DNA from: a virus
Length of the DNA: 64,000 nt
Direction: 5' to 3' (one strand)
IMG/VR virus record: IMGVR_UViG_3300023278_002893
Location: 62,001-126,000 of that record
In this document: positions 1-64,000 of the stretch, piece after piece
How the letters are laid out: each line of letters opens with the position of its first letter
Numbering within the stretch: position 1 is the stretch's first letter
Position numbers and translations under genes: made by a program
Notes under the pieces: model-generated
What the model saw: only the letters and a program-made list of their open reading frames with translations
The model's database searches: none
Told to the model about the DNA's origin: nothing

Positions 1-111
1 ACCCTCTCCTGCTAAAAACTGAGCCCAATTCACGGCAAAACGCACCTCCAAACCCCCATAGGCATTTATATGGTGCTGCTCAGGCCCATAACTACAAACG
101 GCTATCTTCAT
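1..111 (-). CDS. Glycosyltransferase, N-terminus only (cut by window edge)
   Basis: The frame opens with ATG at 111 and stays open to base 1, giving 37 residues that begin MKIAVCSYGPEQ. A hydrophobic first strand followed by a glycine-rich turn (AYGGLEVRFA) is typical of the N-terminal Rossmann domain of GT-B (GT4-like) glycosyltransferases. Its start overlaps the stop of the upstream methyltransferase as ATGA, so translation is probably coupled. The rest of the protein, including the nucleotide-sugar site, lies outside the window, so the family call is tentative. Confidence 0.6.
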   Translation of the reverse strand, partial: MKIAVCSYGPEQHHINAYGGLEVRFAVNWAQFLAGEG

Positions 112-827
112 ACTAATAAATCCTCATCTAATCCGGTTATCAAATTTTGCGTTTTCTTCAGTACCGTCAACCCGTGCACACTTGCCTCTGGCCCAAACCC
201 TCTGGTGCCGTGATGAGTAGTAAATCCTTTACCTTGTCGGGTAGACACGATCTCATTCAGCAGATCGGCACCGATAGCGGCGGGGGCGGTATCTTCAATT
301 ATGTAAAACCCACCATCTTTCACAAACGGCCAAAAATCTTCAAAACTAAACTGGCAAGCATCCGCATCGTGGTTACCATCATCTATAACGATATCGAAAG
401 GCCCGTGCTTCTTCGCAATAGCTTTCATAGCAGGTCGATCCCTCTGATCTGCTATTTCATAGATAACTTTGGAAAGGGCTGCTGGATCAAAATCGGACTG
501 TCCTTCATATCTATTATGATCTACACCAATAATCTTGGTGTCTGAATGGGTAAAAAAGTCTTGGAAATATTCCATGGACGCACCATAATATACCCCAAGT
601 TCTAAAACTTTAATAGGTTCGTGTTTGAACGGATCAAACAGCACTTCGTATACATCTATAATAGAAGCATCCCATTTACTTGTCGAATATTTGAAGTAAG
701 GTCGCGTGACATAATGGCCCTTATCAAACCTAACCCAACGCGTACTGTAAGGCACGTCTGGATTATCTTTATGTGGATGTGGTGAGTCGGGAGGCATTCG
801 TCCCCACTCTTTAAAATCAACACTCAT
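108..827 (-). CDS. Class I SAM methyltransferase, CmcI/rhamnosyl O-methyltransferase-like
   Basis: This is a 239-residue protein. VLELGVYYGASMEYF (about residues 73-87) is the SAM-binding glycine loop, IIGVDHN is the acidic end of strand 2, and FDIVIDDGNHDAD is the DDG-H segment that binds metal in the cephalosporin hydroxylase/rhamnosyl O-methyltransferase (CmcI) family. Such enzymes often methylate sugars in surface glycan clusters. The neighbours are glycosyltransferases and other methyltransferases, so glycan methylation is the likely role. The exact acceptor cannot be read from sequence. Confidence 0.8.
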   Translation of the reverse strand: MSVDFKEWGRMPPDSPHPHKDNPDVPYSTRWVRFDKGHYVTRPYFKYSTSKWDASIIDVYEVLFDPFKHEPIKVLELGVYYGASMEYFQDFFTHSDTKIIGVDHNRYEGQSDFDPAALSKVIYEIADQRDRPAMKAIAKKHGPFDIVIDDGNHDADACQFSFEDFWPFVKDGGFYIIEDTAPAAIGADLLNEIVSTRQGKGFTTHHGTRGFGPEASVHGLTVLKKTQNLITGLDEDLLV

Positions 828-846
828 GGTGTAATAACCCCCTTCA

Positions 847-1542
847 TTATGATAAAATAACCTGGCCGAGCGTACCTCTAGCTCTTAGCATTTGGGAAGC
901 ACACGCGTGAGAGTCGCACGGATAGCGCACTACCTCCACTCCAGGGCACGAGGCTATATGATTTGCATGATTCAAATCCTGCTGGCAGTCCTCCCCGATG
1001 TGAACTTTATACACTGTCTTCCCATTATAGTCCTTTATGACCTCCTTCAGATCACGAAAATCATTTTCAGGTGCTATGGTTGCGGTGTGCAGCTGTTTAC
1101 ATTTGTAAATTGTGGGATCATCGTGCTCTCTCCCCCAGTCTTCGTACAAAATAACCTGGGGACCAAAAGCATGCACGGAATCGACCTTCAACCAGTGCCC
1201 AAATAGTATTGACCCGTAGCCTCCTGCAGAAACCCCCACACAAGTTATACGCGAAGGGCGCATCGTGGTGATTAACTCTCTTAGGCACGCAAGAAGGTCG
1301 TGTGCATTAAGAATATTAGCATCTATCCCTAAATGATAATACGCCATATAGGGATCCCGTATAAAGATCTTTGAATGTGCGGACCCACTAGTAGCCTTAA
1401 CGAATTCAAAGTTTGCCAACTCATTTAACCCACGGGCATGTCCGGTAAATGCTATAACCAAAGGCGCCCCCACACTAGTCTCCCACATTATATGGGGGGT
1501 AACTAGTGCCTCTGTGTCTACCAAGGTATTACCTACCATCAT
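847..1542 (-). CDS. Alpha/beta-hydrolase-like protein
   Basis: This 231-residue protein carries GVSAGGYGS (about residues 102-110), a nucleophile elbow of G-x-S-x-G type, after a predicted beta strand (RITCVGVSAGG). SHACASQ near the C-terminus could supply the catalytic histidine. It looks like an alpha/beta-hydrolase (esterase or deacylase type). The gene begins with an ATGA overlap with the upstream methyltransferase, so it belongs to the same sugar operon and may remove or transfer acyl groups on a glycan. The substrate is unknown. Confidence 0.6.
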   Translation of the reverse strand: MMVGNTLVDTEALVTPHIMWETSVGAPLVIAFTGHARGLNELANFEFVKATSGSAHSKIFIRDPYMAYYHLGIDANILNAHDLLACLRELITTMRPSRITCVGVSAGGYGSILFGHWLKVDSVHAFGPQVILYEDWGREHDDPTIYKCKQLHTATIAPENDFRDLKEVIKDYNGKTVYKVHIGEDCQQDLNHANHIASCPGVEVVRYPCDSHACASQMLRARGTLGQVILS

Positions 1543-2114
1543 ACCAATCCTTTACCGCCTGTTTTCAAAAACACCGAGGCCGCCCACTTCATCGGGAGAG
1601 ACGGATTATTGGGATCCATCATCTCCTTACCGGTGTAGGGATTTAATCCGTAACTATAAAAGTCAAGGATATCTCCACCGGCCCAAGACCCCATGGTGTT
1701 GTAAGCGTCCATATGGCCGGGGCTGTCTGTGTTATCCATAAAGATCGCATACTTAGCTTTGGCGTAACACTCCTCCATACACTCTCTACGAAAGTGTCCG
1801 TCTACGAAAACGAGATCAAATTGACCCTCATATTCATGAATCAGTTTGGAGTAGCCTGCAATGTCAAATTTTCCACCAATGTCTGCTTTCAGCACGTACT
1901 CTACGTTTTTAATGTCGTGTTCTGCCAACTCTCTAGCACATGCTTCGTAACAATGCGGCATTCTATCGACTGCCACCACTTCTCCCGCATTCTTCCCGAA
2001 CCACAGAGTTGACTTTCCAGAGCCATACTCAAAGATTCTCATGTTTGGTTTCACAAAGCCAACGAGCCAATCATATGCGTCATAAGGAATAAAAGGTCTA
2101 ATATTATCTTCCAT
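1539..2114 (-). CDS. Class I SAM-dependent methyltransferase
   Basis: This 191-residue protein has IFEYGSGKSTLWFGKNAGEV near residues 28-47, a SAM-binding G-x-G motif, followed by VVAVDRMPH with the strand-2 acidic residue, and FDLVFVDGHFRREC as the motif 4 region. The start at 2114 is supported by GGAG six bases upstream. Position between another methyltransferase and a hydrolase suggests small-molecule or sugar methylation. The acceptor is unknown. Confidence 0.75.
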   Translation of the reverse strand: MEDNIRPFIPYDAYDWLVGFVKPNMRIFEYGSGKSTLWFGKNAGEVVAVDRMPHCYEACARELAEHDIKNVEYVLKADIGGKFDIAGYSKLIHEYEGQFDLVFVDGHFRRECMEECYAKAKYAIFMDNTDSPGHMDAYNTMGSWAGGDILDFYSYGLNPYTGKEMMDPNNPSLPMKWAASVFLKTGGKGLV

Positions 2115-2117
2115 AAT

Positions 2118-2660
2118 TTACTCCGGGAGCCTGATCAAAGCGGTACCCTTACCGCCAATAAATAACTCACAATGAAATCCTGCTTTCGAAAGTTCTCTAA
2201 CCAGTATCTCAGGTCCTGTCCTCGGAGCCTTCACATCGTGCACCCCTACCAAACCACCGGGACGAACCATTGGGGAATAATTGTCCCAATCCGCTCTTGC
2301 AATTTCCTGAGTGTGCCCCCCATCTATCCAGAGGAAGTCATAGGGTGCATATTCTCTCACTTTTTCTATGATTTCCTGACTAGTAGAATCCCCTTGTATG
2401 AATAAAGGAACAGGTGCTTCGGGGAAATCAACCGTAAGCTGGGTATGATCTAAATCTAGGGACACCACCCTCTCAGAAGTAAGTAATTGCCAGAAACGAG
2501 TAGTCCCCCCGTACTGTACTCCTATTTCCAGGGTACGTGTAGGTCGGAGAATGTTCAACCTTTCAACTACTGGCCACAGCTCTTGGGGATCTTGAGCAAT
2601 CTTAGCACCCATTCCCCCCAATTCCTCGTTAAATATCTGATCGAAGCTACCTTTATCCAT
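2118..2660 (-). CDS. Class I SAM methyltransferase, CmcI-like (second copy)
   Basis: I place the start at ATG 2660, which overlaps the upstream stop as TAATG; an in-frame GTG 12 bases earlier is less likely. TLEIGVQYGGTTRFW is the SAM loop, SLDLDHTQ the strand-2 acid, and YDFLWIDGGHTQEIARADW carries the DGGH segment typical of the CmcI/rhamnosyl O-methyltransferase group. It resembles the protein at 108-827 in architecture, so the cassette holds two related O-methyltransferases, presumably for different sugar positions. Confidence 0.75.
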   Translation of the reverse strand: MDKGSFDQIFNEELGGMGAKIAQDPQELWPVVERLNILRPTRTLEIGVQYGGTTRFWQLLTSERVVSLDLDHTQLTVDFPEAPVPLFIQGDSTSQEIIEKVREYAPYDFLWIDGGHTQEIARADWDNYSPMVRPGGLVGVHDVKAPRTGPEILVRELSKAGFHCELFIGGKGTALIRLPE

Positions 2661-3502
2661 TAAACATCCCACTTTACGCGAGGATCATCACCCATCTTAG
2701 CTTTAATAGCCTCCTCGTTACCTTGGTAATGTAATATAGCAGCGTCAAATGCACTCTCTTTGTACATTGACCAGTACGCATTGTATGCGGAAGGTAGTTG
2801 TTCGTAGGTATCTGCTGTTTTTACCGCGGCGATAGTTAACGCAGTCTGTGTAAAATTGTGAGGACACTGCTCAATCCCGCTGTTGCGGATCTTCTTAGCT
2901 ATATCTAGCCAAGCTTCTGAAAACCCCCGACCATTCCTGAAAAAAACCAACGCAGAGTTGTAATAAAAGGTGCAGGACTTCCCTCTTATCTCGTTCTGAA
3001 AGGCATCTCCTTCCCCCATCCCCTCCTTAAACTTCTCCTCCGGAGGAGTAACTCCCACATGTTCGTAAAGCTGTTTCCAAATGTGGACATGTTCTGACCC
3101 GGCCCAACGTTGAAACTCACGTTCTGGGCCTACTGCTGCTATGTCCACCTGTTTGTCCAAGAGAGCTTCAAACTTCTCAGTATCCAAGACATACATATCG
3201 GTATCTATCCACAGAGCAAATTCGGTTGACACCGGGGTGCTGGCTGCTATGATTTTGTTACCGACACGCTCACACCCATTTCCTAGGGGTTCTCCCCCCA
3301 CTACCTTACACCCTGCGTTAGTTAGCCAGTCCTGGGTTATTTGTGAGGGGGAGTGATCCCTGGCATACCACATTACAATAGGAACATCTTTATACCTACC
3401 CCCGTTGGTTCTGATAGAATACACAAGCCTTTTGGCCATGGGCTCGAAGTCCGGATCAGGACGCTTCTCGCAGGCGGAAATAATAGTAACTTTGTTTGTC
3501 AT
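2660..3502 (-). CDS. GT-A fold glycosyltransferase (GT8-like)
   Basis: The 280-residue product starts with a strand (KVTIISACEK), then IPIVMWYA-like core strands, and carries FALWIDTDMYVLD near residues 95-107. The D-x-D in that segment is the metal/nucleotide-sugar site of GT-A enzymes such as family GT8. AGGAG lies eight bases before ATG 3502. It sits with two other glycosyltransferases in the cassette. Donor and acceptor sugars are unknown. Confidence 0.65.
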   Translation of the reverse strand: MTNKVTIISACEKRPDPDFEPMAKRLVYSIRTNGGRYKDVPIVMWYARDHSPSQITQDWLTNAGCKVVGGEPLGNGCERVGNKIIAASTPVSTEFALWIDTDMYVLDTEKFEALLDKQVDIAAVGPEREFQRWAGSEHVHIWKQLYEHVGVTPPEEKFKEGMGEGDAFQNEIRGKSCTFYYNSALVFFRNGRGFSEAWLDIAKKIRNSGIEQCPHNFTQTALTIAAVKTADTYEQLPSAYNAYWSMYKESAFDAAILHYQGNEEAIKAKMGDDPRVKWDV

Positions 3503-3532
3503 TTCTCATTCTCCTGTGAATTGCCTTTTCTA

Positions 3533-4537
3533 TTATTCAAACTCCTGATATAGTTCCGCAAAAGGCAAAGGGTGGGTACCTTGGTAGGTCAGCAGGTCGC
3601 TGTCCGTTTCCTTGGGGTTCTCTGTAAAAGCGTAACTGTCATACTCCCTAGTAGTAAAATCGTAGGGAGGTAATTCTGATTCCTTGGGTAGATTTTCTTC
3701 CGCGTGGAAAAAACTATCTACATTACGTACTCTACGGGCAATAACCTCCGGATCACCGATACGCGAGTAATGATACAGCCAAACATTGGTATTTGTAATA
3801 TCTGGCAGAGTGGGAGACTGCGCGGTGGGCGGGCGGATGAATTCAGGGAGAAGAACGTACAACTCCTCCGGTACAGGAAAATCCCCCAATTCAATTTCAC
3901 TCATCGGAACGTTTCGACAATTCTGTATCACAGATCTACAATTCTGGCCATCAAAACCATCGTAGGTATAACAATCTTTCCGAGTCAATCGGGTAATTTC
4001 AACCGTCCAATCCTTACGGATAGTGTGTATATTTCCGTAGAAATAAGGACGCCAAAAATCAAAACCCGTGATGCGGCCGAACTCTGCTAAATATTTCTCA
4101 ACTAAATGTTCCTTAATCGCGGGGGTCCTCGGTTTCAGCAGGGCGGCTCGAAGTGTATCCACCCAGGCGGCATACCTAACAGCCTCCCGAATCATTTTCG
4201 CATCATCTTCATGAAATGCCTCATCCTGCTGAACACATAGTCTCCACTCAGTATCAGGACTACATGCATCTACAGCAACTTGACTCTGGTGTCCTATCTC
4301 CAAGCCCTTCTTCATGTTATCCATGTTCCAGGGAGATTCGAATAGAACTATACCCAACTCATCGCGGAGCTGGAGAGCTAACTCGCGGGTACCATCGTCC
4401 GTCGTAGGGTCATATGACAATACCACTTCATCGCAGACAGGAAGCAACGCTTCCACACACTGGCGCAAAGGATACCCAAACTTTACAGAGTTCCTGGCAG
4501 CAACACAACCGCTTATGCTATTTTGTTCCTGTGACAT
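3533..4537 (-). CDS. Family 2-like glycosyltransferase
   Basis: Start chosen at ATG 4537 (MSQEQNSISGC) because GGGAG precedes it; an upstream in-frame ATG lacks a good site. The N-terminal half reads as a GT2 fold: SISGCVAARN, CDEVVLSYDPTTDDGT (strand plus acidic loop) and WRLCVQQDEAFHEDD, where the acidic pair takes the place of D-x-D. The C-terminal 150 residues show no motif I recognise. It overlaps the upstream methyltransferase gene end by 20 bases. Confidence 0.65.
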   Translation of the reverse strand: MSQEQNSISGCVAARNSVKFGYPLRQCVEALLPVCDEVVLSYDPTTDDGTRELALQLRDELGIVLFESPWNMDNMKKGLEIGHQSQVAVDACSPDTEWRLCVQQDEAFHEDDAKMIREAVRYAAWVDTLRAALLKPRTPAIKEHLVEKYLAEFGRITGFDFWRPYFYGNIHTIRKDWTVEITRLTRKDCYTYDGFDGQNCRSVIQNCRNVPMSEIELGDFPVPEELYVLLPEFIRPPTAQSPTLPDITNTNVWLYHYSRIGDPEVIARRVRNVDSFFHAEENLPKESELPPYDFTTREYDSYAFTENPKETDSDLLTYQGTHPLPFAELYQEFE

Positions 4538-5111
4538 GAAGCTCCCAGTCATTCTCTACGACCCTACGCACGTTCTTGAATCCTGCTCGCTCCATGCGAG
4601 GCTTAAAAGACTCGAACGTGTACATAGCCTTGTGCGCTCCCCACTCTGTGTACTGCCCTGGGTGGGGGACTTCACCGTCTGGCATACAATCCCTCTCCCA
4701 GTCAGGGTTGCCGGAGATCTTCTCCCAACCATCGGGACCGCCAGGGTAATCGGAAAATCCTCCAAACAACGCGATCATGGTCTCTTCAGTGGAATGAGTC
4801 CCATCTACATAAGCGTGACATAAAAAGTCCAAATCAGGCATCTTGAGCCTAATGATTCCACTTGGTTTCAAAACTCTATACCACTCCCTAAGGACAGCGC
4901 CCACCTCTGTGTAGGAGAAATGTTCAACCGTATGGGCAGAGTAAAGATCATCCACCTCGTTGTCTGATATCCAATCCAGATTACGAACGTCTGACTCCCT
5001 ATCAACATTACCCACCTTTACAGCATCAACGTGGTAATATCCGGGCTCTCCGTGCGGGCCAGACCCCAACTCTATACGAACAGGACTACTTGCTGACGTC
5101 AGGAACTGCAT
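4518..5111 (-). CDS. SAM-dependent methyltransferase (Methyltransf_11-like)
   Basis: This 197-residue protein has VRIELGSGPHGEPGYYHVDA at its N-terminus, where ELGSGP is the SAM loop and HVDA the strand-2 acid. DDLYSAHTVEHFSYTEV and LREWYRVLKPSGIIRLKMPD match the motif 4-6 region of Methyltransf_11 proteins often found in O-antigen clusters. The start overlaps the end of the Clp ATPase gene by 26 bases and has only a weak Shine-Dalgarno, so it may depend on coupling. Confidence 0.75.
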   Translation of the reverse strand: MQFLTSASSPVRIELGSGPHGEPGYYHVDAVKVGNVDRESDVRNLDWISDNEVDDLYSAHTVEHFSYTEVGAVLREWYRVLKPSGIIRLKMPDLDFLCHAYVDGTHSTEETMIALFGGFSDYPGGPDGWEKISGNPDWERDCMPDGEVPHPGQYTEWGAHKAMYTFESFKPRMERAGFKNVRRVVENDWELHVTGTK

Positions 5112-7068
5112 CTGATACTTTCTTTTTAGTAGTCTGCCTGAATGACAAGCCTTTCTTATCTTTGGACAGACTAACTGTTACCTTCGACCCCGCACCAACG
5201 TCCTCTCCCAAGATCGCCTTGGCAAGGGGGGTGTTAAGGAACTTCTTTACTGCCCTTCGCATCGGGCGAGCGCCGAACTTCTTGTCGATGCCTCGATCTA
5301 AGAGGAAGTTTTTGGCACCCAGATTGAAAGTAAGAACCAACCCTCGGGATTTCTTGACCTGCTCGTTGATCTCGGCGAGGAGAATATCCAGAATGTGCAT
5401 GTAATCTCCACGCTCCAGCAATCGGAAATGAATCACATCATCAACCCGGTTCAAGAACTCCGGTTTGAACTTCTTCTTCAGTGCGGCCGAGCGTGCCTTG
5501 GTAGTCTTGGTCTCGTCCGCCTCGTGCTCCCCACCAAACCCCATAGTCTTGCCTACATTATCTACTTCCTTAACGCCGATGTTCGAGGTCATGATAATGA
5601 AGCACTGCTTGAAGGAAACTTTCTTACCCCCCTTACTCTCCGTAAGAACACCATCATCGAGGATCTGGAGGATGCGCTCGTGAAAATTACCATGTGCCTT
5701 CTCGATCTCGTCAAAGAGAACAACCGAGAAAGGATTCTTAGATACTTCCTTAGTCAGATGACCACCCTCATCATACCCCACATACCCAGGAGGGGAACCA
5801 GTTAGTTTGGCTACCTCATGAGACTGCTGGTATTCCTGACAATCTATCCGCACAAGATGTGCGTCCAGAACCTCAGCGAGAGCCTTCGCAGCCTCGGTCT
5901 TACCTACACCTGTATTACCGGTAAGCAGGAAGCAACCTAGGGGCTCGTGGTCACGTTTAAGTCCCACCGAAGCTCGCTGGATAGCATCTGTCACCATCTC
6001 TATAGCCTCATCCTGACCAACAATGTGCTTCTTCAACTTGTCGGAAAGATTAAGTAGGGTTTCCTTAGGAACATCCTCAAATCTCTTTCTTTTAGAAGAC
6101 GCAGACTGGCTCTCTTCATTCCCCGCCGCTGACATTCTTCTATTGTTCTTAGTCTTAGATCGCTGTCTATCCTTGAAATCTGCACGGATCTTCTTCAGAT
6201 CGACATTCTCCAACTTGAGAAACGGATTATAATCTATAGCGATTTCATACAGCTCCTGTACCAGCTTAGCGGGCTTAGTGTGCTGCGTAACGCCCATAGT
6301 ATCCAACAGATGGAAGATATCAGCAAAGTCTTCGATGCACAGATGTACTATCAGAAGATGATAGCCGCTAATGGTCTCAAATGGCGTACCTCCCAACAGC
6401 AATGATGCGGTATCTTCGTCTGCTTCATACTGACGAATGTTCAATCCCACACCTATCTTCTTCCAACGGTGTCCAATCAGCTCATAGGGCACATCGTCTT
6501 TGCCCCCACCGCCCCCGCCCGGGCTATCCCTGAAGGGGTTATCGGGAGGTGATTCGTCCTGGGGACCATCTAAAGAGCCGATCTCATCATCATCAAAGAA
6601 GGGATTCCTAGGCCCCTCTACCGCATCCGGCGCGCGGGTAATAACCGCAGGGCCGAAGTCGGAAAGCGGAGGGTCCTGATCCCATAGAGAATTACTGGTG
6701 AGGGGACGAGCATCCTCATCCTCCCGCACAGTGGCTTCGATCTTCATTACATTGTTATCATTTATCATGATATTCTCCGGCAAAAACGCCGGACAATACT
6801 TATAGACCAACGACAACGCTTCGGCCCTAATCTCTTCGACCCTCGTATAGAGTTCTTTTCTCCTGCGAAGGTGGTAGAAAAAAGGTGAGGAATTTGCCAT
6901 GCAAGTTCCTAGCACAAAATCCTCATAAAACACCCGATACATGAGTCCCTTATCGGGGGAGAGCAACGATAACTTATCATTTACATCCCCATCAGGGTAT
7001 TCGAGGATCATGACATGGAAATCCGCAGACTCCAAAAATACCTTATGTGTAACATAAGCTTTGGACAT
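5086..7068 (-). CDS. Clp-type AAA+ unfoldase with one D2-like module and possible ClpP loop
   Basis: This 660-residue protein has a unique N-terminal half (1-330, with acidic and glycine linkers at 150-190) and one AAA+ module related to the second domain of ClpA/ClpB. Visible elements are Walker A GNTGVGKT (384-391), pore loop GYVGY (428-432), Walker B VLFDE (450-454), sensor 1 TSN (494-496), arginine finger FLNR (R541) and sensor 2 GARPMRR (599-605). TMGFGG (508-513) sits where ClpA and ClpX carry the IGL/IGF loop that docks on ClpP; ClpB lacks such a loop. A phage ClpP lies at 21010-21612, so the two may form one protease. Substrate choice by the novel N-domain is inference. Confidence 0.85.
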   Translation of the reverse strand: MSKAYVTHKVFLESADFHVMILEYPDGDVNDKLSLLSPDKGLMYRVFYEDFVLGTCMANSSPFFYHLRRRKELYTRVEEIRAEALSLVYKYCPAFLPENIMINDNNVMKIEATVREDEDARPLTSNSLWDQDPPLSDFGPAVITRAPDAVEGPRNPFFDDDEIGSLDGPQDESPPDNPFRDSPGGGGGGKDDVPYELIGHRWKKIGVGLNIRQYEADEDTASLLLGGTPFETISGYHLLIVHLCIEDFADIFHLLDTMGVTQHTKPAKLVQELYEIAIDYNPFLKLENVDLKKIRADFKDRQRSKTKNNRRMSAAGNEESQSASSKRKRFEDVPKETLLNLSDKLKKHIVGQDEAIEMVTDAIQRASVGLKRDHEPLGCFLLTGNTGVGKTEAAKALAEVLDAHLVRIDCQEYQQSHEVAKLTGSPPGYVGYDEGGHLTKEVSKNPFSVVLFDEIEKAHGNFHERILQILDDGVLTESKGGKKVSFKQCFIIMTSNIGVKEVDNVGKTMGFGGEHEADETKTTKARSAALKKKFKPEFLNRVDDVIHFRLLERGDYMHILDILLAEINEQVKKSRGLVLTFNLGAKNFLLDRGIDKKFGARPMRRAVKKFLNTPLAKAILGEDVGAGSKVTVSLSKDKKGLSFRQTTKKKVSDAVPDVSK

Positions 7069-7085
7069 TTGATATTTCCCTTTCC

Positions 7086-7967
7086 CTAGAGGTTAGATGC
7101 AGCCCTTATTACTTTGATCGCTTCTGCATGGGTTAACTCTTCAAATACCTGCTTGGGGGCACCTAGATCATCCACAATACCGGGCGCTAGTTGGATCATG
7201 TCCGGTTGATTCTTACCTCTCTTCTCCGCAAGACTCTCCAACGCACCCTTCTGAGTAGAAGTAATACCCTTTTTAGAATTAGGATCCTCAAAAGGATTAG
7301 GACGCTCGCTCGAGGTGCTCGCGGCTACCGCTGCCGGCGGGCGGGGTGGTGGAGCAGGGCGCTGCACGGCTTGCGGTGGGGCTGGAGGAGAGGGCCTCTG
7401 CACGGCAGCGGGGGCAGGGACTGTTGGACGTGGAGGCCCGCCTGCAAACGGCTGTGCGGGCGGATCTGCGGGCGCTGGGGGGCGCGACGGCGGAGTTGGG
7501 CGAGGCGGCGGGGCGAGCGGGAGCGGAGACGGTTTAGACGCAGCGGTCGTCGAGGGGCGACGAGTTGGAGGGGTGAACGGAGCAGGCACGTCGTCCAGAT
7601 AAAGCTCAAGAGCCACACCCAACTGACTTGCACACTTCTTCAACCCATCACTGGCAGCTCCCTTCAGGGCGGCACCTGTATCAACACCTTTGTTAATGTT
7701 GCAGGAACCAAACTGCTGCTTAACTATAGGACTACCCTGCGAGTCCCACACCTTCAACTCAACCAAAGCGACAGCCAGGCCGTCAAAGATTTCGTGCTTA
7801 ATTATCGTAGTATCCCAAGCATAGTCGAATGCTTCGTTTAGAAGCTGAATCGCGTGCTCTGTTCCGATGTAATCGAAGGTCATTCCATGACCACCCTGTC
7901 GTTGCTTAACCCTTGAAGGGTCTAGGGGTCTTTGGATAACCTCTTTTGCCTGATCGCTAATTGACAT
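7086..7967 (-). CDS. Rad52/Sak-type single-strand annealing protein
   Basis: The 293-residue product starts with an annealase core: FDYIGTEHAIQLLNEAFDYA, VALVELKVWD and the signature GAALKGAASDGLKKCASQLG (about residues 97-116), which matches the Rad52/Rad22/Sak family pattern of a small-residue loop followed by an ALK-like helix. A long Pro/Ala-rich linker (about 130-220) leads to a small helical tail (TSTQKGALESLAEK, LTHAEAIKVI). It would anneal complementary single strands during phage recombination. It coexists with the phage RecA at 47838-48950. AGGAG precedes the ATG, which overlaps the previous stop as TAATG. Confidence 0.8.
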   Translation of the reverse strand: MSISDQAKEVIQRPLDPSRVKQRQGGHGMTFDYIGTEHAIQLLNEAFDYAWDTTIIKHEIFDGLAVALVELKVWDSQGSPIVKQQFGSCNINKGVDTGAALKGAASDGLKKCASQLGVALELYLDDVPAPFTPPTRRPSTTAASKPSPLPLAPPPRPTPPSRPPAPADPPAQPFAGGPPRPTVPAPAAVQRPSPPAPPQAVQRPAPPPRPPAAVAASTSSERPNPFEDPNSKKGITSTQKGALESLAEKRGKNQPDMIQLAPGIVDDLGAPKQVFEELTHAEAIKVIRAASNL

Positions 7968-8272
7968 TATGAATTCTCCTGCACTGTCTCTGTCCCCTGC
8001 TCCGGCTCAGTATATGTCTCGCCTTCTGGAAGAGCCATACCTTCGCGGGGAAAAATCTTTGTCTTCGTCACACGATCGGTGAGCTTTAACTTGTTGGCAA
8101 GTAGATAGGAATTAACTACGGGATCGTTGCGTAGAATATCACAAATAAATAGCATACGGCTATAATCACCGCCTGAAACACTACCCCCTACTGCAAGTTC
8201 TCCGACCCCATCGAAATGCTTAATCTCAGGAAGAACTTCTTCACGGGCGCTTACCCCTTTGAATTCTGACAT
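7967..8272 (-). CDS. Hypothetical protein, 101 residues
   Basis: I start it at ATG 8272 (MSEFKGVSAREE) because AAGGAG lies seven bases upstream and a strong promoter sits just ahead; the longer frame would run across that promoter. No family is recognised. The sequence has no membrane segment and an acidic C-terminal tail. It is the first gene of the annealase operon and stops at the annealase start (TAATG). Confidence 0.7.
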   Translation of the reverse strand: MSEFKGVSAREEVLPEIKHFDGVGELAVGGSVSGGDYSRMLFICDILRNDPVVNSYLLANKLKLTDRVTKTKIFPREGMALPEGETYTEPEQGTETVQENS

Positions 8273-8296
8273 TTGTATCTCCTTAATTACCCACCA

Positions 8297-8325
8297 ATCA
8301 TATGATGGGGGAGGATGTAAGTCAA
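8297..8325 (-). promoter_or_regulatory. Sigma70-like promoter (TTGACT-17-TATGAT)
   Basis: On the minus strand the -35 TTGACT (8325-8320) is followed by exactly 17 bases and the -10 TATGAT (8302-8297). It lies in the gap between PhoH and the gene starting at 8272. The spacer on the opposite strand carries ATGGGGGA, a motif also seen in two other promoters of this window. Confidence 0.8.
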
Positions 8326-8339
8326 GCCCACAACTCCAT

Positions 8340-9086
8340 TTAATCACTTTTTTTAGCAGCCTCGTACTTATCAAGGGCCCGTAGAATGTTGATAACTATC
8401 TCACTCCGTACCACATCTTCAGTCTGAAAATTGATCACAGCCACATCATCTACTTCCTGAAGCACTTCCTGGAGTGCACCTAAGCCCCCCAACCTACCCT
8501 TCGCAAGATCGGACTGGTAAGGATCACCGTTGATAACCATCTTACAGTTCTCACCTACGCGAGTAACCGCCATAACTAGTTGATCAAAAGTGGCGTTCTG
8601 TGCCTCATCAATGATAACAAAGCAATCATCAAATGTACGACCACGCATAAACGCCAGAGGCGCAATCTCTATGTAATCCTTCTCCAACTTTTCGTTAACA
8701 ATCTCCACAGACGCTATGCTATGGAGGGAATCAAAGATCGGACGCAAATAGGGGTTAAGTTTCTCCTGAATGTCTCCGGGCAGAAAGCCAAGCTTCTCAC
8801 CCCCCGCCTCTACTGCGGGTCTGGCTATAATAATCCTCTTGACTTGCTTAGACCACAGATGACCCAACGCCTCATAAACCGCTAGGTATGTTTTACCTGT
8901 ACCTGCAGGTCCTGATGTGATTACAATGCTGTTGTTCTCCACCGCATCCAGGTACGCTGCCTGGTTTTCATTACGAGGAACTATTTTTTTCAGTTTAGCA
9001 AAGGTGCGTTCCTTAACTGGGGTGTTATTTTCTTTGCCAGATCTGCTACCACTATTGTTACGACTTCGGGTTCTATTTTTAGGCAT
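8340..9086 (-). CDS. phoH: PhoH-like ATPase
   Basis: This 248-residue protein has Walker A GPAGTGKT (59-66), the PhoH segment RIIIARPAVEAGGEKLGFLPG after it, Walker B FVIIDEAQN (D160-E161) and VINGDPYQSDL (sensor 1). PhoH proteins are common in marine and jumbo phages; the fold is a helicase-like P-loop ATPase, and RNA-related roles are proposed. AGGAGG precedes the ATG by 13 bases, a rather long spacing. The first 30 residues are basic and probably disordered. Confidence 0.9.
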   Translation of the reverse strand: MPKNRTRSRNNSGSRSGKENNTPVKERTFAKLKKIVPRNENQAAYLDAVENNSIVITSGPAGTGKTYLAVYEALGHLWSKQVKRIIIARPAVEAGGEKLGFLPGDIQEKLNPYLRPIFDSLHSIASVEIVNEKLEKDYIEIAPLAFMRGRTFDDCFVIIDEAQNATFDQLVMAVTRVGENCKMVINGDPYQSDLAKGRLGGLGALQEVLQEVDDVAVINFQTEDVVRSEIVINILRALDKYEAAKKSD

Positions 9087-9118
9087 TATAGTACGTCAGC
9101 CTCCTTGGAGGGAGTTAT

Positions 9119-9146
9119 CCCCGCAAAACCTATAGGCAGTGCGGGG
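9119..9146 (-). promoter_or_regulatory. Hairpin in the phoH leader
   Basis: A 7-bp perfect stem (CCCCGCA / TGCGGGG) encloses a 14-base loop that itself contains the palindrome CCTATAGG. It sits about 30 bases ahead of the phoH start, with no U-run after it, so a leader or processing element is more likely than a terminator. Confidence 0.5.
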
Positions 9147-9155
9147 TAATGACTA

Positions 9156-9386
9156 TTACTCTAGGGACAGGAGTTCATAGAAAACTTCGCCAAAAGTATA
9201 TTGGAACATAGGCCCATCAAACTTCTTATGGTTCCCACACACACATCGGATTTCGGCGGTGAGAAATATCTTCTCTCTCCTGTCATCAGGCATCTCGTCG
9301 TAACCCTGTTTCCATATGGCATAAAGTTGATCATAAGAAACCGGGGTCGCTGAATTACACGCATCGCATCTTAAGTTTATGTCCAT
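9156..9386 (-). CDS. Small zinc-ribbon-like protein
   Basis: The start is ATG 9386 (MDINLRCDACNS), with GGAGG five bases upstream; an ATG 12 bases earlier has its codon inside that site. The 76-residue product has RCDAC (C-x2-C) near the N-terminus and IRCVCGNHKKFDG (C-x-C) later, a plausible zinc site. No named family is recognised. Confidence 0.7.
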   Translation of the reverse strand: MDINLRCDACNSATPVSYDQLYAIWKQGYDEMPDDRREKIFLTAEIRCVCGNHKKFDGPMFQYTFGEVFYELLSLE

Positions 9387-9398
9387 TGTTTCCTCCAT

Positions 9399-9515
9399 GT
9401 GCTACCCAGACCATAAAGACCTGGGCAGCGGGGCGGGCGGATGTTTCCGCCGCTCTCCACCAGTAAGTTTTAGGTTCTTACAAACCCGGGATGTTAATCC
9501 CCGACCAGCCTGAGT
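9399..9515 (-). other. Noncoding leader with four consecutive hairpins
   Basis: The 117-base gap between two genes has no open frame but holds four perfect or near-perfect hairpins in a row. They are GGGAT/ATCCC (9488-9501), GTAAG/CTTAC (9463-9481), GGCGGA/TCCGCC with a 4-base loop (9436-9451) and an 8-bp CTGCCCAG/CTGGGTAG stem with one GU pair (9402-9428). None is followed by a U-tract. I read it as a structured leader or small RNA; function unknown. Confidence 0.55.
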
Positions 9516-10010
9516 TTATAGTCTGCTCAAGACTCCGCGGTACCAGGGTGAGTTTATAGTCATTCCAGGACTTATCTCCCCGTCACCCAAGCGTAATCGC
9601 CTGAGCGAGTTCGTGCGTTTCCGTTTAAGGAGCCATTCTTGTCTTCTCTTTTCGACACGTAATTCATTTGCGCTCAACGGTTCGATATATGAGCAGTTAC
9701 TTCCTTCCTTCTCAAAGAATAATACGTTGTCCGTCCCGTAATAGCAAGCAGGTTTCTGTAAGTCAGTGCGGGGATTAGGATTAGTCTGCTCCACGCCTAT
9801 GCCTTTACAGGAGTAGGGGAAGCAATCGCGCACCTTCCTACGAGGGCCTCGGGGATCGTGGAAAATAATCCCAGGCCCTGTATTTCCTGTGGTTATTCTA
9901 AGGGTAGGCCTGGCAGTAACTCTTCTACCAGGACCTTCCGCACTAACTGGAAGGGTTATTAAGAAGATAAGGCATGCTAGTTTCAAAAACAGTGACCATC
10001 TCATCCTCAA
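9516..10010 (-). CDS. Exported protein with signal peptide
   Basis: The 164-residue protein begins MRMRWSLFLKLACLIFLITL followed by PVSA-EG. This is a positively charged N-region, a hydrophobic core and an A-x-A-like cleavage site, so a Sec signal peptide cleaved near residue 24. The mature part has four cysteines (RDCFPYSC, KPACYYG, SNCSY) that could form disulfides in the periplasm, and a basic C-terminal third. No family is recognised. Superinfection exclusion or an envelope function would fit, but this is only inferred. Start overlaps the previous stop as ATGA. Confidence 0.7.
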   Translation of the reverse strand: MRMRWSLFLKLACLIFLITLPVSAEGPGRRVTARPTLRITTGNTGPGIIFHDPRGPRRKVRDCFPYSCKGIGVEQTNPNPRTDLQKPACYYGTDNVLFFEKEGSNCSYIEPLSANELRVEKRRQEWLLKRKRTNSLRRLRLGDGEISPGMTINSPWYRGVLSRL

Positions 10011-10282
10011 ACCCTCACCAAGTCAGCAGGTACGGTTAGGCATAATTCCCCATCGAAGTCTTGAACATCCGAATCGGGATCACATAGCAATCCATAGACC
10101 TTACCGGGGAGTATTTTACCGTCGAACCATTCCGGGGGCAGGATTCCATCCTTAACAACGTCTTCCGCCTCTTCCCGCGTGAGATAAACAATCCCCCCTA
10201 TAGCTTTCCGAGGGTTAGGATCTTCATCAAAATATTGTTCGTAGGCGACGGGATTACCCACCGTGTATGCATCAGGTTTCAT
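10007..10282 (-). CDS. Hypothetical acidic protein, 91 residues
   Basis: GAGGAG lies eight bases before ATG 10282. The product (MKPDAYTVGNPVAYEQYFDE) is acidic and soluble with no recognised domain. It sits in a run of small accessory genes with overlapping ends and is translationally coupled to the exported protein after it. Confidence 0.7.
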   Translation of the reverse strand: MKPDAYTVGNPVAYEQYFDEDPNPRKAIGGIVYLTREEAEDVVKDGILPPEWFDGKILPGKVYGLLCDPDSDVQDFDGELCLTVPADLVRV

Positions 10283-10294
10283 TTTAATTCTCCT

Positions 10295-10585
10295 CTATAA
10301 TTGGCAAATCCACCAACAACTAACGCCCGGGGTCTCTACAGGCTTACCTTGCGCACGGATCCGATCCATGGCATCGGGATCAACCATTTTACCACCGCAG
10401 CCCCAACACATAGCGACAACTATACCAGGCATAATCTCCTCGTCCAGTACCCTATCGTGGTGTGGGTGCATGGTTGATGTCTTCGGGCAATTCTTATGAC
10501 TTACCCAACCAGAGCCGGGTATATTTTCCAAATCCTCGTAGGGTATATAGCCCTCGTCTTTGAGATATTCCAGGAACTTATTCAT
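10295..10585 (-). CDS. Hypothetical protein with Cys/His motifs, 96 residues
   Basis: The frame (MNKFLEYLKDEGYIPYEDLE) carries HKNCPKTSTMHPHHD and AMCWGCGGKMV, giving a possible zinc site from C-x2-C and upstream Cys/His residues. It ends near the next gene start. No family is recognised. Confidence 0.65.
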   Translation of the reverse strand: MNKFLEYLKDEGYIPYEDLENIPGSGWVSHKNCPKTSTMHPHHDRVLDEEIMPGIVVAMCWGCGGKMVDPDAMDRIRAQGKPVETPGVSCWWICQL

Positions 10586-10590
10586 GATTT

Positions 10591-10767
10591 CTACCTACCC
10601 ATAACAGCTGCAAATGCGTCCTCTTTCGTAGCAAATCTCTGCCCCACCCATTCAAAAGTCTTAGGGTCTTCTTTGGTGGGCAACGCGAGACGCCATGCCT
10701 CCTCCCAATACCAATAACTTATAGTGTATTCGTCGGTATGCGCGCTGCTGAAATCTTCTATTGTCAT
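10591..10767 (-). CDS. Hypothetical protein, 58 residues
   Basis: ATG 10767 overlaps the stop of the upstream membrane-protein gene as ATGA, and the frame runs to TAG at 10591. The product (MTIEDFSSAHTDEYTISYWY...) is rich in aromatics and reads as a compact domain ending FATKEDAFAAVMGR. The perfect overlap and tight fit between neighbours support it as real. No family is recognised. Confidence 0.7.
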   Translation of the reverse strand: MTIEDFSSAHTDEYTISYWYWEEAWRLALPTKEDPKTFEWVGQRFATKEDAFAAVMGR

Positions 10768-11048
10768 AGGAATCTCTGACCTCCGGGGTATTTAGTGTAA
10801 TAAACTATTCCGCCGACCCAAAATAAATTGCCGATGAAAAGAAGTAAGCCTCCCCACCAAGACCATGACTGCTCCAGGTGTGAGTAGTAGTATAGATTCC
10901 AAGCACCCCAGGATGTAAAGAAAACCGTAGCATACTTAGACACGCCCGCCACCATCTTATCTTTACATACCTGCCTGAAGTGATCGAAGACGGCAAAGGC
11001 CCCAAGGAATTCAAATATACCATTTATCATGTCAGGCATGTCAGTCAT
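10764..11048 (-). CDS. Small integral membrane protein
   Basis: The 94-residue product has hydrophobic stretches near residues 10-21, 38-55 (TVFFTSWGAWNLYYYS) and 64-84 (WWGGLLLFIGNLFWVGGIVY), so two to three membrane helices. No signal peptide or enzymatic motif is seen. Its place among accessory genes and lack of a lysis cassette nearby leave the role open; a holin-like or exclusion protein is possible. Confidence 0.65.
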   Translation of the reverse strand: MTDMPDMINGIFEFLGAFAVFDHFRQVCKDKMVAGVSKYATVFFTSWGAWNLYYYSHLEQSWSWWGGLLLFIGNLFWVGGIVYYTKYPGGQRFL

Positions 11049-11255
11049 TTAGTTCTCTTTTCCTTTGGAATGAGTGTGTCTTACCGCAGTGCCGGGAAAC
11101 ACAACCCCGCCTAAATTATTCGCGGCGAAATTATATGCTTCGACCGAATCATCGAAGGTGCCCAACAACACATGTCCCTCTAAAGTAAGTCCATAGACAA
11201 AGAATACAGTTTTTATCTTTAAATCTGAGTCTCTATCTGATATTTCATAAGTCAT
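11049..11255 (-). CDS. Hypothetical protein, 68 residues
   Basis: GGAGAAGT lies just upstream of ATG 11255. The product begins MTYEISDRDSDLKIKTVFFV and contains alternating beta-like stretches (VFFVYGLTLEGHVLLGTF). No recognised family or membrane segment. It is closely packed against the membrane protein gene that follows. Confidence 0.65.
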   Translation of the reverse strand: MTYEISDRDSDLKIKTVFFVYGLTLEGHVLLGTFDDSVEAYNFAANNLGGVVFPGTAVRHTHSKGKEN

Positions 11256-11278
11256 TTACTTCTCCTCAAAAGTTCTAC

Positions 11279-11425
11279 CTAGTACCTTGATCCTAGTCCC
11301 TGAAAGAAACGAAGGGGGTTTCCAGACATATCCTCAGCCCAAATACAAATGGAACTAATAGCCTGAGTAATGTTCAGCCAACCAAACAAAGGCGCACTCG
11401 CTCCAAGACTAGTTCCATTTCTCAT
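11279..11425 (-). CDS. Possible small protein, 48 residues
   Basis: An ATG at 11425 opens a 48-codon frame to TAG at 11279 (MRNGTSLGASAPLFGW...). It fills an otherwise empty stretch, and composition is protein-like, but no Shine-Dalgarno is evident. A TGGGCC-T-GGCCCA palindrome lies about 25 bases upstream (near 11455). Could be spurious. Confidence 0.35.
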   Translation of the reverse strand: MRNGTSLGASAPLFGWLNITQAISSICIWAEDMSGNPLRFFQGLGSRY

Positions 11426-11473
11426 AACAGACTTTATAGCCCGTTGGAATCAGGTGGGCCAGGCCCATCTATC

Positions 11474-12049
11474 CTAACTTACCAGAGATTCAAGCTTCTC
11501 AATTCTTTTTAGAGCACAATCCACACTGCTTTCGTTGTACTCCACCTGATTCAAAAACTTCCTAACAAAAGCACCCACATGATGAGCTGCGGAAATCCTA
11601 AGATCCCGAGGAGCATGGGTCAAACGTACTGTACTCCCCTCCAACCAAACATGTCTCATTTCAGGACCTTCTATACGATCTGGATCATTTTTCTCTACCC
11701 GGAAAAGATGGGCAACTATGTACCAATTAGTACTAAGTTTAGAATATCCCAATCGCCAGAAAAATAAAGCCCCTGTCGCATCCTCGTGAAAACAAAGTCG
11801 GTATTGACTATCTGTCGCAGGATCTGTATCCTCTTTAAGTATGAAAGGGTACCCAACCTCAAAATCCCTGAGCTTGTCCTCCAAGACTTTATAGAAATCT
11901 GTTACCCTTTCGGTCTTCGTGTTTATAGATTTGGAAAGATCTTCCAGTTTCTCTAACGCCACCTCAGTCTCCGACAGTTCCAACAAAATTCTCTTGTCGC
12001 GGTCACCGTCTATATACTTAGTTCGTTCTTCTTCTGTTTCGAATTCCAT
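11474..12049 (-). CDS. Hypothetical protein with coiled-coil N-terminus
   Basis: AAAAAGGAGG precedes ATG 12049. The first 65 residues of the 191-residue product are charged and heptad-like (LSETEVALEKLEDLSKSI), suggesting a coiled coil, followed by a mixed domain (LCFHEDATGALFFWRLGYS). It is the first protein gene downstream of the tmRNA. No family is recognised. Confidence 0.7.
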   Translation of the reverse strand: MEFETEEERTKYIDGDRDKRILLELSETEVALEKLEDLSKSINTKTERVTDFYKVLEDKLRDFEVGYPFILKEDTDPATDSQYRLCFHEDATGALFFWRLGYSKLSTNWYIVAHLFRVEKNDPDRIEGPEMRHVWLEGSTVRLTHAPRDLRISAAHHVGAFVRKFLNQVEYNESSVDCALKRIEKLESLVS

Positions 12050-12083
12050 TTTGGATTCCTCCTTTTTGTCCAGATTCCTCTGG

Positions 12084-12120
12084 AAATAAATGCCCAGAAT
12101 TCTGTTGCCAGGGACTGGGC
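12084..12120 (-). terminator. Weak terminator or 3' processing hairpin after tmRNA
   Basis: GCCCAG (12120-12115) pairs with CTGGGC (12097-12092) and is followed by ATTTATTT. A second small stem CCAGA-GGAA-TCTGG follows. The U-run is interrupted and the loop is 17 bases, so a 3'-end processing stem of the coding piece is as likely as a terminator. Confidence 0.4.
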
Positions 12121-12153
12121 GACCCCCGCATACGTTATAGTAGTATCAGTACT

Positions 12154-12252
12154 TTACGCTGCAAATGCAAAAGACTCTACGAGGGTCTCGGTAGAACCGA
12201 ATTCCTTCGCGGCCAAATCTCTTGCGTACTCTACTAGAGAGTTAGTTTTGCC
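12154..12252 (-). other. tmRNA tag reading frame (32 codons plus TAA)
   Basis: Nine bases after pseudoknot 1 the resume codon GGC begins a frame that reads GKTNSLVEYARDLAA, then 8 further residues, and ends TLVESFAFAA before TAA at 12156-12154. The first 12 bases (GGCAAAACTAAC) encode GKTN, as I recall for the Bacillus subtilis tag GKTNSFNQNVALAA. The C-terminal Ala-Ala fits the ssrA degron seen by Clp proteases. At 32 residues it is long for a tag, and residues 12-15 (DLAA) look like an internal degron end. Confidence 0.85.
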
Positions 12253-12261
12253 AATTGAAAC

Positions 12262-12297
12262 ATTTAGGATTTTTAACGAGGCCATCCTAAATCCTCG
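12262..12297 (-). other. tmRNA pseudoknot 1
   Basis: CGAGG (12297-12293) pairs with CCTCG (12281-12277), and the loop segment ATTTAGGAT (12292-12284) pairs with ATCCTAAAT (12270-12262), up to nine pairs. The crossing stems make an H-type pseudoknot immediately upstream of the resume codon, as in all tmRNAs. GGCCTCGTTAAAA also resembles the same position in Escherichia coli tmRNA. Confidence 0.9.
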
Positions 12298-12363
12298 GGC
12301 TGCGTTCTCTACTTATTCCGTCCAGTCGATTCCAATTCTCCCCCAGTAATACTATACACACTC

Positions 12364-12458
12364 TGGTGGAGGAGGGGGGTGTCGAACCCCCGTGCTGATA
12401 CCGTCGTCAGAAGAGACCGAATAACAGCCATCTTGTACCTATACTCTCTTGTACAGGT
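12364..12458 (-). other. tmRNA acceptor piece (T-arm, acceptor 3' strand, CCA)
   Basis: The piece likely begins near an 8-bp hairpin (ACCTGTAC-AAGAGA-GTATAGGT, 12458-12437, one GU pair), runs through the P2 strand and T-arm, and ends with genome-encoded CCA at 12364. Encoded CCA followed by 19 bases and the coding-piece 5' end is the hallmark of a permuted gene. The exact 5' end is unknown. Confidence 0.85.
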
Positions 12459-12469
12459 TCTACATATTT

Positions 12470-13132
12470 TCATCTCTTTAGACATAACTTCGGGTTGTAA
12501 AGCAAATTCCCCAAATTTTCCTCAATACGAACATCTGACCAACTGTCATTCCCCCTATCAAAAAAATCAAGATTTTTTAAGACGTAGCTGATAGCATCTT
12601 CGTATTCCCGTACGTTAATAATTTCACTCCCCAACGTAAATAGAAGGGGGCCAGCGCCGAGATGTTTACAACCCACTGTATAATTACAAATCTCTGCTAG
12701 TTGCATAAGACGCGGATGAATTATTTCCAATTCAATGTATTGTTGATGGTCTTTTTCTTTGGAACACATAGATTCAGATGGGGATTGTCTCTTTAATGTT
12801 AATGCACGTTTTGATTTTTTAATATAATCAGCAGCTCTCTTAAAAACGCCCCAAGTGAGTAGGGACGGCGTGGATTTTGGATCGTAGAGAGCGAAGTATG
12901 CCTGATAATAAAATACTAATCCACTCAACTCAAGAGCCTGGGAATTCAACTCAAAAGCCTGAGAAGTCAACTTAAGAGCCTGGTAATTTCTGCTCAGAGA
13001 CATGATTGCTACTATCAGAGATAATATCGCCACAAAAATGGCGACCCATGTTCCCATTTCTTCGGGCATGTTTAACTCCCCCAATCCCCAAGGAATTGAT
13101 ACATTATAAAACTCTGCCAAGATGTCACACAC
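12470..13132 (-). CDS. Membrane-anchored protein with heptad repeats
   Basis: I accept the GTG at 13132, with AAGGAG eight bases upstream; ATG 13069 behind GGGGAG is an alternative. The 220-residue product has one membrane helix (WVAIFVAILSLIVAIMSL, about 29-46) followed by repeated QALKLTSQAFELNSQALELS-like heptads, then a mostly helical soluble domain. No family is recognised. It directly precedes the tmRNA, whose transcription may start inside or before this gene. Confidence 0.7.
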   Translation of the reverse strand: MCDILAEFYNVSIPWGLGELNMPEEMGTWVAIFVAILSLIVAIMSLSRNYQALKLTSQAFELNSQALELSGLVFYYQAYFALYDPKSTPSLLTWGVFKRAADYIKKSKRALTLKRQSPSESMCSKEKDHQQYIELEIIHPRLMQLAEICNYTVGCKHLGAGPLLFTLGSEIINVREYEDAISYVLKNLDFFDRGNDSWSDVRIEENLGNLLYNPKLCLKR

Positions 13133-13148
13133 AACCTGTTCTCCTTAC

Positions 13149-13316
13149 TTAATTCTTCGCAATAAAACCCGCAGCACCCCTATAATATTCCCTTACCACA
13201 CCACCAACTTCTTTTGCTTTTCTCTCAGCCTTTTCTTTATCTTTGAACTCGTCAGATATTTTTTCTTTACCTTCTGAATCTGTTCTAACTACTACATACC
13301 GAATCCATTTATCCAT
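13149..13316 (-). CDS. Small basic protein, 55 residues
   Basis: ATG 13316 lies three bases past the stop of the endonuclease VII-like gene and the frame runs to TAA at 13149. The product starts MDKWIRYVVVRTDSEG and continues with a lysine/glutamate-rich helix (DEFKDKEKAERKAKEVGG). The fold looks like a small DUF2188/AP2-like strand-helix unit, but I do not recognise it firmly. The end is next to the SD of the following gene. Confidence 0.7.
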   Translation of the reverse strand: MDKWIRYVVVRTDSEGKEKISDEFKDKEKAERKAKEVGGVVREYYRGAAGFIAKN

Positions 13317-13318
13317 AT

Positions 13319-13744
13319 CTAAAATCCTTCCCGCTGTCGATTCTTATCCATTGACTTCTTTAGATACTCTATTGAGGTTCGTAATCTTCTTGGGCTATCT
13401 CCAAAAAATCCTAGTCCAGAATTACAATTACCACAAAGCAAGCCTCTGACCTTCCCACTTTTATGGTCGTGGTCTATCACTAACTTCTTAGTGGAATCTA
13501 AACAAATAGCACAACTATCTTCTTGTTCCCAGACCATCCTGTTATAATCATCCTGGGAAAGTCCATACTTATGTAGCCGGGCGCGATTACTTTTACAATC
13601 CTTACATCTATGGTCGAACTCATCGTTCGTGTTCGGATCTCTATCGAAACTACTATGTGGTCGATGTTCGTGACAGCAGTCGCAGTATTTATTCTCGGCA
13701 AGATCTACGTCTGGTAAGCCAAAAAGACGGAACTGGGTGGCCAT
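13319..13744 (-). CDS. Endonuclease VII-like HNH nuclease
   Basis: The 141-residue product has two zinc knuckles (YCDCCHEHR, CKDCKS) and the recombination endonuclease VII signature LVIDHDHKSGKVRGLLCGNC at about residues 88-107, with C-x2-C pairs on both sides. T4 gp49 of this family resolves Holliday junctions and branched DNA during packaging. Many phages use such stand-alone copies as homing nucleases instead, so both roles are possible. Confidence 0.85.
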   Translation of the reverse strand: MATQFRLFGLPDVDLAENKYCDCCHEHRPHSSFDRDPNTNDEFDHRCKDCKSNRARLHKYGLSQDDYNRMVWEQEDSCAICLDSTKKLVIDHDHKSGKVRGLLCGNCNSGLGFFGDSPRRLRTSIEYLKKSMDKNRQREGF

Positions 13745-13745
13745 T

Positions 13746-13979
13746 TTAATTCTTCCTATTCATCACATCATGCAACATATTAAGCATGAACATGAGTCCA
13801 TATGCCTTCTTAAAGAAATCATCTGGTGCTTTGCTAATCCTCTCCCACGCGGCGCTCTCTTCGGGAGTAAATTTACCCTCTTTAATCAAAGCCATGTGTT
13901 CTTTGTCTATCACAAAATCGTAATGGTAATGACCTTCTTCATCTTGGTAAACCTGTATGCCTGTTTTTTCTTCCGACAT
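13746..13979 (-). CDS. Hypothetical protein, 77 residues
   Basis: The start is ATG 13979 (MSEEKTGIQVYQDE), with GGAG six bases upstream. The first half is acidic with strand-like stretches (HYHYDFVID), the second is helical and ends in FMLNMLHDVMNRKN. No recognised family. Confidence 0.65.
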   Translation of the reverse strand: MSEEKTGIQVYQDEEGHYHYDFVIDKEHMALIKEGKFTPEESAAWERISKAPDDFFKKAYGLMFMLNMLHDVMNRKN

Positions 13980-13981
13980 TT

Positions 13982-14158
13982 CTATCTCCAGAACACCCAC
14001 CGGGGGTGCTTTATTCCATTCAAGGCGTCATGCTTTTTACGAAGATTTTTTCCGTGGCGACAAATACAATACTGCCAAATAGAATTGGCCCCTGGACGAT
14101 CCATATCATCATCCAGCCAACCTTTATTCTTACATTTTTGACAGTCACGATAAAACAT
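13982..14158 (-). CDS. Small zinc-binding-like protein, 58 residues
   Basis: Start chosen at ATG 14158 (MFYRDCQKCKNKGWLDDD) because AGGGAG precedes it and the longer frame would overlap the upstream gene. DCQKC and QYCICRHGK give a C-x2-C plus C-x-C set that probably holds one zinc. No family is recognised. Confidence 0.65.
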   Translation of the reverse strand: MFYRDCQKCKNKGWLDDDMDRPGANSIWQYCICRHGKNLRKKHDALNGIKHPRWVFWR

Positions 14159-14168
14159 ACAAAACTCC

Positions 14169-14417
14169 CTAACAAGAGACCGTCGGAGGAATATCTCTCG
14201 AATCGCCCATACGTTCAAATGTAAAAACTAGGGACTCAACCTGGCTCGATTCTGCACCCAAGGTTGCGGTTGTGGCAGGAAGCCCTGCCCGAAAGATCTG
14301 TAATGCCCGCCCTACACACCACCCCATACGGCCACAACCTTCAACAATGTCCTCACAACCCACAGAGGCAACCTCTAAAGCTCCGCTCTCGTCATGTATA
14401 ATCAATGCAAGTCTCAT
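14169..14417 (-). CDS. Hypothetical protein, 82 residues
   Basis: ATG 14417 overlaps the exonuclease stop as ATGA, favouring this start over the in-frame ATG 12 bases earlier. The product (MRLALIIHDESGALEVASVG) is small and mixed in predicted structure. It is coupled to the exonuclease gene. No family is recognised. Confidence 0.65.
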   Translation of the reverse strand: MRLALIIHDESGALEVASVGCEDIVEGCGRMGWCVGRALQIFRAGLPATTATLGAESSQVESLVFTFERMGDSRDIPPTVSC

Positions 14418-14956
14418 CCCATTCCCCACTTCCTACGGATAGCATACACCACATCAAACGCATCATCTAATGCGTCGTGAGAGACCTCAGGTCGTCCTGT
14501 AAGCCTGTTTATCTCACCAAGGGTGGGGATATGGTCAAACTCGTCATGGTACATGCTACCGGGATCTAGGGTCCTTCTTAGGAATCGCCGGAAGAAAAAT
14601 TTATTGACCGGATTCTCCAGGATTTGGATGTCAAATCCAGCAACATTCTTACCCGCAGGGGTGAATCTCCCCGAAGGTTGTATCCTGTCCAACCACTTAA
14701 TAAAATCTACTCGTGCCTGATCAATAGAAACAACATCATCATTTCTAGCGGCCCGGTCGAGTAACTTGGCGTTTAGTTTCATGGCGTAGGGCTCAGAATA
14801 GTCGATACGGGGCCACTTTATAACCCGGTTGAAGGTAGGTAGATCCTTCAGATCCTTGCCGTTATCATAGACGGCTGCGAGCTGGAGGACATGCACTTTC
14901 TGCATCTTCACGCCGGTAGTTTCAATATCGATAGAGAGATATGGGAATCTAAACAT
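14414..14956 (-). CDS. DnaQ/RNase T-like 3'-5' exonuclease
   Basis: The 180-residue protein carries the DEDD motifs: Exo I YLSIDIETTGV (D9, E11), Exo II KNVAGFDIQILE, and Exo III SHDALDDAFDV near residue 160, which is the DEDDh variant with His before Asp. The substrate may be DNA or RNA. It is the first gene behind the promoter at 14981-15009 and is in addition to the proofreading domain in the phage polymerase. Confidence 0.85.
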   Translation of the reverse strand: MFRFPYLSIDIETTGVKMQKVHVLQLAAVYDNGKDLKDLPTFNRVIKWPRIDYSEPYAMKLNAKLLDRAARNDDVVSIDQARVDFIKWLDRIQPSGRFTPAGKNVAGFDIQILENPVNKFFFRRFLRRTLDPGSMYHDEFDHIPTLGEINRLTGRPEVSHDALDDAFDVVYAIRRKWGMG

Positions 14957-14980
14957 GTGTGTCCTTTCCTAGTATCAGTA

Positions 14981-15009
14981 ATGATAAGGGGATGATCCCC
15001 CATTGTCAA
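14981..15009 (-). promoter_or_regulatory. Sigma70-like promoter with palindromic operator in spacer
   Basis: -35 TTGACA (15009-15004), 17 bases, -10 TATCAT (14986-14981). The spacer contains GGGGAT-C-ATCCCC, a perfect 13-base palindrome, and the -10 is part of TATCA-TTAC-TGATA. The -35 includes the stop codon of the upstream gene. It should drive the exonuclease at 14956 and genes beyond. Confidence 0.85.
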
Positions 15010-15686
15010 GAAGTTCCTGAAATAGCAACAGCTGTGAGCGACACTCCCGCGAAGGGGCCACCACAATCTTCCCGACCTAACGACACCGGGCCTCCAGAAT
15101 CAGTGACCATATATGCTGTACTAAACTTGTGCATGTTAACGGGCGATGCGTCGAGACTAGTAAACAAGGAACCACTGGGCAATAGGTGAGCCGTGTGATT
15201 GCTTGACTGCGCCATACAAAGATCTACAACTAAATATCCAGAAGGAACAACCATCGTAGAGTCTGAAATAAGAAAATCAGGTCGCTGAGTATTTATAACA
15301 GGCCCTACATGAGGAATGAACGACGTACCCGTATCAATACCTGTAAATACAAAACCAGCCGCGTTCATAACCGCGACGGGGTTATCAAATTCCAACCTTA
15401 TTGTACCACTTGTAGCTGCGGGATCCTTCAATGCTATTATGAAACCCGCAGGGAACGGCTCCCCACCTACCCCAATATTGGAAGCCACCAGCTCCATGGG
15501 CTGGGTAGACATCGACGTCATTGTGAAGTTTGCAGAATGAAAATTAGACCTATCACCATCAACCATACCAACAAACGCATACATGATTTCGGTTCCCGAG
15601 ACGGGAATACCTGTCATGTCAATATTTATGTTGCGCTCGTTGAAAATTGAATTTCTAAGCCCAGAAGTGGTAAGCTCGACTATCAT
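15006..15686 (-). CDS. Hypothetical beta-rich protein, 226 residues
   Basis: The sequence is rich in short strands, Ser/Thr and Gly (MIVELTTSGLRNSIFNERNI...) without charged helices, like a beta-sandwich virion or carbohydrate-binding protein. No family is recognised. Start overlaps the previous stop (ATGA); its own TGA stop (15008-15006) lies inside the TTGACA of the next promoter. Confidence 0.65.
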   Translation of the reverse strand: MIVELTTSGLRNSIFNERNINIDMTGIPVSGTEIMYAFVGMVDGDRSNFHSANFTMTSMSTQPMELVASNIGVGGEPFPAGFIIALKDPAATSGTIRLEFDNPVAVMNAAGFVFTGIDTGTSFIPHVGPVINTQRPDFLISDSTMVVPSGYLVVDLCMAQSSNHTAHLLPSGSLFTSLDASPVNMHKFSTAYMVTDSGGPVSLGREDCGGPFAGVSLTAVAISGTS

Positions 15687-15892
15687 GCTGCAATTCTTCG
15701 AAGGCCTTTTTTAGTAATTATATAGACAGGCCACCCATAAGCCTTCTTATGTGTGGGTAAAGTTTTATGTAGAAGACCTTCCTTGACCATCGCCTCAAGA
15801 GTCCAATAGTCGGCCTCCCCCTGACGAGCGGTCACCCGCTTCTTACGTCTGGCAATCTTTAGGATTGCTGTTTTATCTGTAATACGAACCAA
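15683..15892 (-). CDS. Small winged-helix-like protein
   Basis: The only good start is TTG 15892, behind AGGAGG at five bases. The 69-residue basic product has YWTLEAMVKEGLLHKTLP followed by GWPVYIITKKGLRRI, the helix-wing pattern of small winged-helix DNA-binding proteins. It could be a regulator, perhaps of the G-rich spacer operators, but nothing proves that. Confidence 0.6.
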   Translation of the reverse strand: MVRITDKTAILKIARRKKRVTARQGEADYWTLEAMVKEGLLHKTLPTHKKAYGWPVYIITKKGLRRIAA

Positions 15893-15911
15893 AATAACCT
15901 CCTATTCTCAT

Positions 15912-16781
15912 TTAGTAAAGCTTGTTCTGCCTAAAACGATCCGGAGCCACGTAGGAGGGGGCAATTGTATTAGCATTAACCGCCTTTTCTATGTTCTCCA
16001 ACGCCAGATCGTAGTATTTAGGATCTCTTTCTATCCCTGCAAACTTTCTTCGAACATTATACGCAGCAACGGCAGTGGTACCACTCCCAAGAAATGGATC
16101 AAACACCGTGTCCCCCTCCACCGAATAAAGTAAAACCAATCGCCGAGCGAACTCCTCAGGAAATTTAGCAGAGTGATCCCTATTAGAGGAAACACTGCGT
16201 AAATTCCACACAGCAGATGCCCACTTCTTCCAATCTTCTTTACTTATCGAATCAGTCACCGACATAACGCGCTCGTCTTCCGTCCCTTTGTTTAGGATAG
16301 GTAAATCAGGGCGCTTGGGGCTATCGCCTTTGTAATACACCCAGATATATTCCCAGTTGGGAAGCACACGCGTATAGGTGGCTGGAATTCCATCGTGATA
16401 ACCAACGTGTTGGGAGTTCTGCCACGGATCATCTTTGTGCCAGATAATTCTGGACAAAAGATGACAACTCAACCCCTTCATGTGATCAGCAATTATTCTA
16501 CTGACCTCAATATTCTCCTCAATAATACCCGAAACCTTAGAAAAAGCAGCAATGTCGGCGATATTGATTGCTATCTTCCCACCCTCTACTGTGTTTTCCA
16601 CCACATTAGCGAGAACGTCCTTGAGGAGTTGGATATATTCCTCGTAAGAATAATCCTCCTCATATTTCTTCCCTACAAAATACGGAGGTGAGGTAATAGT
16701 GAGGTGATAGGGACCTTTGGGATATCTTTTTAGATCCCGAGAATCACCATTTACTATATTATCCATCAATAAGACTCTCAT
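15912..16781 (-). CDS. DNA methyltransferase, probably N4-cytosine or N6-adenine
   Basis: The 289-residue enzyme has the catalytic motif TSPPYF (30-35) near the N-terminus and the SAM motif DPFLGSGTT (228-236) near the C-terminus, the order of beta-class DNA methylases. SPPY rather than DPPY is more usual for N4-cytosine enzymes. No paired restriction enzyme is visible, so it is probably an anti-restriction orphan. Start at 16781 or 16766 cannot be decided; both overlap the upstream gene end. Confidence 0.85.
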   Translation of the reverse strand: MRVLLMDNIVNGDSRDLKRYPKGPYHLTITSPPYFVGKKYEEDYSYEEYIQLLKDVLANVVENTVEGGKIAINIADIAAFSKVSGIIEENIEVSRIIADHMKGLSCHLLSRIIWHKDDPWQNSQHVGYHDGIPATYTRVLPNWEYIWVYYKGDSPKRPDLPILNKGTEDERVMSVTDSISKEDWKKWASAVWNLRSVSSNRDHSAKFPEEFARRLVLLYSVEGDTVFDPFLGSGTTAVAAYNVRRKFAGIERDPKYYDLALENIEKAVNANTIAPSYVAPDRFRQNKLY

Positions 16782-17025
16782 CCCTTTTCATACCGTCAAG
16801 TTCTCGAGCAAGTGTGTTAGTCTGAAGCGATACCGTGGTGGCAAACTGCTGGAACCTACCAAGCAAGAACATAAACGCAATCCTATCCTGAGTAATTCCC
16901 TCAGGAAATCCATTCTGAACCCGTACCTCCTCGGCGAGATCCTCGTCGAACAGAATGGCGGTACACACATCCATTGTGGTCTCGAGCCGAACACCGGTCG
17001 GCTGAACATCGACGTCTTCATTCAT
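16759..17025 (-). CDS. Hypothetical protein, 88 residues
   Basis: ATG 17025 (MNEDVDVQPTGVRLETTMDV) has GGAGGA seven bases upstream, better than the in-frame ATG at 17040. The product is acidic with a helical centre (ITQDRIAFMFLLGRFQQFAT). No family is recognised. It overlaps the methyltransferase start by 23 bases or fewer. Confidence 0.65.
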   Translation of the reverse strand: MNEDVDVQPTGVRLETTMDVCTAILFDEDLAEEVRVQNGFPEGITQDRIAFMFLLGRFQQFATTVSLQTNTLARELDGMKRDESLIDG

Positions 17026-17097
17026 TTTATAATCCTCCATCTCTTCAATGTAGAAGAGCTTGTGACCGGACTCGGTATTTCCGAGTCAAGTCTGTTA

Positions 17098-17592
17098 TCA
17101 CACACCCAATTTGCGGGTGATCTTCTGGGTCTGGGTGAATCGAGTGTACTTATTACCCCTCTCACCCCTCCAACTAGCAAGCGTCGCGCCAAATGCATAT
17201 CGTCGCTGGAACCGAACAGCCTCCTCAGTTCGTCCTAGAAACTGAGAAAGAAACTTGGTAGTGAAGTGATTCGTCGGCGCTATTAGTACCGCCGCGATAT
17301 CAACATCAGACCAGGCATCCCCACTATTTCCGGCATAAAAATCAATAAGATGGGCATTGCCGAGACGTGCCTTCTTATTCTCCTTCCGGAATCTTTCAGC
17401 GTTATATGCATAGAAATTGGCAACACCCCTAACCAGTCGAGTGGTTCTGGGATGTCGGGAAGAAGAAACCTTACGGAACTCCCGCAAAGCACTCTCATAA
17501 TCTCCCGCCTGTAGGAAACCAATCCCCTTTCGAATCGTATAAACACCCCGAGCTAGGGTAATCTTACGCTGTCGTCCATTGAAACTTACCAT
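17098..17592 (-). CDS. Hypothetical basic protein, 164 residues
   Basis: The start is ATG 17592 (MVSFNGRQRKITLARG) with AAGGAG upstream; the longer frame would run through the preceding gene. It is strongly basic, with IGFLQAGDYESALREFRKV resembling a single TPR-like helix pair in the middle. No family is recognised. Confidence 0.65.
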   Translation of the reverse strand: MVSFNGRQRKITLARGVYTIRKGIGFLQAGDYESALREFRKVSSSRHPRTTRLVRGVANFYAYNAERFRKENKKARLGNAHLIDFYAGNSGDAWSDVDIAAVLIAPTNHFTTKFLSQFLGRTEEAVRFQRRYAFGATLASWRGERGNKYTRFTQTQKITRKLGV

Positions 17593-17593
17593 T

Positions 17594-18166
17594 TTAATTC
17601 TCCTTTTTACTTCCCTTAGAGCCAAACTTTGGTCTCTTGTCTGTAAACTTTGCGTTAACTCTTTTAAGCTGCACCATGTGCTTAAAATGCTCACTCACAA
17701 CTTCCGCTAGATCCTCTATTGGACAATAGCATATTGCCGGATGATCTGGATCGGTAATGAGATAAAAATCATTACATGTAAAATGGCTTGATGTTTGATT
17801 TTTATATCCATCCTTTTCTGATGAAAATACATACGACATTGGAATCACTGCAGCCCTTGTCATCTCCCTATTTACTTTAACAAACAGGGACATGGGGTGC
17901 CGAACGAAGAACTTATGCTTCCGTGCAGGCACCGAGAACCCCTTCTTCCAGGTAGGAGGGTAGGGTTCCGCGGTAGGCCACTTACTGCCCTGAGTACTCT
18001 CAATTTCAATAGCAAATCCCTCATAGCCCTCAGCGGTTGCCTCCACATCTACCCCAAACTTGTCACTTTCATGTAGGGATAGCTTGTACTTCTTCAACTT
18101 CTTAGAGTCTTTGAGGAGTTCCATTACCTTCTCCTCCGTAGACCATGCATTTTTATAATCTACCAA
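17594..18166 (-). CDS. Hypothetical protein, PD-(D/E)XK-like in part
   Basis: The 190-residue protein has KFGVDVEATAEGYEGFAIEI with acids spaced as in PD-(D/E)XK cores (D...E-x-E), but no matching lysine in the right place, so a nuclease call is speculative. The rest has FFVRHPMSLFVKVNREM. The C-terminal tail is lysine-rich. Possibly a DNA-binding or endonuclease relative. Confidence 0.55.
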   Translation of the reverse strand: MVDYKNAWSTEEKVMELLKDSKKLKKYKLSLHESDKFGVDVEATAEGYEGFAIEIESTQGSKWPTAEPYPPTWKKGFSVPARKHKFFVRHPMSLFVKVNREMTRAAVIPMSYVFSSEKDGYKNQTSSHFTCNDFYLITDPDHPAICYCPIEDLAEVVSEHFKHMVQLKRVNAKFTDKRPKFGSKGSKKEN

Positions 18167-18168
18167 AG

Positions 18169-19059
18169 TTATTCTCCCTCGCTTTGACAGCTTGGGCAGA
18201 AGTGGGTTGATCTACCATTCAGCTTGATTTTCTTGATGACCTCCTGGCAGTAAGAACACTCCTGTCCTGTTTTTTGGTATACTTTGTGATGCTTTTGAAA
18301 CGAACCTTCTAGTCCAGCAGCGTCGGTATAATCCGACACGGAAGAACCTCGGTACTTCAAACCCTCCTTCAGAACAGTCTTGACTGCCAACCACAGCTTG
18401 GCTCGTTCCTCTTTGGAGAGAGATTCGCCTTTCCTAGTCGGGTGAATACCTGCTGAAAAGCAAGCCTCATCCGCATAGATATTGCCCACACCTGCAATCT
18501 TCTTCTGATCCAGAAGAACGGTCTTCACAGCTCGCCTAGTCCCCATAATACCACTAAACTCCTGGATAGAAATACCCAAGGCATCGGGCCCCAAATCTTT
18601 CAAACCCGGAACCTGTAAATTCTCAATGTCATCCACTTCGGGGACTAACCATATATGCCCGAAGAGACGCACATCGTTGAACTGCATCTCTACATCCGCA
18701 GAATCACCCGAAGGATCAGAAAATTCCAATATAAAGTGCGTGTGTCTGTCTACAAAACCTGTGCCAGTAAATCTATCCTCGAAAGACACATCAGGTACAT
18801 CCCTAACTAGAATCTTACCTGTCATGCCCAGGTGCATGACGATAACTGAGTTGTTATCTAGGGGCACAATGATATACTTACCCTTTCTAACAACAGTTAC
18901 CACGATTTGAGTCATGACATTCTCATAGAACGTCTGAGCATCTACGTTTAGCAAACTAGACTGAGCTTTGGGGCGTATAACCAGACCACTTATCATTTTA
19001 CCAATGAGAGCAGGTCGGATATCACGAACTATAGTTTCAACTTCCGGGAGTTCCGGCAT
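18169..19059 (-). CDS. mutM: Formamidopyrimidine-DNA glycosylase
   Basis: The true start is ATG 19059, since MPELPEVETIVRDI is the Fpg N-terminus: Pro2 is the catalytic nucleophile and Glu3 the acid. KGKYIIVPLD and the lesion-loop/H2TH region (VGNIYADEACFSAGIHPTRK) follow, and the C-terminal zinc finger has CSYCQEV and FCPSCQ. The 296 residues are close to the bacterial length. It excises oxidised purines from DNA. Fpg is unusual on a phage and suggests protection of the genome or of nucleotides recycled from the host. Confidence 0.93.
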   Translation of the reverse strand: MPELPEVETIVRDIRPALIGKMISGLVIRPKAQSSLLNVDAQTFYENVMTQIVVTVVRKGKYIIVPLDNNSVIVMHLGMTGKILVRDVPDVSFEDRFTGTGFVDRHTHFILEFSDPSGDSADVEMQFNDVRLFGHIWLVPEVDDIENLQVPGLKDLGPDALGISIQEFSGIMGTRRAVKTVLLDQKKIAGVGNIYADEACFSAGIHPTRKGESLSKEERAKLWLAVKTVLKEGLKYRGSSVSDYTDAAGLEGSFQKHHKVYQKTGQECSYCQEVIKKIKLNGRSTHFCPSCQSEGE

Positions 19060-19528
19060 GCGCGATCTCCTGTTCCTTACGTGCAAGGTAATAAGCTTCA
19101 AAGCCCTTCTTATTTAAGTCCTCACGACTACCTCTGAATATATAAGCAGCGATGCCTAAACAATTGCTTTTCTTCCCAAGAGCAGCTACCACACGGTCGG
19201 CTGCCCCGAAGGTGGTGATAACGTCATCGATGATCAGATAATTACCAGTGCTGAACTCCGGCCCGCGCAGATTGTCTCCCTTATCAACAATTACCAACGG
19301 CTTATCCTTAGCAAACGCTACAAACGTCGCAGGGACAATCCCTCCTATGGCGGGGGCTACAATGAAATCTACACTATCCCAATCAAACACCGGCTTCATC
19401 TGCCGGAGGAGCTGCTCTATATACGCTGCGTGTTCTCGCATACTAAGAAGATCAAAATCATAGAAGACGTTGGACGCTAGTCCGGACGAAAGGGTAAAAC
19501 TACCTTCTAATCGACACTCCTCAAACAT
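19037..19528 (-). CDS. Orotate phosphoribosyltransferase-like protein
   Basis: I choose ATG 19528 (MFEECRLEGSFTLSSGLASN), which aligns with the usual PyrE opening and has AGGAG upstream. NYLIIDDVITTFGAADRVV is the PRPP-binding motif, and FIVAPAIGGIVPATFVA is the flanking strand and loop. OPRT makes orotidine monophosphate from orotate and PRPP; related proteins use other bases. The gene overlaps the Fpg start, and lies in a block of DNA repair and nucleotide genes. Confidence 0.75.
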   Translation of the reverse strand: MFEECRLEGSFTLSSGLASNVFYDFDLLSMREHAAYIEQLLRQMKPVFDWDSVDFIVAPAIGGIVPATFVAFAKDKPLVIVDKGDNLRGPEFSTGNYLIIDDVITTFGAADRVVAALGKKSNCLGIAAYIFRGSREDLNKKGFEAYYLARKEQEIAHAGTPGS

Positions 19529-20114
19529 ACTCTGCAACTCCTCTGAAAGTCTTACGATGTAAAGGGGTAATCCCATGTACCATTATAGCCTGACGGTGTT
19601 CTTCTGTTCCGTATCCCTTGTTGCGGTCCCACCCATACTGAGGGTGATCCGTATGCATATCCTTCATGTATTTATCCCTGATAACCTTCGCAAGAATACT
19701 AGCAGCTCCAATACATTTTACTATATCATCCCCACCTTTTATACATTCTTGACTTATGTGAGGGGGAAGTTCCTGAAGAGGTCTATTACCATCTACAAGT
19801 ATTAAGGTGTTGTCTGGAGAATCTGCCATCTTATAAACATTCTGTGCGGAGGTTCTCATCGCCAAAAGGGCTGCGTTGAGTATGTTAATGTCATCAATTA
19901 CTCCGACACCTATTCCCTGAATATCATGAACACAGTTCTCCATTATCAATTCCGCAAGATGCTCTCGTTTCTTAGCAGATAATTTCTTACTATCCCTGAT
20001 TTCTCCCCACCAATCAAAATGCTCTGTCGGTTCCAGGACTGCGGCGGCGAAAACATCCCCCGCCAAGCAACCACGGCCGACTTCATCCACACCTATAACA
20101 ACCTGATCACTCAC
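19521..20114 (-). CDS. rnhB: Ribonuclease HII
   Basis: VIGVDEVGRGCLAG near the N-terminus holds the catalytic Asp-Glu pair (DEVGRG), and LILVDGNRPL and IGAASILAKVIRDKYMKD supply the remaining acids of RNase HII. It cuts RNA in RNA-DNA hybrids and single ribonucleotides. There is no ATG near the conserved start; GTG 20114, overlapping the upstream stop with AGGA ahead, is the best choice. Confidence 0.88.
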   Translation of the reverse strand: MSDQVVIGVDEVGRGCLAGDVFAAAVLEPTEHFDWWGEIRDSKKLSAKKREHLAELIMENCVHDIQGIGVGVIDDINILNAALLAMRTSAQNVYKMADSPDNTLILVDGNRPLQELPPHISQECIKGGDDIVKCIGAASILAKVIRDKYMKDMHTDHPQYGWDRNKGYGTEEHRQAIMVHGITPLHRKTFRGVAEYV

Positions 20115-20553
20115 CTTCTTTGTCCTCAGGAGTCCAGATGGCAATCTCCTCCTCACCCGGACGACCATGCACCGACTCACCTACCGACTCAAGAGGGGCG
20201 ACGACCGGTATCTGGGCCGTTGCGGTAGTTTTGAACGCCGCAGGATTTGCCACTTCTACAAGAGGTTCGATAGATCCTCCCGAAGGAGGGGCAGGTACAG
20301 GACTCTGCTGACCATCAGGAAGAACGCCCATTTTCATAAGCTTACGCATCAGCCTGCGCGTCTTGGGATCCACATGGGGCACATAGACAGCATCAGCAGA
20401 GCACCTATTAACGAACTCACCCCCGAAGACGTAGCGTCCGCAAGACCTACGCTTCTTGATTGAGACCTTAGACCCCTTAGCACTACATACAGCACCCGAT
20501 AGCCTGGAACAATCAACACAGCGAACCTTATTTCCGCCTTCAAACTTGGACAT
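20107..20553 (-). CDS. Hypothetical protein with N-terminal cysteine cluster
   Basis: The first 50 residues hold VRCVDCSRLSGAVC and RRSCGRYVFGGEFVNRC, a Cys-rich cluster that probably binds zinc or another metal. The rest is basic then Pro/Ser-rich and ends acidic. No family is recognised. The stop overlaps the RNase HII start (GTGA). Confidence 0.6.
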   Translation of the reverse strand: MSKFEGGNKVRCVDCSRLSGAVCSAKGSKVSIKKRRSCGRYVFGGEFVNRCSADAVYVPHVDPKTRRLMRKLMKMGVLPDGQQSPVPAPPSGGSIEPLVEVANPAAFKTTATAQIPVVAPLESVGESVHGRPGEEEIAIWTPEDKEGE

Positions 20554-21008
20554 TATTCATCCTCTACCGTTATATGAACGTTTGACTTCCTATCCTCACC
20601 CTGATCGCCCAGAACCTGCTCCGGCGTCCCCGACTTTACCCCATAATTAGCAGCCGGGCGTGCAGTGGGATTAAATCTCCGCACTGCCCTCTCCTGTTCT
20701 TCCGGAGAAGTAACTTTGTCCAAAGGTAAACTATTCTGTGCCTGCTCCCACAGCGCATCCTTCTTAGAATCCACCTCATCCGCGGGCTCAGACGCTTTCT
20801 TCTTATTCTTTGCTCCCCGCGGGCGGCCCCTGCCTCTCTTCTTCTTAGCGACTGTGGGAGTGGGAACATCCTCCCCCGCCTCGTCCGATCGGAGCTCTAC
20901 GTAAATCTCACGTTTAGCAATCAGACGACCGAGTGTATCCTCCGTCTCCTCTATAGCATCATCCAGCTCGGAGATTCTGGTATCTAATGTTTTGATTATA
21001 TCACGCAT
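20553..21008 (-). CDS. Coiled-coil protein with AT-hook-like segment
   Basis: Start chosen at ATG 21008 (MRDIIKTLDTRISELDDAIE), with AGGA four bases upstream, just after the ClpP stop. Residues 1-50 form a likely coiled coil. KKKRGRGRPRGAKNKKK in the middle contains GRPRG, an AT-hook-like core that binds the minor groove of AT-rich DNA. The C-terminus is disordered. A DNA-associated role is inferred. Confidence 0.6.
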   Translation of the reverse strand: MRDIIKTLDTRISELDDAIEETEDTLGRLIAKREIYVELRSDEAGEDVPTPTVAKKKRGRGRPRGAKNKKKASEPADEVDSKKDALWEQAQNSLPLDKVTSPEEQERAVRRFNPTARPAANYGVKSGTPEQVLGDQGEDRKSNVHITVEDE

Positions 21009-21009
21009 C

Positions 21010-21612
21010 TTATCCTCTCGTACTCTTAGTCTGGATTTTATCAACAATTCCAAACTCCATTGCTTCCTCCGCAGACATCCATTTGTCTCTGTCGTAGAGG
21101 GATTTACACTCTTCCACCGTTTTACCCGTGTTCAGTGCTAAATCTTTCATCAAGATCTCATTAACGGTTTCCATCTCACGCATCGTGATCTGGACATCGG
21201 TAATATCGCCCTTCGCTCCGCCAGATACCTGATGCATCATAATACGTGCTCTCGGCATAGAATAACGCTTACCTTTTGTACCTCCCGCCAAAAGAAAACA
21301 CCCCATGCTAGCAGCAGACCCAACACATAAAGTATGAATGTCGGGCTTGATGTATTCCATCGTATCATATATCCCAAGACCTGCGGACACCGACCCACCA
21401 GGTGAGTTGATGTACATAAATATGTCCTTGTTGGGATCGTCATTCTCCAAAAAGAGGAGTTGACCTATGATAAGATTGGCCATCGCATCGCTAACTGGGG
21501 TGCCTAGGACTATAATCCTATCTCTCAATAACCTTGAGTAAATATCGTACGCTTTCTCACTATTGCCATCCTTTTCGATAACAACCGGCATTGGAATTCC
21601 TGCTTCAGACAT
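21010..21612 (-). CDS. clpP: ClpP-type serine protease
   Basis: The 200-residue product matches bacterial ClpP in length and motifs: MYINSPGGSVSAGLGIYDTM, GSAASMG with catalytic Ser102, MMHQVSG with His127, and YDRDKWMSAEEAMEFGIVDK with Asp176. So the Ser-His-Asp triad is complete. ClpP forms a 14-mer barrel and needs an AAA+ partner; a likely one is at 5086-7068, although host ClpX or ClpA could also be used. With the tmRNA it makes a coherent degradation route. Prohead processing by ClpP-fold proteases is an alternative, but the full bacterial-like motif set argues for true ClpP. Confidence 0.93.
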   Translation of the reverse strand: MSEAGIPMPVVIEKDGNSEKAYDIYSRLLRDRIIVLGTPVSDAMANLIIGQLLFLENDDPNKDIFMYINSPGGSVSAGLGIYDTMEYIKPDIHTLCVGSAASMGCFLLAGGTKGKRYSMPRARIMMHQVSGGAKGDITDVQITMREMETVNEILMKDLALNTGKTVEECKSLYDRDKWMSAEEAMEFGIVDKIQTKSTRG

Positions 21613-21624
21613 CTATTAAATTCC

Positions 21625-21792
21625 TTAGTTAAGTAAGACAGCGTCATTGCTGTCGGTATAAACAAAACCGTTTTCAAAACAGAGCTCACACGGACGACGC
21701 TCAGGCTTCAGAGGATCTTCAGCATAAGCATTACATACATAAACCACACCGTCTTCGCACTCAGGATCAGGGCAAGGGATTCTTTTAGACAT
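21625..21792 (-). CDS. Small zinc-ribbon protein, 55 residues
   Basis: The frame from ATG 21792 to TAA 21625 has TAGGAG eight bases ahead and lies behind the promoter at 21820-21848. The product (MSKRIPCPDPECEDGVVYVC) has CPDPEC and PCELCFENG, a four-cysteine zinc ribbon, and shows an acidic tail. It opens the clpP-fpg transcription unit. Confidence 0.8.
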   Translation of the reverse strand: MSKRIPCPDPECEDGVVYVCNAYAEDPLKPERRPCELCFENGFVYTDSNDAVLLN

Positions 21793-21819
21793 TTATTGTA
21801 CTCCTATGATGACAGGACA

Positions 21820-21848
21820 ATAATAAGGGGACAATCCCCTGTTGTCAA
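21820..21848 (-). promoter_or_regulatory. Sigma70-like promoter with palindromic operator in spacer
   Basis: -35 TTGACA (21848-21843), 17 bases, -10 TATTAT (21825-21820). The spacer is almost filled by AGGGGATTGTCCCCT, an inverted repeat of AGGGGA and TCCCCT. Transcription should start near 21813 and serve the zinc-ribbon gene, clpP, RNase HII and fpg. Confidence 0.87.
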
Positions 21849-22062
21849 GCACCGTCTAAAGTTTCCTGCTCTGCATTCTTAACTCTATCGAAATCCCTGA
21901 TCAACCGATCCCACTCACGCCGTACAACGTAACCATTATCCACGCATTGTCTAAATAAGGTATAAGATCACACATCGCATTAACTTCTCGCGGGGCGGTA
22001 TAGACTTCCGCCAGTCCCCTTACCCTATCCTTGGATTTAATTTGGGGTTTCATCTCTTCCAT
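21845..22062 (-). pseudogene. Decayed or frameshifted N6-adenine methyltransferase remnant
   Basis: ATG 22062 opens a 53-residue frame (MEEMKPQIKSKDRVRG, then LAEVYTAPREVNAMCDLIP) that resembles the N-terminus of phage adenine methylases of the KSKERV...GEVFTP type, then drifts into unrelated sequence and stops at 21901. Another frame (GTG 21943 to TGA 21845) reads DNGYVVRREWDRLIRDFDRV and is also protein-like. Together they suggest a gene broken by an indel. A programmed shift has no slippery site I can see. A small functional protein cannot be excluded. Confidence 0.5.
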
Positions 22063-22068
22063 GTCCCA

Positions 22069-22097
22069 ATCATACACTATACTTCCCCCATTGTCAA
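22069..22097 (-). promoter_or_regulatory. Sigma70-like promoter (TTGACA-17-TATGAT)
   Basis: -35 TTGACA (22097-22092), 17 bases, -10 TATGAT (22074-22069). The spacer starts ATGGGGGA, like the promoter at 14981-15009, but lacks the second half of the palindrome. The first ATG downstream is only seven bases from the -10, so the message would be nearly leaderless. Confidence 0.8.
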
Positions 22098-22105
22098 GGA
22101 ACACC

Positions 22106-22915
22106 TTACTCGTGGTAGGTTTTAATTTCGCCTATGTAGTTGTTCTTCATATGTTCTTTGTGTGCGCGAGTCGCCGCATTTCGTGCCGCTTCCACCTCTT
22201 TCTCTGTGGCATTTTTGAGACGGCCGTCAGCAAGCATATGATGACGCCTACACAAAGGAAGCCAATTAGAACCATCCAAAGGATTATTTTCATGATTGCC
22301 GTCTAAATGATGGCAATCCACACTCTTAACGTTCTTACCTTCGACTTTATCACAACCAGGGAAGAAACATTTGATTGGATCACCGAAGATTTTCTTCAGC
22401 CGAAACTTACCCTTACCAAAGTAGAGGTGTCGGGAGCGTCCGCCCTTCCAAGAATTACTTTTATCTCCAGACTGGGCTTCTGAAATTCTCCTCCGCCGCT
22501 CGTCGGTAACAACGACTTGACTTAATTTAAGTCTCGTGGCGTCACTGACCTCATGTCCTAACAAACTGGCACTGATGGCTAATTTGTGTTCTTCGGAAAG
22601 CTTCGAACCCAATCGAGCCTGTCGAATCTTCTCTTTGGTTTCTTCAGAGTGCTTCTTTCCTGTATTAGCAATGGCAAGCTTGAGGGCTTTGGGTGTCAGA
22701 TACTTCTCTGGCTTCTTGCCTCTCTTCTTTAAGATAAACCTCAAGCGAGACAGCTGCATTCGCCTTCTTGTCAAGGGTGATACAACTGGTGCGTTGGGAA
22801 ACTGCTCCCTGTATTTCTTTGAATTCAGGTCATGTGTTTTTAGATGACCGGGTAATGATTTATATCTGTTGAAACAAATTTCACATTTTACTGTTGGAGT
22901 TAATTTCTGTGCCAA
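22106..22915 (-). CDS. HNH homing endonuclease with MucR-like finger and NUMOD repeats
   Basis: The 269-residue protein has an N-terminal zinc finger (CEICFNRYKSLPGHLKTHDL, ROS/MucR-like), NUMOD3-like helix repeats (KHSEETKEKIRQARLGSKLS), and a C-terminal HNH domain with DCHHLDGNHENNP and LPLCRRHHMLADG. Such free-standing HNH proteins spread as mobile genes in phages. It is placed between the decayed methyltransferase and nuclease-like gene, which fits an insertion hot-spot. Confidence 0.88.
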   Translation of the reverse strand: MAQKLTPTVKCEICFNRYKSLPGHLKTHDLNSKKYREQFPNAPVVSPLTRRRMQLSRLRFILKKRGKKPEKYLTPKALKLAIANTGKKHSEETKEKIRQARLGSKLSEEHKLAISASLLGHEVSDATRLKLSQVVVTDERRRRISEAQSGDKSNSWKGGRSRHLYFGKGKFRLKKIFGDPIKCFFPGCDKVEGKNVKSVDCHHLDGNHENNPLDGSNWLPLCRRHHMLADGRLKNATEKEVEAARNAATRAHKEHMKNNYIGEIKTYHE

Positions 22916-22954
22916 ATCATAGCACCGTCCTTTACTCCCCGATATTTATCCCCA

Positions 22955-23614
22955 TTATAGCATAATCCTAGCATTATCTATTTCTAAATCACGCACTTCT
23001 GAAACCAGAATAAAGCCAGGAAGTAACTCACCCGTCGTAAGATAATACAGATAGTCTAAAAAATCAAAGGCGGCTTTGGTGGCTACCAAATCATCTCTTC
23101 GAAAGAAACAAACAGCTTGCTTTGACCAACCTTTCTGCCCCGGGGCCAGAAGACAAATAATATCTATGTTAGTATTATTCTCCTTACTATTCAAACTATC
23201 AGCCACCCGTATTTGAACCTTTGCAAGATCTTGTGAAATCAGTAATATAAGAATTGCTGGTAGGTCACTAGAATCTAAGAAATCTGGTAAAGTTCTCAGA
23301 GATAGAAATTTTCCAGTAGCTTCTTCCATCACATTTTGTAACCACCACTCTGTGTAAGAGGTAGTCCGTTTTTTATGTTCTGCCAGTATCCACTGACTCT
23401 CTTTCGTCTCTATTAGAAAATCAGGCCTTTTACCAATATCTGATATATCTTTTGGATCATCTATATACAAATAAACTTTGTCTCCAAACCATTTTTCTGA
23501 CCAGGGTGGGGGGTTTTGTTGTTTCTTCAACTGCCTCTTATGGTTTTCCCTTTTTCTATAACGATCTTCTTTCGACTTTCTCGACAATTTCCGCTTCTTC
23601 TTATTTACCATCAT
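22955..23614 (-). CDS. PD-(D/E)XK nuclease-like protein
   Basis: ATG 23614 overlaps the ribonucleotide reductase stop. The first 40 residues are very basic. GKRPDFLIETKESQWILAEHKK has the P-D...(E)-x-K-like spacing of PD-(D/E)XK nucleases (Asp of RPDFL, Glu and Lys of AEHKK). The rest is alternating strand and helix. Could be a homing-type or DNA-processing nuclease. No close family recognised. Confidence 0.55.
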   Translation of the reverse strand: MMVNKKKRKLSRKSKEDRYRKRENHKRQLKKQQNPPPWSEKWFGDKVYLYIDDPKDISDIGKRPDFLIETKESQWILAEHKKRTTSYTEWWLQNVMEEATGKFLSLRTLPDFLDSSDLPAILILLISQDLAKVQIRVADSLNSKENNTNIDIICLLAPGQKGWSKQAVCFFRRDDLVATKAAFDFLDYLYYLTTGELLPGFILVSEVRDLEIDNARIML

Positions 23615-26600
23615 CACTCACATCCGCTATGACCGCAATCGGCGCACTTCACACAACCACTCTCCATAATCAATTTCTTAGACTGACAGGAGCGGCATCT
23701 TGAAACCTCTAAATACTCTTCGTCTGTAATATACTTCTTCAGTACCCGCAGGATCGCTTTACTGAACGCAGTTACCTCCCCATCACACTTCGTGAGCTGG
23801 GAAACCAGCGCGTTGAGTGGAGCCCCGTGTCTAAGACTGGTGGATAAGAGACGGGTGACCATTCGATGTTCATCATTCAGAAGGAGCTGAGCTACGTTTT
23901 TGATTGTCCAGGTGTCCTCACCTGTACCAATCACGAGGTTATATCTACCGTGCCCATTCCTCCTCAGCATACCACCTGTGCGGGATGAGGATATTTCGAT
24001 ATGTTCCTCCGGGAAACAGAAAACCTCATAGGGTTTCCCATGGAGAAGACCAACCAAAACCTTCCACTTCTCGCCCTTTACACTAACCGTATGAATGTCA
24101 CAATCCAGATCATCGGGCCGTACAGGGGCATTCATCGTTACCACCGTTTTTGGCCTGGAACCTGGATTCTTGGACGGATTCTTGAGGGTCTCCAAGATCT
24201 GAGTCTTGGAACCGTCCCGATATACGGCGGTGGATTTGATATTACTATCGAAAGCACCTATATAAGCACCCATGATATCGTCTACAGTCGCTTCAGGCGG
24301 GAGATTGATGGTATTATGAGATACTATACCAGATACAAGATAGTTATGTGATTCTTCAACCTCCACATCATACATTGAGATTTTGCCTGAATTCTCTATT
24401 GAAGAAATCTTCATCACCTTGCCCAAAATTTCTAATCCTAATTCTTCTGCCAATTCCCGAGTACAATGTTGGGATCTTCTTTGTCGTAAATTACGGACAG
24501 CAGAATAACGAGGATGGTCCGATTTGATAGGCAGTGTGAACACATCTTCATGCTCGAATGCAACCAGGTGTGCTCTACCGCCATTAACTTTGGGAGAACA
24601 TTTGTGTAACTCTAAAGGTGTGATGGTTTGCATTAGTTCATCAGAAACCATTACGGAATGAACGTAATAGCCGTGAGACTTAACTAGTTTCTTACCACAA
24701 TAAACACGGGGCTTTCCAAAAGAACGAAGCATTTCTGCGACTTGATACGCCAGTGCTTGGGATTTACCTTCGTACACAACCAAACCCCTTCCCGGCCGCA
24801 AATAACCATCTAAAGTAAGTCCTTCGATAAAATGTCTCTTTTCAGCAAAACTTCCTTGTAAAATCTGATCAGGAACTCTCTTATCATCACTCCTATAACC
24901 AATCAATTCTCTAAGATATCTAACTAATACACGAGAGGTAAGTCTGTGCTCAACCACACCCGTCCGCGAATCTATATGAACTTCTGGAATAACGCCAAAT
25001 ACATCTTCAGCGAGTGTGTTGTAGAAATTCCCCACATTCCCTGAATCTTTTTCGTATAAAGAAACCTTACCAGTGGATTCCTCCAAATGACCATCCGCAG
25101 CCAACATTCCTAAAAGTTTAGCTAGATAAACCGACATTTTATCCGGTAAATTTATAAAGTTCGCATTAGTTTTCCTATCAAAATCTATATTTATTGTACG
25201 AGAATTCTCAACATCAAAAACCTCAAAATCGTCGTTGATAAATATCAAATCATCGGGAACTAGATCACCCAATGTTTTCCAACCCCCGATAGTTTTTACT
25301 TTATGAGAATCAGATGCGCCAGTTATGGATGATCCGTTTTGCAGAACAAGACTGGTTGCATCTTTCTCACCGGCACTGTAATGGGAAAGTACTTTACGAT
25401 GAATACCCTTCTCATCTATAACCATCAGATCCTGAAGCGGTTCCCCAAAAACATCAACACCGCGTGCGTTACCGCACTGCTCAATAGGTAAAATTCCTCT
25501 ATTAGTATTGATCAAAGTACCCCCAGCTAAACATTTACTCACACTAGAATCAACCTGCTCAGAAAACACCGCCTGCATCGCCAAGTGGTCTTGCCAGCTG
25601 ATGTCCTGAGCCTGCTCGAAGTACTTTGGCACCCTCTTATGTCGCCTTAGTTCCCGGAAATCGTGGTTGTATTCCGCAAAGTCAATACCGCGAGTCTCCA
25701 TCCATTCTAAAAATGAAGGGCAACCATCCATAATAGTTCCGATATTGGAATTCCGCTGATACGCCATAGCAAAATAAGGCTCGCACCCAGAAGAATAACC
25801 GGTAATAGTTCCAGTTGTTCCCGTAGGAGCTTGCGTAAGGATAGTGACATTCGCAATACCATGGGTCTTTAACTCCTTCTCCAGATCAGGTCTCTCCTTG
25901 AGAAGCTGCTGGATGAACTTACTCTTCTTGAACTTCTTGAAGTCGTAAGCTGGGAATGGACCAATCTCTTTGGCCATATCAATGGACGCTTCGTACGCTG
26001 TGTGCTTGATGAACTTGAGAATCTTCTTAGCCATTCCGCGGCCAGAATCTTGACTATAAATGTAATCCTTATCGGTGCGCATGGACATGCGGATTAACGC
26101 CTCGTGCATACCAATGGTTCCCAAACCTATGCGACGCTCTTTCTGGGTGTTCTCATCAATCTTCTCAACTCCAGTCTCGTTGAGAAGGGTAATCCAGTTA
26201 AGACTACGCACCAAAACAAAGACTGCTTCCCTCAACCCATCCCAATCCACCGAACCGTCCTCATTTACAAACTCAGGAAGGACAAGACTGGACAAGCAAC
26301 ACACTGACCATGGTGGAAGAACCTGCTCTGCACAAGGATTGGTTGCGTCTAACGGATTAAAATATTCCCCATTGTGATAAGCACGTGCCCTATCTACGAA
26401 AAAGATACCAGGGCACCCATCCTCCCATGCATTGGTACAGATACGTCTAAACCACTCATATGCGGTAAGGTGATAGGAACTCTTGACAAGTTTTAGATGC
26501 TTAGTATTCCTAAAAGGAACCTCATTCGTAGCCTCATGTAGTGCTATTTCTTCATCTGGCGCGCACACTGAAATGGGAATAACAGTCTCCACGCCGGGCA

Positions 26601-27387
26601 TTGTGGGATCATACATAGTCAATTCATAATCCCAGAGCGCCCAGGTCTTTTCTTCCCAACTCAACTTCCACGGCTTCTTCGACTGACGCTTAACCTGGCG
26701 CATAAAATTATCTGAAATAGCGACAGAAACATTGAATGTCTGCCATGGATAGGGGTTAGTCCATTGCCACTGCTCGAACATACTCTCATCGGTGATCACT
26801 GCAAACTTGCGAAGATTCTCCCAATTGCCTCGGGACTTCTTCGTAATAAACTTCAGAAGACCGGGGTGGGTATCATTCAGAATACCCATATTAGCGCCGC
26901 TACGATTACCTCCCTGCTGAATATTAGAGGAAGCGTATCCCATAGAAGTAATGAAACCTTCAGGGCCACTTGCGCGCGCATTGGCACCCTTACACCAAGC
27001 GCCTGCCGGGCGCAAGCTGGAGAAGTTGATCCCCGTGCCTCCCCCATGTGCCTGGATATGGAAGTGAATCCGCTGGGCCTCAGAGATCTCCTCCCGGCTG
27101 TCCCCAATACCTAGGACAAAACAATTGAACATGTTCTTGATCCCCGTACCTGCTTGGGCAAGAGGACGTCCTGCGTACATGATCTTCTTCTCTTCGCACA
27201 GGGTCTGCGCGAGGGCTCTTCGGTGGTCCTCATCGTTCTGATAAATATAGTTATTTGTACGATTAAATGTTTCAAAAATATCCTTCTCGACCGGGAGACC
27301 GGAGTCGTCTTTGAGGTAATAACGGGAACCCGCAATAGACTCGTGAGCGGGATTAGTGAAGTAAGTTTTAGCTGTGTACTTACCCAT
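23614..27387 (-). CDS. nrdJ: Class II (B12-dependent) ribonucleotide reductase with intein
   Basis: This enzyme reduces ribonucleotides to deoxyribonucleotides for phage DNA. The host part shows MFNCFVLG (first redox Cys), GGTGINFSSLRPAG, NPCAEQVLPPWSVCCLSSLV (substrate site and thiyl Cys region), QAPTGTTGTITGYSSGCEP, and a C-terminal CRSCQSK...CVKCADCGH zinc/redox tail. No NrdB-like partner gene is near, and the layout fits AdoCbl-dependent NrdJ. Residues 619-1025 are an intein, so the mature enzyme is about 850 residues. AAGGAGG precedes the start. Confidence 0.9.
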   Translation of the reverse strand: MGKYTAKTYFTNPAHESIAGSRYYLKDDSGLPVEKDIFETFNRTNNYIYQNDEDHRRALAQTLCEEKKIMYAGRPLAQAGTGIKNMFNCFVLGIGDSREEISEAQRIHFHIQAHGGGTGINFSSLRPAGAWCKGANARASGPEGFITSMGYASSNIQQGGNRSGANMGILNDTHPGLLKFITKKSRGNWENLRKFAVITDESMFEQWQWTNPYPWQTFNVSVAISDNFMRQVKRQSKKPWKLSWEEKTWALWDYELTMYDPTMPGVETVIPISVCAPDEEIALHEATNEVPFRNTKHLKLVKSSYHLTAYEWFRRICTNAWEDGCPGIFFVDRARAYHNGEYFNPLDATNPCAEQVLPPWSVCCLSSLVLPEFVNEDGSVDWDGLREAVFVLVRSLNWITLLNETGVEKIDENTQKERRIGLGTIGMHEALIRMSMRTDKDYIYSQDSGRGMAKKILKFIKHTAYEASIDMAKEIGPFPAYDFKKFKKSKFIQQLLKERPDLEKELKTHGIANVTILTQAPTGTTGTITGYSSGCEPYFAMAYQRNSNIGTIMDGCPSFLEWMETRGIDFAEYNHDFRELRRHKRVPKYFEQAQDISWQDHLAMQAVFSEQVDSSVSKCLAGGTLINTNRGILPIEQCGNARGVDVFGEPLQDLMVIDEKGIHRKVLSHYSAGEKDATSLVLQNGSSITGASDSHKVKTIGGWKTLGDLVPDDLIFINDDFEVFDVENSRTINIDFDRKTNANFINLPDKMSVYLAKLLGMLAADGHLEESTGKVSLYEKDSGNVGNFYNTLAEDVFGVIPEVHIDSRTGVVEHRLTSRVLVRYLRELIGYRSDDKRVPDQILQGSFAEKRHFIEGLTLDGYLRPGRGLVVYEGKSQALAYQVAEMLRSFGKPRVYCGKKLVKSHGYYVHSVMVSDELMQTITPLELHKCSPKVNGGRAHLVAFEHEDVFTLPIKSDHPRYSAVRNLRQRRSQHCTRELAEELGLEILGKVMKISSIENSGKISMYDVEVEESHNYLVSGIVSHNTINLPPEATVDDIMGAYIGAFDSNIKSTAVYRDGSKTQILETLKNPSKNPGSRPKTVVTMNAPVRPDDLDCDIHTVSVKGEKWKVLVGLLHGKPYEVFCFPEEHIEISSSRTGGMLRRNGHGRYNLVIGTGEDTWTIKNVAQLLLNDEHRMVTRLLSTSLRHGAPLNALVSQLTKCDGEVTAFSKAILRVLKKYITDEEYLEVSRCRSCQSKKLIMESGCVKCADCGHSGCE
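24313..25533 (-). mobile_element. Intein with LAGLIDADG-type endonuclease
   Basis: The insert runs from Cys619 (CLAGGTLINTNRG) to Asn1025 (HNYLVSGIVSHN) and is followed by Thr as +1 residue, in the conserved SK-TINLP sequence of the reductase. Splicing blocks A (Cys), B (SITGASDSHKVK), F (YDVEVEESHNYLVSG) and G (SHN) are present. LLGMLAADG and FIEGLTLDG are the two LAGLIDADG helices with an acid in each. At 407 residues it is a full-size intein with an apparently intact homing nuclease. Confidence 0.92.
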
Positions 27388-27422
27388 AGTACAGCGGTGC
27401 CTCCTTGTAATTCTGTTAGTTT

Positions 27423-27788
27423 TTACAGATTGGTTATAGTATCGCCAACACTAATACCATTCTGTTCGAAAAAACCAACAGGGGCCTCTAGTGCATAGCG
27501 TGCGCGGTTTGTGGATGCCTGTGTTACCCCATCTGAGGCACTCAACACTTTGATTTCTTCTATCAATCCGTCGTTTGAAATGAATGCTACATCCAGATCT
27601 ATCAAACAACCTACAGGTGTCATTTGTATTGGTGCGATCCAACCAAAATCAAATAACATTCCATCATAGACTCCCAGATCATCTACCCCCTTGAGTCCAG
27701 CCGTCAACTCAACACCTGTATATGCACAGGAAACTTCGTAACTGGAATCGTTAATAACAATAGTCTTACCTGGTGGTAGTTCGTGCAT
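27423..27788 (-). CDS. DUF192 family protein
   Basis: The 121-residue protein has YDGMLFDFGWIAPIQMTPVG and ends ARYALEAPVGFFEQNGISVG followed by DTI, the signature of DUF192, a small beta-barrel family of unknown function found in bacteria and phages. There is no signal peptide, though many family members have one. AAGGAG precedes ATG 27788. The gene lies just upstream of the reductase. Confidence 0.85.
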   Translation of the reverse strand: MHELPPGKTIVINDSSYEVSCAYTGVELTAGLKGVDDLGVYDGMLFDFGWIAPIQMTPVGCLIDLDVAFISNDGLIEEIKVLSASDGVTQASTNRARYALEAPVGFFEQNGISVGDTITNL

Positions 27789-28269
27789 CTATGAATCTCC
27801 TTCTCTCTCTATATTTGTTTATATCTCGACTGGTCAGCCTCAAGTCTATGCTGATATCATTAAGAGAATCTACAATTTGCGGGAAAATCTCCGCCAACTC
27901 TTTGAATACCCCCAAGTCGATGCTGTCATATGCTACCCTTCCAATATCGATGTAATCTCCTAAAGTATAAGCAGTCTTTCTTTTACGTGCATGAAAACTA
28001 TCTGGAAAAATACCCGACACGAGGAGCGCCAGATCGCCAGTTACTCTTAAATACTCATGCCTTATGTTCCCACTAGAGTTCAACCCCTGTCTCAACATGT
28101 CGTCAAGGCGTAAAGATCTAGGATCTGCATAAGTAGCATGAATGCTAGAACATAACACCTCAACAATATATCCCTCCAAACGAGGATCAATCTGTTTATC
28201 CTCCAGGGCAGCACTGACTAAAGATGTAAAAGTCTCCTTACTGGTACTCAATAGTATCGCTATAACCAA
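27766..28269 (-). CDS. Hypothetical helical protein, 167 residues
   Basis: TTG 28269 is the only sensible start, five bases after GGAGG. The product is all-helical in appearance (LVSAALEDKQIDPRLEGYIV) with a central TGDLALLVSGIFPDSF and YTLGDYIDIGRVAYDS. These look like a known bacterial hypothetical family but I cannot name it. It overlaps the DUF192 gene start by 23 bases. Confidence 0.6.
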   Translation of the reverse strand: MVIAILLSTSKETFTSLVSAALEDKQIDPRLEGYIVEVLCSSIHATYADPRSLRLDDMLRQGLNSSGNIRHEYLRVTGDLALLVSGIFPDSFHARKRKTAYTLGDYIDIGRVAYDSIDLGVFKELAEIFPQIVDSLNDISIDLRLTSRDINKYRERRRFIDARTTTR

Positions 28270-28278
28270 ATGCGCCTC

Positions 28279-30228
28279 CTATTTGCTCCAGTGGTCGGCG
28301 ATAGTAACCTCTACCCCATCATCCTTTCCAACCGGAACAGTCCGGACAAAGCGATGGAACGCCTGTCTCATGACTTCAGCCTTGATCTCCGATACTTCCT
28401 CTGCTCTATCATCAGGTACCTCTGAAACGATTTCATCATGGACGGTAAATAAAAGCTTGGCGCCATTGATCTTATCATATACTCTCTGGAGCCGGTTAAG
28501 AGCCTCCTTGGTAATGTCCGCATTAGTACCTTGGATAACAGCATTGTTACCTGCCCGGCGAGTTGCGTTCTTAGAACGCCTGAACATCTGCTCGTCTTCC
28601 GGATCAGCAAGAGTGTAGTAGCGTTTTCGGCCGATTATGGTTTTGCTGTGTCGGAGAGCGATAGACTCATGTCCATTGCGATCCAACCACCGTTTAATAC
28701 CACTATACGTATTGAAGTAATCATCAAGAATCCCCTCAGCCTCACCTTGTGGAATCTTAAATCGTCCCGCAAGAGACCACGCACTGAGACCATAAGCAAT
28801 ACCGAAGTTAATCACCTTAGTCTTGCTTCGGAAGTCATAAACCTTACGATATATAGATACGTCAGATTCACTGTACAAGTCAAGTAGATTAACTGACGGA
28901 TGATCCTTTTTCTTAATTTCATTATACACATCTAGATCCGCGTCAGTAAATCCAAACACCTGCTTTGCTGTAATGATATGGAGATCCCCTCCTCCCTCAA
29001 AAATTTCAATAAAGCGTCGATCTTGTGAGACTTCCGCCAGGATGCGCAACTCACACTGACTATAATCCGCAGTAAGAATCTTGTTTCCCGGCAACGCTTT
29101 GAAGCATTCGCGGAAAGAGATCTTTACAAACTCATCCTCCCTATCCTGAGGCATGTTCTGTAGATTAGGTTTATCCGAACTAAGACGCCCAGTTGTAGTT
29201 CCCAGCTGATGAAACGTAGCGTGAAGTCTGTGCGTGGTGCGCGAAATCTTCTGTAGAACAGGCTCTCCATATGTAGAGACTAACTTATCGTAACCTCTCC
29301 ACTCCAGAAGGAGTCTGGCCAGGTCGTGATCTATATCCTGAAGGGTCTTCTCCTCGGTGTTCTCCAAGCTATATCCTAACTTGTCAAACGCATCTAATAA
29401 CTGATCCTTACTGGAAATATTCACCGTGGAGGCGCCAAAGAGCGTGTTCTGCTCCTGGAAAGGCTCCAATATGGTAGTTATATCTTTACTAATTACTACC
29501 GACTGATCCTTAGCTTCTTGTATGATTCTACGCCAATGTTCCTGGTCGATGGTAACGCCATTGAGTTCCATTTCTGAATTCGGCCGAAGAAATTCAAATT
29601 CCAACAGAGCAGTGTCAATGAGACCCTCACGCATCAACATGCCGCTAAGAACATCCACCAGCGGGTGTAAGAAAAGCACATCATCTGCCGCGTATTGCAA
29701 CTGTTTGGGCGTAAATTCCTTGTGATATTGATGGTTAATGAAGCTGGTACGGACAGACTTGTCCATGTTAATACCTAGGAACTTCTTCGCCAGGAATGCC
29801 AAACTCTTATAAGGGAATTGCTTCTTATGCTTCTCCCCCATTGGAATAAAACCACCACGATTGTCATCTATAATACCCGAGGTTAGAAGTCTGTAGGCTA
29901 TTTGAGTATCAAACATACCATCCAGTTGGATACCCAACTGCTTACGGGTAGCCTGATAATCGAACTTAAGGTTATGTCCAATTTTAAGGATACCAGGATC
30001 CTCCAAGATAGGCCCTAAAAGACGACCGTCTATCTTACGAGGATCGAAGAGATAAGCCACCTCCTCGGTACCCAGCTGCATTAGAAGCAACCTGTCAATG
30101 CCCTCAACCACCTTCAATCCGGTGGTTTCCACATCATAACCTAGGCGGGAGAAAGTTGAAAGATACTCTAGTGCCTCTTTGGCCTTATACTCATCATCGA
30201 CATAGACGTAATTGCAATCCTCTATCAC
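28279..30228 (-). CDS. polA: DNA polymerase I (family A) with proofreading domain
   Basis: The 649-residue replicative polymerase has a 3'-5' exonuclease (DVETTG D32/E34, GHNLKFDY, YAADDVLF) and a polymerase domain: TTGRLSSDKPNLQNMPQ, motif A ADYSQCELRI (D388, E393), motif B RSKTKVINFGIAYG (R467, K471, F475) and motif C TVHDEIVSEV. There is no 5' nuclease domain. Two oddities: motif A has Cys392 where most polymerases have Ile, and about 25 extra residues sit between motifs A and B (near 430-460). It is the only DNA polymerase seen. Confidence 0.95.
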   Translation of the reverse strand: MIEDCNYVYVDDEYKAKEALEYLSTFSRLGYDVETTGLKVVEGIDRLLLMQLGTEEVAYLFDPRKIDGRLLGPILEDPGILKIGHNLKFDYQATRKQLGIQLDGMFDTQIAYRLLTSGIIDDNRGGFIPMGEKHKKQFPYKSLAFLAKKFLGINMDKSVRTSFINHQYHKEFTPKQLQYAADDVLFLHPLVDVLSGMLMREGLIDTALLEFEFLRPNSEMELNGVTIDQEHWRRIIQEAKDQSVVISKDITTILEPFQEQNTLFGASTVNISSKDQLLDAFDKLGYSLENTEEKTLQDIDHDLARLLLEWRGYDKLVSTYGEPVLQKISRTTHRLHATFHQLGTTTGRLSSDKPNLQNMPQDREDEFVKISFRECFKALPGNKILTADYSQCELRILAEVSQDRRFIEIFEGGGDLHIITAKQVFGFTDADLDVYNEIKKKDHPSVNLLDLYSESDVSIYRKVYDFRSKTKVINFGIAYGLSAWSLAGRFKIPQGEAEGILDDYFNTYSGIKRWLDRNGHESIALRHSKTIIGRKRYYTLADPEDEQMFRRSKNATRRAGNNAVIQGTNADITKEALNRLQRVYDKINGAKLLFTVHDEIVSEVPDDRAEEVSEIKAEVMRQAFHRFVRTVPVGKDDGVEVTIADHWSK

Positions 30229-31130
30229 TTTAATGCCCTTTTTCTTTTCTTGATCATTGCGGCCAATTCGGTTTCAAAGTCGGCGGCACATTCAAAACAT
30301 AGGAGTTCAGTCGCTTGGGTAGTATCTGCCACTGAGTCGGTAACTTTTATCCTATTATCTTCTAGAAATTTGAGCTGACCTTTGAACTCAGTGACTTCTT
30401 TTATCTTGGTGGCCAAATCCTTTATAGACATACCCACCCCGGTGCCAATATCCAAAATACCGAGATCTTTTATCCTAGAATTAACAACCAATTCCGTGGC
30501 ACGCACAGCATCCGACACGTGAATAAAGTCGCGAACACGATTGACGTTATAAAGAGCGACGTCGCGCCCCGTTAGCATGACATCTGTAAGGAAATTGATC
30601 ATGCTGTTGGAGGAAAAGGATTTGCTCAGACCATACATCTCAGAAAACCTCAACGACACCGGCTCTATGCCCAGCAGAGGCGCAACAAGATGGAGGAGAT
30701 CCTCACTCCCCCGCTTTGAAATACCGTAATGCGATACCGCATCACGGGCGGCCTCACAGGAAGCGAAGATTATCTTAGAAGGTTTGGTATTAACCACACT
30801 ACACGCATCTAAAAGATTAGCCATCCCCACATAGTTGGTCTCAGCACACGTTCGAAAATTATCCACCGATTCTGGCCTCGTTACAAATGCGGCCAGGTGA
30901 ATGATGACGTCAGGCTTATCCCTATCAATGACCCTGAAGATATCGTAGTAGTTACGAATGTTACCCACGACTGCGGGATGGACATTCTTCCTCTTCGGGA
31001 ATTTCTGCGCAAGAGATGACCCGTGCATAAAACTATCCAGGATAAAAATCTGGTTGCTGCGAGTCTTGGCCAGGCTAGCTATCAACTCCTGCCCAAGAAA
31101 ACCAGCACCGCCTGTAATTAGAATCCTCAT
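30225..31130 (-). CDS. NAD-dependent nucleotide-sugar epimerase/dehydratase
   Basis: ILITGGAGFLGQELIASLAK is the Rossmann NAD motif of extended SDR enzymes, and SHYGISKRGSEDL carries the catalytic Y-x3-K. IFASCEAA is the Ser strand and VSLRFSEMYGLS the typical segment after. It would act on a UDP/GDP-sugar. It starts the second sugar cassette (30225-40433) and is immediately after DNA polymerase. Confidence 0.85.
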   Translation of the reverse strand: MRILITGGAGFLGQELIASLAKTRSNQIFILDSFMHGSSLAQKFPKRKNVHPAVVGNIRNYYDIFRVIDRDKPDVIIHLAAFVTRPESVDNFRTCAETNYVGMANLLDACSVVNTKPSKIIFASCEAARDAVSHYGISKRGSEDLLHLVAPLLGIEPVSLRFSEMYGLSKSFSSNSMINFLTDVMLTGRDVALYNVNRVRDFIHVSDAVRATELVVNSRIKDLGILDIGTGVGMSIKDLATKIKEVTEFKGQLKFLEDNRIKVTDSVADTTQATELLCFECAADFETELAAMIKKRKRALK

Positions 31131-31131
31131 C

Positions 31132-32052
31132 CTAGCTAGATTCCTTTAGAATCTCAAGATACCTAGCGTATGCACGGAGTTCTCCCGCAGACTCCCCATC
31201 AATACCTTCCCTACAGTGACGGTTCTTTTCGATGAACTCAGACAGCACGGGGTGTAGTTTTTCAGAAACCATAAGGCTGTTGAAGTGGGAAAACAAAGAG
31301 ACCTCTGGGTGATGTTCCGCAAGCAATCTTTTCATCTCATGCCATTCTTCAGTACGAATGCCATCCGATCGTCCCCCTCCCGGCCACTCCCCTGCAATAA
31401 AATAATTGCGACAAGCGTTGCGGTACTCATCCCGTGTGCTCTTTATGTGATAGTAGTGTGCCTTACTTCTAGCCACCGGCCCAGTCATTCCCTGAAGAGC
31501 CTGATGTAGATCCACATCGTATCGCATGTTGGGATTCCACTTGAAGAAAATTTGCCGATAATACTCACACGGCCCATTATCTACACGATTAGCCCAGTCA
31601 CCTTCCTTGTAGGAAATATCATTGGCCCGAAATTCCATCACACCAAAATTACGACCACCCTCAGACTGCTTAACCGCTTCTCTGAGAGAGGTAAGCAACT
31701 CTGCGGAAGGAACCTCATCATCATCACAGAGGAGAACCCAACCCCCCTTGACGTGCTTTAGATATTCATTATACTGGTTGGCAAAGCTGTCATCCCACTC
31801 TCGCTGGAACACCTCAACCTTAGAACCCAGAGACTTGAGATACTCATAAGACCCGTCCTTACTGAAACCATCCACAATTACTGCACGATCTACATAAGGG
31901 AGAACTACGGGAAGGTTCCTCTTGACGTTATTGATCCTGTCTTGGGTAACAGAGACATAAGTAATAGTATCGTCAGACCACACGTTCGTAGGAACAGCCA
32001 CCATGGGTTCAACGTTGTCAGACGAGGTTGTTCTAAATCCTTCAAATTTCAT
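31132..32052 (-). CDS. Family 2 glycosyltransferase
   Basis: TITYVSVTQDRINNVKRNLP and VDRAVIVDGFSKDGSYEYL are the donor-binding strands, and GGWVLLCDDDEVPSAELL has the DDDE that serves as the D-x-D site of GT2 enzymes (about residues 100-117). The C-terminal half has HYYHIKSTRDEYRN. A closely similar C-terminal half is found in the next protein (FHIKTTASELLRG), so the two are likely paralogs. TAGGAG precedes the ATG. Confidence 0.82.
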   Translation of the reverse strand: MKFEGFRTTSSDNVEPMVAVPTNVWSDDTITYVSVTQDRINNVKRNLPVVLPYVDRAVIVDGFSKDGSYEYLKSLGSKVEVFQREWDDSFANQYNEYLKHVKGGWVLLCDDDEVPSAELLTSLREAVKQSEGGRNFGVMEFRANDISYKEGDWANRVDNGPCEYYRQIFFKWNPNMRYDVDLHQALQGMTGPVARSKAHYYHIKSTRDEYRNACRNYFIAGEWPGGGRSDGIRTEEWHEMKRLLAEHHPEVSLFSHFNSLMVSEKLHPVLSEFIEKNRHCREGIDGESAGELRAYARYLEILKESS

Positions 32053-32061
32053 TTGTTTCTC

Positions 32062-32949
32062 CTAGTAAGTCATCTCACCTTGATGGGGTTTGCGATCCTT
32101 ATTGTATGGGATCTCTTTGTTTCCGGCCAAATAAATATTCTGATCGGGGTGCATGAGTCCGAAATAGACCGTAAACCAACTACGAGCCTCAGAGTTCTCA
32201 CTATCACGATTCAACAACATCCACTGCTTGAACTCGTCCTTGATTGTACCATTGACCATCTCAGGGTAGAACTGATCAAAGGTCTCGAATCCATTGTCAG
32301 AACACATCTTCTTGAACTCTGCCCACTCAGGAACGCTAGTGTTGTTCTGGGCAACTTCTCCCGTACTCCAATAATTCTTACACCCCCGCAATAGCTCCGA
32401 CGCGGTAGTCTTGATGTGGAAATAACGATAATCCACCTGACCAACCGAGGGCTGCGCATAAGGGGTGTGTATCCCACCATGAGTCTCGCCGTTCCAGTTT
32501 ATTCCACGAGACACTTTGAAAAGAACAGGGTTGTAGTAATTAGACTTGTTGTCATATACCTCACCCTCGATGCTGATTCTAATATCATGTGCATTGAATG
32601 CTATCCTATTCACACCACCGGCCTCAGCCTTGGCTATCATAGTACGCAGTTGATACAGTGCGGGATCTTCTAAGAACTCATCGCAATCCATGTGGAAACA
32701 CCACGAGTCCTCAGGGAGCTTGCTTAGATACGCATTCCGAAGTGTTGGCGGGTGATAGGGAACATTGATTATTTCCCACGCCACATTCCACGCCTTGCAC
32801 TCTGCAGAAGCTAGAAACTCCTCACTCTCCTTACAGCTTCCATGCAGAATAATAATAGATCGATCTGCAAATGGGGCATGCGTACGAACAACCTTTATCA
32901 ATTCTTGTGGTCTTCCTTTAACTACCGTTGCAAAGATCAATTCTGTCAT
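32062..32949 (-). CDS. Family 2-like glycosyltransferase
   Basis: Start at ATG 32949 (MTELIFATVVKGRPQELIKV) with GGAG six bases ahead. SWCFHMDCDEFLEDPALYQL holds a D-C-D acidic site, and YFHIKTTASELLRGCKNYW matches the paralog at 31132-32052. It most probably transfers another sugar in the same glycan. The gene overlaps the next upstream gene by 32 bases. Confidence 0.75.
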   Translation of the reverse strand: MTELIFATVVKGRPQELIKVVRTHAPFADRSIIILHGSCKESEEFLASAECKAWNVAWEIINVPYHPPTLRNAYLSKLPEDSWCFHMDCDEFLEDPALYQLRTMIAKAEAGGVNRIAFNAHDIRISIEGEVYDNKSNYYNPVLFKVSRGINWNGETHGGIHTPYAQPSVGQVDYRYFHIKTTASELLRGCKNYWSTGEVAQNNTSVPEWAEFKKMCSDNGFETFDQFYPEMVNGTIKDEFKQWMLLNRDSENSEARSWFTVYFGLMHPDQNIYLAGNKEIPYNKDRKPHQGEMTY

Positions 32950-33742
32950 AATAATCTCCAACCTCTTTTAAAATGTCTACCCTATCAAAGGTAAGACCTA
33001 ATTCTTTTGGGGAATTGAACTGATAACATACGCTTGTCATCAGCTCTCCCATCAGTTTCACATCAATATTATACTTTTCGTTTAGATAACTGGCGACATC
33101 CAACAAATTTGTCGGCTGTCCGGATCCTATATCAACTCCCTTGGGGTGATCTAGGGCAATACCTTTCTCGACAGATTGCTGGGTAAATTCTCCCAACAAC
33201 CTGACTGCCTCATCAATAGGAATAAAATCACGGAGACAGGAATATACCTGCACCGCCCCTTCCCTCTTTGCGGTATAGACCATCTTAGAAAGACCATCTT
33301 TGTCGGGGTCACGATTGAATATCGTAGAGAACCTGATATTTTTGTACGCCACTTTATCCACATACCGCAATGCCATCTTCTCCATCAGGAACTTAGACCA
33401 CGCATATAGACTCATATCCGACGGGTGTTTATAACAACGCCAAGTTGCCAGGACACTCATCGAACTTATAAGTATAACCGGAAAAGAAGAACCCCGTACC
33501 TGATGGACAATCTCTAGAACATCCATCGGCAGGAACGCGTTATCATCTATCAGCTGGATCTCACTGTCAGAAGACAGAGAGGCTCCAGCACACACCAACG
33601 CATCGACACTCATTAACTTATCAGCCAAGACATCATATTGAGACCTATTCCTATAACGAACAGAAACTGGAACAGTCTCGGGGAACTGTCTTATAAATTC
33701 CCGACCAATAGAACCACTAGCTCCTGTTAGAGCAACCCGCAT
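32918..33742 (-). CDS. NAD-dependent epimerase/dehydratase (SDR)
   Basis: MRVALTGASGSIGREFIRQF is the NAD-binding motif, VILISSMSVLATW the Ser strand and SLYAWSKFLMEKMALRY has Y-x3-K. It is shorter than standard (274 residues). FSTIFNRDPDKDGL and DFIPIDEAVRLLGEF follow the extended-SDR plan. It likely makes a nucleotide sugar. Start at 33742 abuts the ATP-grasp gene. Confidence 0.82.
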   Translation of the reverse strand: MRVALTGASGSIGREFIRQFPETVPVSVRYRNRSQYDVLADKLMSVDALVCAGASLSSDSEIQLIDDNAFLPMDVLEIVHQVRGSSFPVILISSMSVLATWRCYKHPSDMSLYAWSKFLMEKMALRYVDKVAYKNIRFSTIFNRDPDKDGLSKMVYTAKREGAVQVYSCLRDFIPIDEAVRLLGEFTQQSVEKGIALDHPKGVDIGSGQPTNLLDVASYLNEKYNIDVKLMGELMTSVCYQFNSPKELGLTFDRVDILKEVGDYYDRIDLCNGS

Positions 33743-34698
33743 TATCTCAACTCCTCCTCATCCCGGGGTCTTACTACCAGTTCCTGCCAATATCGGAAGA
33801 TATTCAATCCATTCTCCACATAATGAGAAACCTTTTCGCCTCTCAAATAATTTAGCACCATCTCAGGCTCGTTGAATCCCGCCAAAGTACGAGCTGCGGT
33901 AGTTCCAGAACAACGGGCATTAATCTCCAGCACGTAGGGAATGTTATCCCTAACTATAAGCTGAACATTACAAGGCCCGAAAGGTTTGATCTCACTAATC
34001 AACTCGCGGAGAAATTCCATAACCATCGGGTTTTGATTTACTCGTGCTTTATAGGTATCCCCAGAGCGCAGCTCCCGGGTCATGCAGATTATACCCTTGA
34101 CGTCCCCATCGAAGCTGACTGTGCCGCAAGTATATTCCTCTCCCTCTATATACGACTGCATTATCTGCTGAGAACCCGCCTCAATGTTACTATTGGCCTC
34201 CCACCGGGTGGGAAACCTCATAAAGCCCTGAGAACGGCAACCTGTACGGGGTTTAAGGATAACAGGTTCTTCCGGAATCCCCGCACACCCACCCGTTTCG
34301 TAATCATACGTAGGAGTGAAAGGCAGATTCTTAAACTCAAGAAACTTCATCAGCGCAAACTTATCCTCACTGAGGGTTATTACATCAGGCGTGCTTATAA
34401 TAGGAGTAATTCCAGAAGCACGAAGCTTCTCAGCCTGTTCGGAAATTACTTCAAGCTCTGCGTCAAACCCGGAGAAAAGATATTTAGCTCCAGAGCCGTG
34501 GCAGATACTGATGAGACTATCTATGAATTCTGGGTCGGTATAATTCTTGCCTATGTACCCGTAATCTGCCATGTAAAGTCCGGCAGCTTGATTACTAGGA
34601 TCAATAGCAACTGATTCATACTCGGTATCTTTTAGAGACTTTATGATACTCTGACCTACCCCTCCGCCTGCAGCGGTGACTGCTACTTTTGTACTCAT
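33742..34698 (-). CDS. ATP-grasp ligase (carbamoyl-phosphate synthase-like)
   Basis: The 318-residue protein starts with a Rossmann-like preATP-grasp domain (VAVTAAGGGVGQSIIKSL), then PVILKPRTGCRSQGFMRF (ATP lysine/loop), YIEGEEYTCGTVSFDG, and NVQLIVRDNIPYVLEINARC with the E-I-N metal residues. Proteins like this occur in surface polysaccharide loci and couple ATP use to an amide or related bond. With the aminotransferase at 35276 it may attach a substituent to an amino sugar. Start is ATGA-coupled. Confidence 0.85.
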   Translation of the reverse strand: MSTKVAVTAAGGGVGQSIIKSLKDTEYESVAIDPSNQAAGLYMADYGYIGKNYTDPEFIDSLISICHGSGAKYLFSGFDAELEVISEQAEKLRASGITPIISTPDVITLSEDKFALMKFLEFKNLPFTPTYDYETGGCAGIPEEPVILKPRTGCRSQGFMRFPTRWEANSNIEAGSQQIMQSYIEGEEYTCGTVSFDGDVKGIICMTRELRSGDTYKARVNQNPMVMEFLRELISEIKPFGPCNVQLIVRDNIPYVLEINARCSGTTAARTLAGFNEPEMVLNYLRGEKVSHYVENGLNIFRYWQELVVRPRDEEELR

Positions 34699-35273
34699 GT
34701 CGTTATACTCCCCAATTCCTCAAAGATCACATCATTTCCATCCAGTAGGGCGTAACCTCGTGAATGCCCTCTTCTACCATGTGTAATGGAGCCTGGATTT
34801 ATAACCGACCGGCGGTCAAATCTAAACCAATTCTGGGTATGTGTATGTCCTATAACAATTATGTCCTTATCTGTTTGGTCCAATAAGAGACGGGCAGAAT
34901 CCTCTACAAAGATGTAATCGTTAACTGGATGAGTGTGGGTAACAAATATGTTACCTTCCTCATACACCTCCGGCAAAGACTCCATGTACTCTCTATATTT
35001 ACCTTTAAGGTTCTCCCTGGCCCATAGTACGGGTTCGGTGATGAAATCCGGATAGGGAGACAGGTTGTAGTCCTCATCCAACACCATCTCATCGTGATTT
35101 CCTCTAACAGTCTTCACGTCCAAATCTATGAGCATGTCAATGACATACTCCAAGTCAGTGTTATAGCCGCAAATATCCCCGGCACAGATCAGCTCATCAA
35201 AGCCACCCGCAACGGCCTCGATATCCTGAGACGCCCTCTTGCTGGAATGTATGTCGCTGAATAGTAATTTCAT
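34695..35273 (-). CDS. Calcineurin-like metallophosphoesterase
   Basis: The 192-residue product has the metal motifs FSDIHS (D-x-H), CAGDICGYN (GD), TVRGNHDEM (GNHD), THTHPVND and VIGHTHTQNWF (GHTH) in order, which is the YfcE/MJ0936 phosphodiesterase group. It hydrolyses phosphomonoesters or diesters; substrate unknown. Place in the sugar cassette suggests sugar-phosphate or nucleotide-sugar cleavage. Confidence 0.88.
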   Translation of the reverse strand: MKLLFSDIHSSKRASQDIEAVAGGFDELICAGDICGYNTDLEYVIDMLIDLDVKTVRGNHDEMVLDEDYNLSPYPDFITEPVLWARENLKGKYREYMESLPEVYEEGNIFVTHTHPVNDYIFVEDSARLLLDQTDKDIIVIGHTHTQNWFRFDRRSVINPGSITHGRRGHSRGYALLDGNDVIFEELGSITT

Positions 35274-35275
35274 TT

Positions 35276-36361
35276 CTAGTCCCTAAAAAAAGAAGCCACT
35301 GTGCCTATAATAAATTCAATCTCCGAGTCCTTCAATGCTGGGTATAGGGGGAGCGTAAGACACGTAGAGGATAAACGTCTTCCATTCTCCGCACTACTCA
35401 CAATACCCGCAAACGAACCCATATCTGGAATTGCAGGATCAAAGTAACGCTTAGTGCCCACCCCTCTCGCATTTAGAAAGGTTTCTAGACGATTCCTAGT
35501 GGCCGGGTGCTCCAGAAAAATAACACAATCCTTGTAAGAAGGATCAACTCCTAATCTAGGCTCCCACAGACGGACGGGAAGATTAGCGAAACCATTGCGG
35601 TAAGTATTCATAAGATAAGTTCTTCTATCCCGAGTCTTCCCGAAACATTCAATAGCATGATATGCCAGAATAGAATTGAACTCCTGAATCTTACCATTCA
35701 ATCCCCTAGTTCTAGTATCCAAACTTCCCACCAACCCATGACCCGATCCCTCCCGAACGCCCTCATAAATGTCCTTATTTCCAGTGATAATTAGACCACC
35801 TTCTCCTGAAGAAATCTGCTTGGTGGCGGCAATACTATGAACAGTGGCGTCGCCGAGGGTGGAAATGTGTCTGTCTTTATATCTGGTGCCGAAGACATGA
35901 GCGCCATCGAAGAACAAGCGAGCGCCATACCTACCACACACCGCCTCATGTTCTTCTGGATAACACGCATTGCCCCACATATGAACAGGCATCACCGCAG
36001 CAATATCTGGGTGCGTACGGAACGCACCCTCCACCTTGTCAGGCAGAAGCTGCCCGTTGTTATCCACATCCACCACGACGGGGATATGATCATTCCACTC
36101 CAACGCCTGTAAAGTTGCATTGAAAGTAAAGGAGGGCAGAACAACCTTAGATCTGGGGGGTATAAGATTCAGCAGTAGGATCAATCCCAAAGAACAACTA
36201 GAAACTGCATGCACGTGAGAAACTCCAAACAGATCAGAGACCCGCTGCTCCAAACGATCTGTGTACTTACCCGGATAGAGCATACCGGACGCATACATCT
36301 CTCTTATTTCAGGCTCCACCACAGAGTACGGGGGGAGCTGAGGTTTATAAATGGGAATCAA
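35276..36361 (-). CDS. DegT/DnrJ/EryC1 sugar aminotransferase
   Basis: The product has MIPIYKPQLPP, YPGKYTDRLEQRVSDLFGVS, LPSFTFNATLQALEW and RLFFDGAHVFG (PLP Asp), with SIAATKQISSGEGG holding the PLP lysine. This family aminates 3- or 4-keto sugars made by dehydratases such as that at 36374. The start is TTG 36361 behind AGGAGG. All core residues appear intact. Confidence 0.9.
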   Translation of the reverse strand: MIPIYKPQLPPYSVVEPEIREMYASGMLYPGKYTDRLEQRVSDLFGVSHVHAVSSCSLGLILLLNLIPPRSKVVLPSFTFNATLQALEWNDHIPVVVDVDNNGQLLPDKVEGAFRTHPDIAAVMPVHMWGNACYPEEHEAVCGRYGARLFFDGAHVFGTRYKDRHISTLGDATVHSIAATKQISSGEGGLIITGNKDIYEGVREGSGHGLVGSLDTRTRGLNGKIQEFNSILAYHAIECFGKTRDRRTYLMNTYRNGFANLPVRLWEPRLGVDPSYKDCVIFLEHPATRNRLETFLNARGVGTKRYFDPAIPDMGSFAGIVSSAENGRRLSSTCLTLPLYPALKDSEIEFIIGTVASFFRD

Positions 36362-36373
36362 TTATACACCCTC

Positions 36374-37336
36374 CTAGGTTGCCCAATAGAACTGCTTGGG
36401 GTTCTTGTGATATTCTGTGTACCACGGGATGGCAGCCCTGATACCTTTCCTCAGGTCGTAATTACACTTCCATCCCAGTCCCTTGATCTTCTCCGCTTCG
36501 AGGTACTGTTCCTTGATCTCAATGAAATCCTTCTCCAGTACCTGAGGCTCAATATCTACTCCCATTTCTTCGATTATCATCTGGGTAGTCTCGAAGATAT
36601 TGAAGAAGCCCGAACCTCCAACATTGTACGCCTCACCTGGGAGTCCCCGATCTTGAACAGCCATGTACGCATTAACAACGTCATCGATGTACATGAACTC
36701 TCTCTTGTAATTACCTACTCCTTTATAGATCACTGGTCGGATTCCATCGAGAATTCTCAGGATACTTCCAGGGATAATTCTAGATTTATTGAGATCGCCC
36801 GGCCCAAATATATTCCCCGAACGAATAATGGAGGTGTCCAGTCCATATGTATATGCATAAGACTGGGCAACTAGATCCGTGCAAGACTTAGAGGTACTAT
36901 AAGGGTCACTCGCCAATAGTGCGAAATCCTCTTTGTAGGGCAGCTTGTCATGGACACCGTACGCTTTATCCGAGGAAGCAACTACTACCTTGGAAACATG
37001 ACCACACTCCCGGGCAGCTTCCATTACATTAACGGTACCCATAAGGTTAGTCTGCCAACAACTCTTGGGATCTGCTGTTGCCATCTTAAGAATAGTAATA
37101 GCACCTATGTGGAAAATAGTGTCGATCTCATACTTAGAAACAGCGTATCTAACTGTGTCATAGTCGCGAAGATCTCCATAAACTACAGAAATGTTATCCA
37201 AAAGAGAACGCCTGGATTTATAGTTACGATCACGTACCAACCCAACCACCGTCTTGTCCATGTCTAAAAGTCTCTGGCATATTGCAGATCCAACGAATCC
37301 ATTCGCCCCTGTAACAAGGACATTATTCATCTGCAT
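36374..37336 (-). CDS. Nucleotide-sugar 4,6-dehydratase (extended SDR)
   Basis: VLVTGANGFVGSAICQRLLD is the NAD motif, VVASSDKAYGVHDKLPYKED and DPYSTSKSCTDLVAQSYAY carry Ser/Thr-Asp-Lys and Y-x3-K as in CDP-glucose or GDP-mannose 4,6-dehydratases, and RSGNIFGPGD follows. It would form the 4-keto sugar used by the neighbouring aminotransferase. Met1 or Met3 is the start. Confidence 0.87.
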   Translation of the reverse strand: MQMNNVLVTGANGFVGSAICQRLLDMDKTVVGLVRDRNYKSRRSLLDNISVVYGDLRDYDTVRYAVSKYEIDTIFHIGAITILKMATADPKSCWQTNLMGTVNVMEAARECGHVSKVVVASSDKAYGVHDKLPYKEDFALLASDPYSTSKSCTDLVAQSYAYTYGLDTSIIRSGNIFGPGDLNKSRIIPGSILRILDGIRPVIYKGVGNYKREFMYIDDVVNAYMAVQDRGLPGEAYNVGGSGFFNIFETTQMIIEEMGVDIEPQVLEKDFIEIKEQYLEAEKIKGLGWKCNYDLRKGIRAAIPWYTEYHKNPKQFYWAT

Positions 37337-37973
37337 CTTTCATCTCCTTTTCAATCTCTGTATAAAGATAATCCTGACTCTTTTGTTTTGCACTACTCTT
37401 GTAGTGTAATATGTTAAAACGGGAAGGTTTTTCTAAAGAATCAGAATCGAAATCTATCTCTGTTCTATTTTTAAACCCTACAATCTCTTCATGCACGGGG
37501 TTTTGAAAACGACAATAATTCCTAAACAATCTGTACTGGTAGTCTGGATAAGTATCAGTTTGAATTCCATCAATAAAATTCCTACGAGGAATACCAAAAC
37601 AATCAAACTGCTTATCAGTTTCAGGCAGAACACCCGCAAGTTGCAACGACGCCTGTCCTTGTTCAGGATCTATCAATAGGGGTATAATTTCCAACAACGT
37701 AGGCTCCAACCTCTCATCAGGATCGTGAAGATAGATCCAATCTGTATCCAACGACGAGATTGCGAGATTCTTCTGAGCCGAGAAATCCCTCTCGAAGGGG
37801 TGATTTATGACCCGCGCACCTAACTTCTCACACCAACTAACAGTATCATCTTTAGAACCACCATCCACTACCACAATATCATCTACTACATTATAAAACT
37901 GCGGGATGGTTGCGGGAATGTGTGACTCCTCATTCTGGGCAATCATCGCGAGTCCGATTGTGGGCTTAGCCAT
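37323..37973 (-). CDS. Family 2 glycosyltransferase
   Basis: TIGLAMIAQNEESHIPATIP and VDDIVVVDGGSKDDTVSWCE, then TDWIYLHDPDERLEPTLLEI with D-P-D-E as acidic site. At 216 residues it is a compact single-domain GT2, like the WaaE/KdtX group. GGGGAGG precedes ATG 37973. Role: sugar transfer in the same glycan. Confidence 0.87.
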   Translation of the reverse strand: MAKPTIGLAMIAQNEESHIPATIPQFYNVVDDIVVVDGGSKDDTVSWCEKLGARVINHPFERDFSAQKNLAISSLDTDWIYLHDPDERLEPTLLEIIPLLIDPEQGQASLQLAGVLPETDKQFDCFGIPRRNFIDGIQTDTYPDYQYRLFRNYCRFQNPVHEEIVGFKNRTEIDFDSDSLEKPSRFNILHYKSSAKQKSQDYLYTEIEKEMKDADE

Positions 37974-39099
37974 TTAAACCTCCCCTATCTATTTCATCCA
38001 GTCTATTGACAATCATGTCACCAATCTTATCCCAAGTAAAGTTTTCTTGAACATTTTTACGAGCCAAAAGACCTTTCTCCTTAGCACCCTCTCGATTATT
38101 ATAAACATGACGCATCTGGGAAATAGCGTGACCAATGTCAGGCTCACACCACCTCTGATCTCCTGTATAATAAGGAGACCAGGTCATTCCATCCACGGGG
38201 GTCAAATTATAATCCACCGGATAACTGTTCTCCTCATTTAGAAAGTCAGTCTGACCTCCATAAGAGGGAGTAATGACAGGATTACCCATCGCCGCGGCTT
38301 CAAAATGTGGAAGACCCCACCCCTCCGAACGCTGCACCAAGGAGAAGCAATCTCCTCGTTTGTGGAGACCCATAATATCTCCATGGCTCATATTCTCCAC
38401 AATAACATACATCTTGGGATAGTGCCCCAGAGTCATGTACTTCCTGTACTCCTTGACCAGATTAACAATCTTGTCACGGTCAGCTCCGTGATCTTTCATG
38501 TAGGTCTTAAGTACCAAGACCACATCATCGACACCTGTGAATGCTGCGTTGTACGCGGACAAAAGACCATAAGGGTTCTTACGCTCTTGCCACTGAAAAA
38601 TAGAGTAAAACACATAGTCATTTACCCCAACACCTTCAATATTAAAATCAACAACACTATCTAAATCGGGAACATCTATTGCGTGGGGGATTTTATACAG
38701 AGGGACTGTGACTCCCGAGTCTCTAAACACTCCCATATTCCAATCACAAGGTAACCAAACCTCATTAGCCCTATTACAAGACATAGTCCAGGTAGGATGA
38801 AGCTTGCTAGTCTCCCACACAGTATAACCTATGAGGTGTTTATTGCTTTCAAACTTAGTCCAATGTGCCCACAAATCAGGGGTCGAATGAACGATGATCT
38901 TATCATAACCAATGTTATTATTGATGAGACTCGATAAGATCTCACCATCCTCTCCCAGATCTGGGCGAGCCTGCTCGAAGGAAATCGGAGCCAAGGTAAT
39001 AGGATACCCCTTTCGATGGATAGAAAGAACGTAATTCCTTGCCGCTTCTGCGTACCCACTTCCATCGAAGACAGGTCCTATGTATTTGACTCCAACCAT
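37966..39099 (-). CDS. GT4-family glycosyltransferase
   Basis: The 377-residue GT-B enzyme shows YIGPVFDGSGYAEAARNYVL in the N-domain, VFYSIFQWQERKNPYGLLSA at the start of the C-domain and SLVQRSEGWGLPHFEAAAMG (E-x7-E) that contacts the nucleotide sugar. Similar to the following gene, with which it overlaps. Acceptor unknown. Confidence 0.88.
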   Translation of the reverse strand: MVGVKYIGPVFDGSGYAEAARNYVLSIHRKGYPITLAPISFEQARPDLGEDGEILSSLINNNIGYDKIIVHSTPDLWAHWTKFESNKHLIGYTVWETSKLHPTWTMSCNRANEVWLPCDWNMGVFRDSGVTVPLYKIPHAIDVPDLDSVVDFNIEGVGVNDYVFYSIFQWQERKNPYGLLSAYNAAFTGVDDVVLVLKTYMKDHGADRDKIVNLVKEYRKYMTLGHYPKMYVIVENMSHGDIMGLHKRGDCFSLVQRSEGWGLPHFEAAAMGNPVITPSYGGQTDFLNEENSYPVDYNLTPVDGMTWSPYYTGDQRWCEPDIGHAISQMRHVYNNREGAKEKGLLARKNVQENFTWDKIGDMIVNRLDEIDRGGLNG

Positions 39100-40433
39100 T
39101 ATAACATTTCTCCCTTAAATACAGGTTTGTTAGCATCAAGAGTGGTCTCAAGGAGAGAACTACTAGATGTACTCACAATCTTGTCGAAGACATCCACCCA
39201 GCGAGGGTTTATGTGCTTATCCCAAAGGAGATTATTGGAAACCATTTCGAATGCGGCTTTGGCTCTCTTCTTTCCCTCATCTCTGTTATCGTGAAGAATA
39301 ATCAGCTGCTCCACCATCTTGTGAAGATGTCCGGTGGGACGAGGAACCTCATTGTCGTGAGGAAGAACAGTAGTGTGATCAATATCTCCACCACTGGGGT
39401 AAGGGAAACCGGTCTCTTCGGTAATATATTCTCCTAAACACGTGTTGTTCGGGAAGACTACCGGAGTCATGGTCGCCATGGCCTCAGTCCATGATAATCC
39501 CCACCCCTCACCTACTGTAGTGCTAACAATACAATCACTTGCATTGTAGATCATATTGACTACTTCCAATGGGAAACCATTGGAGGGAGTAAAATTCTGG
39601 GGTAGGATCACATCTTCTTTTATATCCAGACCGTGTGATTTGATAACCTCAGGTAAATTCCACCCCTGATCAACCGCCGCCATGTGGAGATACAGGACAG
39701 AATTTGGACGCAGCTTCTTGAAATCCTGGAAAGCTCGGATTGTGGCAGGGATATCCTTACGTTGCTGATTCCTATTCACATTGGTAATGATGAACTTGTC
39801 AGCCTGTGGGCCAAAAAACTGTTTGCGGAAATTAAGTGTGTCTTGCTCGGAAAGCGGAAAGAAGACATCTGGATTAACACCGTGAGGCATAACCTGGAGC
39901 CTATTAGCAATCTCAGGTACCAGTCTAACAGACTGTTCCCGAGCGAATTGGGAATAGGTTACGGGAAAATCTACTGAGTTGGCAGCCCGAATCCACTCCT
40001 CCTTAGGAATACCATCTACCGGATAGTAAAAGACACTCTTGAAACGCTTACCGGACTTCTTCAAATTGTCTAACAAACCGGGGACAAAATCAAGAATGAA
40101 CGTGTCCTGTAGAAAGAACAAGATGTCATAGTCTAGATTGGGGTCAAGTAGGTGCTGCTGCAGGCGCTGCCGTCCATAAGGATCGCGCTGCTGATTGACA
40201 GCCATGGGCCAAATATTGAAAGGATACTCATGAGGATCTCCCCAATAATTAATGCCTAAGATATCAACTTCGTAGCGTCCGGAATTGTACAGAGCGGGAA
40301 GGATGTTACGCGACACCTGCCCAAATCCCGTGGCACATGTAGGTGAATCTCCGTAGAAAATAATCTTAGACTTCTTCTTCTTTTTCTTACCGATATTTGG
40401 ATCCATTCTATCTAAAAATTTCGGCTCGGCCAT
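39099..40433 (-). CDS. GT4-family glycosyltransferase
   Basis: A 444-residue GT-B enzyme: basic start (KKKKKSKIIFYGD), ATGFGQVSRNILPALYNSGR in the N-domain, QVMPHGVNPDVFFP linker, IITNVNRNQQRKDIPATIRA opening the C-domain, and STTVGEGWGLSWTEAMATMT (E-x7-E). It is the first gene of the sugar cassette in transcription order. A related group in phages glycosylates DNA or virion proteins; this cannot be decided here. Confidence 0.88.
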   Translation of the reverse strand: MAEPKFLDRMDPNIGKKKKKKSKIIFYGDSPTCATGFGQVSRNILPALYNSGRYEVDILGINYWGDPHEYPFNIWPMAVNQQRDPYGRQRLQQHLLDPNLDYDILFFLQDTFILDFVPGLLDNLKKSGKRFKSVFYYPVDGIPKEEWIRAANSVDFPVTYSQFAREQSVRLVPEIANRLQVMPHGVNPDVFFPLSEQDTLNFRKQFFGPQADKFIITNVNRNQQRKDIPATIRAFQDFKKLRPNSVLYLHMAAVDQGWNLPEVIKSHGLDIKEDVILPQNFTPSNGFPLEVVNMIYNASDCIVSTTVGEGWGLSWTEAMATMTPVVFPNNTCLGEYITEETGFPYPSGGDIDHTTVLPHDNEVPRPTGHLHKMVEQLIILHDNRDEGKKRAKAAFEMVSNNLLWDKHINPRWVDVFDKIVSTSSSSLLETTLDANKPVFKGEML

Positions 40434-40440
40434 CTTAAAT

Positions 40441-40650
40441 CTAACCTCCAGTCAAGAGCAACAACGCTCTCTTAATTATACGACGTGGGACGTCGATTGT
40501 GTCTTTATTTTTATCTTCAAGGTAAATTTTATACTGAGTGAATTTAACCACATACCCAAATAACTTAGACCCGTCAGCACATTCTATACCCATGAACGGA
40601 TGATCTAACTCCTCAAGCTGCGCTTGCGTTCTCGTTATCTGAGACATCAT
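40441..40650 (-). CDS. Sm/Hfq-like small protein
   Basis: The 69-residue protein has ECADGSKLFGYVVKFTQYKI, then YLEDKNKDTIDVPRRIIKRA. Spacing of DG, the G of beta 2, F-x2-Y and the terminal V-P-R-R-I-I matches an Sm1-Sm2 five-strand fold, very like Hfq (NG...L-x-G...F-D...Y-K-H-A-I). Hfq hexamers pair small RNAs with messages. Homology is inferred by pattern only; the canonical Y-K-H of Hfq is replaced. Confidence 0.5.
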   Translation of the reverse strand: MMSQITRTQAQLEELDHPFMGIECADGSKLFGYVVKFTQYKIYLEDKNKDTIDVPRRIIKRALLLLTGG

Positions 40651-41782
40651 CCACCTTATGCTCCCTCACTTTAAAGACAGGAGCATTATAACTGACCTTG
40701 GCTACCTTAGAGAGCGGATCTTTGAGCTCCGGCCTGTCTTTAACAAAGCGATCCAGTTTGGCTTTATTTACTACCAAAACGTTGAAAAGATCTGCTTCGG
40801 GAATGATATTTATGACATCCTCAAGATCGTAATTAGTTCGTCCTGCTTGAGTACTGTAAAGTTCCCGCTGGGCGGTGGCAATGGTCTCACCTAGAACTGC
40901 CTTCTCGGAAGCCATCATCTTCATCTCACGCTGACGGTTCTCCAGGATACTCTTCTGACCTGCGACATGCTGCCAGTGCTCCAAGAATCCGGCAGGATCC
41001 ATATCGGTAATAGAAGTAAGAACCCTACGACTATCTGCGACAGTGTCGGCATATTCAGGGCAATACACGCTATAATCGCACCACCCACATAGATTATTGA
41101 TCCGACCTTTTTGCTCCGCATCAACGATCTCATTCATGTGCTTCCAAGTACTTACCAAAAACCTACGGAACGTATCCTGCTGGGCGGCTGTCCTGTAGGA
41201 AGACACACTCTTATTGATTCGAGGATACTCCAAGGTAAGAATCCTATTGGAATACTGCGGCCAAACAATACTCGCTGCTAAATCATACATGGAGAGCTGG
41301 ATATCATCCTTCAGCTGCCATGTAGAAAGAGCAGTACGTGAGGTCTTATAATCCACAACCTCAATAGTATCTTCATTGATGATTCTAACCTTATCAATTG
41401 CACCTACAATTGGGATGTCATCGGGAGTATTGATCTTGAAGAAATGCTCAACTTCTAAGACCTGCTCTGCGGGATCCCACCTGTCGATCCACTCAGTAAT
41501 CATGGTCTTCCCGTCTTCATAGAACTCCATGTTAGCCAGACCGATGTCTGTCGCCTTATCCATGAATACGGTGACGGCGAACTCATAATCTGACGGAGCC
41601 GGAAAGCTCTTCTTTTCCATCATACGACGTGTAAATTGCTCAAGTGCCTCATGGACAGCAATACCCACACGTGCATGGTCATTCATTACTCTCGGAATTT
41701 CACGGTCGTATCGGAACACCGTCTTCAATTTACACTGAAGAAAGTCCTTAATTCCCGTGGCAGATAATCCTCTAATATCCAT
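40613..41782 (-). CDS. Fe-S cluster PD-(D/E)XK nuclease (Cas4/RecB-like)
   Basis: This 389-residue nuclease has LSATGIKDFLQC with Cys17, GIAVHEALEQF (His44), IVGAIDKVR (Asp130), EVVDYKTS (Asp144, Lys146) and Q-x3-Y, then LCGWCDYSVYC with Cys232, 235 and 241. Cys17 plus this late triplet is the four-cysteine iron-sulfur set of Cas4/AddB exonucleases. The C-terminal 130 residues form a coiled extension. It may resect ends for the annealase. AGGAG precedes the ATG. Confidence 0.88.
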   Translation of the reverse strand: MDIRGLSATGIKDFLQCKLKTVFRYDREIPRVMNDHARVGIAVHEALEQFTRRMMEKKSFPAPSDYEFAVTVFMDKATDIGLANMEFYEDGKTMITEWIDRWDPAEQVLEVEHFFKINTPDDIPIVGAIDKVRIINEDTIEVVDYKTSRTALSTWQLKDDIQLSMYDLAASIVWPQYSNRILTLEYPRINKSVSSYRTAAQQDTFRRFLVSTWKHMNEIVDAEQKGRINNLCGWCDYSVYCPEYADTVADSRRVLTSITDMDPAGFLEHWQHVAGQKSILENRQREMKMMASEKAVLGETIATAQRELYSTQAGRTNYDLEDVINIIPEADLFNVLVVNKAKLDRFVKDRPELKDPLSKVAKVSYNAPVFKVREHKVDDVSDNENASAA

Positions 41783-41785
41783 CTG

Positions 41786-42301
41786 TTATCTCCTATTTTT
41801 CTTACGCGTCTTCTTTTTGGTGGGTTCCGGCCCGGCCTTGATTAGCCCTCGGTATCCCCACAATAACGCCATTGCGTCTGTGATGTCATTCATCTTGTTG
41901 AATGTCCAATCGTCCAAATCATATTTGGTCTTGAAAAATTCAAAGACCTCTTCCTTCTTGAACTTACCTTCTTGCTCACCACAACAATGCTTCCTAGCAG
42001 TAGTAGCGGTAATTATCTCCACCTGAATACCTTTACTTGTACACAACTCTTGTGCCACACCTGCAAACTTAACTAAAGCCTTGAGGGTGTGGATGCTACC
42101 AAAACCAGGTCGGTAGTACGCGTCCTCCACGACCACAAGGTCTGGTTTGTATTTGTCTAAAATCTCTTCCAACTCGATTCGAAAAACCACCAGCTTGTCA
42201 TTGAATGATAACTTAGGGTTAGGAGCAATTATACCACAGGAGCGTTTAGCTATGAACCATCCAGTACTTTTAGTAGAGACATCCAATCCTAATATTTTCA
42301 T
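41786..42301 (-). CDS. RuvC-like Holliday junction resolvase
   Basis: ILGLDVSTKSTGW carries Asp7, DLVVVEDAYYRPG Glu59, and KMNDITDAMAL Asp139/Asp142, the RNase H-fold acids of RuvC. The 171 residues match RuvC length and the lysine-rich tail is a plausible DNA-binding addition. It cuts four-way junctions. It lies between the nuclease and DnaJ. Confidence 0.85.
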   Translation of the reverse strand: MKILGLDVSTKSTGWFIAKRSCGIIAPNPKLSFNDKLVVFRIELEEILDKYKPDLVVVEDAYYRPGFGSIHTLKALVKFAGVAQELCTSKGIQVEIITATTARKHCCGEQEGKFKKEEVFEFFKTKYDLDDWTFNKMNDITDAMALLWGYRGLIKAGPEPTKKKTRKKNRR

Positions 42302-43080
42302 TTGCTAAATAGCTGACGCAGCTTCTCCTTTTCTTCATCTGCGATACCCGACACGTCAGGGTAATTAATTTGAACCACTACCATTACATCTCCCCGAGGG
42401 CCTCCATTGAATCCCGCCCCTCCCTGGCCTGCCAATCGCATAGTATTTCCATGTTTTACTCCGGACGGAACTACCAAATTAAGTATCTTCTGCTCAGGGA
42501 CAACACCCTTTCCATTACAGGGGGTACAGGGAGTCTTTATTGATTGTCCTTGCGCCTCACATTTATCACAGCCCTGCTGGATGAACATACTGCCATGCTG
42601 CTGTTGAATAAACCCACCGCCCTTACACTGATCGCACATCTCAAACTCTGTCCCACCCCTACCAGAACAGGCAGAACACCCAGAAGTTAGATTATAATCC
42701 AATGACATCTCTGCGCCGAACAGCGCGTCAAACACGGTAATCTCCAAAGGAATCTGAATACTCTGACCCTTCATGGGTGGGTTCTTTTGGGGAGGGCCGA
42801 ATGGAGAACGTCCTCCAAAGAACATACCAAAAGGATCACCTGTAGTTCTGAAACCTCCAGAAGAACCATTAGGAGAGCCGGTCATGTCATAAGACTGTCT
42901 CTTCTCAGGATCAGACAGCACCGAGTAGGCTTCGGAGATCTCTTTGAACTTCTCCTCCGCCCCCTCGGCGCTGTTCTTATCGGGGTGCCACTCCTGGGCC
43001 AATGTACGATATGCTTTTTTCAAAGCATCGGGCGCAACGTCCCTGGAAACCCCAAGTGTGTTATAATAATCCTTAACCAT
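42298..43080 (-). CDS. dnaJ: DnaJ-type co-chaperone, shortened
   Basis: Start at ATG 43080 (MVKDYYNTLGVSRD), as the J domain begins there; HPD is at 32-34. A Gly/Phe linker (GGFRTTGDPFGMFFGGRSPF) follows, then the zinc domain with CSACSGRG, CDQCKGGG, CDKCEAQG and CTPCNGKG, and a short C-domain (LRLAGQGGAGFNGGPRGDVM). At 260 residues it lacks the second C-terminal domain of full DnaJ (about 376). No DnaK is in the window, so it should use host DnaK, perhaps to load or remodel the replisome. Confidence 0.9.
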   Translation of the reverse strand: MVKDYYNTLGVSRDVAPDALKKAYRTLAQEWHPDKNSAEGAEEKFKEISEAYSVLSDPEKRQSYDMTGSPNGSSGGFRTTGDPFGMFFGGRSPFGPPQKNPPMKGQSIQIPLEITVFDALFGAEMSLDYNLTSGCSACSGRGGTEFEMCDQCKGGGFIQQQHGSMFIQQGCDKCEAQGQSIKTPCTPCNGKGVVPEQKILNLVVPSGVKHGNTMRLAGQGGAGFNGGPRGDVMVVVQINYPDVSGIADEEKEKLRQLFSK

Positions 43081-43225
43081 TGGGCGTTCCGGCAGCTTCA
43101 ATGTGTACAACTACGGTGTTACCACAAGCCCCACAATTGTAGACAATCTGCTCACCTTCACGGCCGACTGACCACTTACTAGAACTGTCGCAATAGATAC
43201 AAATCGGATAATCTGCCTGTCCCAT
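43073..43225 (-). CDS. Small zinc-ribbon protein, 50 residues
   Basis: ATG 43225 has AGGAG upstream and the frame ends at TAA 43073, overlapping the DnaJ start by eight bases. CIYC (residues 9-12) and CGAC (31-34) make a four-cysteine zinc ribbon. It would be missed by length cut-offs. Function unknown. Confidence 0.8.
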   Translation of the reverse strand: MGQADYPICIYCDSSSKWSVGREGEQIVYNCGACGNTVVVHIEAAGTPNG

Positions 43226-43227
43226 AA

Positions 43228-43557
43228 TTATTCTCCTGCGGATTTGATGATCTCACCGTGAACGATAACTTTATCGTCATTATGTTCTAGTCCGGCGATG
43301 CTGAAACACTCATCATCTTTCAATGACGGATACTGCGAGGTAGCGAAAAGAACCCTATTCAACTCGTACATCAGAAATACATTGTCTTCATAAATTGAAA
43401 ACTCATCAGGTCCTGGAACCTCAGACGTCGGCGCGCCTGGAAGCTCGCTGATCTTACCTCTCAGAGGTACCTCAATCTCATGTCTTCCTCCCAACTCCCA
43501 ATCATAATCCTTAGCTGGGAGCAGAACGGGACCAGAAACTCCTTTTACATTACCCAT
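43228..43557 (-). CDS. Hypothetical protein, 109 residues
   Basis: The product (MGNVKGVSGPVLLPAKDYDW) is acidic with a proline-rich centre. No motif is recognised. Tight packing between SSB and the zinc ribbon suggests an accessory replication gene. Confidence 0.65.
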   Translation of the reverse strand: MGNVKGVSGPVLLPAKDYDWELGGRHEIEVPLRGKISELPGAPTSEVPGPDEFSIYEDNVFLMYELNRVLFATSQYPSLKDDECFSIAGLEHNDDKVIVHGEIIKSAGE

Positions 43558-43558
43558 A

Positions 43559-44203
43559 CTATGCTCCTACTTCACCGGCGGTGAAATTGGTAACAACCGC
43601 ATCAGTAAAGAAACGCGTCTGTCCGTCCGGCGCGTTCCACTTTCGCTCCTGAACATGGCCGGAAACCTTAACAGCCCCCTGCTCACCTATCTGATCCAAC
43701 TGCTCAGCAAGCTCATCCCATGCAGTAATTCTAACATAGGAATGTCGTAGTGTTTCTGGATCATCGGCGCGGTAATAGGGCACCTTAACCTTAGCGTGAA
43801 ATAGAGAAGTATCCTTACTCGGACCAACCTTCTTCAGCTCAGGCCACTGCAAAGTACCTTCCAAAACAAAGAGGTTTACTCCTTCGTTGGAATTTTCCAC
43901 GACCTCAGCAGAATCCACTACGAGATCCGTAACATTTCGCTTCTTGCCCTCATGAACATAACTTCGCTCATTGATTCGGGTGTTTGCCTTGATAATAGTA
44001 CCCTCAGGCAAACTTCCCAACCACTCTGCCCAATCTTCCCACGCAGTGATGCGAAGAACAGACTCCCGGGCATCGCCGGAACGCTGATCGGTAGTGGGGA
44101 TACCAATCTTACACTTAAACAGAGACTTCCCACCACTGGTTTGTTTAAGTTCGGGCCACTTAATTGCCCCTTGAATTACTGCACTGTTTGTTCCTACTGT
44201 CAT
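43559..44203 (-). CDS. ssb: Single-stranded DNA-binding protein with tandem OB folds
   Basis: I start at ATG 44203 (MTVGTNSAVIQGAIKWPELK), with GGAGG five bases before; the longer frame runs into the primase gene. The 214-residue protein is a direct internal duplication: IQGAIKWPELK...LRITAWEDWAEWL in the first half and LEGTLQWPELK...VRITAWDELAEQL in the second. Each half has an SSB-like OB pattern. No acidic C-terminal tail (DIPF-like) is present, so partner binding differs from bacterial SSB. Confidence 0.8.
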   Translation of the reverse strand: MTVGTNSAVIQGAIKWPELKQTSGGKSLFKCKIGIPTTDQRSGDARESVLRITAWEDWAEWLGSLPEGTIIKANTRINERSYVHEGKKRNVTDLVVDSAEVVENSNEGVNLFVLEGTLQWPELKKVGPSKDTSLFHAKVKVPYYRADDPETLRHSYVRITAWDELAEQLDQIGEQGAVKVSGHVQERKWNAPDGQTRFFTDAVVTNFTAGEVGA

Positions 44204-44204
44204 T

Positions 44205-45215
44205 TTATCCTCCAAGATGTTCTCTGACATCGTTATAAGTAAAGTCCTTAGGATCTTTACCATCTGGTAAGCCAACAACTATCGTGCTGACAAAAGGTTC
44301 GAGCATTTTATTCACACGCTTCGCACCTTCTCTTCCTGCCTTATCTGCGTCCAACATGATGGTCACATTTTCCGCATACTTAGAGAGAAGACCTCTCTGT
44401 ATTGGTGTAATGTCTATTCCCATAGCAGCAACAACATTATACACGCCCTGCATTGCCAATCCCCAAACATCTACAAATCCTTCTACCAATATTAAAGTTC
44501 TATCCTCGCCTTGTAGAACATCACCGACATACCATTTGGCAACATCCAGATTATATAAAGTAGTTCCTTTGTTTATGTTCTTCATCAGAAGATATTTGGG
44601 ATCTTCGTTGGAATCTGTTCTACGACCACTAATGGTAAGTAGATCGCCATTTTCGTCCCGAATAGGTATAGTTTCTCTGTGAATTCCCTTACCATCAGTA
44701 TAACCTCCTATCTCATAGAAGTCTAGGAGTTCTGCAGGGAAACCACGATCTTCAAAATAACTGGAACGATTTGATTTCAAATCTTCTAAGACCAACTCTG
44801 GAAAAAACCGGGTAGTTGAGGAGACGGGGGTACTTGCTTTGATTTCCCTTTGTACCTCCCGCTGTTGTTTCATTTCTAAATACTTGTCAGACAGAGTTTC
44901 TTGATTGTTTAGATCAATACCGGCTATATCCGCTAAGAACCTAACAGCATCGACAAAAGTTACTCCCGATGCCTTCATCACCAACCCCACTAAATCCCTG
45001 TCACCCTCCCCCTCACAATGTCGGGTGTAACAGCACCACGTTCTGGTCTCTAAATTGAACCGGAAACCTGTGATGTTATCTCCTCCGTGAATTTTACACG
45101 GGCCTCGGAGTTCCCGACCACTCCGCTTGACTATATTAAAACCAAGGTGGTTAAGAACACTCTCAGGATCAACCGAGAGCTTAACATTAACAATAGTTTC
45201 AGGCTGGATCTTCAC
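44205..45215 (-). CDS. dnaG: DnaG-type primase
   Basis: Residues 40-67 hold the zinc site (GPCKIH and WCCYTRHC), then the RNA polymerase core, and the Toprim domain with LVEGFVDVW (E245) and MLDADKAG (D289, D291). There is no C-terminal helicase-binding domain, so 336 residues is shorter than bacterial DnaG. It makes RNA primers and should act with the DnaB homologue at 45626. Confidence 0.92.
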   Translation of the reverse strand: MKIQPETIVNVKLSVDPESVLNHLGFNIVKRSGRELRGPCKIHGGDNITGFRFNLETRTWCCYTRHCEGEGDRDLVGLVMKASGVTFVDAVRFLADIAGIDLNNQETLSDKYLEMKQQREVQREIKASTPVSSTTRFFPELVLEDLKSNRSSYFEDRGFPAELLDFYEIGGYTDGKGIHRETIPIRDENGDLLTISGRRTDSNEDPKYLLMKNINKGTTLYNLDVAKWYVGDVLQGEDRTLILVEGFVDVWGLAMQGVYNVVAAMGIDITPIQRGLLSKYAENVTIMLDADKAGREGAKRVNKMLEPFVSTIVVGLPDGKDPKDFTYNDVREHLGG

Positions 45216-45636
45216 TTGATGCTCTCACAATCTGTTCAAAAACTACCCTAACATTGGTTCTAAGTGACTCATCACTGATATTAGGCACGCCGCGGACACC
45301 CGCGTCTCGGTACCTCTTAAGTTCTATGGACAAGAACTCAAAAACATCATCCTCCACCTCTTCGAAGCTGGTGTTAGTAGAATCTGCTAAAGTGTCTCTA
45401 AAAAAGTCAGCAAGTCGGGCAGATACTTTCAACGCATCTGCGGTATCGAACTCACTCGGATCGTCCTCAACCTTGGATGCTGCCATATTAAGAAGAGTAG
45501 ATAGCGGTATGGATTTTAAGATACGATCTACCCACATCTTAACTTTGGGATTCTTAAAGTAAAAGAAAAAAAGTAATCCAAGTCCCGCTGTCGCTGCTAC
45601 CGTACCCACCAGATCTAGAATTTCTCTAATATCCAT
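45199..45636 (-). CDS. Membrane-anchored protein between primase and helicase
   Basis: Start at ATG 45636 (MDIREILDLVGTVAATAGLG) behind GGAGG. One membrane helix (about residues 5-27) is followed by a charged soluble domain (ADALKVSARLADFFRDTLAD). It overlaps both neighbours, so it is co-translated with replication genes. A tether of the replisome to the membrane is possible but unproven. Confidence 0.65.
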   Translation of the reverse strand: MDIREILDLVGTVAATAGLGLLFFFYFKNPKVKMWVDRILKSIPLSTLLNMAASKVEDDPSEFDTADALKVSARLADFFRDTLADSTNTSFEEVEDDVFEFLSIELKRYRDAGVRGVPNISDESLRTNVRVVFEQIVRASSEDPA

Positions 45637-47068
45637 TTCCATCCTCCTCCCCGTCCCCACCACTAGACATCAAGTCTCTGAGCTGGACACGAGATTCCTG
45701 CATAGTCAATATTTTTTTGCGGAAATTCATATCAATTCCGCTGAAATTAGTTCCACCTGCACGGGTATCCAGGATCTGAAGACGATGCGTTCCCATACCA
45801 AGTGCATTATCTCTACCGTACTCCTCCTCCAACTTCTTCATTTCCTCGTGTGTCTTAGGAGCCAATCCTAAGAGGGTGTTTGCATACCTGAGGATACGAT
45901 CTGAATCTGCGAAGTCAGTCGCAGTGACGCGTCCCTTGTTGGCCCCCTCCCTGCCAATCTGGGCTGCAGTCAAAACTGGTATCTCCAATTGCCCTGCTAG
46001 ATTCTTGAGCGCCACACACAAATAACCAAGGGCCTGATATTCTTTCACCTTTCCCATCTGCTGGAGATCCGCATCTGGGAGTTTAATGTAATCAAAGATT
46101 ATACAGCCAATACCGTGCTGATGCTTATATTTTCGTGTGAGAGCACTCACCCCCTCAGCTGTGAAGTCGGGGTAGTACTTGTGTAATATCTTGCCTCTCT
46201 GAGCAATGTCGAGCGCCTCATCCACCGCCTTGTCCCATTCGGGGTTAGATGTATAAGTTCCGTTCTTGATCTCCTTCTCATAAACACTAGACAAAATAGA
46301 CAACAAACGAAATTGCTGCTCTTTGGTGCTCATCTCAGTATCCAAATACAGGACTGGGATGTTCTCCACATATGCCAAATGCTGAGCGATATTCATAAGA
46401 GTGGCTGACTTTCCCGCCTTCGGGCGGGCTCCCAGAACCGTCAGAGTCCCGGGCTCCAGGCCGTTGATGGCGGTATCGAGGAGTTCGAATCCGGTGGATA
46501 GTCCTCTAACGCTGGTAGGATCTGACTTCGCCTCCTCAACAAGCTCGGCCAGTCCCTCTGATATATTTACCGCATCGGTTCCTTTATTACTCTCAACCGA
46601 GATCTGGAGGAACTGCTCCTGGGCATGACCTACTATATCCTCGGCAGCCAGGGAATCTCCTGTAAGGACCCGGTTCTGATCGGTCATCTCGTGGATCTCT
46701 GCGGACGCTTTTATGATCTTGAATTTAGTGCTGGCATCCAAAACTCTCTTAATGTAGAACTCTATATTGTTAGGCTCCACTCTCTTATCGAAGAGGGCAT
46801 TAACGTAATCATATCCGTAGATCTTCTCCTCAAGGCCCATGGTGCCCGCCTGAGTTAGAATAGCGGCAGCATCTAAGGTAGCAAGATCCTCCCGCATCAG
46901 ACCTTTTATGATAGTCCAAAGAGCACGATTGTGGGAAGTTAGAAAATCACCATCACTTAGTTTAGCCTCGACTTCGAAATAATTTGTAGGATCTTTGAGA
47001 ACACACGCTATAATCGTCGCCTCATTACCGGCATGTGAGAACTTAACTTTAGTTTGTTCCAAATCCAT
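45626..47068 (-). CDS. dnaB: Replicative DNA helicase, DnaB family
   Basis: The 480-residue protein has the N-terminal DnaB scaffold (NEATIIACVL, LWTIIKGLM), a linker with RGLSTGFELLDTAINGLEPG, Walker A GARPKAGKS (213-221), catalytic Glu in LDTEMST (245), Walker B IIFDYIK (D326) and AAQIGREG. As a hexamer it unwinds the fork. It adjoins primase. Confidence 0.95.
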   Translation of the reverse strand: MDLEQTKVKFSHAGNEATIIACVLKDPTNYFEVEAKLSDGDFLTSHNRALWTIIKGLMREDLATLDAAAILTQAGTMGLEEKIYGYDYVNALFDKRVEPNNIEFYIKRVLDASTKFKIIKASAEIHEMTDQNRVLTGDSLAAEDIVGHAQEQFLQISVESNKGTDAVNISEGLAELVEEAKSDPTSVRGLSTGFELLDTAINGLEPGTLTVLGARPKAGKSATLMNIAQHLAYVENIPVLYLDTEMSTKEQQFRLLSILSSVYEKEIKNGTYTSNPEWDKAVDEALDIAQRGKILHKYYPDFTAEGVSALTRKYKHQHGIGCIIFDYIKLPDADLQQMGKVKEYQALGYLCVALKNLAGQLEIPVLTAAQIGREGANKGRVTATDFADSDRILRYANTLLGLAPKTHEEMKKLEEEYGRDNALGMGTHRLQILDTRAGGTNFSGIDMNFRKKILTMQESRVQLRDLMSSGGDGEEDGNGY

Positions 47069-47553
47069 TAAGAGCGTTCCCTAGAAACAATAGTGCGTTC
47101 ATCCCGGCGTCTATTATTTTCAGCCTTGATCGCATTCATAAGTTCGATAATGGGCTTATCCACACCATCGAGGAGATCCCTTTCCGCAGTGGCTATAGTA
47201 AGTTCTAACTCCAGTGCGCTCAATTCCCCAGAAGAAGCAATCGCATTGGCTTCTCTCTCTTTAAGAGTACCACCGGGTATGTTACCTGATTGGATAAGGG
47301 ATTTGACTCTTCGATCCAACACCTTCTTCTTTGTACTCGACTCAACCCTCGCAACATTGGATCTATACTGAAGAGTAATAAGGTACTGCCCCAACATGAC
47401 TACATACTGGGACAAAACCTGGGAGGAGTATGCCTCCATGTCCCGCGCGTTGAAGTTAAACACCTCTTCGATCTGAGAAGGAGGTGCGGCGGCATGAAGG
47501 GACAAATCATTCGACACCTGCTTCAATCTGTCTCTGACCGACTCATCCATCAT
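47068..47553 (-). CDS. Hypothetical helical protein, 161 residues
   Basis: ATG 47553 has GAGG upstream. The product is entirely helical and charged (LEELELTIATAERDLLDGVD-like stretches; C-terminal IKAENNRRRDERTI). It sits just before the helicase gene, so it could be a helicase loader or accessory factor, but no P-loop is present. Confidence 0.6.
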   Translation of the reverse strand: MMDESVRDRLKQVSNDLSLHAAAPPSQIEEVFNFNARDMEAYSSQVLSQYVVMLGQYLITLQYRSNVARVESSTKKKVLDRRVKSLIQSGNIPGGTLKEREANAIASSGELSALELELTIATAERDLLDGVDKPIIELMNAIKAENNRRRDERTIVSRERS

Positions 47554-47893
47554 TCTGCGCCTCTTCTATTTTGATTAGAATATCTTCTGTAGTGATCGGA
47601 ATTTCGTCAAAGTTTATACGAAGAAGAGTATTGTCATGTAAATCACACCACTCCTTCTTCATCTTATCTCGTTTCTTCTGACCTTTAAAAGCCATAGCGT
47701 CTTTGTGAAAATGTTTATTGAACGAAGTGTGTTGTTGTCCCTGCACTTCCACATAGAGATTGAGTGTGGGTAGATAGAAATCAAAAAACAACCGCTGTCC
47801 TTGGAACTCCACGTACTCCTCGTGCTTGATGAGGAGATTAGGCAGCGCTTTTTGAAGACTTTCTAGTACGCTTTTTGCTAGATGGCTTGTCAT
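47543..47893 (-). CDS. Restriction-endonuclease-like protein (Vsr/DUF559 type)
   Basis: FFDFYLPTLNLYVEVQGQQH shows a D...E-x-Q core as in PD-(D/E)XK proteins of the DUF559/very-short-patch group, then KDAMAFKGQKKRDKMKKEWC (helix) and LLRINFDEIPITTED. 116 residues is right for the minimal fold. It could be a mobile nuclease or mismatch nicking enzyme. Its start overlaps RecA by 56 bases. Confidence 0.7.
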   Translation of the reverse strand: MTSHLAKSVLESLQKALPNLLIKHEEYVEFQGQRLFFDFYLPTLNLYVEVQGQQHTSFNKHFHKDAMAFKGQKKRDKMKKEWCDLHDNTLLRINFDEIPITTEDILIKIEEAQNDG

Positions 47894-48950
47894 CTACTTG
47901 CTCCCCCACAATCTCTTTTTCTGGCTCGTCAGGAACATCAACTACCCCACCTGTAATTATAAGACGTAATTGCGCTTCCAGGGAAATTTTCAGAGAAATA
48001 TCTTTCTGTAGTTCCAATTTAGCTCTATCTTTACCCTGCCACTTATGCTCTCCATAAGTTAGCCACGAACCGCCCTTCTCAATAAGACCCATATCCACAC
48101 CCATCTCTATCAACTCGCCATCAGTATCATAGCCCATACCGTAGATCAAATCTACTTCGGCTGTTCGCCAAGGGGCTGCTCTTTTATTCTTCACCACCTT
48201 GAAGGTGGTTCGGTGACCATACACCTCACCTGTACCCGCATCCAGAAGCTTGCTGGCCTTAGACTGCCCTCCTCTAACATCTATCCTGTAAGCGGCATAG
48301 AAGGGAAGGGCCCTACCTCCGGTAGTGGTTTCTGGATTACCATAGGTTCCGATCTTATTTCGGATTTGATTGATGAAAATTAAGAGCGTGTTAGTTCTCT
48401 TGACTATAGGTAAGATCTTCTGAATTCCAGCACTTAGGAGACGGGCATGTTGTCCTATAGACTGCTGGTCAAAATCGGCTTCCATACGTGCTTCCGGAAC
48501 CAGGGCAGCAACGCTATCTATCATAACAATAGCAAACTCGCCTGTCTCCATGAGCTTCTGGGCTATACTTAAATTGGCTTCCCCGGTAGGCGCACCGTCT
48601 ACAACCATGACTTGGTTTTCCGGAAGGCCGAGTCTTACCAGAAGTTCGGTATCTAAAGAATTCTCGGCATCTATGATGGCGCATTTATGACCACGGGCAC
48701 AGGCCTGCAACATGGTGGCGTAACCGAGAAAACTCTTCCCCACACCTTCTGGTCCGAAGATCTCAAGAAGAAGTCCCCGTTCAAAACCACCGCGACCTAC
48801 GGCGTTATCCAAACCCAAACATCCGGTAGAAAGATACTCACGTTCCTCCTTCGCAGCTTCTCCCAGCCACTTAATTACATGGCCGTATTCCTTTTCAATC
48901 GCTTTAGTGGTGACGTTAATTACCTGATTATTATCAGTCGGTGTTATCAT
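47838..48950 (-). CDS. recA: RecA recombinase
   Basis: The 370-residue protein has Walker A GPEGVGKS (66-73), catalytic Glu in IIDAENSLD (E96), Walker B IVMIDSVAAL (D145), then IFINQIRNKIGTYGNPETTTGGRALPF-like L2 loop region, all as in bacterial RecA. Core and C-terminal length match bacterial RecA; the tail is basic rather than acidic. It should form filaments for strand exchange. Bacterial-type RecA is less common in phages than UvsX. Confidence 0.95.
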   Translation of the reverse strand: MITPTDNNQVINVTTKAIEKEYGHVIKWLGEAAKEEREYLSTGCLGLDNAVGRGGFERGLLLEIFGPEGVGKSFLGYATMLQACARGHKCAIIDAENSLDTELLVRLGLPENQVMVVDGAPTGEANLSIAQKLMETGEFAIVMIDSVAALVPEARMEADFDQQSIGQHARLLSAGIQKILPIVKRTNTLLIFINQIRNKIGTYGNPETTTGGRALPFYAAYRIDVRGGQSKASKLLDAGTGEVYGHRTTFKVVKNKRAAPWRTAEVDLIYGMGYDTDGELIEMGVDMGLIEKGGSWLTYGEHKWQGKDRAKLELQKDISLKISLEAQLRLIITGGVVDVPDEPEKEIVGEQVDDKPSSKKRTRKSSKSAA

Positions 48951-49476
48951 TTAGTTTCTCCAAAATCTTCTTTCTTTTCTTTGCCGCATTCTCGAAATCC
49001 TCCTGGGAATTTTCACGATCCAAGACTTCGTTTATCTTCTCAATGTACTCATTAGTTTTTAACTCCTCCACCTCACTCACATCACCATTGACGAAATTAC
49101 AAACTCTATCCATGATAGAACGGGAGGTTAGAATAGTCAAATGATTTATCGGCTCGCGAAGTTTCAAAAACTCCTCATACTTAAACAAAGCATCTACCAA
49201 CTCGGCTGACTCTCTAACAGCATTTTTCCTGCTGAGCCCTAACTTCTGACGTGAACGAACTAAATCGGCCGCGTATAGGTTATCCTTACCCCAGTCTATA
49301 GATGCGGGGAATTTACGATCTTCATTGTAGTAGAACCGGCGAGCATAGAAATACTCTACCAACCTCTTAACACTGGTTACCGACTCAGTGCTAGGAAATT
49401 TTACCTTAATGACTCGATAACCCCGATCTTGAAGAGACTTGACGGCATCTTCCTCATCAAAGTATAATCCAGACAC
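48934..49476 (-). CDS. Hypothetical protein, 180 residues
   Basis: GTG 49476 (MSGLYFDEEDAVKSLQDRGY) with AAGG before it overlaps the clamp stop as TAGTG. The middle holds SRQKLGLSRKNAVRESAELV and the C-terminus is a lysine-rich helix. Position between clamp and RecA suggests a recombination or replication factor. No family is recognised. Confidence 0.65.
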   Translation of the reverse strand: MSGLYFDEEDAVKSLQDRGYRVIKVKFPSTESVTSVKRLVEYFYARRFYYNEDRKFPASIDWGKDNLYAADLVRSRQKLGLSRKNAVRESAELVDALFKYEEFLKLREPINHLTILTSRSIMDRVCNFVNGDVSEVEELKTNEYIEKINEVLDRENSQEDFENAAKKRKKILEKLNDNTD

Positions 49477-50633
49477 TAATCAACCTTTTTAAGGGTACAA
49501 ACAAAAGCCTTGAAAGCGTCATCCTCAGGCTCTTTCAACAGAACACCACGAGCATCCGAAGTAAAGTAAAACTCAAACTCCGCACCCCTCAACTGGCGCA
49601 AGGAATTCTGAAGCAACATGGAATCGAAGTGTAGTATGAAATCAGCAGGAGTGGAAACCTCAAGATCGGAACTCTCCGCCTCACCCGTCACGCTGGAAGT
49701 TGAGAGGCTGGCGGTTCCTTTCTCGGCAGCATCCACTACCAGGCGATGACTCTTAGCATCCACAGATGGCTGCATTCCCTGGAGAACAGACATAAATGCT
49801 TCTCGGGGGAAAGTTGCCAGTTCTAAACCGGAAGTAACCATATAGTCAGTATAGTCTGGAAACTTAGTACTAATTAAAGTACCCACCAAAGTAGTACCAC
49901 CGCTCTTCAAGAAAAACTGGTCATCCTCAACATACATATTCACAACATCGAATGAAGGATTGACCAATTTAGATGCGACGGTTGCAAACTTAAGCCCCAA
50001 AATGAAAGAGCCGCGAAGGCCATTGACCTCCGCGTCTCGTCTAAACTCTGCAATTTGAATGCCGTCTGTTGCGGCGAAGACAACTTCATCCTCGGTGAGG
50101 GTGAGTTGGATACAATTAAAGTGCAATTTGGAAACATCTTTGGATGCGGCATGTCCTACCTTGGACAGGCCGTCCATGAACTGAAAGGCTGGAAACTCAG
50201 TGGCCAAAGAATCATTGAACTCGGGGGCCTCAATGAAGAAACCAGAATTCAGCAGTGGGAAGTTCCGCACATGCTTTAGAGTATGCTCTTCAGACACACG
50301 ATTACCACCAGAAACCTTGAGAGTACTCTTGGAAGTGGTCGCGAGAATAACATTATTTGGTTCGTTATCAAAACCAAAGTCCTCAAAGGTAGCAGTAACG
50401 GAGGTCGCTACCGCACCTGCCTTAACTAGGGCCTCCCCCTCTTCCTTAACAATTGCGGGTACTTGTACCCTAACACCTAAATTATCGTCAGAGGAAGTAA
50501 AAACCGCAGTGGATCCTTCTGCGCGAACAAGGACACCGGTCTTCTCCTCTGCGACGGCAGAACTAGCGGGTGCAATTTCGTTGCACGTGTTCAGCGCCCG
50601 CTTTAAATCTTGCGCAGCAATCTCAATCTTCAT
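49476..50633 (-). CDS. dnaN: DNA sliding clamp (DnaN/beta-like)
   Basis: The 385-residue protein begins MKIEIAAQDLKRALNTCNEI and has the three-repeat clamp layout: EKTGVLVRAEG-TAVFTSSDD in domain I, HFNCIQLTLTEDEVVFAATDG in domain II and DFILHFDSMLLQNSLRQLRG with VLLKEPE in domain III. Beta clamps hold polymerase on DNA. No clamp loader gene is seen in the window, so it may use the host's. It is first in its operon behind the promoter at 50685-50713. Confidence 0.8.
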   Translation of the reverse strand: MKIEIAAQDLKRALNTCNEIAPASSAVAEEKTGVLVRAEGSTAVFTSSDDNLGVRVQVPAIVKEEGEALVKAGAVATSVTATFEDFGFDNEPNNVILATTSKSTLKVSGGNRVSEEHTLKHVRNFPLLNSGFFIEAPEFNDSLATEFPAFQFMDGLSKVGHAASKDVSKLHFNCIQLTLTEDEVVFAATDGIQIAEFRRDAEVNGLRGSFILGLKFATVASKLVNPSFDVVNMYVEDDQFFLKSGGTTLVGTLISTKFPDYTDYMVTSGLELATFPREAFMSVLQGMQPSVDAKSHRLVVDAAEKGTASLSTSSVTGEAESSDLEVSTPADFILHFDSMLLQNSLRQLRGAEFEFYFTSDARGVLLKEPEDDAFKAFVCTLKKVD

Positions 50634-50656
50634 ATGTACCTCTCCATAAGTATTAA

Positions 50657-50673
50657 GACAGGAGTCTCCTGTC
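50657..50673 (-). promoter_or_regulatory. Perfect 17-base palindrome at the start of the clamp transcript
   Basis: GACAGGAG-A-CTCCTGTC is a perfect inverted repeat (8+1+8). It lies about 12 bases after the -10 of the adjacent promoter, so at about +6 to +22 of the transcript. It could be a repressor site or a 5' hairpin protecting or regulating the clamp message. The adjoining SD (GGAGAGG) lies outside it. Confidence 0.75.
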
Positions 50674-50684
50674 GCTACAAATCA

Positions 50685-50713
50685 ACTATACGACATAGTC
50701 CCCTCAATGTCAA
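50685..50713 (-). promoter_or_regulatory. Sigma70-like promoter upstream of sliding clamp
   Basis: -35 TTGACA (50713-50708), 17 bases, -10 TATAGT (50690-50685). The spacer carries GAGGGGACT, a half of the palindromic site in other promoters here, shifted by one base. It should transcribe the clamp, RecA, DnaB and primase genes. Confidence 0.87.
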
Positions 50714-50735
50714 GTATTTAATTTCGCGGATTGAA

Positions 50736-52736
50736 TTACGGATCACCTGTAATAGTGGCGCTTAGATCTACTGGGAATACTCTATTGGCTAGAGCATTCA
50801 TATCGAAGAAGTCCCGGACAGCGGAGACTTCTGCGGGGAGGGAAACTGTTCCACCAGAACCCGTAATAATTGCTGACATGTCGAACTCTCCTTGAAGTCC
50901 AATTACGGAGGCAATGCAATTTCGTACCGCCTCATCTAATGTAGCGAAAGAAGTAAGGTTTCCTAAGCGACTTACCCGACCGGCTGCGAAATCTCCAAAC
51001 AATCCGGAGGTGATTTCACGAAAGGATCTAACATTGATCTTCCAATTCTCTGTACTGTCACCGATGAACGCATCCTGAGTACCATTGACGTAGAAGTAAT
51101 CTAGGAGCTGTCCTTCTAGTTGTATTCGAATCTCCTGAATATCTAATTCTCTGCCCCCTCTGAGCTCCGCTGCGGTTATCGAATTGCGAGCAGGTGACAC
51201 ACGTGGGAGTCTACGTAAAGCTTTGATACGTGCAGGGAGATCTACATTTGGGGCACCTGCTGAAATAGCCGCACCTAAATTCAGACCACGGAAAGGCGAG
51301 AAAACAACACTAATAGTATCTGTTGTCAGGAATGTGGGTAGTTGCGGAAGCATAGGAGTGAATCTAACTAAAATAGAATCCATTGTATAGAATATTTCTT
51401 TCTGGTTTATAGTAGCGCCGAGATCGGCGTCTATAAAAGACAATATGTTAGCACCCAGATCACCTACATGTTGTGCGGTCGCAGTTGCGGAAAGGGTTAG
51501 GTTTGCGGAACCTCCTGCACAAGTGGGGCTACCTATGGTGGCGCGGATGTCAGACGCATTGAGGGTACTGATAGTTAGAATAGCAGTAACGAAAGTCTCC
51601 GAGGCCCGGAGAAATGCAGAAAGATCTGCGGTGTCACGAAGAGATTCGATGGTCGCGGGCAGGTTGTGAAGATTAGAGTTGGAAGAAATAGAAGCAAGAA
51701 GATTACTGGGGTGGAAAGGCTCTAAGGTGGCTGCCAAAAACCTATCGTGCTCACCCAAAAGCCAAGCGCTTGTGGTGGCTGCGAGAGTCTTAGAGGAAAG
51801 GAAAGTAATGGTGGCTGGGAGATCCGCTTCAACTTCTATCTCCAGACCGATTGTGGCCTTTAGATCAGCAGGGACGAGACCCAACAGCGACACAGGTAGA
51901 TCTATCAAATCCTTACTGGAACTTAGGAACGCCGAAAGATCCGACTCATCAAGGGGATCTCCTGTAATGGTGGCTGTTAGGAAATCCTCCATGCGGGAAG
52001 AAAGGGTTGCTGGTATATTTAGTTGGGCCGCTGAAAAACCTGTAACATATGCGAATAGCTTAGGGGCCGCGAGACCAAGCATTGTTCCGGGCATATCCCT
52101 ATACTGAAAGGCAAAAATGTCGGCGGGAACATCAAATTTCTGAACTGATTGGATAAGGCCTGGAAGATCGTGGGGAGCCCAGATAATAGCACCCAAGTTG
52201 GTTCCGTGTTGGGAGAACACAGTTGCTGCCAGATCAGGAGCTGCTATCCCTAGGATTATTCCTCCCAAATCTTTTTGGGTAATCTGTAAACGAGCACCGA
52301 GATCAAGTTGTGCTAGAACACCTGTGATAGAAGCAGGCAAATCTGAAGAAAACAGTCCGAAGATTACAGCCTGAAGTTCTGGTAGGAATGCTACTGGAAA
52401 AACACACGCGGGAAGATCAAATGCTTCCTGAGCCCTAATAAACAAAGCCAGATCTTCCGTACCTGTCTGTACGGCACGCATAACTGCGCGAAGATCTGGA
52501 AAGTTATATGCAATAGGGGGCTTGCGAACGATACCTTCGATAATGGTAAAGTCTGAAATAAAAGAAATACCAGACTGAGTTTGATCTGAGGCTGGAGTAG
52601 GGGTACTTCCCAACACGGCCTGGATATGAGGGCCGGTATGGGCAGATATAATAGAGCGTATCAACGCCCCCGCGTCTTCACGACCGGCATTATATAGGGC
52701 ACTATTATATGTATTCCTATTATAAGTACCTGCCAA
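50736..52736 (-). CDS. Virion or adhesin protein made of about 25 twelve-residue repeats
   Basis: The start is TTG 52736 with GGAG six bases ahead. From about residue 20 to 530 the chain is a run of units near 12-15 residues of the form D/N-L-P-A-x-I (DLPASITGVLAQL, DLGARLQITQK, DLGGIILGIAAP, DLAATVFSQHGT, NLGAIIWAPH, DLPGLIQSVQKF, NIPATLSSRMED, DLPATITFLSSK). Such spacing suggests a stacked solenoid, perhaps a beta-helix. The last 130 residues are a distinct domain. It follows the other large virion genes. I know no family for it. Confidence 0.75.
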   Translation of the reverse strand: MAGTYNRNTYNSALYNAGREDAGALIRSIISAHTGPHIQAVLGSTPTPASDQTQSGISFISDFTIIEGIVRKPPIAYNFPDLRAVMRAVQTGTEDLALFIRAQEAFDLPACVFPVAFLPELQAVIFGLFSSDLPASITGVLAQLDLGARLQITQKDLGGIILGIAAPDLAATVFSQHGTNLGAIIWAPHDLPGLIQSVQKFDVPADIFAFQYRDMPGTMLGLAAPKLFAYVTGFSAAQLNIPATLSSRMEDFLTATITGDPLDESDLSAFLSSSKDLIDLPVSLLGLVPADLKATIGLEIEVEADLPATITFLSSKTLAATTSAWLLGEHDRFLAATLEPFHPSNLLASISSNSNLHNLPATIESLRDTADLSAFLRASETFVTAILTISTLNASDIRATIGSPTCAGGSANLTLSATATAQHVGDLGANILSFIDADLGATINQKEIFYTMDSILVRFTPMLPQLPTFLTTDTISVVFSPFRGLNLGAAISAGAPNVDLPARIKALRRLPRVSPARNSITAAELRGGRELDIQEIRIQLEGQLLDYFYVNGTQDAFIGDSTENWKINVRSFREITSGLFGDFAAGRVSRLGNLTSFATLDEAVRNCIASVIGLQGEFDMSAIITGSGGTVSLPAEVSAVRDFFDMNALANRVFPVDLSATITGDP

Positions 52737-52782
52737 TTTTATCTCCTACAATTATTCTATTTTATATGACCCCTCTCAGTTA

Positions 52783-55700
52783 TTAGTCGGGAGTAACCTT
52801 CAATGTGTGGCCTGCTGAAATATCCACCCAAACATCCCCAGCATTCAAAGAACCCGACGACGTAGGCAATCCTGGCAAGTTCAAGTTTTGAGTGAAGGTA
52901 CCGCTGATAGAAGAAATGTCATTAGGCGTGGAAGCTACCGGATCTATAACCTCAAGACTAAAGTGAATAAACGTATCAGGGGAGGCACTAGAACCAAGAG
53001 TGAGGGTAGTACCCTGTGTGTGTAAAACACCGGGAGTAAATATATCACCCTCTACGACGTCAAGAACAGGAGTGATTGCCTGTTGCCTCAAATCAGATGT
53101 AAGATTAGGAGCGCCTCTCCAAGAACCCACGGTGGCACCGTTCTTACTAATAAAGAATGTTCGATCGCCGGTCGAGCCTGTAGGGAAAGACCCTCCATAA
53201 CTCACCCTTACTTTATTAATTCCTGCGGGTATGACAAATCTTCCCTCCTGCGCAGTGTCAAAAAAACCATCCGTATCAAAATGTACAGTATCAAAAGAAA
53301 GTGTGCCATCGCCGTTAAACGCGATGGCGCCGGAGTCAACGTCGATCCCACTAGAGCTGGCTACCTTCGCTCCCCTGAAACCTGCGGAAGAGCCGGGGCT
53401 AAGGGGAATACCTTGAAGAGTTATGGTGTCTGAAAATATACCAGATGCAGTGATAATAGATTTATCATCGATTGCCGTACTTGCGGTACCTATTGTGATA
53501 CCATCGGTAAAGGTACCTGTTACTGCAGTAAGTTCTCCAGTACCATCTAACTCAAGAGGCTTGCCGCCCGCTGTCGTTATAGTCCCATCCCCGCTGTCAT
53601 AAGCGTCTTGAAGAGTTCCACCCCCGCCCCCTCCGCCCCCGGTAGTAATCGTTACCTGACCGCCGCCGTCATCTGTTAAAGTACCAGTAGTAACTACAAT
53701 GGTATTTACATTAGATACAGTAGGAACACCGTCAGTTTCTTTGACAGTCAAAGCGGCGCCGCCACTTGTACCTGTAGAAACAGGAGTTCCTGAGATTGTC
53801 AGAGAGTCTGAATATATACCCGAAGACAAGACGAGGGGGTCAGACACACTCGCTTGCTCGCCACTGACCGTCATGATCTGTCCATCTTCTGTTATGGTTA
53901 CTGAACCTGCACCTGCTGCAGTAACCGAACCGGTGATGGAATTGATTTCAGTAACTCCAGAGTCTGTAGAAACAGGAATACCCGAAACAGTCAGGCTGTC
54001 GGACACCGCACCGCTAGTGGTTGTAAAATGAACGGCATCTAGATTCTCTACAGTTGCGGTACCTGTAACTGTAATATCAGTAAATACGAGAGAATCGGAG
54101 AGTTCGGTCATAACCGGAATACCCGAAACCGTTGCTGACTGGCTGATCTCTACAATATCTGCATCAAGCTGGTGAGTAGTAATGTTATCACTATTGATGG
54201 TAGTAAATGACACATCCGGCGATCCGGGGGGAGGCGACATGCCCCAAATAATCAATGAGCCATCCGTATTAGTAATGGTACCCCCGTTTGTTCTTCGCGC
54301 ATATAAATCGAAATCCTTGAAGGTAAGAACATTATCTAAAGTGCGGAACATCATAGTAGGTCGATATAAAACATCATCAAAAACAGATCCCTCATTAAAG
54401 GGGTGCTGTCCTGAATCTACACTATAATCTTCTCCATCTGTAACATTTTTTATCTTGTATCCAGCGGCAGTGGTATCCGTAGTCGTAGTAAAACCAGCAA
54501 TTCCAATAACTAACAACTGTTCTCGTTGGCGAGGAGTATACGTCTGAGAATATGCATTAAGTTTAGCGGACGTGGAAGATGAAATAGATTGATCCGCGGC
54601 GTCCCTAACTCCCTGAATCTGATCAAACGCTGACGTATTGACTACAAAAAATCTAGCTCTCTGTGAAGCTGAAGTTGAAGAAAATGCAATATTAGTGCTC
54701 TGCTCCATCTTCAAAATATGAGAACCCGCTGTTAGGGTTTCAATAACTGCGCCTGGGCAGGGGGATTTAAAATTGTTACCTGACTCTGCCTGAGTCATCA
54801 GCTCGGCACCGTCCAATAAGAATCTATTTCGACCTTCAAGTCCCGCACTAAGCTCACTCCCAAATAGTATGAGGTATTCTCCAGTTTCGGGGGCGGTAAA
54901 ATTAAGCGATGAGAAAAATTTACCTGTGTTATCAAAATCTTCAAAGGCGGACTGGTCGTGTGTTTGTCCTGTATCACTTCCATTAGTAAACCAATAGTCA
55001 GTCCCCGACACAAGACTCATCTGCTCAAGAGGAACAGAAACAATACCCATTGCGCCGTATTGACCGGTATTAGCACCGGAACCTAACTTAACTTGAATCG
55101 TAGCGGCAGAAACAGCGTCACCTGTAATGACCTTAAATCCCGCAACCTCAGCACCGCCCGTATGCCCAATTTTTACAGAAGACTGGGCGGCGCCTTCAGC
55201 CATGACAGACGTACCAAACCGGGCACGTATGTCCAAACTACCCGTGCTGGCGCTCGAAGTATCAAAACCAATATTACCTCTATAAAAAACAAGAGACTCG
55301 CCTGCTGAAATAGGGGCCGTCGAATGAACTGTCGTAAATGCAGCTGAGCTCATAGTGCCGGTAGAGTCATCAAAACTACCAAGAGCTGATGGAAAACTAC
55401 TAACAGGTATTTCTCCAAAAGTTGCAATACCTGAAACAGTCACGTCTTCCTTGAAATCGGCCGGGCCAGAAACTACCAATGACCCCGATGCTGTAATCCA
55501 ACCCGCCTCGATTAGATTATCTACGGTGAGAGTACCTGAGATATTAACATTACCAAACTCATCTTTTGGAACAAACTCTGGCGAACCTGAGATACCTACA
55601 AAAGTTTCTAACGCAATGATGGCATCCTTAAGTTCGTTGTGGTGCTCCGCCATGACAGTGAAATCCACATTATCATTTTGGTTATGTGCGACTGCGGTCG

Positions 55701-55953
55701 TGCCTCCGGCCCCGCGCTCAGCCCCACTGAACGTGGTCTCCGAGAACCCGTCGTAACGAATAGCCTCCGCCAAAGTTATGTCGGAAGGATCTGAAAGAAT
55801 AGTAATGAATCCCGCAGTCGGATAGCCAGTCGTAGTAACAACGGGTATCGTAAGCGTAGTATTGTCAATAGAGGACGTTAGTTGGGTACGTCCGTTATTG
55901 ATCGCTAAGAATAACGAATCATTATCATCTTTAGAATTTGGAAAATTAGGCAT
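52783..55953 (-). CDS. Long tail-fibre-like virion protein
   Basis: The 1056-residue protein has repeats of the form SD-x-L-T-V/I-S-G-I/T-P-V (such as SDSLTVSGIPVS, SDSLTISGTPVS) separated by Ser/Gly/Thr-rich spacers, a glycine run (GGGGGGGGTLQDAYDSGDG) near residue 780, and two jelly-roll-like blocks: FFSSLNFTAPETGEYLILFG and GFFDTAQEGRFVIPAGINKV, reminiscent of C1q-like domains. It is probably a trimeric fibre or baseplate-linked adhesin. GGAG precedes ATG 55953. Confidence 0.8.
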   Translation of the reverse strand: MPNFPNSKDDNDSLFLAINNGRTQLTSSIDNTTLTIPVVTTTGYPTAGFITILSDPSDITLAEAIRYDGFSETTFSGAERGAGGTTAVAHNQNDNVDFTVMAEHHNELKDAIIALETFVGISGSPEFVPKDEFGNVNISGTLTVDNLIEAGWITASGSLVVSGPADFKEDVTVSGIATFGEIPVSSFPSALGSFDDSTGTMSSAAFTTVHSTAPISAGESLVFYRGNIGFDTSSASTGSLDIRARFGTSVMAEGAAQSSVKIGHTGGAEVAGFKVITGDAVSAATIQVKLGSGANTGQYGAMGIVSVPLEQMSLVSGTDYWFTNGSDTGQTHDQSAFEDFDNTGKFFSSLNFTAPETGEYLILFGSELSAGLEGRNRFLLDGAELMTQAESGNNFKSPCPGAVIETLTAGSHILKMEQSTNIAFSSTSASQRARFFVVNTSAFDQIQGVRDAADQSISSSTSAKLNAYSQTYTPRQREQLLVIGIAGFTTTTDTTAAGYKIKNVTDGEDYSVDSGQHPFNEGSVFDDVLYRPTMMFRTLDNVLTFKDFDLYARRTNGGTITNTDGSLIIWGMSPPPGSPDVSFTTINSDNITTHQLDADIVEISQSATVSGIPVMTELSDSLVFTDITVTGTATVENLDAVHFTTTSGAVSDSLTVSGIPVSTDSGVTEINSITGSVTAAGAGSVTITEDGQIMTVSGEQASVSDPLVLSSGIYSDSLTISGTPVSTGTSGGAALTVKETDGVPTVSNVNTIVVTTGTLTDDGGGQVTITTGGGGGGGGTLQDAYDSGDGTITTAGGKPLELDGTGELTAVTGTFTDGITIGTASTAIDDKSIITASGIFSDTITLQGIPLSPGSSAGFRGAKVASSSGIDVDSGAIAFNGDGTLSFDTVHFDTDGFFDTAQEGRFVIPAGINKVRVSYGGSFPTGSTGDRTFFISKNGATVGSWRGAPNLTSDLRQQAITPVLDVVEGDIFTPGVLHTQGTTLTLGSSASPDTFIHFSLEVIDPVASTPNDISSISGTFTQNLNLPGLPTSSGSLNAGDVWVDISAGHTLKVTPD

Positions 55954-55971
55954 TAAGGTTCTCCAAGAGGA

Positions 55972-56949
55972 TCAAGGAAGTTCTGGCCATACATCTATAT
56001 CCACCGCACGAATGACATTCGAGATACCCGTAACCGTAGTGATACTTCGCGTGCCTGATTCTGAGGTATGTATGGCTGAAACATTATTTTCGGACATATC
56101 AAATACTAAAACAGCACCACTGGTGGCAGTGTATAAACTACCACTTGTGTAATAGGAACCTAAACTGAAATCCACACTGACGGTAGGATCAGTAGTTAGA
56201 ACGGTATTATTAGCAGAGGATTCACTGCCCTGGTCTTCTTCAAATACAAAAGTGCCCCCCGAGGTAGCTACCCCAATTGCAGGGAGCTGCCCGGATACTT
56301 CGGAAAGGGTTATGTCAAAGGGAGGTTCCGCAGGAAGTGCGGGAGATGAGGTATTACTATACTCAAAATCTACATCAATTATATTTGTTCCGGTCGTAGA
56401 AAGCAAGTCGTAATTGGTCTCCACAGAGCCTTCATGTATTCCAGACGCAGTAGTCCAATATCCTCCCGCAGCGGTCAATCTTACAGAGTCGGATCCGCTG
56501 ACCACAGTACGAGTGGCATATTCTGATTCATCTGTAATGAAATCGACCCCCGACGCGGTGCCAATTAGAAGGCGTCCTGGGCTCGCATCTAAGTCCTTTA
56601 TGTGGTTATCCGACACTGGAGGACTAGTTAGAGTAGTAAAACGCTGTACAAACTGATCTGAGAAGTCTGAGCCCGGTGTACGGATGCGTATGTATTCCAT
56701 ATCGAAGATACCACTAGCCACAGTGCCTACATACAATTTACCCCGCAAGGGGTATGCACGCCAATCTACCGCAGCAGTAATGGGCTCTGAGGGAAGGGTG
56801 CCGGAAGAGATCACGTACCCCTTGAAAAGATCCACCACGTCAATGCCGCCGGAGGTAACGACGACCGCGTAGCGTTCCTCCACAATAAAGACATCGCGAG
56901 TGGCTGTCCCCGCTCCCGTGATCAAAGGCGTAGTGATCACAGTTCCCAT
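55972..56949 (-). CDS. Beta-propeller-like virion protein
   Basis: The 325-residue protein repeats strands of the type RYAVVVTSGGIDVVDLFKGY, GKLYVGTVASGIFDMEYIRI, GRLLIGTASGVDFITDESE and GSLYTATSGAVLVFDMSE, about 45-60 residues apart, which fits blades of a beta-propeller. It starts with TAATG overlap to the upstream virion gene. Likely a component of the tail tip. Confidence 0.7.
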   Translation of the reverse strand: MGTVITTPLITGAGTATRDVFIVEERYAVVVTSGGIDVVDLFKGYVISSGTLPSEPITAAVDWRAYPLRGKLYVGTVASGIFDMEYIRIRTPGSDFSDQFVQRFTTLTSPPVSDNHIKDLDASPGRLLIGTASGVDFITDESEYATRTVVSGSDSVRLTAAGGYWTTASGIHEGSVETNYDLLSTTGTNIIDVDFEYSNTSSPALPAEPPFDITLSEVSGQLPAIGVATSGGTFVFEEDQGSESSANNTVLTTDPTVSVDFSLGSYYTSGSLYTATSGAVLVFDMSENNVSAIHTSESGTRSITTVTGISNVIRAVDIDVWPELP

Positions 56950-59900
56950 TAGTTCGGCAACTCCCAGAAAACTTTCAGATTACCCGTCTGATCGCCCAAA
57001 GACTGACCCTCGGGGATATCAGTGCGAAGATAAAGATCTGTGGTTCCAGAGGCGGGGATAAGTCCGACCCGCAATCCCTGATCCAATTGGGAAGTCACGA
57101 GTTGAGGGCTAGTAGTGTGGTCAGGGCTAGAAGTCAGAGTGTATTGAACCTGTGCGTATCTTCCGGTAGGGAATAAAACACTTCCCTCCTGAAGAGAATC
57201 GTAAGCCAAAGTTCCAGAGAGGGCACCCCATACCGGATCTATTCCGCGCGGAGTTACTGGCGTGATTGCGTATTCCAGATCGGGGCCTGCGGAGCACGAG
57301 TACATAAACTGAATGGTCTTGTGGTCATAACGCCTATTGTTGTTAATCCTATCACCAATCTGTATGTCATAGTCTTCTGAGAATTGTGCCTCTCTACATT
57401 GGAGCAGATTAAAAGATTCTCTCTCGGAGTCATAGGTACTAGCTGCTAGGAAAAGCAACTGGCGGTCGGAGAGCAACTCCGTAGCATCCGATCCCGCCGC
57501 GGAGGTGCCCGAGAATCCGGAGCGTCTCATTCCTAATTCTGCCAAACTGACACCATTGCGCACCGACACGCCTCTCGGATCTACCAAATCTACCTTGGTA
57601 ACAGAGACGAGGGTACCCGCAACCAGCACAACTCTCAGTGCGTACATTTCGGGACGTCGGTTTGCGGAATTATTGACACTGTTAAGGGGGTTTCCAAAAA
57701 AAAGATATAACAAACCATCTATTGGATTATAAACACATTGCATAGCATTGGGATTACCATCTGCCTCTGACATACCAGGAATGGTAGATAAATCTATAAC
57801 CACTGACTCTGATACCAGTGTGTTGTCTTCCGTTACTAAATCCCCTCTCTGGATAACCATCAAAAGATCACCAGAGGAACTATCCACAGTATCGCTAGTA
57901 AGTGCGTAAAAATAAGTACCATCGAAAGTTAGGCAACTCATGTTATTCCAGCGCGTTGAGGAGCCCCCTATAGAATCTTCTCGCCAACTACTACGAAGGA
58001 AGTTACCCTGAGTATCCATTGTAATTGCATAATAGATAACGGTGTTTACGAAGAAATAGGGCTGTCTCTGTACTATATGAATCTCATCGAATGCGGCATC
58101 CCAAATCATACCCACAGGTTCGAATGTTTCGGTCGCAGTGACGGCGGCTTCATAACTATAATTTATCTGGCCTTGGAGATGATCTGTTCTCATATACTCA
58201 AATGAATTGGGATCATAGACATCCCAGATAGGACGTAAATCACTAGGGGCTGTACCGCTCAGCAACACATTGAGCACCCACAACTCATCATTGTCTGGGT
58301 GATACATCATGGCCCCACCTAAATTCTTAATTGTGTTGGTACCGGCGACTTCTCTACTGGTAACAAATCCATTGTTTTGGTTTATGATCCAATCATTTCC
58401 GCCGGAAGCATATTCCTCCTCATTAAGCCACTTGGCTGTTGGATAAACCCCAAGAGCAGTTGAGAGTTGATTGGTAGGATAAGTACTATCTGATCCCCAA
58501 TTAGATCTAATCAATTCCTGACCTATTACAGGTGAGGAAATGGGCGGAGTATCGCTTGCTCTGGCTCTGATAGTCTTGAATGCTGACGCGGTGTCACTAT
58601 CTATAGACGACTCTCGGGTCTCAATGGACGTAAAAGAAGAAGACACAAGTGAAGGCTGGGAACCGCCATCAAAAACAGGAGTCGTGTAGGTACCTGTAGC
58701 CAGGTAATCCCCAATGGGGATAGACTCAAACCAAATATTTGTCAAGTGGGTAGCCTCAGAAACCCAAGTCGATGCGAAATTAAGATCCTCTTGACACGTA
58801 GCCGCATCATTGAGAAGTATCGATCCGTTTCCCGGGTCACTTGCATCGGCTCTCCAGGTCAAAGCACCTGGCGACTGGGGACTATACCAAACATCTGCAT
58901 TATTTTCTTCGCTGGAGTACCCAATAAAATCGCCGGGGGCTGCCTTCCAAAATACAAACGCCTCCTGGGATACTGGATTTTGGCCTCCGATCTGTTGGTA
59001 TTGTGCAGTATTCTTGACTATGAAATTAGTACCAGAGGCTGAAGGAAAGTTAAATTGAGGATTATCCTCATCAAACCTGAACAAGAAACAGCCCGTTCTG
59101 GTAGTATTAGCCAACGATGCTATAGACATTATCTTAGTAATAATACAAGGTTCTTTTATCCGAGTATTGAGAGATAAAGTCACACCCTCCTGACGATGAA
59201 AAGAAGTACCATCATTTACCATCGAGGGACGTATCCCCGACGCAACCGTGCGACGTTCTAAAACAACACGATCTGCTCCAGAACTATGAAAAGCCTCGAT
59301 CTCGAAGAAATCGACATCAATGGCGGTACCAGTAACCGCAGTAAAGGGCTGGACACTAAGGCCTCTGACCGTGTGAAATGGAGCACCTGACCACGTGGTC
59401 ACTGAGCCTACATCAAATATGAAATCCTGGATCTCCCCACTTAGATTATTATAAGGGAACTGACTAAGTACGGAATTTTCTACAGGGTAAGGATCTCCCC
59501 CAGCATCCTCCACCCATCTCCAGCGGAGACGAGGGCCCTCAGACACATCATTAACTCCAAGAGGCCCCCCACGCATGCGGACGCGGACGCGGTCATAAAG
59601 ATCGGTATCTATCAGGACATGATTGTTATGGGGACCAAGAATATTACCAATGCCCGCAGGCTCTGACATCAATAAGGCTTCGCCGTCAGTATAATCACCC
59701 ACGTTAATAAAGCTGGGGCCGAGACCTGTGCTGGTATACCCAGCAGCACCATCGAGAGTAAATTCTCTAAACGATAGAGCACTCAATCCCCAACCAACGA
59801 CATCCTGAGAATCTGACCATCTATGGTAAAATCCACTAGAAGTCACCGTGCGTGTGCCTTGCAAAGTACCGGCTGCCCAGGAAGTAACTGCGGGCTGGGA

Positions 59901-60551
59901 ACTCTCAAGAACCTGACGGCCGAACCAGGGGCCGTTAGTACTGGTGGAGATCTCAAAAAGTTCATCCGCGTCTGTACCAGTGTCATCAATAAAGACAAAC
60001 GCAGACCCCTTCTTGGGAAAACGATTGAAAAGTTTGAGAATCTGTACGTTATCAGAGGGCCTGCCCACGGGAGCATCTTCTATCTCTACCTCTGTTTGGT
60101 TACCATCAGCTCCGAAATCTACAAGAGTATCGTCATTGATGGCTTTCCATTCAAATGTATCGACATCTCCGGATGGTGCATGTGTGTATCTAATATATCT
60201 TGGGGCTCCTGAAATTGTAGAATCAGCAATATCTCCAACGTACAAATTAGGGGAGCCAGTTAGTGTAACAGGGAAGTATGCAATATCATCATCGCTTATG
60301 GCCATCTCAGCGGTTGAGGCGTCTTCGGTGTAAAGCTCAATGCGATTCAGCTTCCAACGCGCTCCGAGATCCGCAGTCAGTACAATACTCTCAGTGGCGG
60401 AAACGGTGACTGCTGGAACAGAAATAGCCCCGTCCGCCATAACAGTCATCTGCTGTTCGTCTAAGAGCTGACTACCAGAGAATGTAGGATCAGTGGGAGA
60501 ATTAGCTGTGTTTCTAATAAACCCTTCCCGAATCATATTTCGTTCTACCAT
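56949..60551 (-). CDS. Large virion structural protein, 1200 residues
   Basis: It is a long chain of beta-rich modules. One N-terminal part has WKLNRIELYTEDASTAEMAI as in carbohydrate-binding jelly rolls, and middle parts repeat patterns of NPMLYWNV-like and DPFxLLFGN segments with MQCVYNPIDGLLYLFFGN as propeller-like. There is no catalytic motif. AAAAGGA precedes ATG. A tail or baseplate adhesin is likely; homologues not recognised. Confidence 0.7.
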   Translation of the reverse strand: MVERNMIREGFIRNTANSPTDPTFSGSQLLDEQQMTVMADGAISVPAVTVSATESIVLTADLGARWKLNRIELYTEDASTAEMAISDDDIAYFPVTLTGSPNLYVGDIADSTISGAPRYIRYTHAPSGDVDTFEWKAINDDTLVDFGADGNQTEVEIEDAPVGRPSDNVQILKLFNRFPKKGSAFVFIDDTGTDADELFEISTSTNGPWFGRQVLESSQPAVTSWAAGTLQGTRTVTSSGFYHRWSDSQDVVGWGLSALSFREFTLDGAAGYTSTGLGPSFINVGDYTDGEALLMSEPAGIGNILGPHNNHVLIDTDLYDRVRVRMRGGPLGVNDVSEGPRLRWRWVEDAGGDPYPVENSVLSQFPYNNLSGEIQDFIFDVGSVTTWSGAPFHTVRGLSVQPFTAVTGTAIDVDFFEIEAFHSSGADRVVLERRTVASGIRPSMVNDGTSFHRQEGVTLSLNTRIKEPCIITKIMSIASLANTTRTGCFLFRFDEDNPQFNFPSASGTNFIVKNTAQYQQIGGQNPVSQEAFVFWKAAPGDFIGYSSEENNADVWYSPQSPGALTWRADASDPGNGSILLNDAATCQEDLNFASTWVSEATHLTNIWFESIPIGDYLATGTYTTPVFDGGSQPSLVSSSFTSIETRESSIDSDTASAFKTIRARASDTPPISSPVIGQELIRSNWGSDSTYPTNQLSTALGVYPTAKWLNEEEYASGGNDWIINQNNGFVTSREVAGTNTIKNLGGAMMYHPDNDELWVLNVLLSGTAPSDLRPIWDVYDPNSFEYMRTDHLQGQINYSYEAAVTATETFEPVGMIWDAAFDEIHIVQRQPYFFVNTVIYYAITMDTQGNFLRSSWREDSIGGSSTRWNNMSCLTFDGTYFYALTSDTVDSSSGDLLMVIQRGDLVTEDNTLVSESVVIDLSTIPGMSEADGNPNAMQCVYNPIDGLLYLFFGNPLNSVNNSANRRPEMYALRVVLVAGTLVSVTKVDLVDPRGVSVRNGVSLAELGMRRSGFSGTSAAGSDATELLSDRQLLFLAASTYDSERESFNLLQCREAQFSEDYDIQIGDRINNNRRYDHKTIQFMYSCSAGPDLEYAITPVTPRGIDPVWGALSGTLAYDSLQEGSVLFPTGRYAQVQYTLTSSPDHTTSPQLVTSQLDQGLRVGLIPASGTTDLYLRTDIPEGQSLGDQTGNLKVFWELPN

Positions 60552-60563
60552 ATCATCCTTTTC

Positions 60564-63500
60564 CTAATCACAATTTACGAGCGGGGTCTTCCACCTAACC
60601 AAAAGGGAAGCGTCACGATTCTCGTTACCTGTTATATCCTTGGGTATGTTGCTTCTAATATATATAGTAGCCTCTTCCCCGTCTTCTACTCCCAACGAAA
60701 CCAGAGGCAAGTCGTCAGAGCCTGAGCTGTGGAAATTAACATTGTCCAGAGAAATCTCAATCATATCAGAGGGCTTTAGTAACTGACTACGTAATAGATC
60801 TCTATCAAACCTGTCGCTGAAGTCTGTCTTAGCATAATTATAAATCTTAATGTTCTCTAAAAGTGCCCAAGTGGATGCAGTATTTGTAGCAGGTTGGGTA
60901 GGAACTGGCGTGAAAGTTGTCGCTGTTTCGTTTTGAGGGGCTGCGGCAATTGCCTGCCCGACCTCACCCCCAAACATAACAGACGCGCCTCCCTCCCTCA
61001 CACCTTCCCAGGAACGATTACTACCATAGACTATCTCCCCATCAACGACTATCTGGACAGTAGAGTTAAGTGGCCCAATACTCCCATTGACATCCCACAC
61101 CAAAGCAACGTGCATTGTCTGATACTTCGCGAACGTGTAATTCTCTATCTTAGATTGGAACTGATACAACCTTTCCAAGTCATTTATGATCACAATAAAA
61201 CCAATTCCAGGTCGGAAAAAGAAAGTCATGAACTTACCATCAGGTCGTGTTATTTTGAAGATACTGGGAAGTACATCCGTGAATTGATTAACTCTACCAG
61301 TCTCTCCCCAATCAGGCTGGAACCAGAACTCAACAGTACCTATGGAAATATCCAGACCTTCCTGATAAATAGTAAAGGTCTCGCTGTTATTCAAATAAAG
61401 GGATGGGGTGAAGTTACAAACGTCGTCGAAGTTATTGCGAACAAATTGCATATCATCCAAGATTAATTCTAGATTCCTGGAACTACCAACGCCCCGGAAC
61501 TCTAACTCAAAGTATCGTATTCCTGGGGCATCAAAGACATTCCTTGTGTAGTTACCATCCACCGAGGAGGTTATCACAAAGTCCGCAGTTACGAAATCTA
61601 CCTGACTCTCCCCTGTATTTAAATCATAACTCGCCCCGGGCTGAAAAGGAATCTCAGATCGGTCAGCCGCTGATTTAAATTGAAGTTTGATCTCATTCCA
61701 ACCAGATTGCAATGATAGTTCTTTCATATTCCACACATAGGAAATATCGCGATCGTTTCCTAGGCGTATAGTTCCGAAATTAGTATCAAGAAGTGCTATA
61801 TCATTTATCTTCATCCAAAAAACAAAGAAATCTCGCTCGGAGAAATCAGCATCGTTGTTAGCATCTATACCATCCAGGGACACAGCTGCGACTGCGACCG
61901 AATCAACAGCGTATGTTATCTTAGTGCCTCTTTGATTAGTACTGTTAGGATGTACCTCTGGAACATCAGCCATTTCTACCAAAGGAGTCAATTGAATCTC
62001 CGACTCCAGCAAACGAAATTCATGAATAACTATAGAATTGGCATCCTCACCCTGACCTTGTACTGAATCCACCTCTAAAGTCCAGGTATCTGCAGTTATT
62101 GGAGGATTCAACGTACCGCTGAAAGTCAACCCGACGAAATCCTCCTCGGTCAGGACAACCTGCTCGACAGAACCAGGGTTAGCTTTGAGGGTAAAAGTAG
62201 CGGGCGCGTTAGTACGTAAGCCCGTGCCTACCTGCTTGGCATAGCTCTCGTCCATCTCCCATTCAAATCTGTTTACGGTTTTAGGCTCAGCAAGAGTAAC
62301 AGTAAGGGTATCTGTAAATCCGGTAGCTTGCCAGAAAGTCCCATTATCGCCATCCACCATATAAGACGCCTGGTGTTCGGGGACAAAGGTTAGAGACGAT
62401 GCCGTAGAACCCCAGGCATGGTTGGTCTCGATGAGTCCCTGTATATTAGCGGAAGACACGGTCTCTTCAAACAACTGAATAGACACAACACGTGTCTGGG
62501 GACCACGACCAATACCAAACTGATTGGATTGTCCTACTTCATTGGGCTCATTGAGAACAGACTCATCGGGATAAACACTGTCTTCTACATAAACACGCAT
62601 TCCTGAGGTCTCTATGGTATTGATAAAAATATGTGTAAAGCCAATACCCTCATTATAACTATCCACTCCTGTAAAAGACGCCTGATCGATGTCTAACCAG
62701 CTGGCATCAAGTGTGGGATCTGATTCTGAATTGGTCAAAGTTTGGATCTTGAAGTCTGTGGGGTAAAATTCTGTGTCGTACCCCAATACAGTAATGGCTT
62801 TAATCTCTTTGGTAATCACGTCACCTCTGTACGCGTCATGGAAAACTCTCCAAACATAGTGGGGAAATTCACTGCCCGGTACCACAAGATCAGTCAATGT
62901 GTTCTTAGTAAAGACACCCCAATAATCATCTTCGGATATCTCATCGAACTTACCATCCCAAAGGAAGAAGGGGTCACCTATAGTATTGACATCAGAAGAG
63001 TTATGGCTAGCTCCATAATCCACACCCTCCAGCAGACTATAAAGATTGCCTTGAGTATTATTAAAGGTGGAGACATCCTGTAATCCTGCACGGGTAGTAC
63101 TAAACCAATTAGAGTTCTCCGTGAATATCTCTGGTTGGGCCGGAGCAAAATTAACACCAAACAAAGTACCACCCTGCGTGTTAAAGTTATACTGCTTAGG
63201 CTGGGAGGCTAAATCCGACTGCAAGAGATTACTATCACCACGTACGGCCACCCATCTAATTGCGGTAGAGGGAGTAGCAGTACCCCAATCGGAATACTCT
63301 ACATTCTCAGGGCTGCCCACTCCAATAAATGACTTATTGGAATACGTAAAATTGCTATCATCATCTACATCCCAATAGCCTTTATCGTCTGTTGCGGGTT
63401 TAGCTCCCGGTGTCAGTAAGTCTCGTCTAAGTTCGGTGGCTGCGGAAAACGTACTGAGTCTGTAGGGCCTATTTAAATCAAAGCATATTACGGGATAGTC

Positions 63501-64000
63501 TGAGTAATTGATGGAGGTGGTGTTTCTGTTGTCCGTAAGCACATCTCCCAAAGGATCCCAAAAATGGTTTGGTCCTTGATGGGGTATGGCTGCCTGAGTT
63601 ATCCGAGGATATATCCTCGCTTGGTATAAAATGGCCTGGGGAAAATTATCTATCTGGTAAGGAGACTTACCCTCCGTGGTGGAGCCCCCAGTACTTCCCT
63701 GGACGTTAAGCTCAAATTCGGCGGCGGCTGAAGATTCAAATCGAATCCAACGGGCAAAGGAAGAAGAACCTGCCCAATCAACTAGGTTGGGATCAGAGAC
63801 GTCATCCCCACTAAATAGCGCTGTGTTGGGCCAAGGGGTCTGATTTAGAGTTTCGGAAATTAATTCAAAAACACGGGAAGCCGTGTCGATATTAAAGTGT
63901 CTTCCCAGATCGACTGCAACATGAATGACACCACCCACTCCCCCACACTCCGCTACGCCGGGAGTATATTCCCTATCAACGGTGTTGTCTACGGGCAGTG
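60564..64000 (-). CDS. Large virion adhesin with discoidin- and LamG-like domains (5' end outside window)
   Basis: The frame stays open upstream of the GTG at 63938 to the window end (LPVDNTVDREYTPGVAECGG), so the true start is beyond 64000. SLTFVPEHQASYMVDGDNGT with FWQATGF and TVTLAEPKTVNRFEWEMD match F5/8 type C (discoidin)-like domains. GTVEFWFQPDW, MTFFFRPGIGFIVIINDL and VQIVVDGEIVYGSNRSW match a LamG/concanavalin-like domain near residues 900-1020. Both are glycan-binding folds. Probably a receptor-binding protein of the tail. Confidence 0.8.
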   Translation of the reverse strand, partial: LPVDNTVDREYTPGVAECGGVGGVIHVAVDLGRHFNIDTASRVFELISETLNQTPWPNTALFSGDDVSDPNLVDWAGSSSFARWIRFESSAAAEFELNVQGSTGGSTTEGKSPYQIDNFPQAILYQARIYPRITQAAIPHQGPNHFWDPLGDVLTDNRNTTSINYSDYPVICFDLNRPYRLSTFSAATELRRDLLTPGAKPATDDKGYWDVDDDSNFTYSNKSFIGVGSPENVEYSDWGTATPSTAIRWVAVRGDSNLLQSDLASQPKQYNFNTQGGTLFGVNFAPAQPEIFTENSNWFSTTRAGLQDVSTFNNTQGNLYSLLEGVDYGASHNSSDVNTIGDPFFLWDGKFDEISEDDYWGVFTKNTLTDLVVPGSEFPHYVWRVFHDAYRGDVITKEIKAITVLGYDTEFYPTDFKIQTLTNSESDPTLDASWLDIDQASFTGVDSYNEGIGFTHIFINTIETSGMRVYVEDSVYPDESVLNEPNEVGQSNQFGIGRGPQTRVVSIQLFEETVSSANIQGLIETNHAWGSTASSLTFVPEHQASYMVDGDNGTFWQATGFTDTLTVTLAEPKTVNRFEWEMDESYAKQVGTGLRTNAPATFTLKANPGSVEQVVLTEEDFVGLTFSGTLNPPITADTWTLEVDSVQGQGEDANSIVIHEFRLLESEIQLTPLVEMADVPEVHPNSTNQRGTKITYAVDSVAVAAVSLDGIDANNDADFSERDFFVFWMKINDIALLDTNFGTIRLGNDRDISYVWNMKELSLQSGWNEIKLQFKSAADRSEIPFQPGASYDLNTGESQVDFVTADFVITSSVDGNYTRNVFDAPGIRYFELEFRGVGSSRNLELILDDMQFVRNNFDDVCNFTPSLYLNNSETFTIYQEGLDISIGTVEFWFQPDWGETGRVNQFTDVLPSIFKITRPDGKFMTFFFRPGIGFIVIINDLERLYQFQSKIENYTFAKYQTMHVALVWDVNGSIGPLNSTVQIVVDGEIVYGSNRSWEGVREGGASVMFGGEVGQAIAAAPQNETATTFTPVPTQPATNTASTWALLENIKIYNYAKTDFSDRFDRDLLRSQLLKPSDMIEISLDNVNFHSSGSDDLPLVSLGVEDGEEATIYIRSNIPKDITGNENRDASLLVRWKTPLVNCD

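Follow-up and report, generated by a model that had tools for sequence, protein, structure and literature searches.

The locus described here, and the clade of large phages to which it belongs, make testable one answer to the question why phages carry tmRNA genes, namely that the tmRNA routes proteins to a protease of the phage; the clade combines a conserved, longer-than-usual tag peptide with a linked phage Clp protease. The window, i.e. the whole stretch of 64,000 nucleotides analysed, comprises bases 62,001-126,000 of a virus record of 297,725 bases (IMGVR_UViG_3300023278_002893; G000). The tmRNA gene spans window positions 12431-12092 on the minus strand, flanked by open reading frames at 12470-13132 and 11474-12049 (Table 1), and a promoter and terminator scan found none. 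An initial annotation had put a circularly permuted tmRNA at 12121-12458. The locus was correct, while the left edge at 12121 cuts into a PK2-like pseudoknot that reaches ~12092.

Table 1. Parts of the permuted tmRNA gene and the Clp genes in the window
Feature	Window position	Strand	Sequence or size	Basis and remarks
Acceptor piece	12364..12431	-		Read from sequence, RF04321 alignment, pairing across five relatives; 5' end approximate
P2 3' strand	12429-12425	-	GGCUG	Complementary to CAGCC at 12302-12298
T-arm	12391-12375	-	GGGGG-TTCGACA-CCCCC	Read from sequence
Acceptor 3' strand	12374-12368	-	CTCCTCC	Read from sequence
Discriminator	12367	-	A	
CCA	12366-12364	-	CCA	Encoded in the window copy
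Intervening spacer	12345..12363	-	19 nt	Removal expected during processing
Coding piece	12092..12344	-		Acceptor 5' strand, P2 5' strand, PK1, tag frame, PK2-like pseudoknot; 3' end approximate
Acceptor 5' strand	12344-12338	-	GGGGGAG	Read from sequence
P2 5' strand	12302-12298	-	CAGCC	Pairs with GGCUG
Pseudoknot 1 (PK1)	12265..12297	-	CGAGG/CCTCG and TAGGA/TCCTA stems	Both stems pair in 5/5 distinct sequences
Tag frame, resume codon GGC to TAA	12252-12154	-	GKTNSLVEYARDLAAKEFGSTETLVESFAFAA, 32 aa	Read by eye; homologous frames from ARAGORN
PK2-like pseudoknot	12092..12127	-	GGGGGTCGCCCAGTCCCTGGCAACAGAATTCTGGGC	Putative; by-eye reading of alignment
ClpA/ClpC-like unfoldase, single-ring	5086..7068	-	660 aa, phage-specific N-terminal half	Pfam AAA_2 6.7e-51, ClpB_D2-small
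ClpP peptidase	21010..21612	-	200 aa	PF00574 3.5e-73

The arrangement of the two pieces agrees closely with what had been read by the initial annotation. Its CCA ending at 12364, ahead of an acceptor 5' strand starting at 12344, is exact on the minus strand, and all seven of the acceptor pairs it claimed can form, G3(12342)-U70(12370) among them. The P2 strands are complementary, and PK1 and the tag frame lie in the second piece, again as proposed. In the relatives described below the spacer measures 14-20 nt, and a GGCAACAGAA-type loop of the PK2-like pseudoknot is common to them (alignment, by eye).

A covariance-model search, suggested by the same annotation as a check, matched the locus to RF04321, the merged permuted-tmRNA model of Rfam, scoring 78.3 bits where the cut-off is 47 (E = 2.6e-13 over the whole window and 2.9e-16 in the record search). 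Every clade member exceeds this cut-off, the relatives scoring 56.3-98.5 bits. None of the lineage models (RF01849 alpha, RF01850 beta, RF01851 cyano) reached its own gathering cut-off; the best single-lineage score at the window locus was beta (64.8 bits, cut-off 84), and the relatives obtained 55.9-67.1 bits from these models, also below gathering. ARAGORN, the second check suggested, missed the window copy, though in three relatives it called the homologue as permuted ('tmRNA*'), bearing a tag of the same type. Judged from sequence, the identity of the RNA as a phage-encoded circularly permuted tmRNA is near certain. The clade adds a divergent branch to the permuted tmRNAs, one in which the window copy is overlooked by a standard annotation tool.

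Relatives in IMG/VR were found via two genes of the window, for the unfoldase and a glycosylase (G001, G003, G002 and G004, the last with 295,848 bases), and G008 joined the clade through a tmRNA pattern scan. G001 and G003 are identical across the 700 bases compared around the tmRNA, and the covariation set comprised five distinct sequences (window, G001, G002, G004, G008). When the first 25 kb of the window and the tmRNAs were compared by BLASTN with 50,697 phage records, no relative was recovered, only short matches that lay around the T-arm in the cases inspected; a match to a Brevundimonas jumbo phage was rejected as a relative, consisting of a tRNA array without a tmRNA match. A neighbouring hypothetical protein used as a search query gave no match.

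Segments of equal length were compared for the acceptor stem, T-stem, P2 and both PK1 stems, giving 27 pairs and 135 pair cells. Standard pairs occupied 135/135 cells (100%), compared with 79.5% after shuffling and 43-48% when the registers were slid, the segments being hand-picked and thereby biased toward pairing in the named register. Changes on both sides were seen in 14 of the 27 pairs across the tRNA domain, P2 and PK1, including four of the five pairs of each PK1 stem, and acceptor pairs 5-68 and 6-67 occur as three and four different Watson-Crick pairs, respectively. Each of the five distinct sequences keeps 7/7 acceptor pairs, with G3-U70, and forms all P2 pairs. The initial annotation had named loss of acceptor pairing in relatives among the observations that would speak against it; the pairing is conserved throughout. 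A chance origin of the structure is excluded by this covariation across five distinct sequences. In three distinct relatives the acceptor piece ends in GCA or CAA rather than CCA, and CCA addition would therefore be required there, which fits with the tRNA nucleotidyltransferase gene carried by the phage (G000:44945-46426).

The same data bear on whether the gene could be a functionless fragment of a host tmRNA left by imprecise excision, or a mis-binned host segment. Host tmRNA genes are often integration sites and fragments of them occur in prophages (PMC9004378). The gene in the clade, however, is complete, carries compensatory changes in five diverged phages and sits inside a conserved block of phage genes, and the record holds replication genes of phage type as well as a tRNA array (about 29 tRNA genes, close to both record ends). 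The covariation already refutes a host fragment unless the whole clade is an assembly artefact, and we assign this origin a very low probability. Two large open reading frames were also observed in the record: a minus-strand frame of 4,554 aa (G000:C1:160365-174029), and one for the ribonucleotide reductase large subunit (window 23614-27387; 1,257 aa), which is over the usual length, matches in two stretches and possibly carries an insertion or fusion.

The tag encoded by the clade is long, with 28-32 aa (GNSLVEYATRLHAKELVSKDVEQVAIAA in G001/G003, GTSLMEYATRLHAEELVSEDVEQVAIAA in G002, DNSSLMSYAKALHVRELSEKETLVEAEAIAA in G004 and QTLTDYVAAMHKGELAIKETLAPAKTLTA in G008, the last frame read by eye); in a tmRNA database the commonest tag length is 10 aa (PMC11915505). 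None of the five distinct sequences has an interrupted frame, and the peptides share the internal pattern L..Y..L....E. In 10/10 pairs the peptides were more similar than when equal numbers of substitutions were scattered at random (P 0 to 0.026), with alignment gaps set on the peptides and hence a slight bias toward this result, whereas the other two frames contain eight stops each and scored lower in 9/10 pairs. The tag thus evolves under constraint at the peptide level. Four of the five tags terminate in AA. The tag of G008 (L059:1219-1305, minus strand) ends in LTA instead while retaining the internal motif, and the internal peptide may therefore outweigh the C-terminal degron. An amphipathic-helix reading of the tag was unsupported on testing.

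An intact frame under such constraint argues against a decoy role, in which the RNA would tie up SmpB or ribosome rescue of the host and tagging would not matter. A precedent for a decoy does exist in the tag-less tmRNA of mycobacteriophage DS6A, the frame-less form of which inhibits the endogenous tmRNA in E. coli (PMC11915505), and no match to SmpB (PF01668) was found in any clade record, some of which are fragments. On balance a decoy appears very improbable. Without SmpB in the phage, the tmRNA would depend on the host for this factor.

Two genes on the same strand as the tmRNA suggest where tagged proteins may go. The ClpP gene, ~8.6 kb upstream, aligns to PF00574 with 245.8 bits over positions 2-181 of 182, and motifs read by eye (SAASM, MMHQ, DRDKWMS) supply the catalytic Ser, His and Asp. 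The unfoldase gene, ~5 kb downstream, matches the D2 domain of ClpB, ClpA and ClpC in the PDB, and its relatives retain Walker A, a GYVG pore loop and a (V/L/M)GF loop. The latter we take to be the site where ClpA and ClpC contact ClpP, placed by comparison with ClpC. From its sequence, the protein has an AAA+ Clp D2 module with a pore loop and a putative ClpP-docking loop. The first AAA ring is missing, and the N-terminal half is conserved and matches no known family; structure prediction from three sequences gave a mean pLDDT of 34.7. ClpP was found in G000, G001, G003, G004 and G008, and the order and strand of unfoldase, tmRNA and ClpP are kept in G001, G003, G004 and G008, the G002 contig stopping before ClpP. 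This linkage within the clade counts as one ancestral event. Directly after ClpP lie two small genes (148 and 166 aa; window 20107-21053) that are conserved in the clade without a Pfam match and are possible adaptors.

Other phages were examined for the same combination. A strict pattern retrieved the permuted architecture in 65 IMG/VR stretches, nearly all of which held up when read. G023 (201,732 bases), which has few genes in common with the clade across the stretches compared, carries a permuted tmRNA with the tag ANTSKFGTAKVSMGRGFRFGTRSAEAVAA, a ClpP gene 4.3 kb away and a full two-ring ClpA. In G027 (L099, G027:16013-16850) a ClpP-family gene directly adjoins the permuted tmRNA, which ARAGORN does not call. 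Unrelated phages, G023 and G027, thus also pair a permuted tmRNA having a long G1-to-stop stretch with a nearby ClpP. G030, with a 30-aa tag, has its ClpP 33 kb off and the match broken by one stop. G024 has a long-tag permuted tmRNA without ClpP. Overall, ClpP occurred in 4/5 long-tag and 1/11 short-tag permuted phages (Fisher P=0.013, clade counted once, post hoc, mixed contig sizes), or P=0.12 with large contigs only, and in about 2/9 standard-form long-tag phage contigs. A wider link between tag length and ClpP is suggestive only, being post hoc and weak.

Long tags as such proved not to be unique to the clade, an idea rejected when a looser pattern found other phage tmRNAs with long tags, both permuted and standard. 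Further phage contigs carry them, as do some bacterial genomes; most of these tmRNAs are of standard form, and several of the phage ones are permuted. When genome_contigs was scanned for host tmRNAs with long tags, 23 stretches came up, the majority of standard form, some of ambiguous form and none with the clade tag; by pattern, long tag frames were seen in Peribacteria, Babeliales and Chlamydiae genomes (L106, L107, L114, L121, L126). A second phage group (L093, L100, L101) has a standard-form tmRNA with a long basic tag (...GNKNRVRALGFKNRLAAKRFGFKGRKLALAA), and two of these contigs also contain a large Clp-type ATPase.

Two-piece processing, alanylation, SmpB-dependent entry into stalled ribosomes and tagging are established tmRNA biology, and the locus is almost certainly a functional tmRNA gene, circularly permuted, in a jumbo phage. 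Cleavage of its precursor by RNase P at 12344 and 3' processing at 12364 would leave an acceptor piece and a coding piece that would stay joined via the acceptor stem and P2. Alanine would be charged through G3-U70, host SmpB would bring the tmRNA into stalled ribosomes, and the 32-residue tag would be added after the alanine. Tagged proteins might then be delivered to the phage single-ring ClpA/C-like unfoldase and ClpP. As the phage carries its own Clp pair that could read the tag, it may run its own tag-and-destroy line, and delivery to the phage Clp proteins would therefore provide ribosome rescue on broken mRNAs and product control regardless of host proteolysis. That tagged proteins go preferentially to the phage's own Clp machine is put forward tentatively, as a serious possibility short of probable. 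More tentative still is the general form of the proposal, in which some large phages possess a private tag-and-destroy pathway: their permuted tmRNA would encode a long degron specific to the phage, and their own ClpP would recognise it together with a dedicated single-ring ClpA/C-like unfoldase, with only SmpB and ribosomes taken from the host.

The main rival shares the functional permuted tmRNA and differs in the last step, with host ClpXP, ClpAP or Lon degrading the tagged proteins, the phage Clp pair acting in virion maturation or host takeover instead, and the long tag reflecting the preference of a host protease. We consider this evenly balanced between true and false. Other roles have been proposed for phage ClpP and Clp ATPases (PMC6102473, PMC7824862), most permuted-tmRNA phages have short host-like tags and no ClpP, and the AA end present in most clade tags is as in host tags. 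Long tags are, moreover, matched to the host-type protease Lon in Mesoplasma and Mycoplasma. Set against host proteolysis are the clade-wide linkage of the tmRNA with ClpP and an unfoldase bearing a putative docking loop, the recurrence of ClpP near the permuted tmRNAs of G023 and G027, and G008, where the internal motif outlasts the terminal AA.

The Mycoplasma and Mesoplasma tags resemble those of the clade in being long and are adapted to a particular protease; there, a one-piece cellular tmRNA is combined with Lon, whereas the phage has a permuted RNA and a candidate ClpP partner of its own. With the bacterial alpha, beta and cyano forms (RF01849, RF01850, RF01851) the window shares gene order, acceptor stem, T-arm, P2, PK1 and tag layout, yet only the merged RF04321 matches it, the lineage models remaining below their cut-offs. 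Among phages, a two-piece tmRNA was published for the OM43 phage Melnitz, and ARAGORN suggests one in 53 of 18,146 phage genomes, mostly of aquatic phages (PMC9004378). Together with the 65 IMG/VR stretches, these cases run against the initial annotation, which was aware of no well-described phage example; its reading of a permuted phage tmRNA stands, its claim of novelty does not, and the long conserved tag and the phage Clp unfoldase and protease had escaped it. Melnitz and the other two-piece phages are like the window in having a permuted phage tmRNA in two pieces with no phage SmpB reported in the text available (PMC9004378). The Melnitz tmRNA is described there as a relative of alphaproteobacterial tmRNA under the control of a glutamine riboswitch, whereas in the window no lineage model passes, the tag has 32 aa, and ClpP and the unfoldase are linked. 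Phage-encoded Clp proteins (ClpP/Clp ATPases), as in the window, are known from the Agrobacterium jumbo phage Atu_ph07 (PMC6102473) and the Sinorhizobium jumbo phage AP-J-162, the latter also with a tmRNA (PMC11242549), but those papers describe no tmRNA-Clp gene link of the kind seen in the clade. Two-piece phage tmRNA as such is thus already known, and what appears new, as far as found in the literature searched, is the divergent clade with its long conserved tags and its linked ClpP and single-ring unfoldase.
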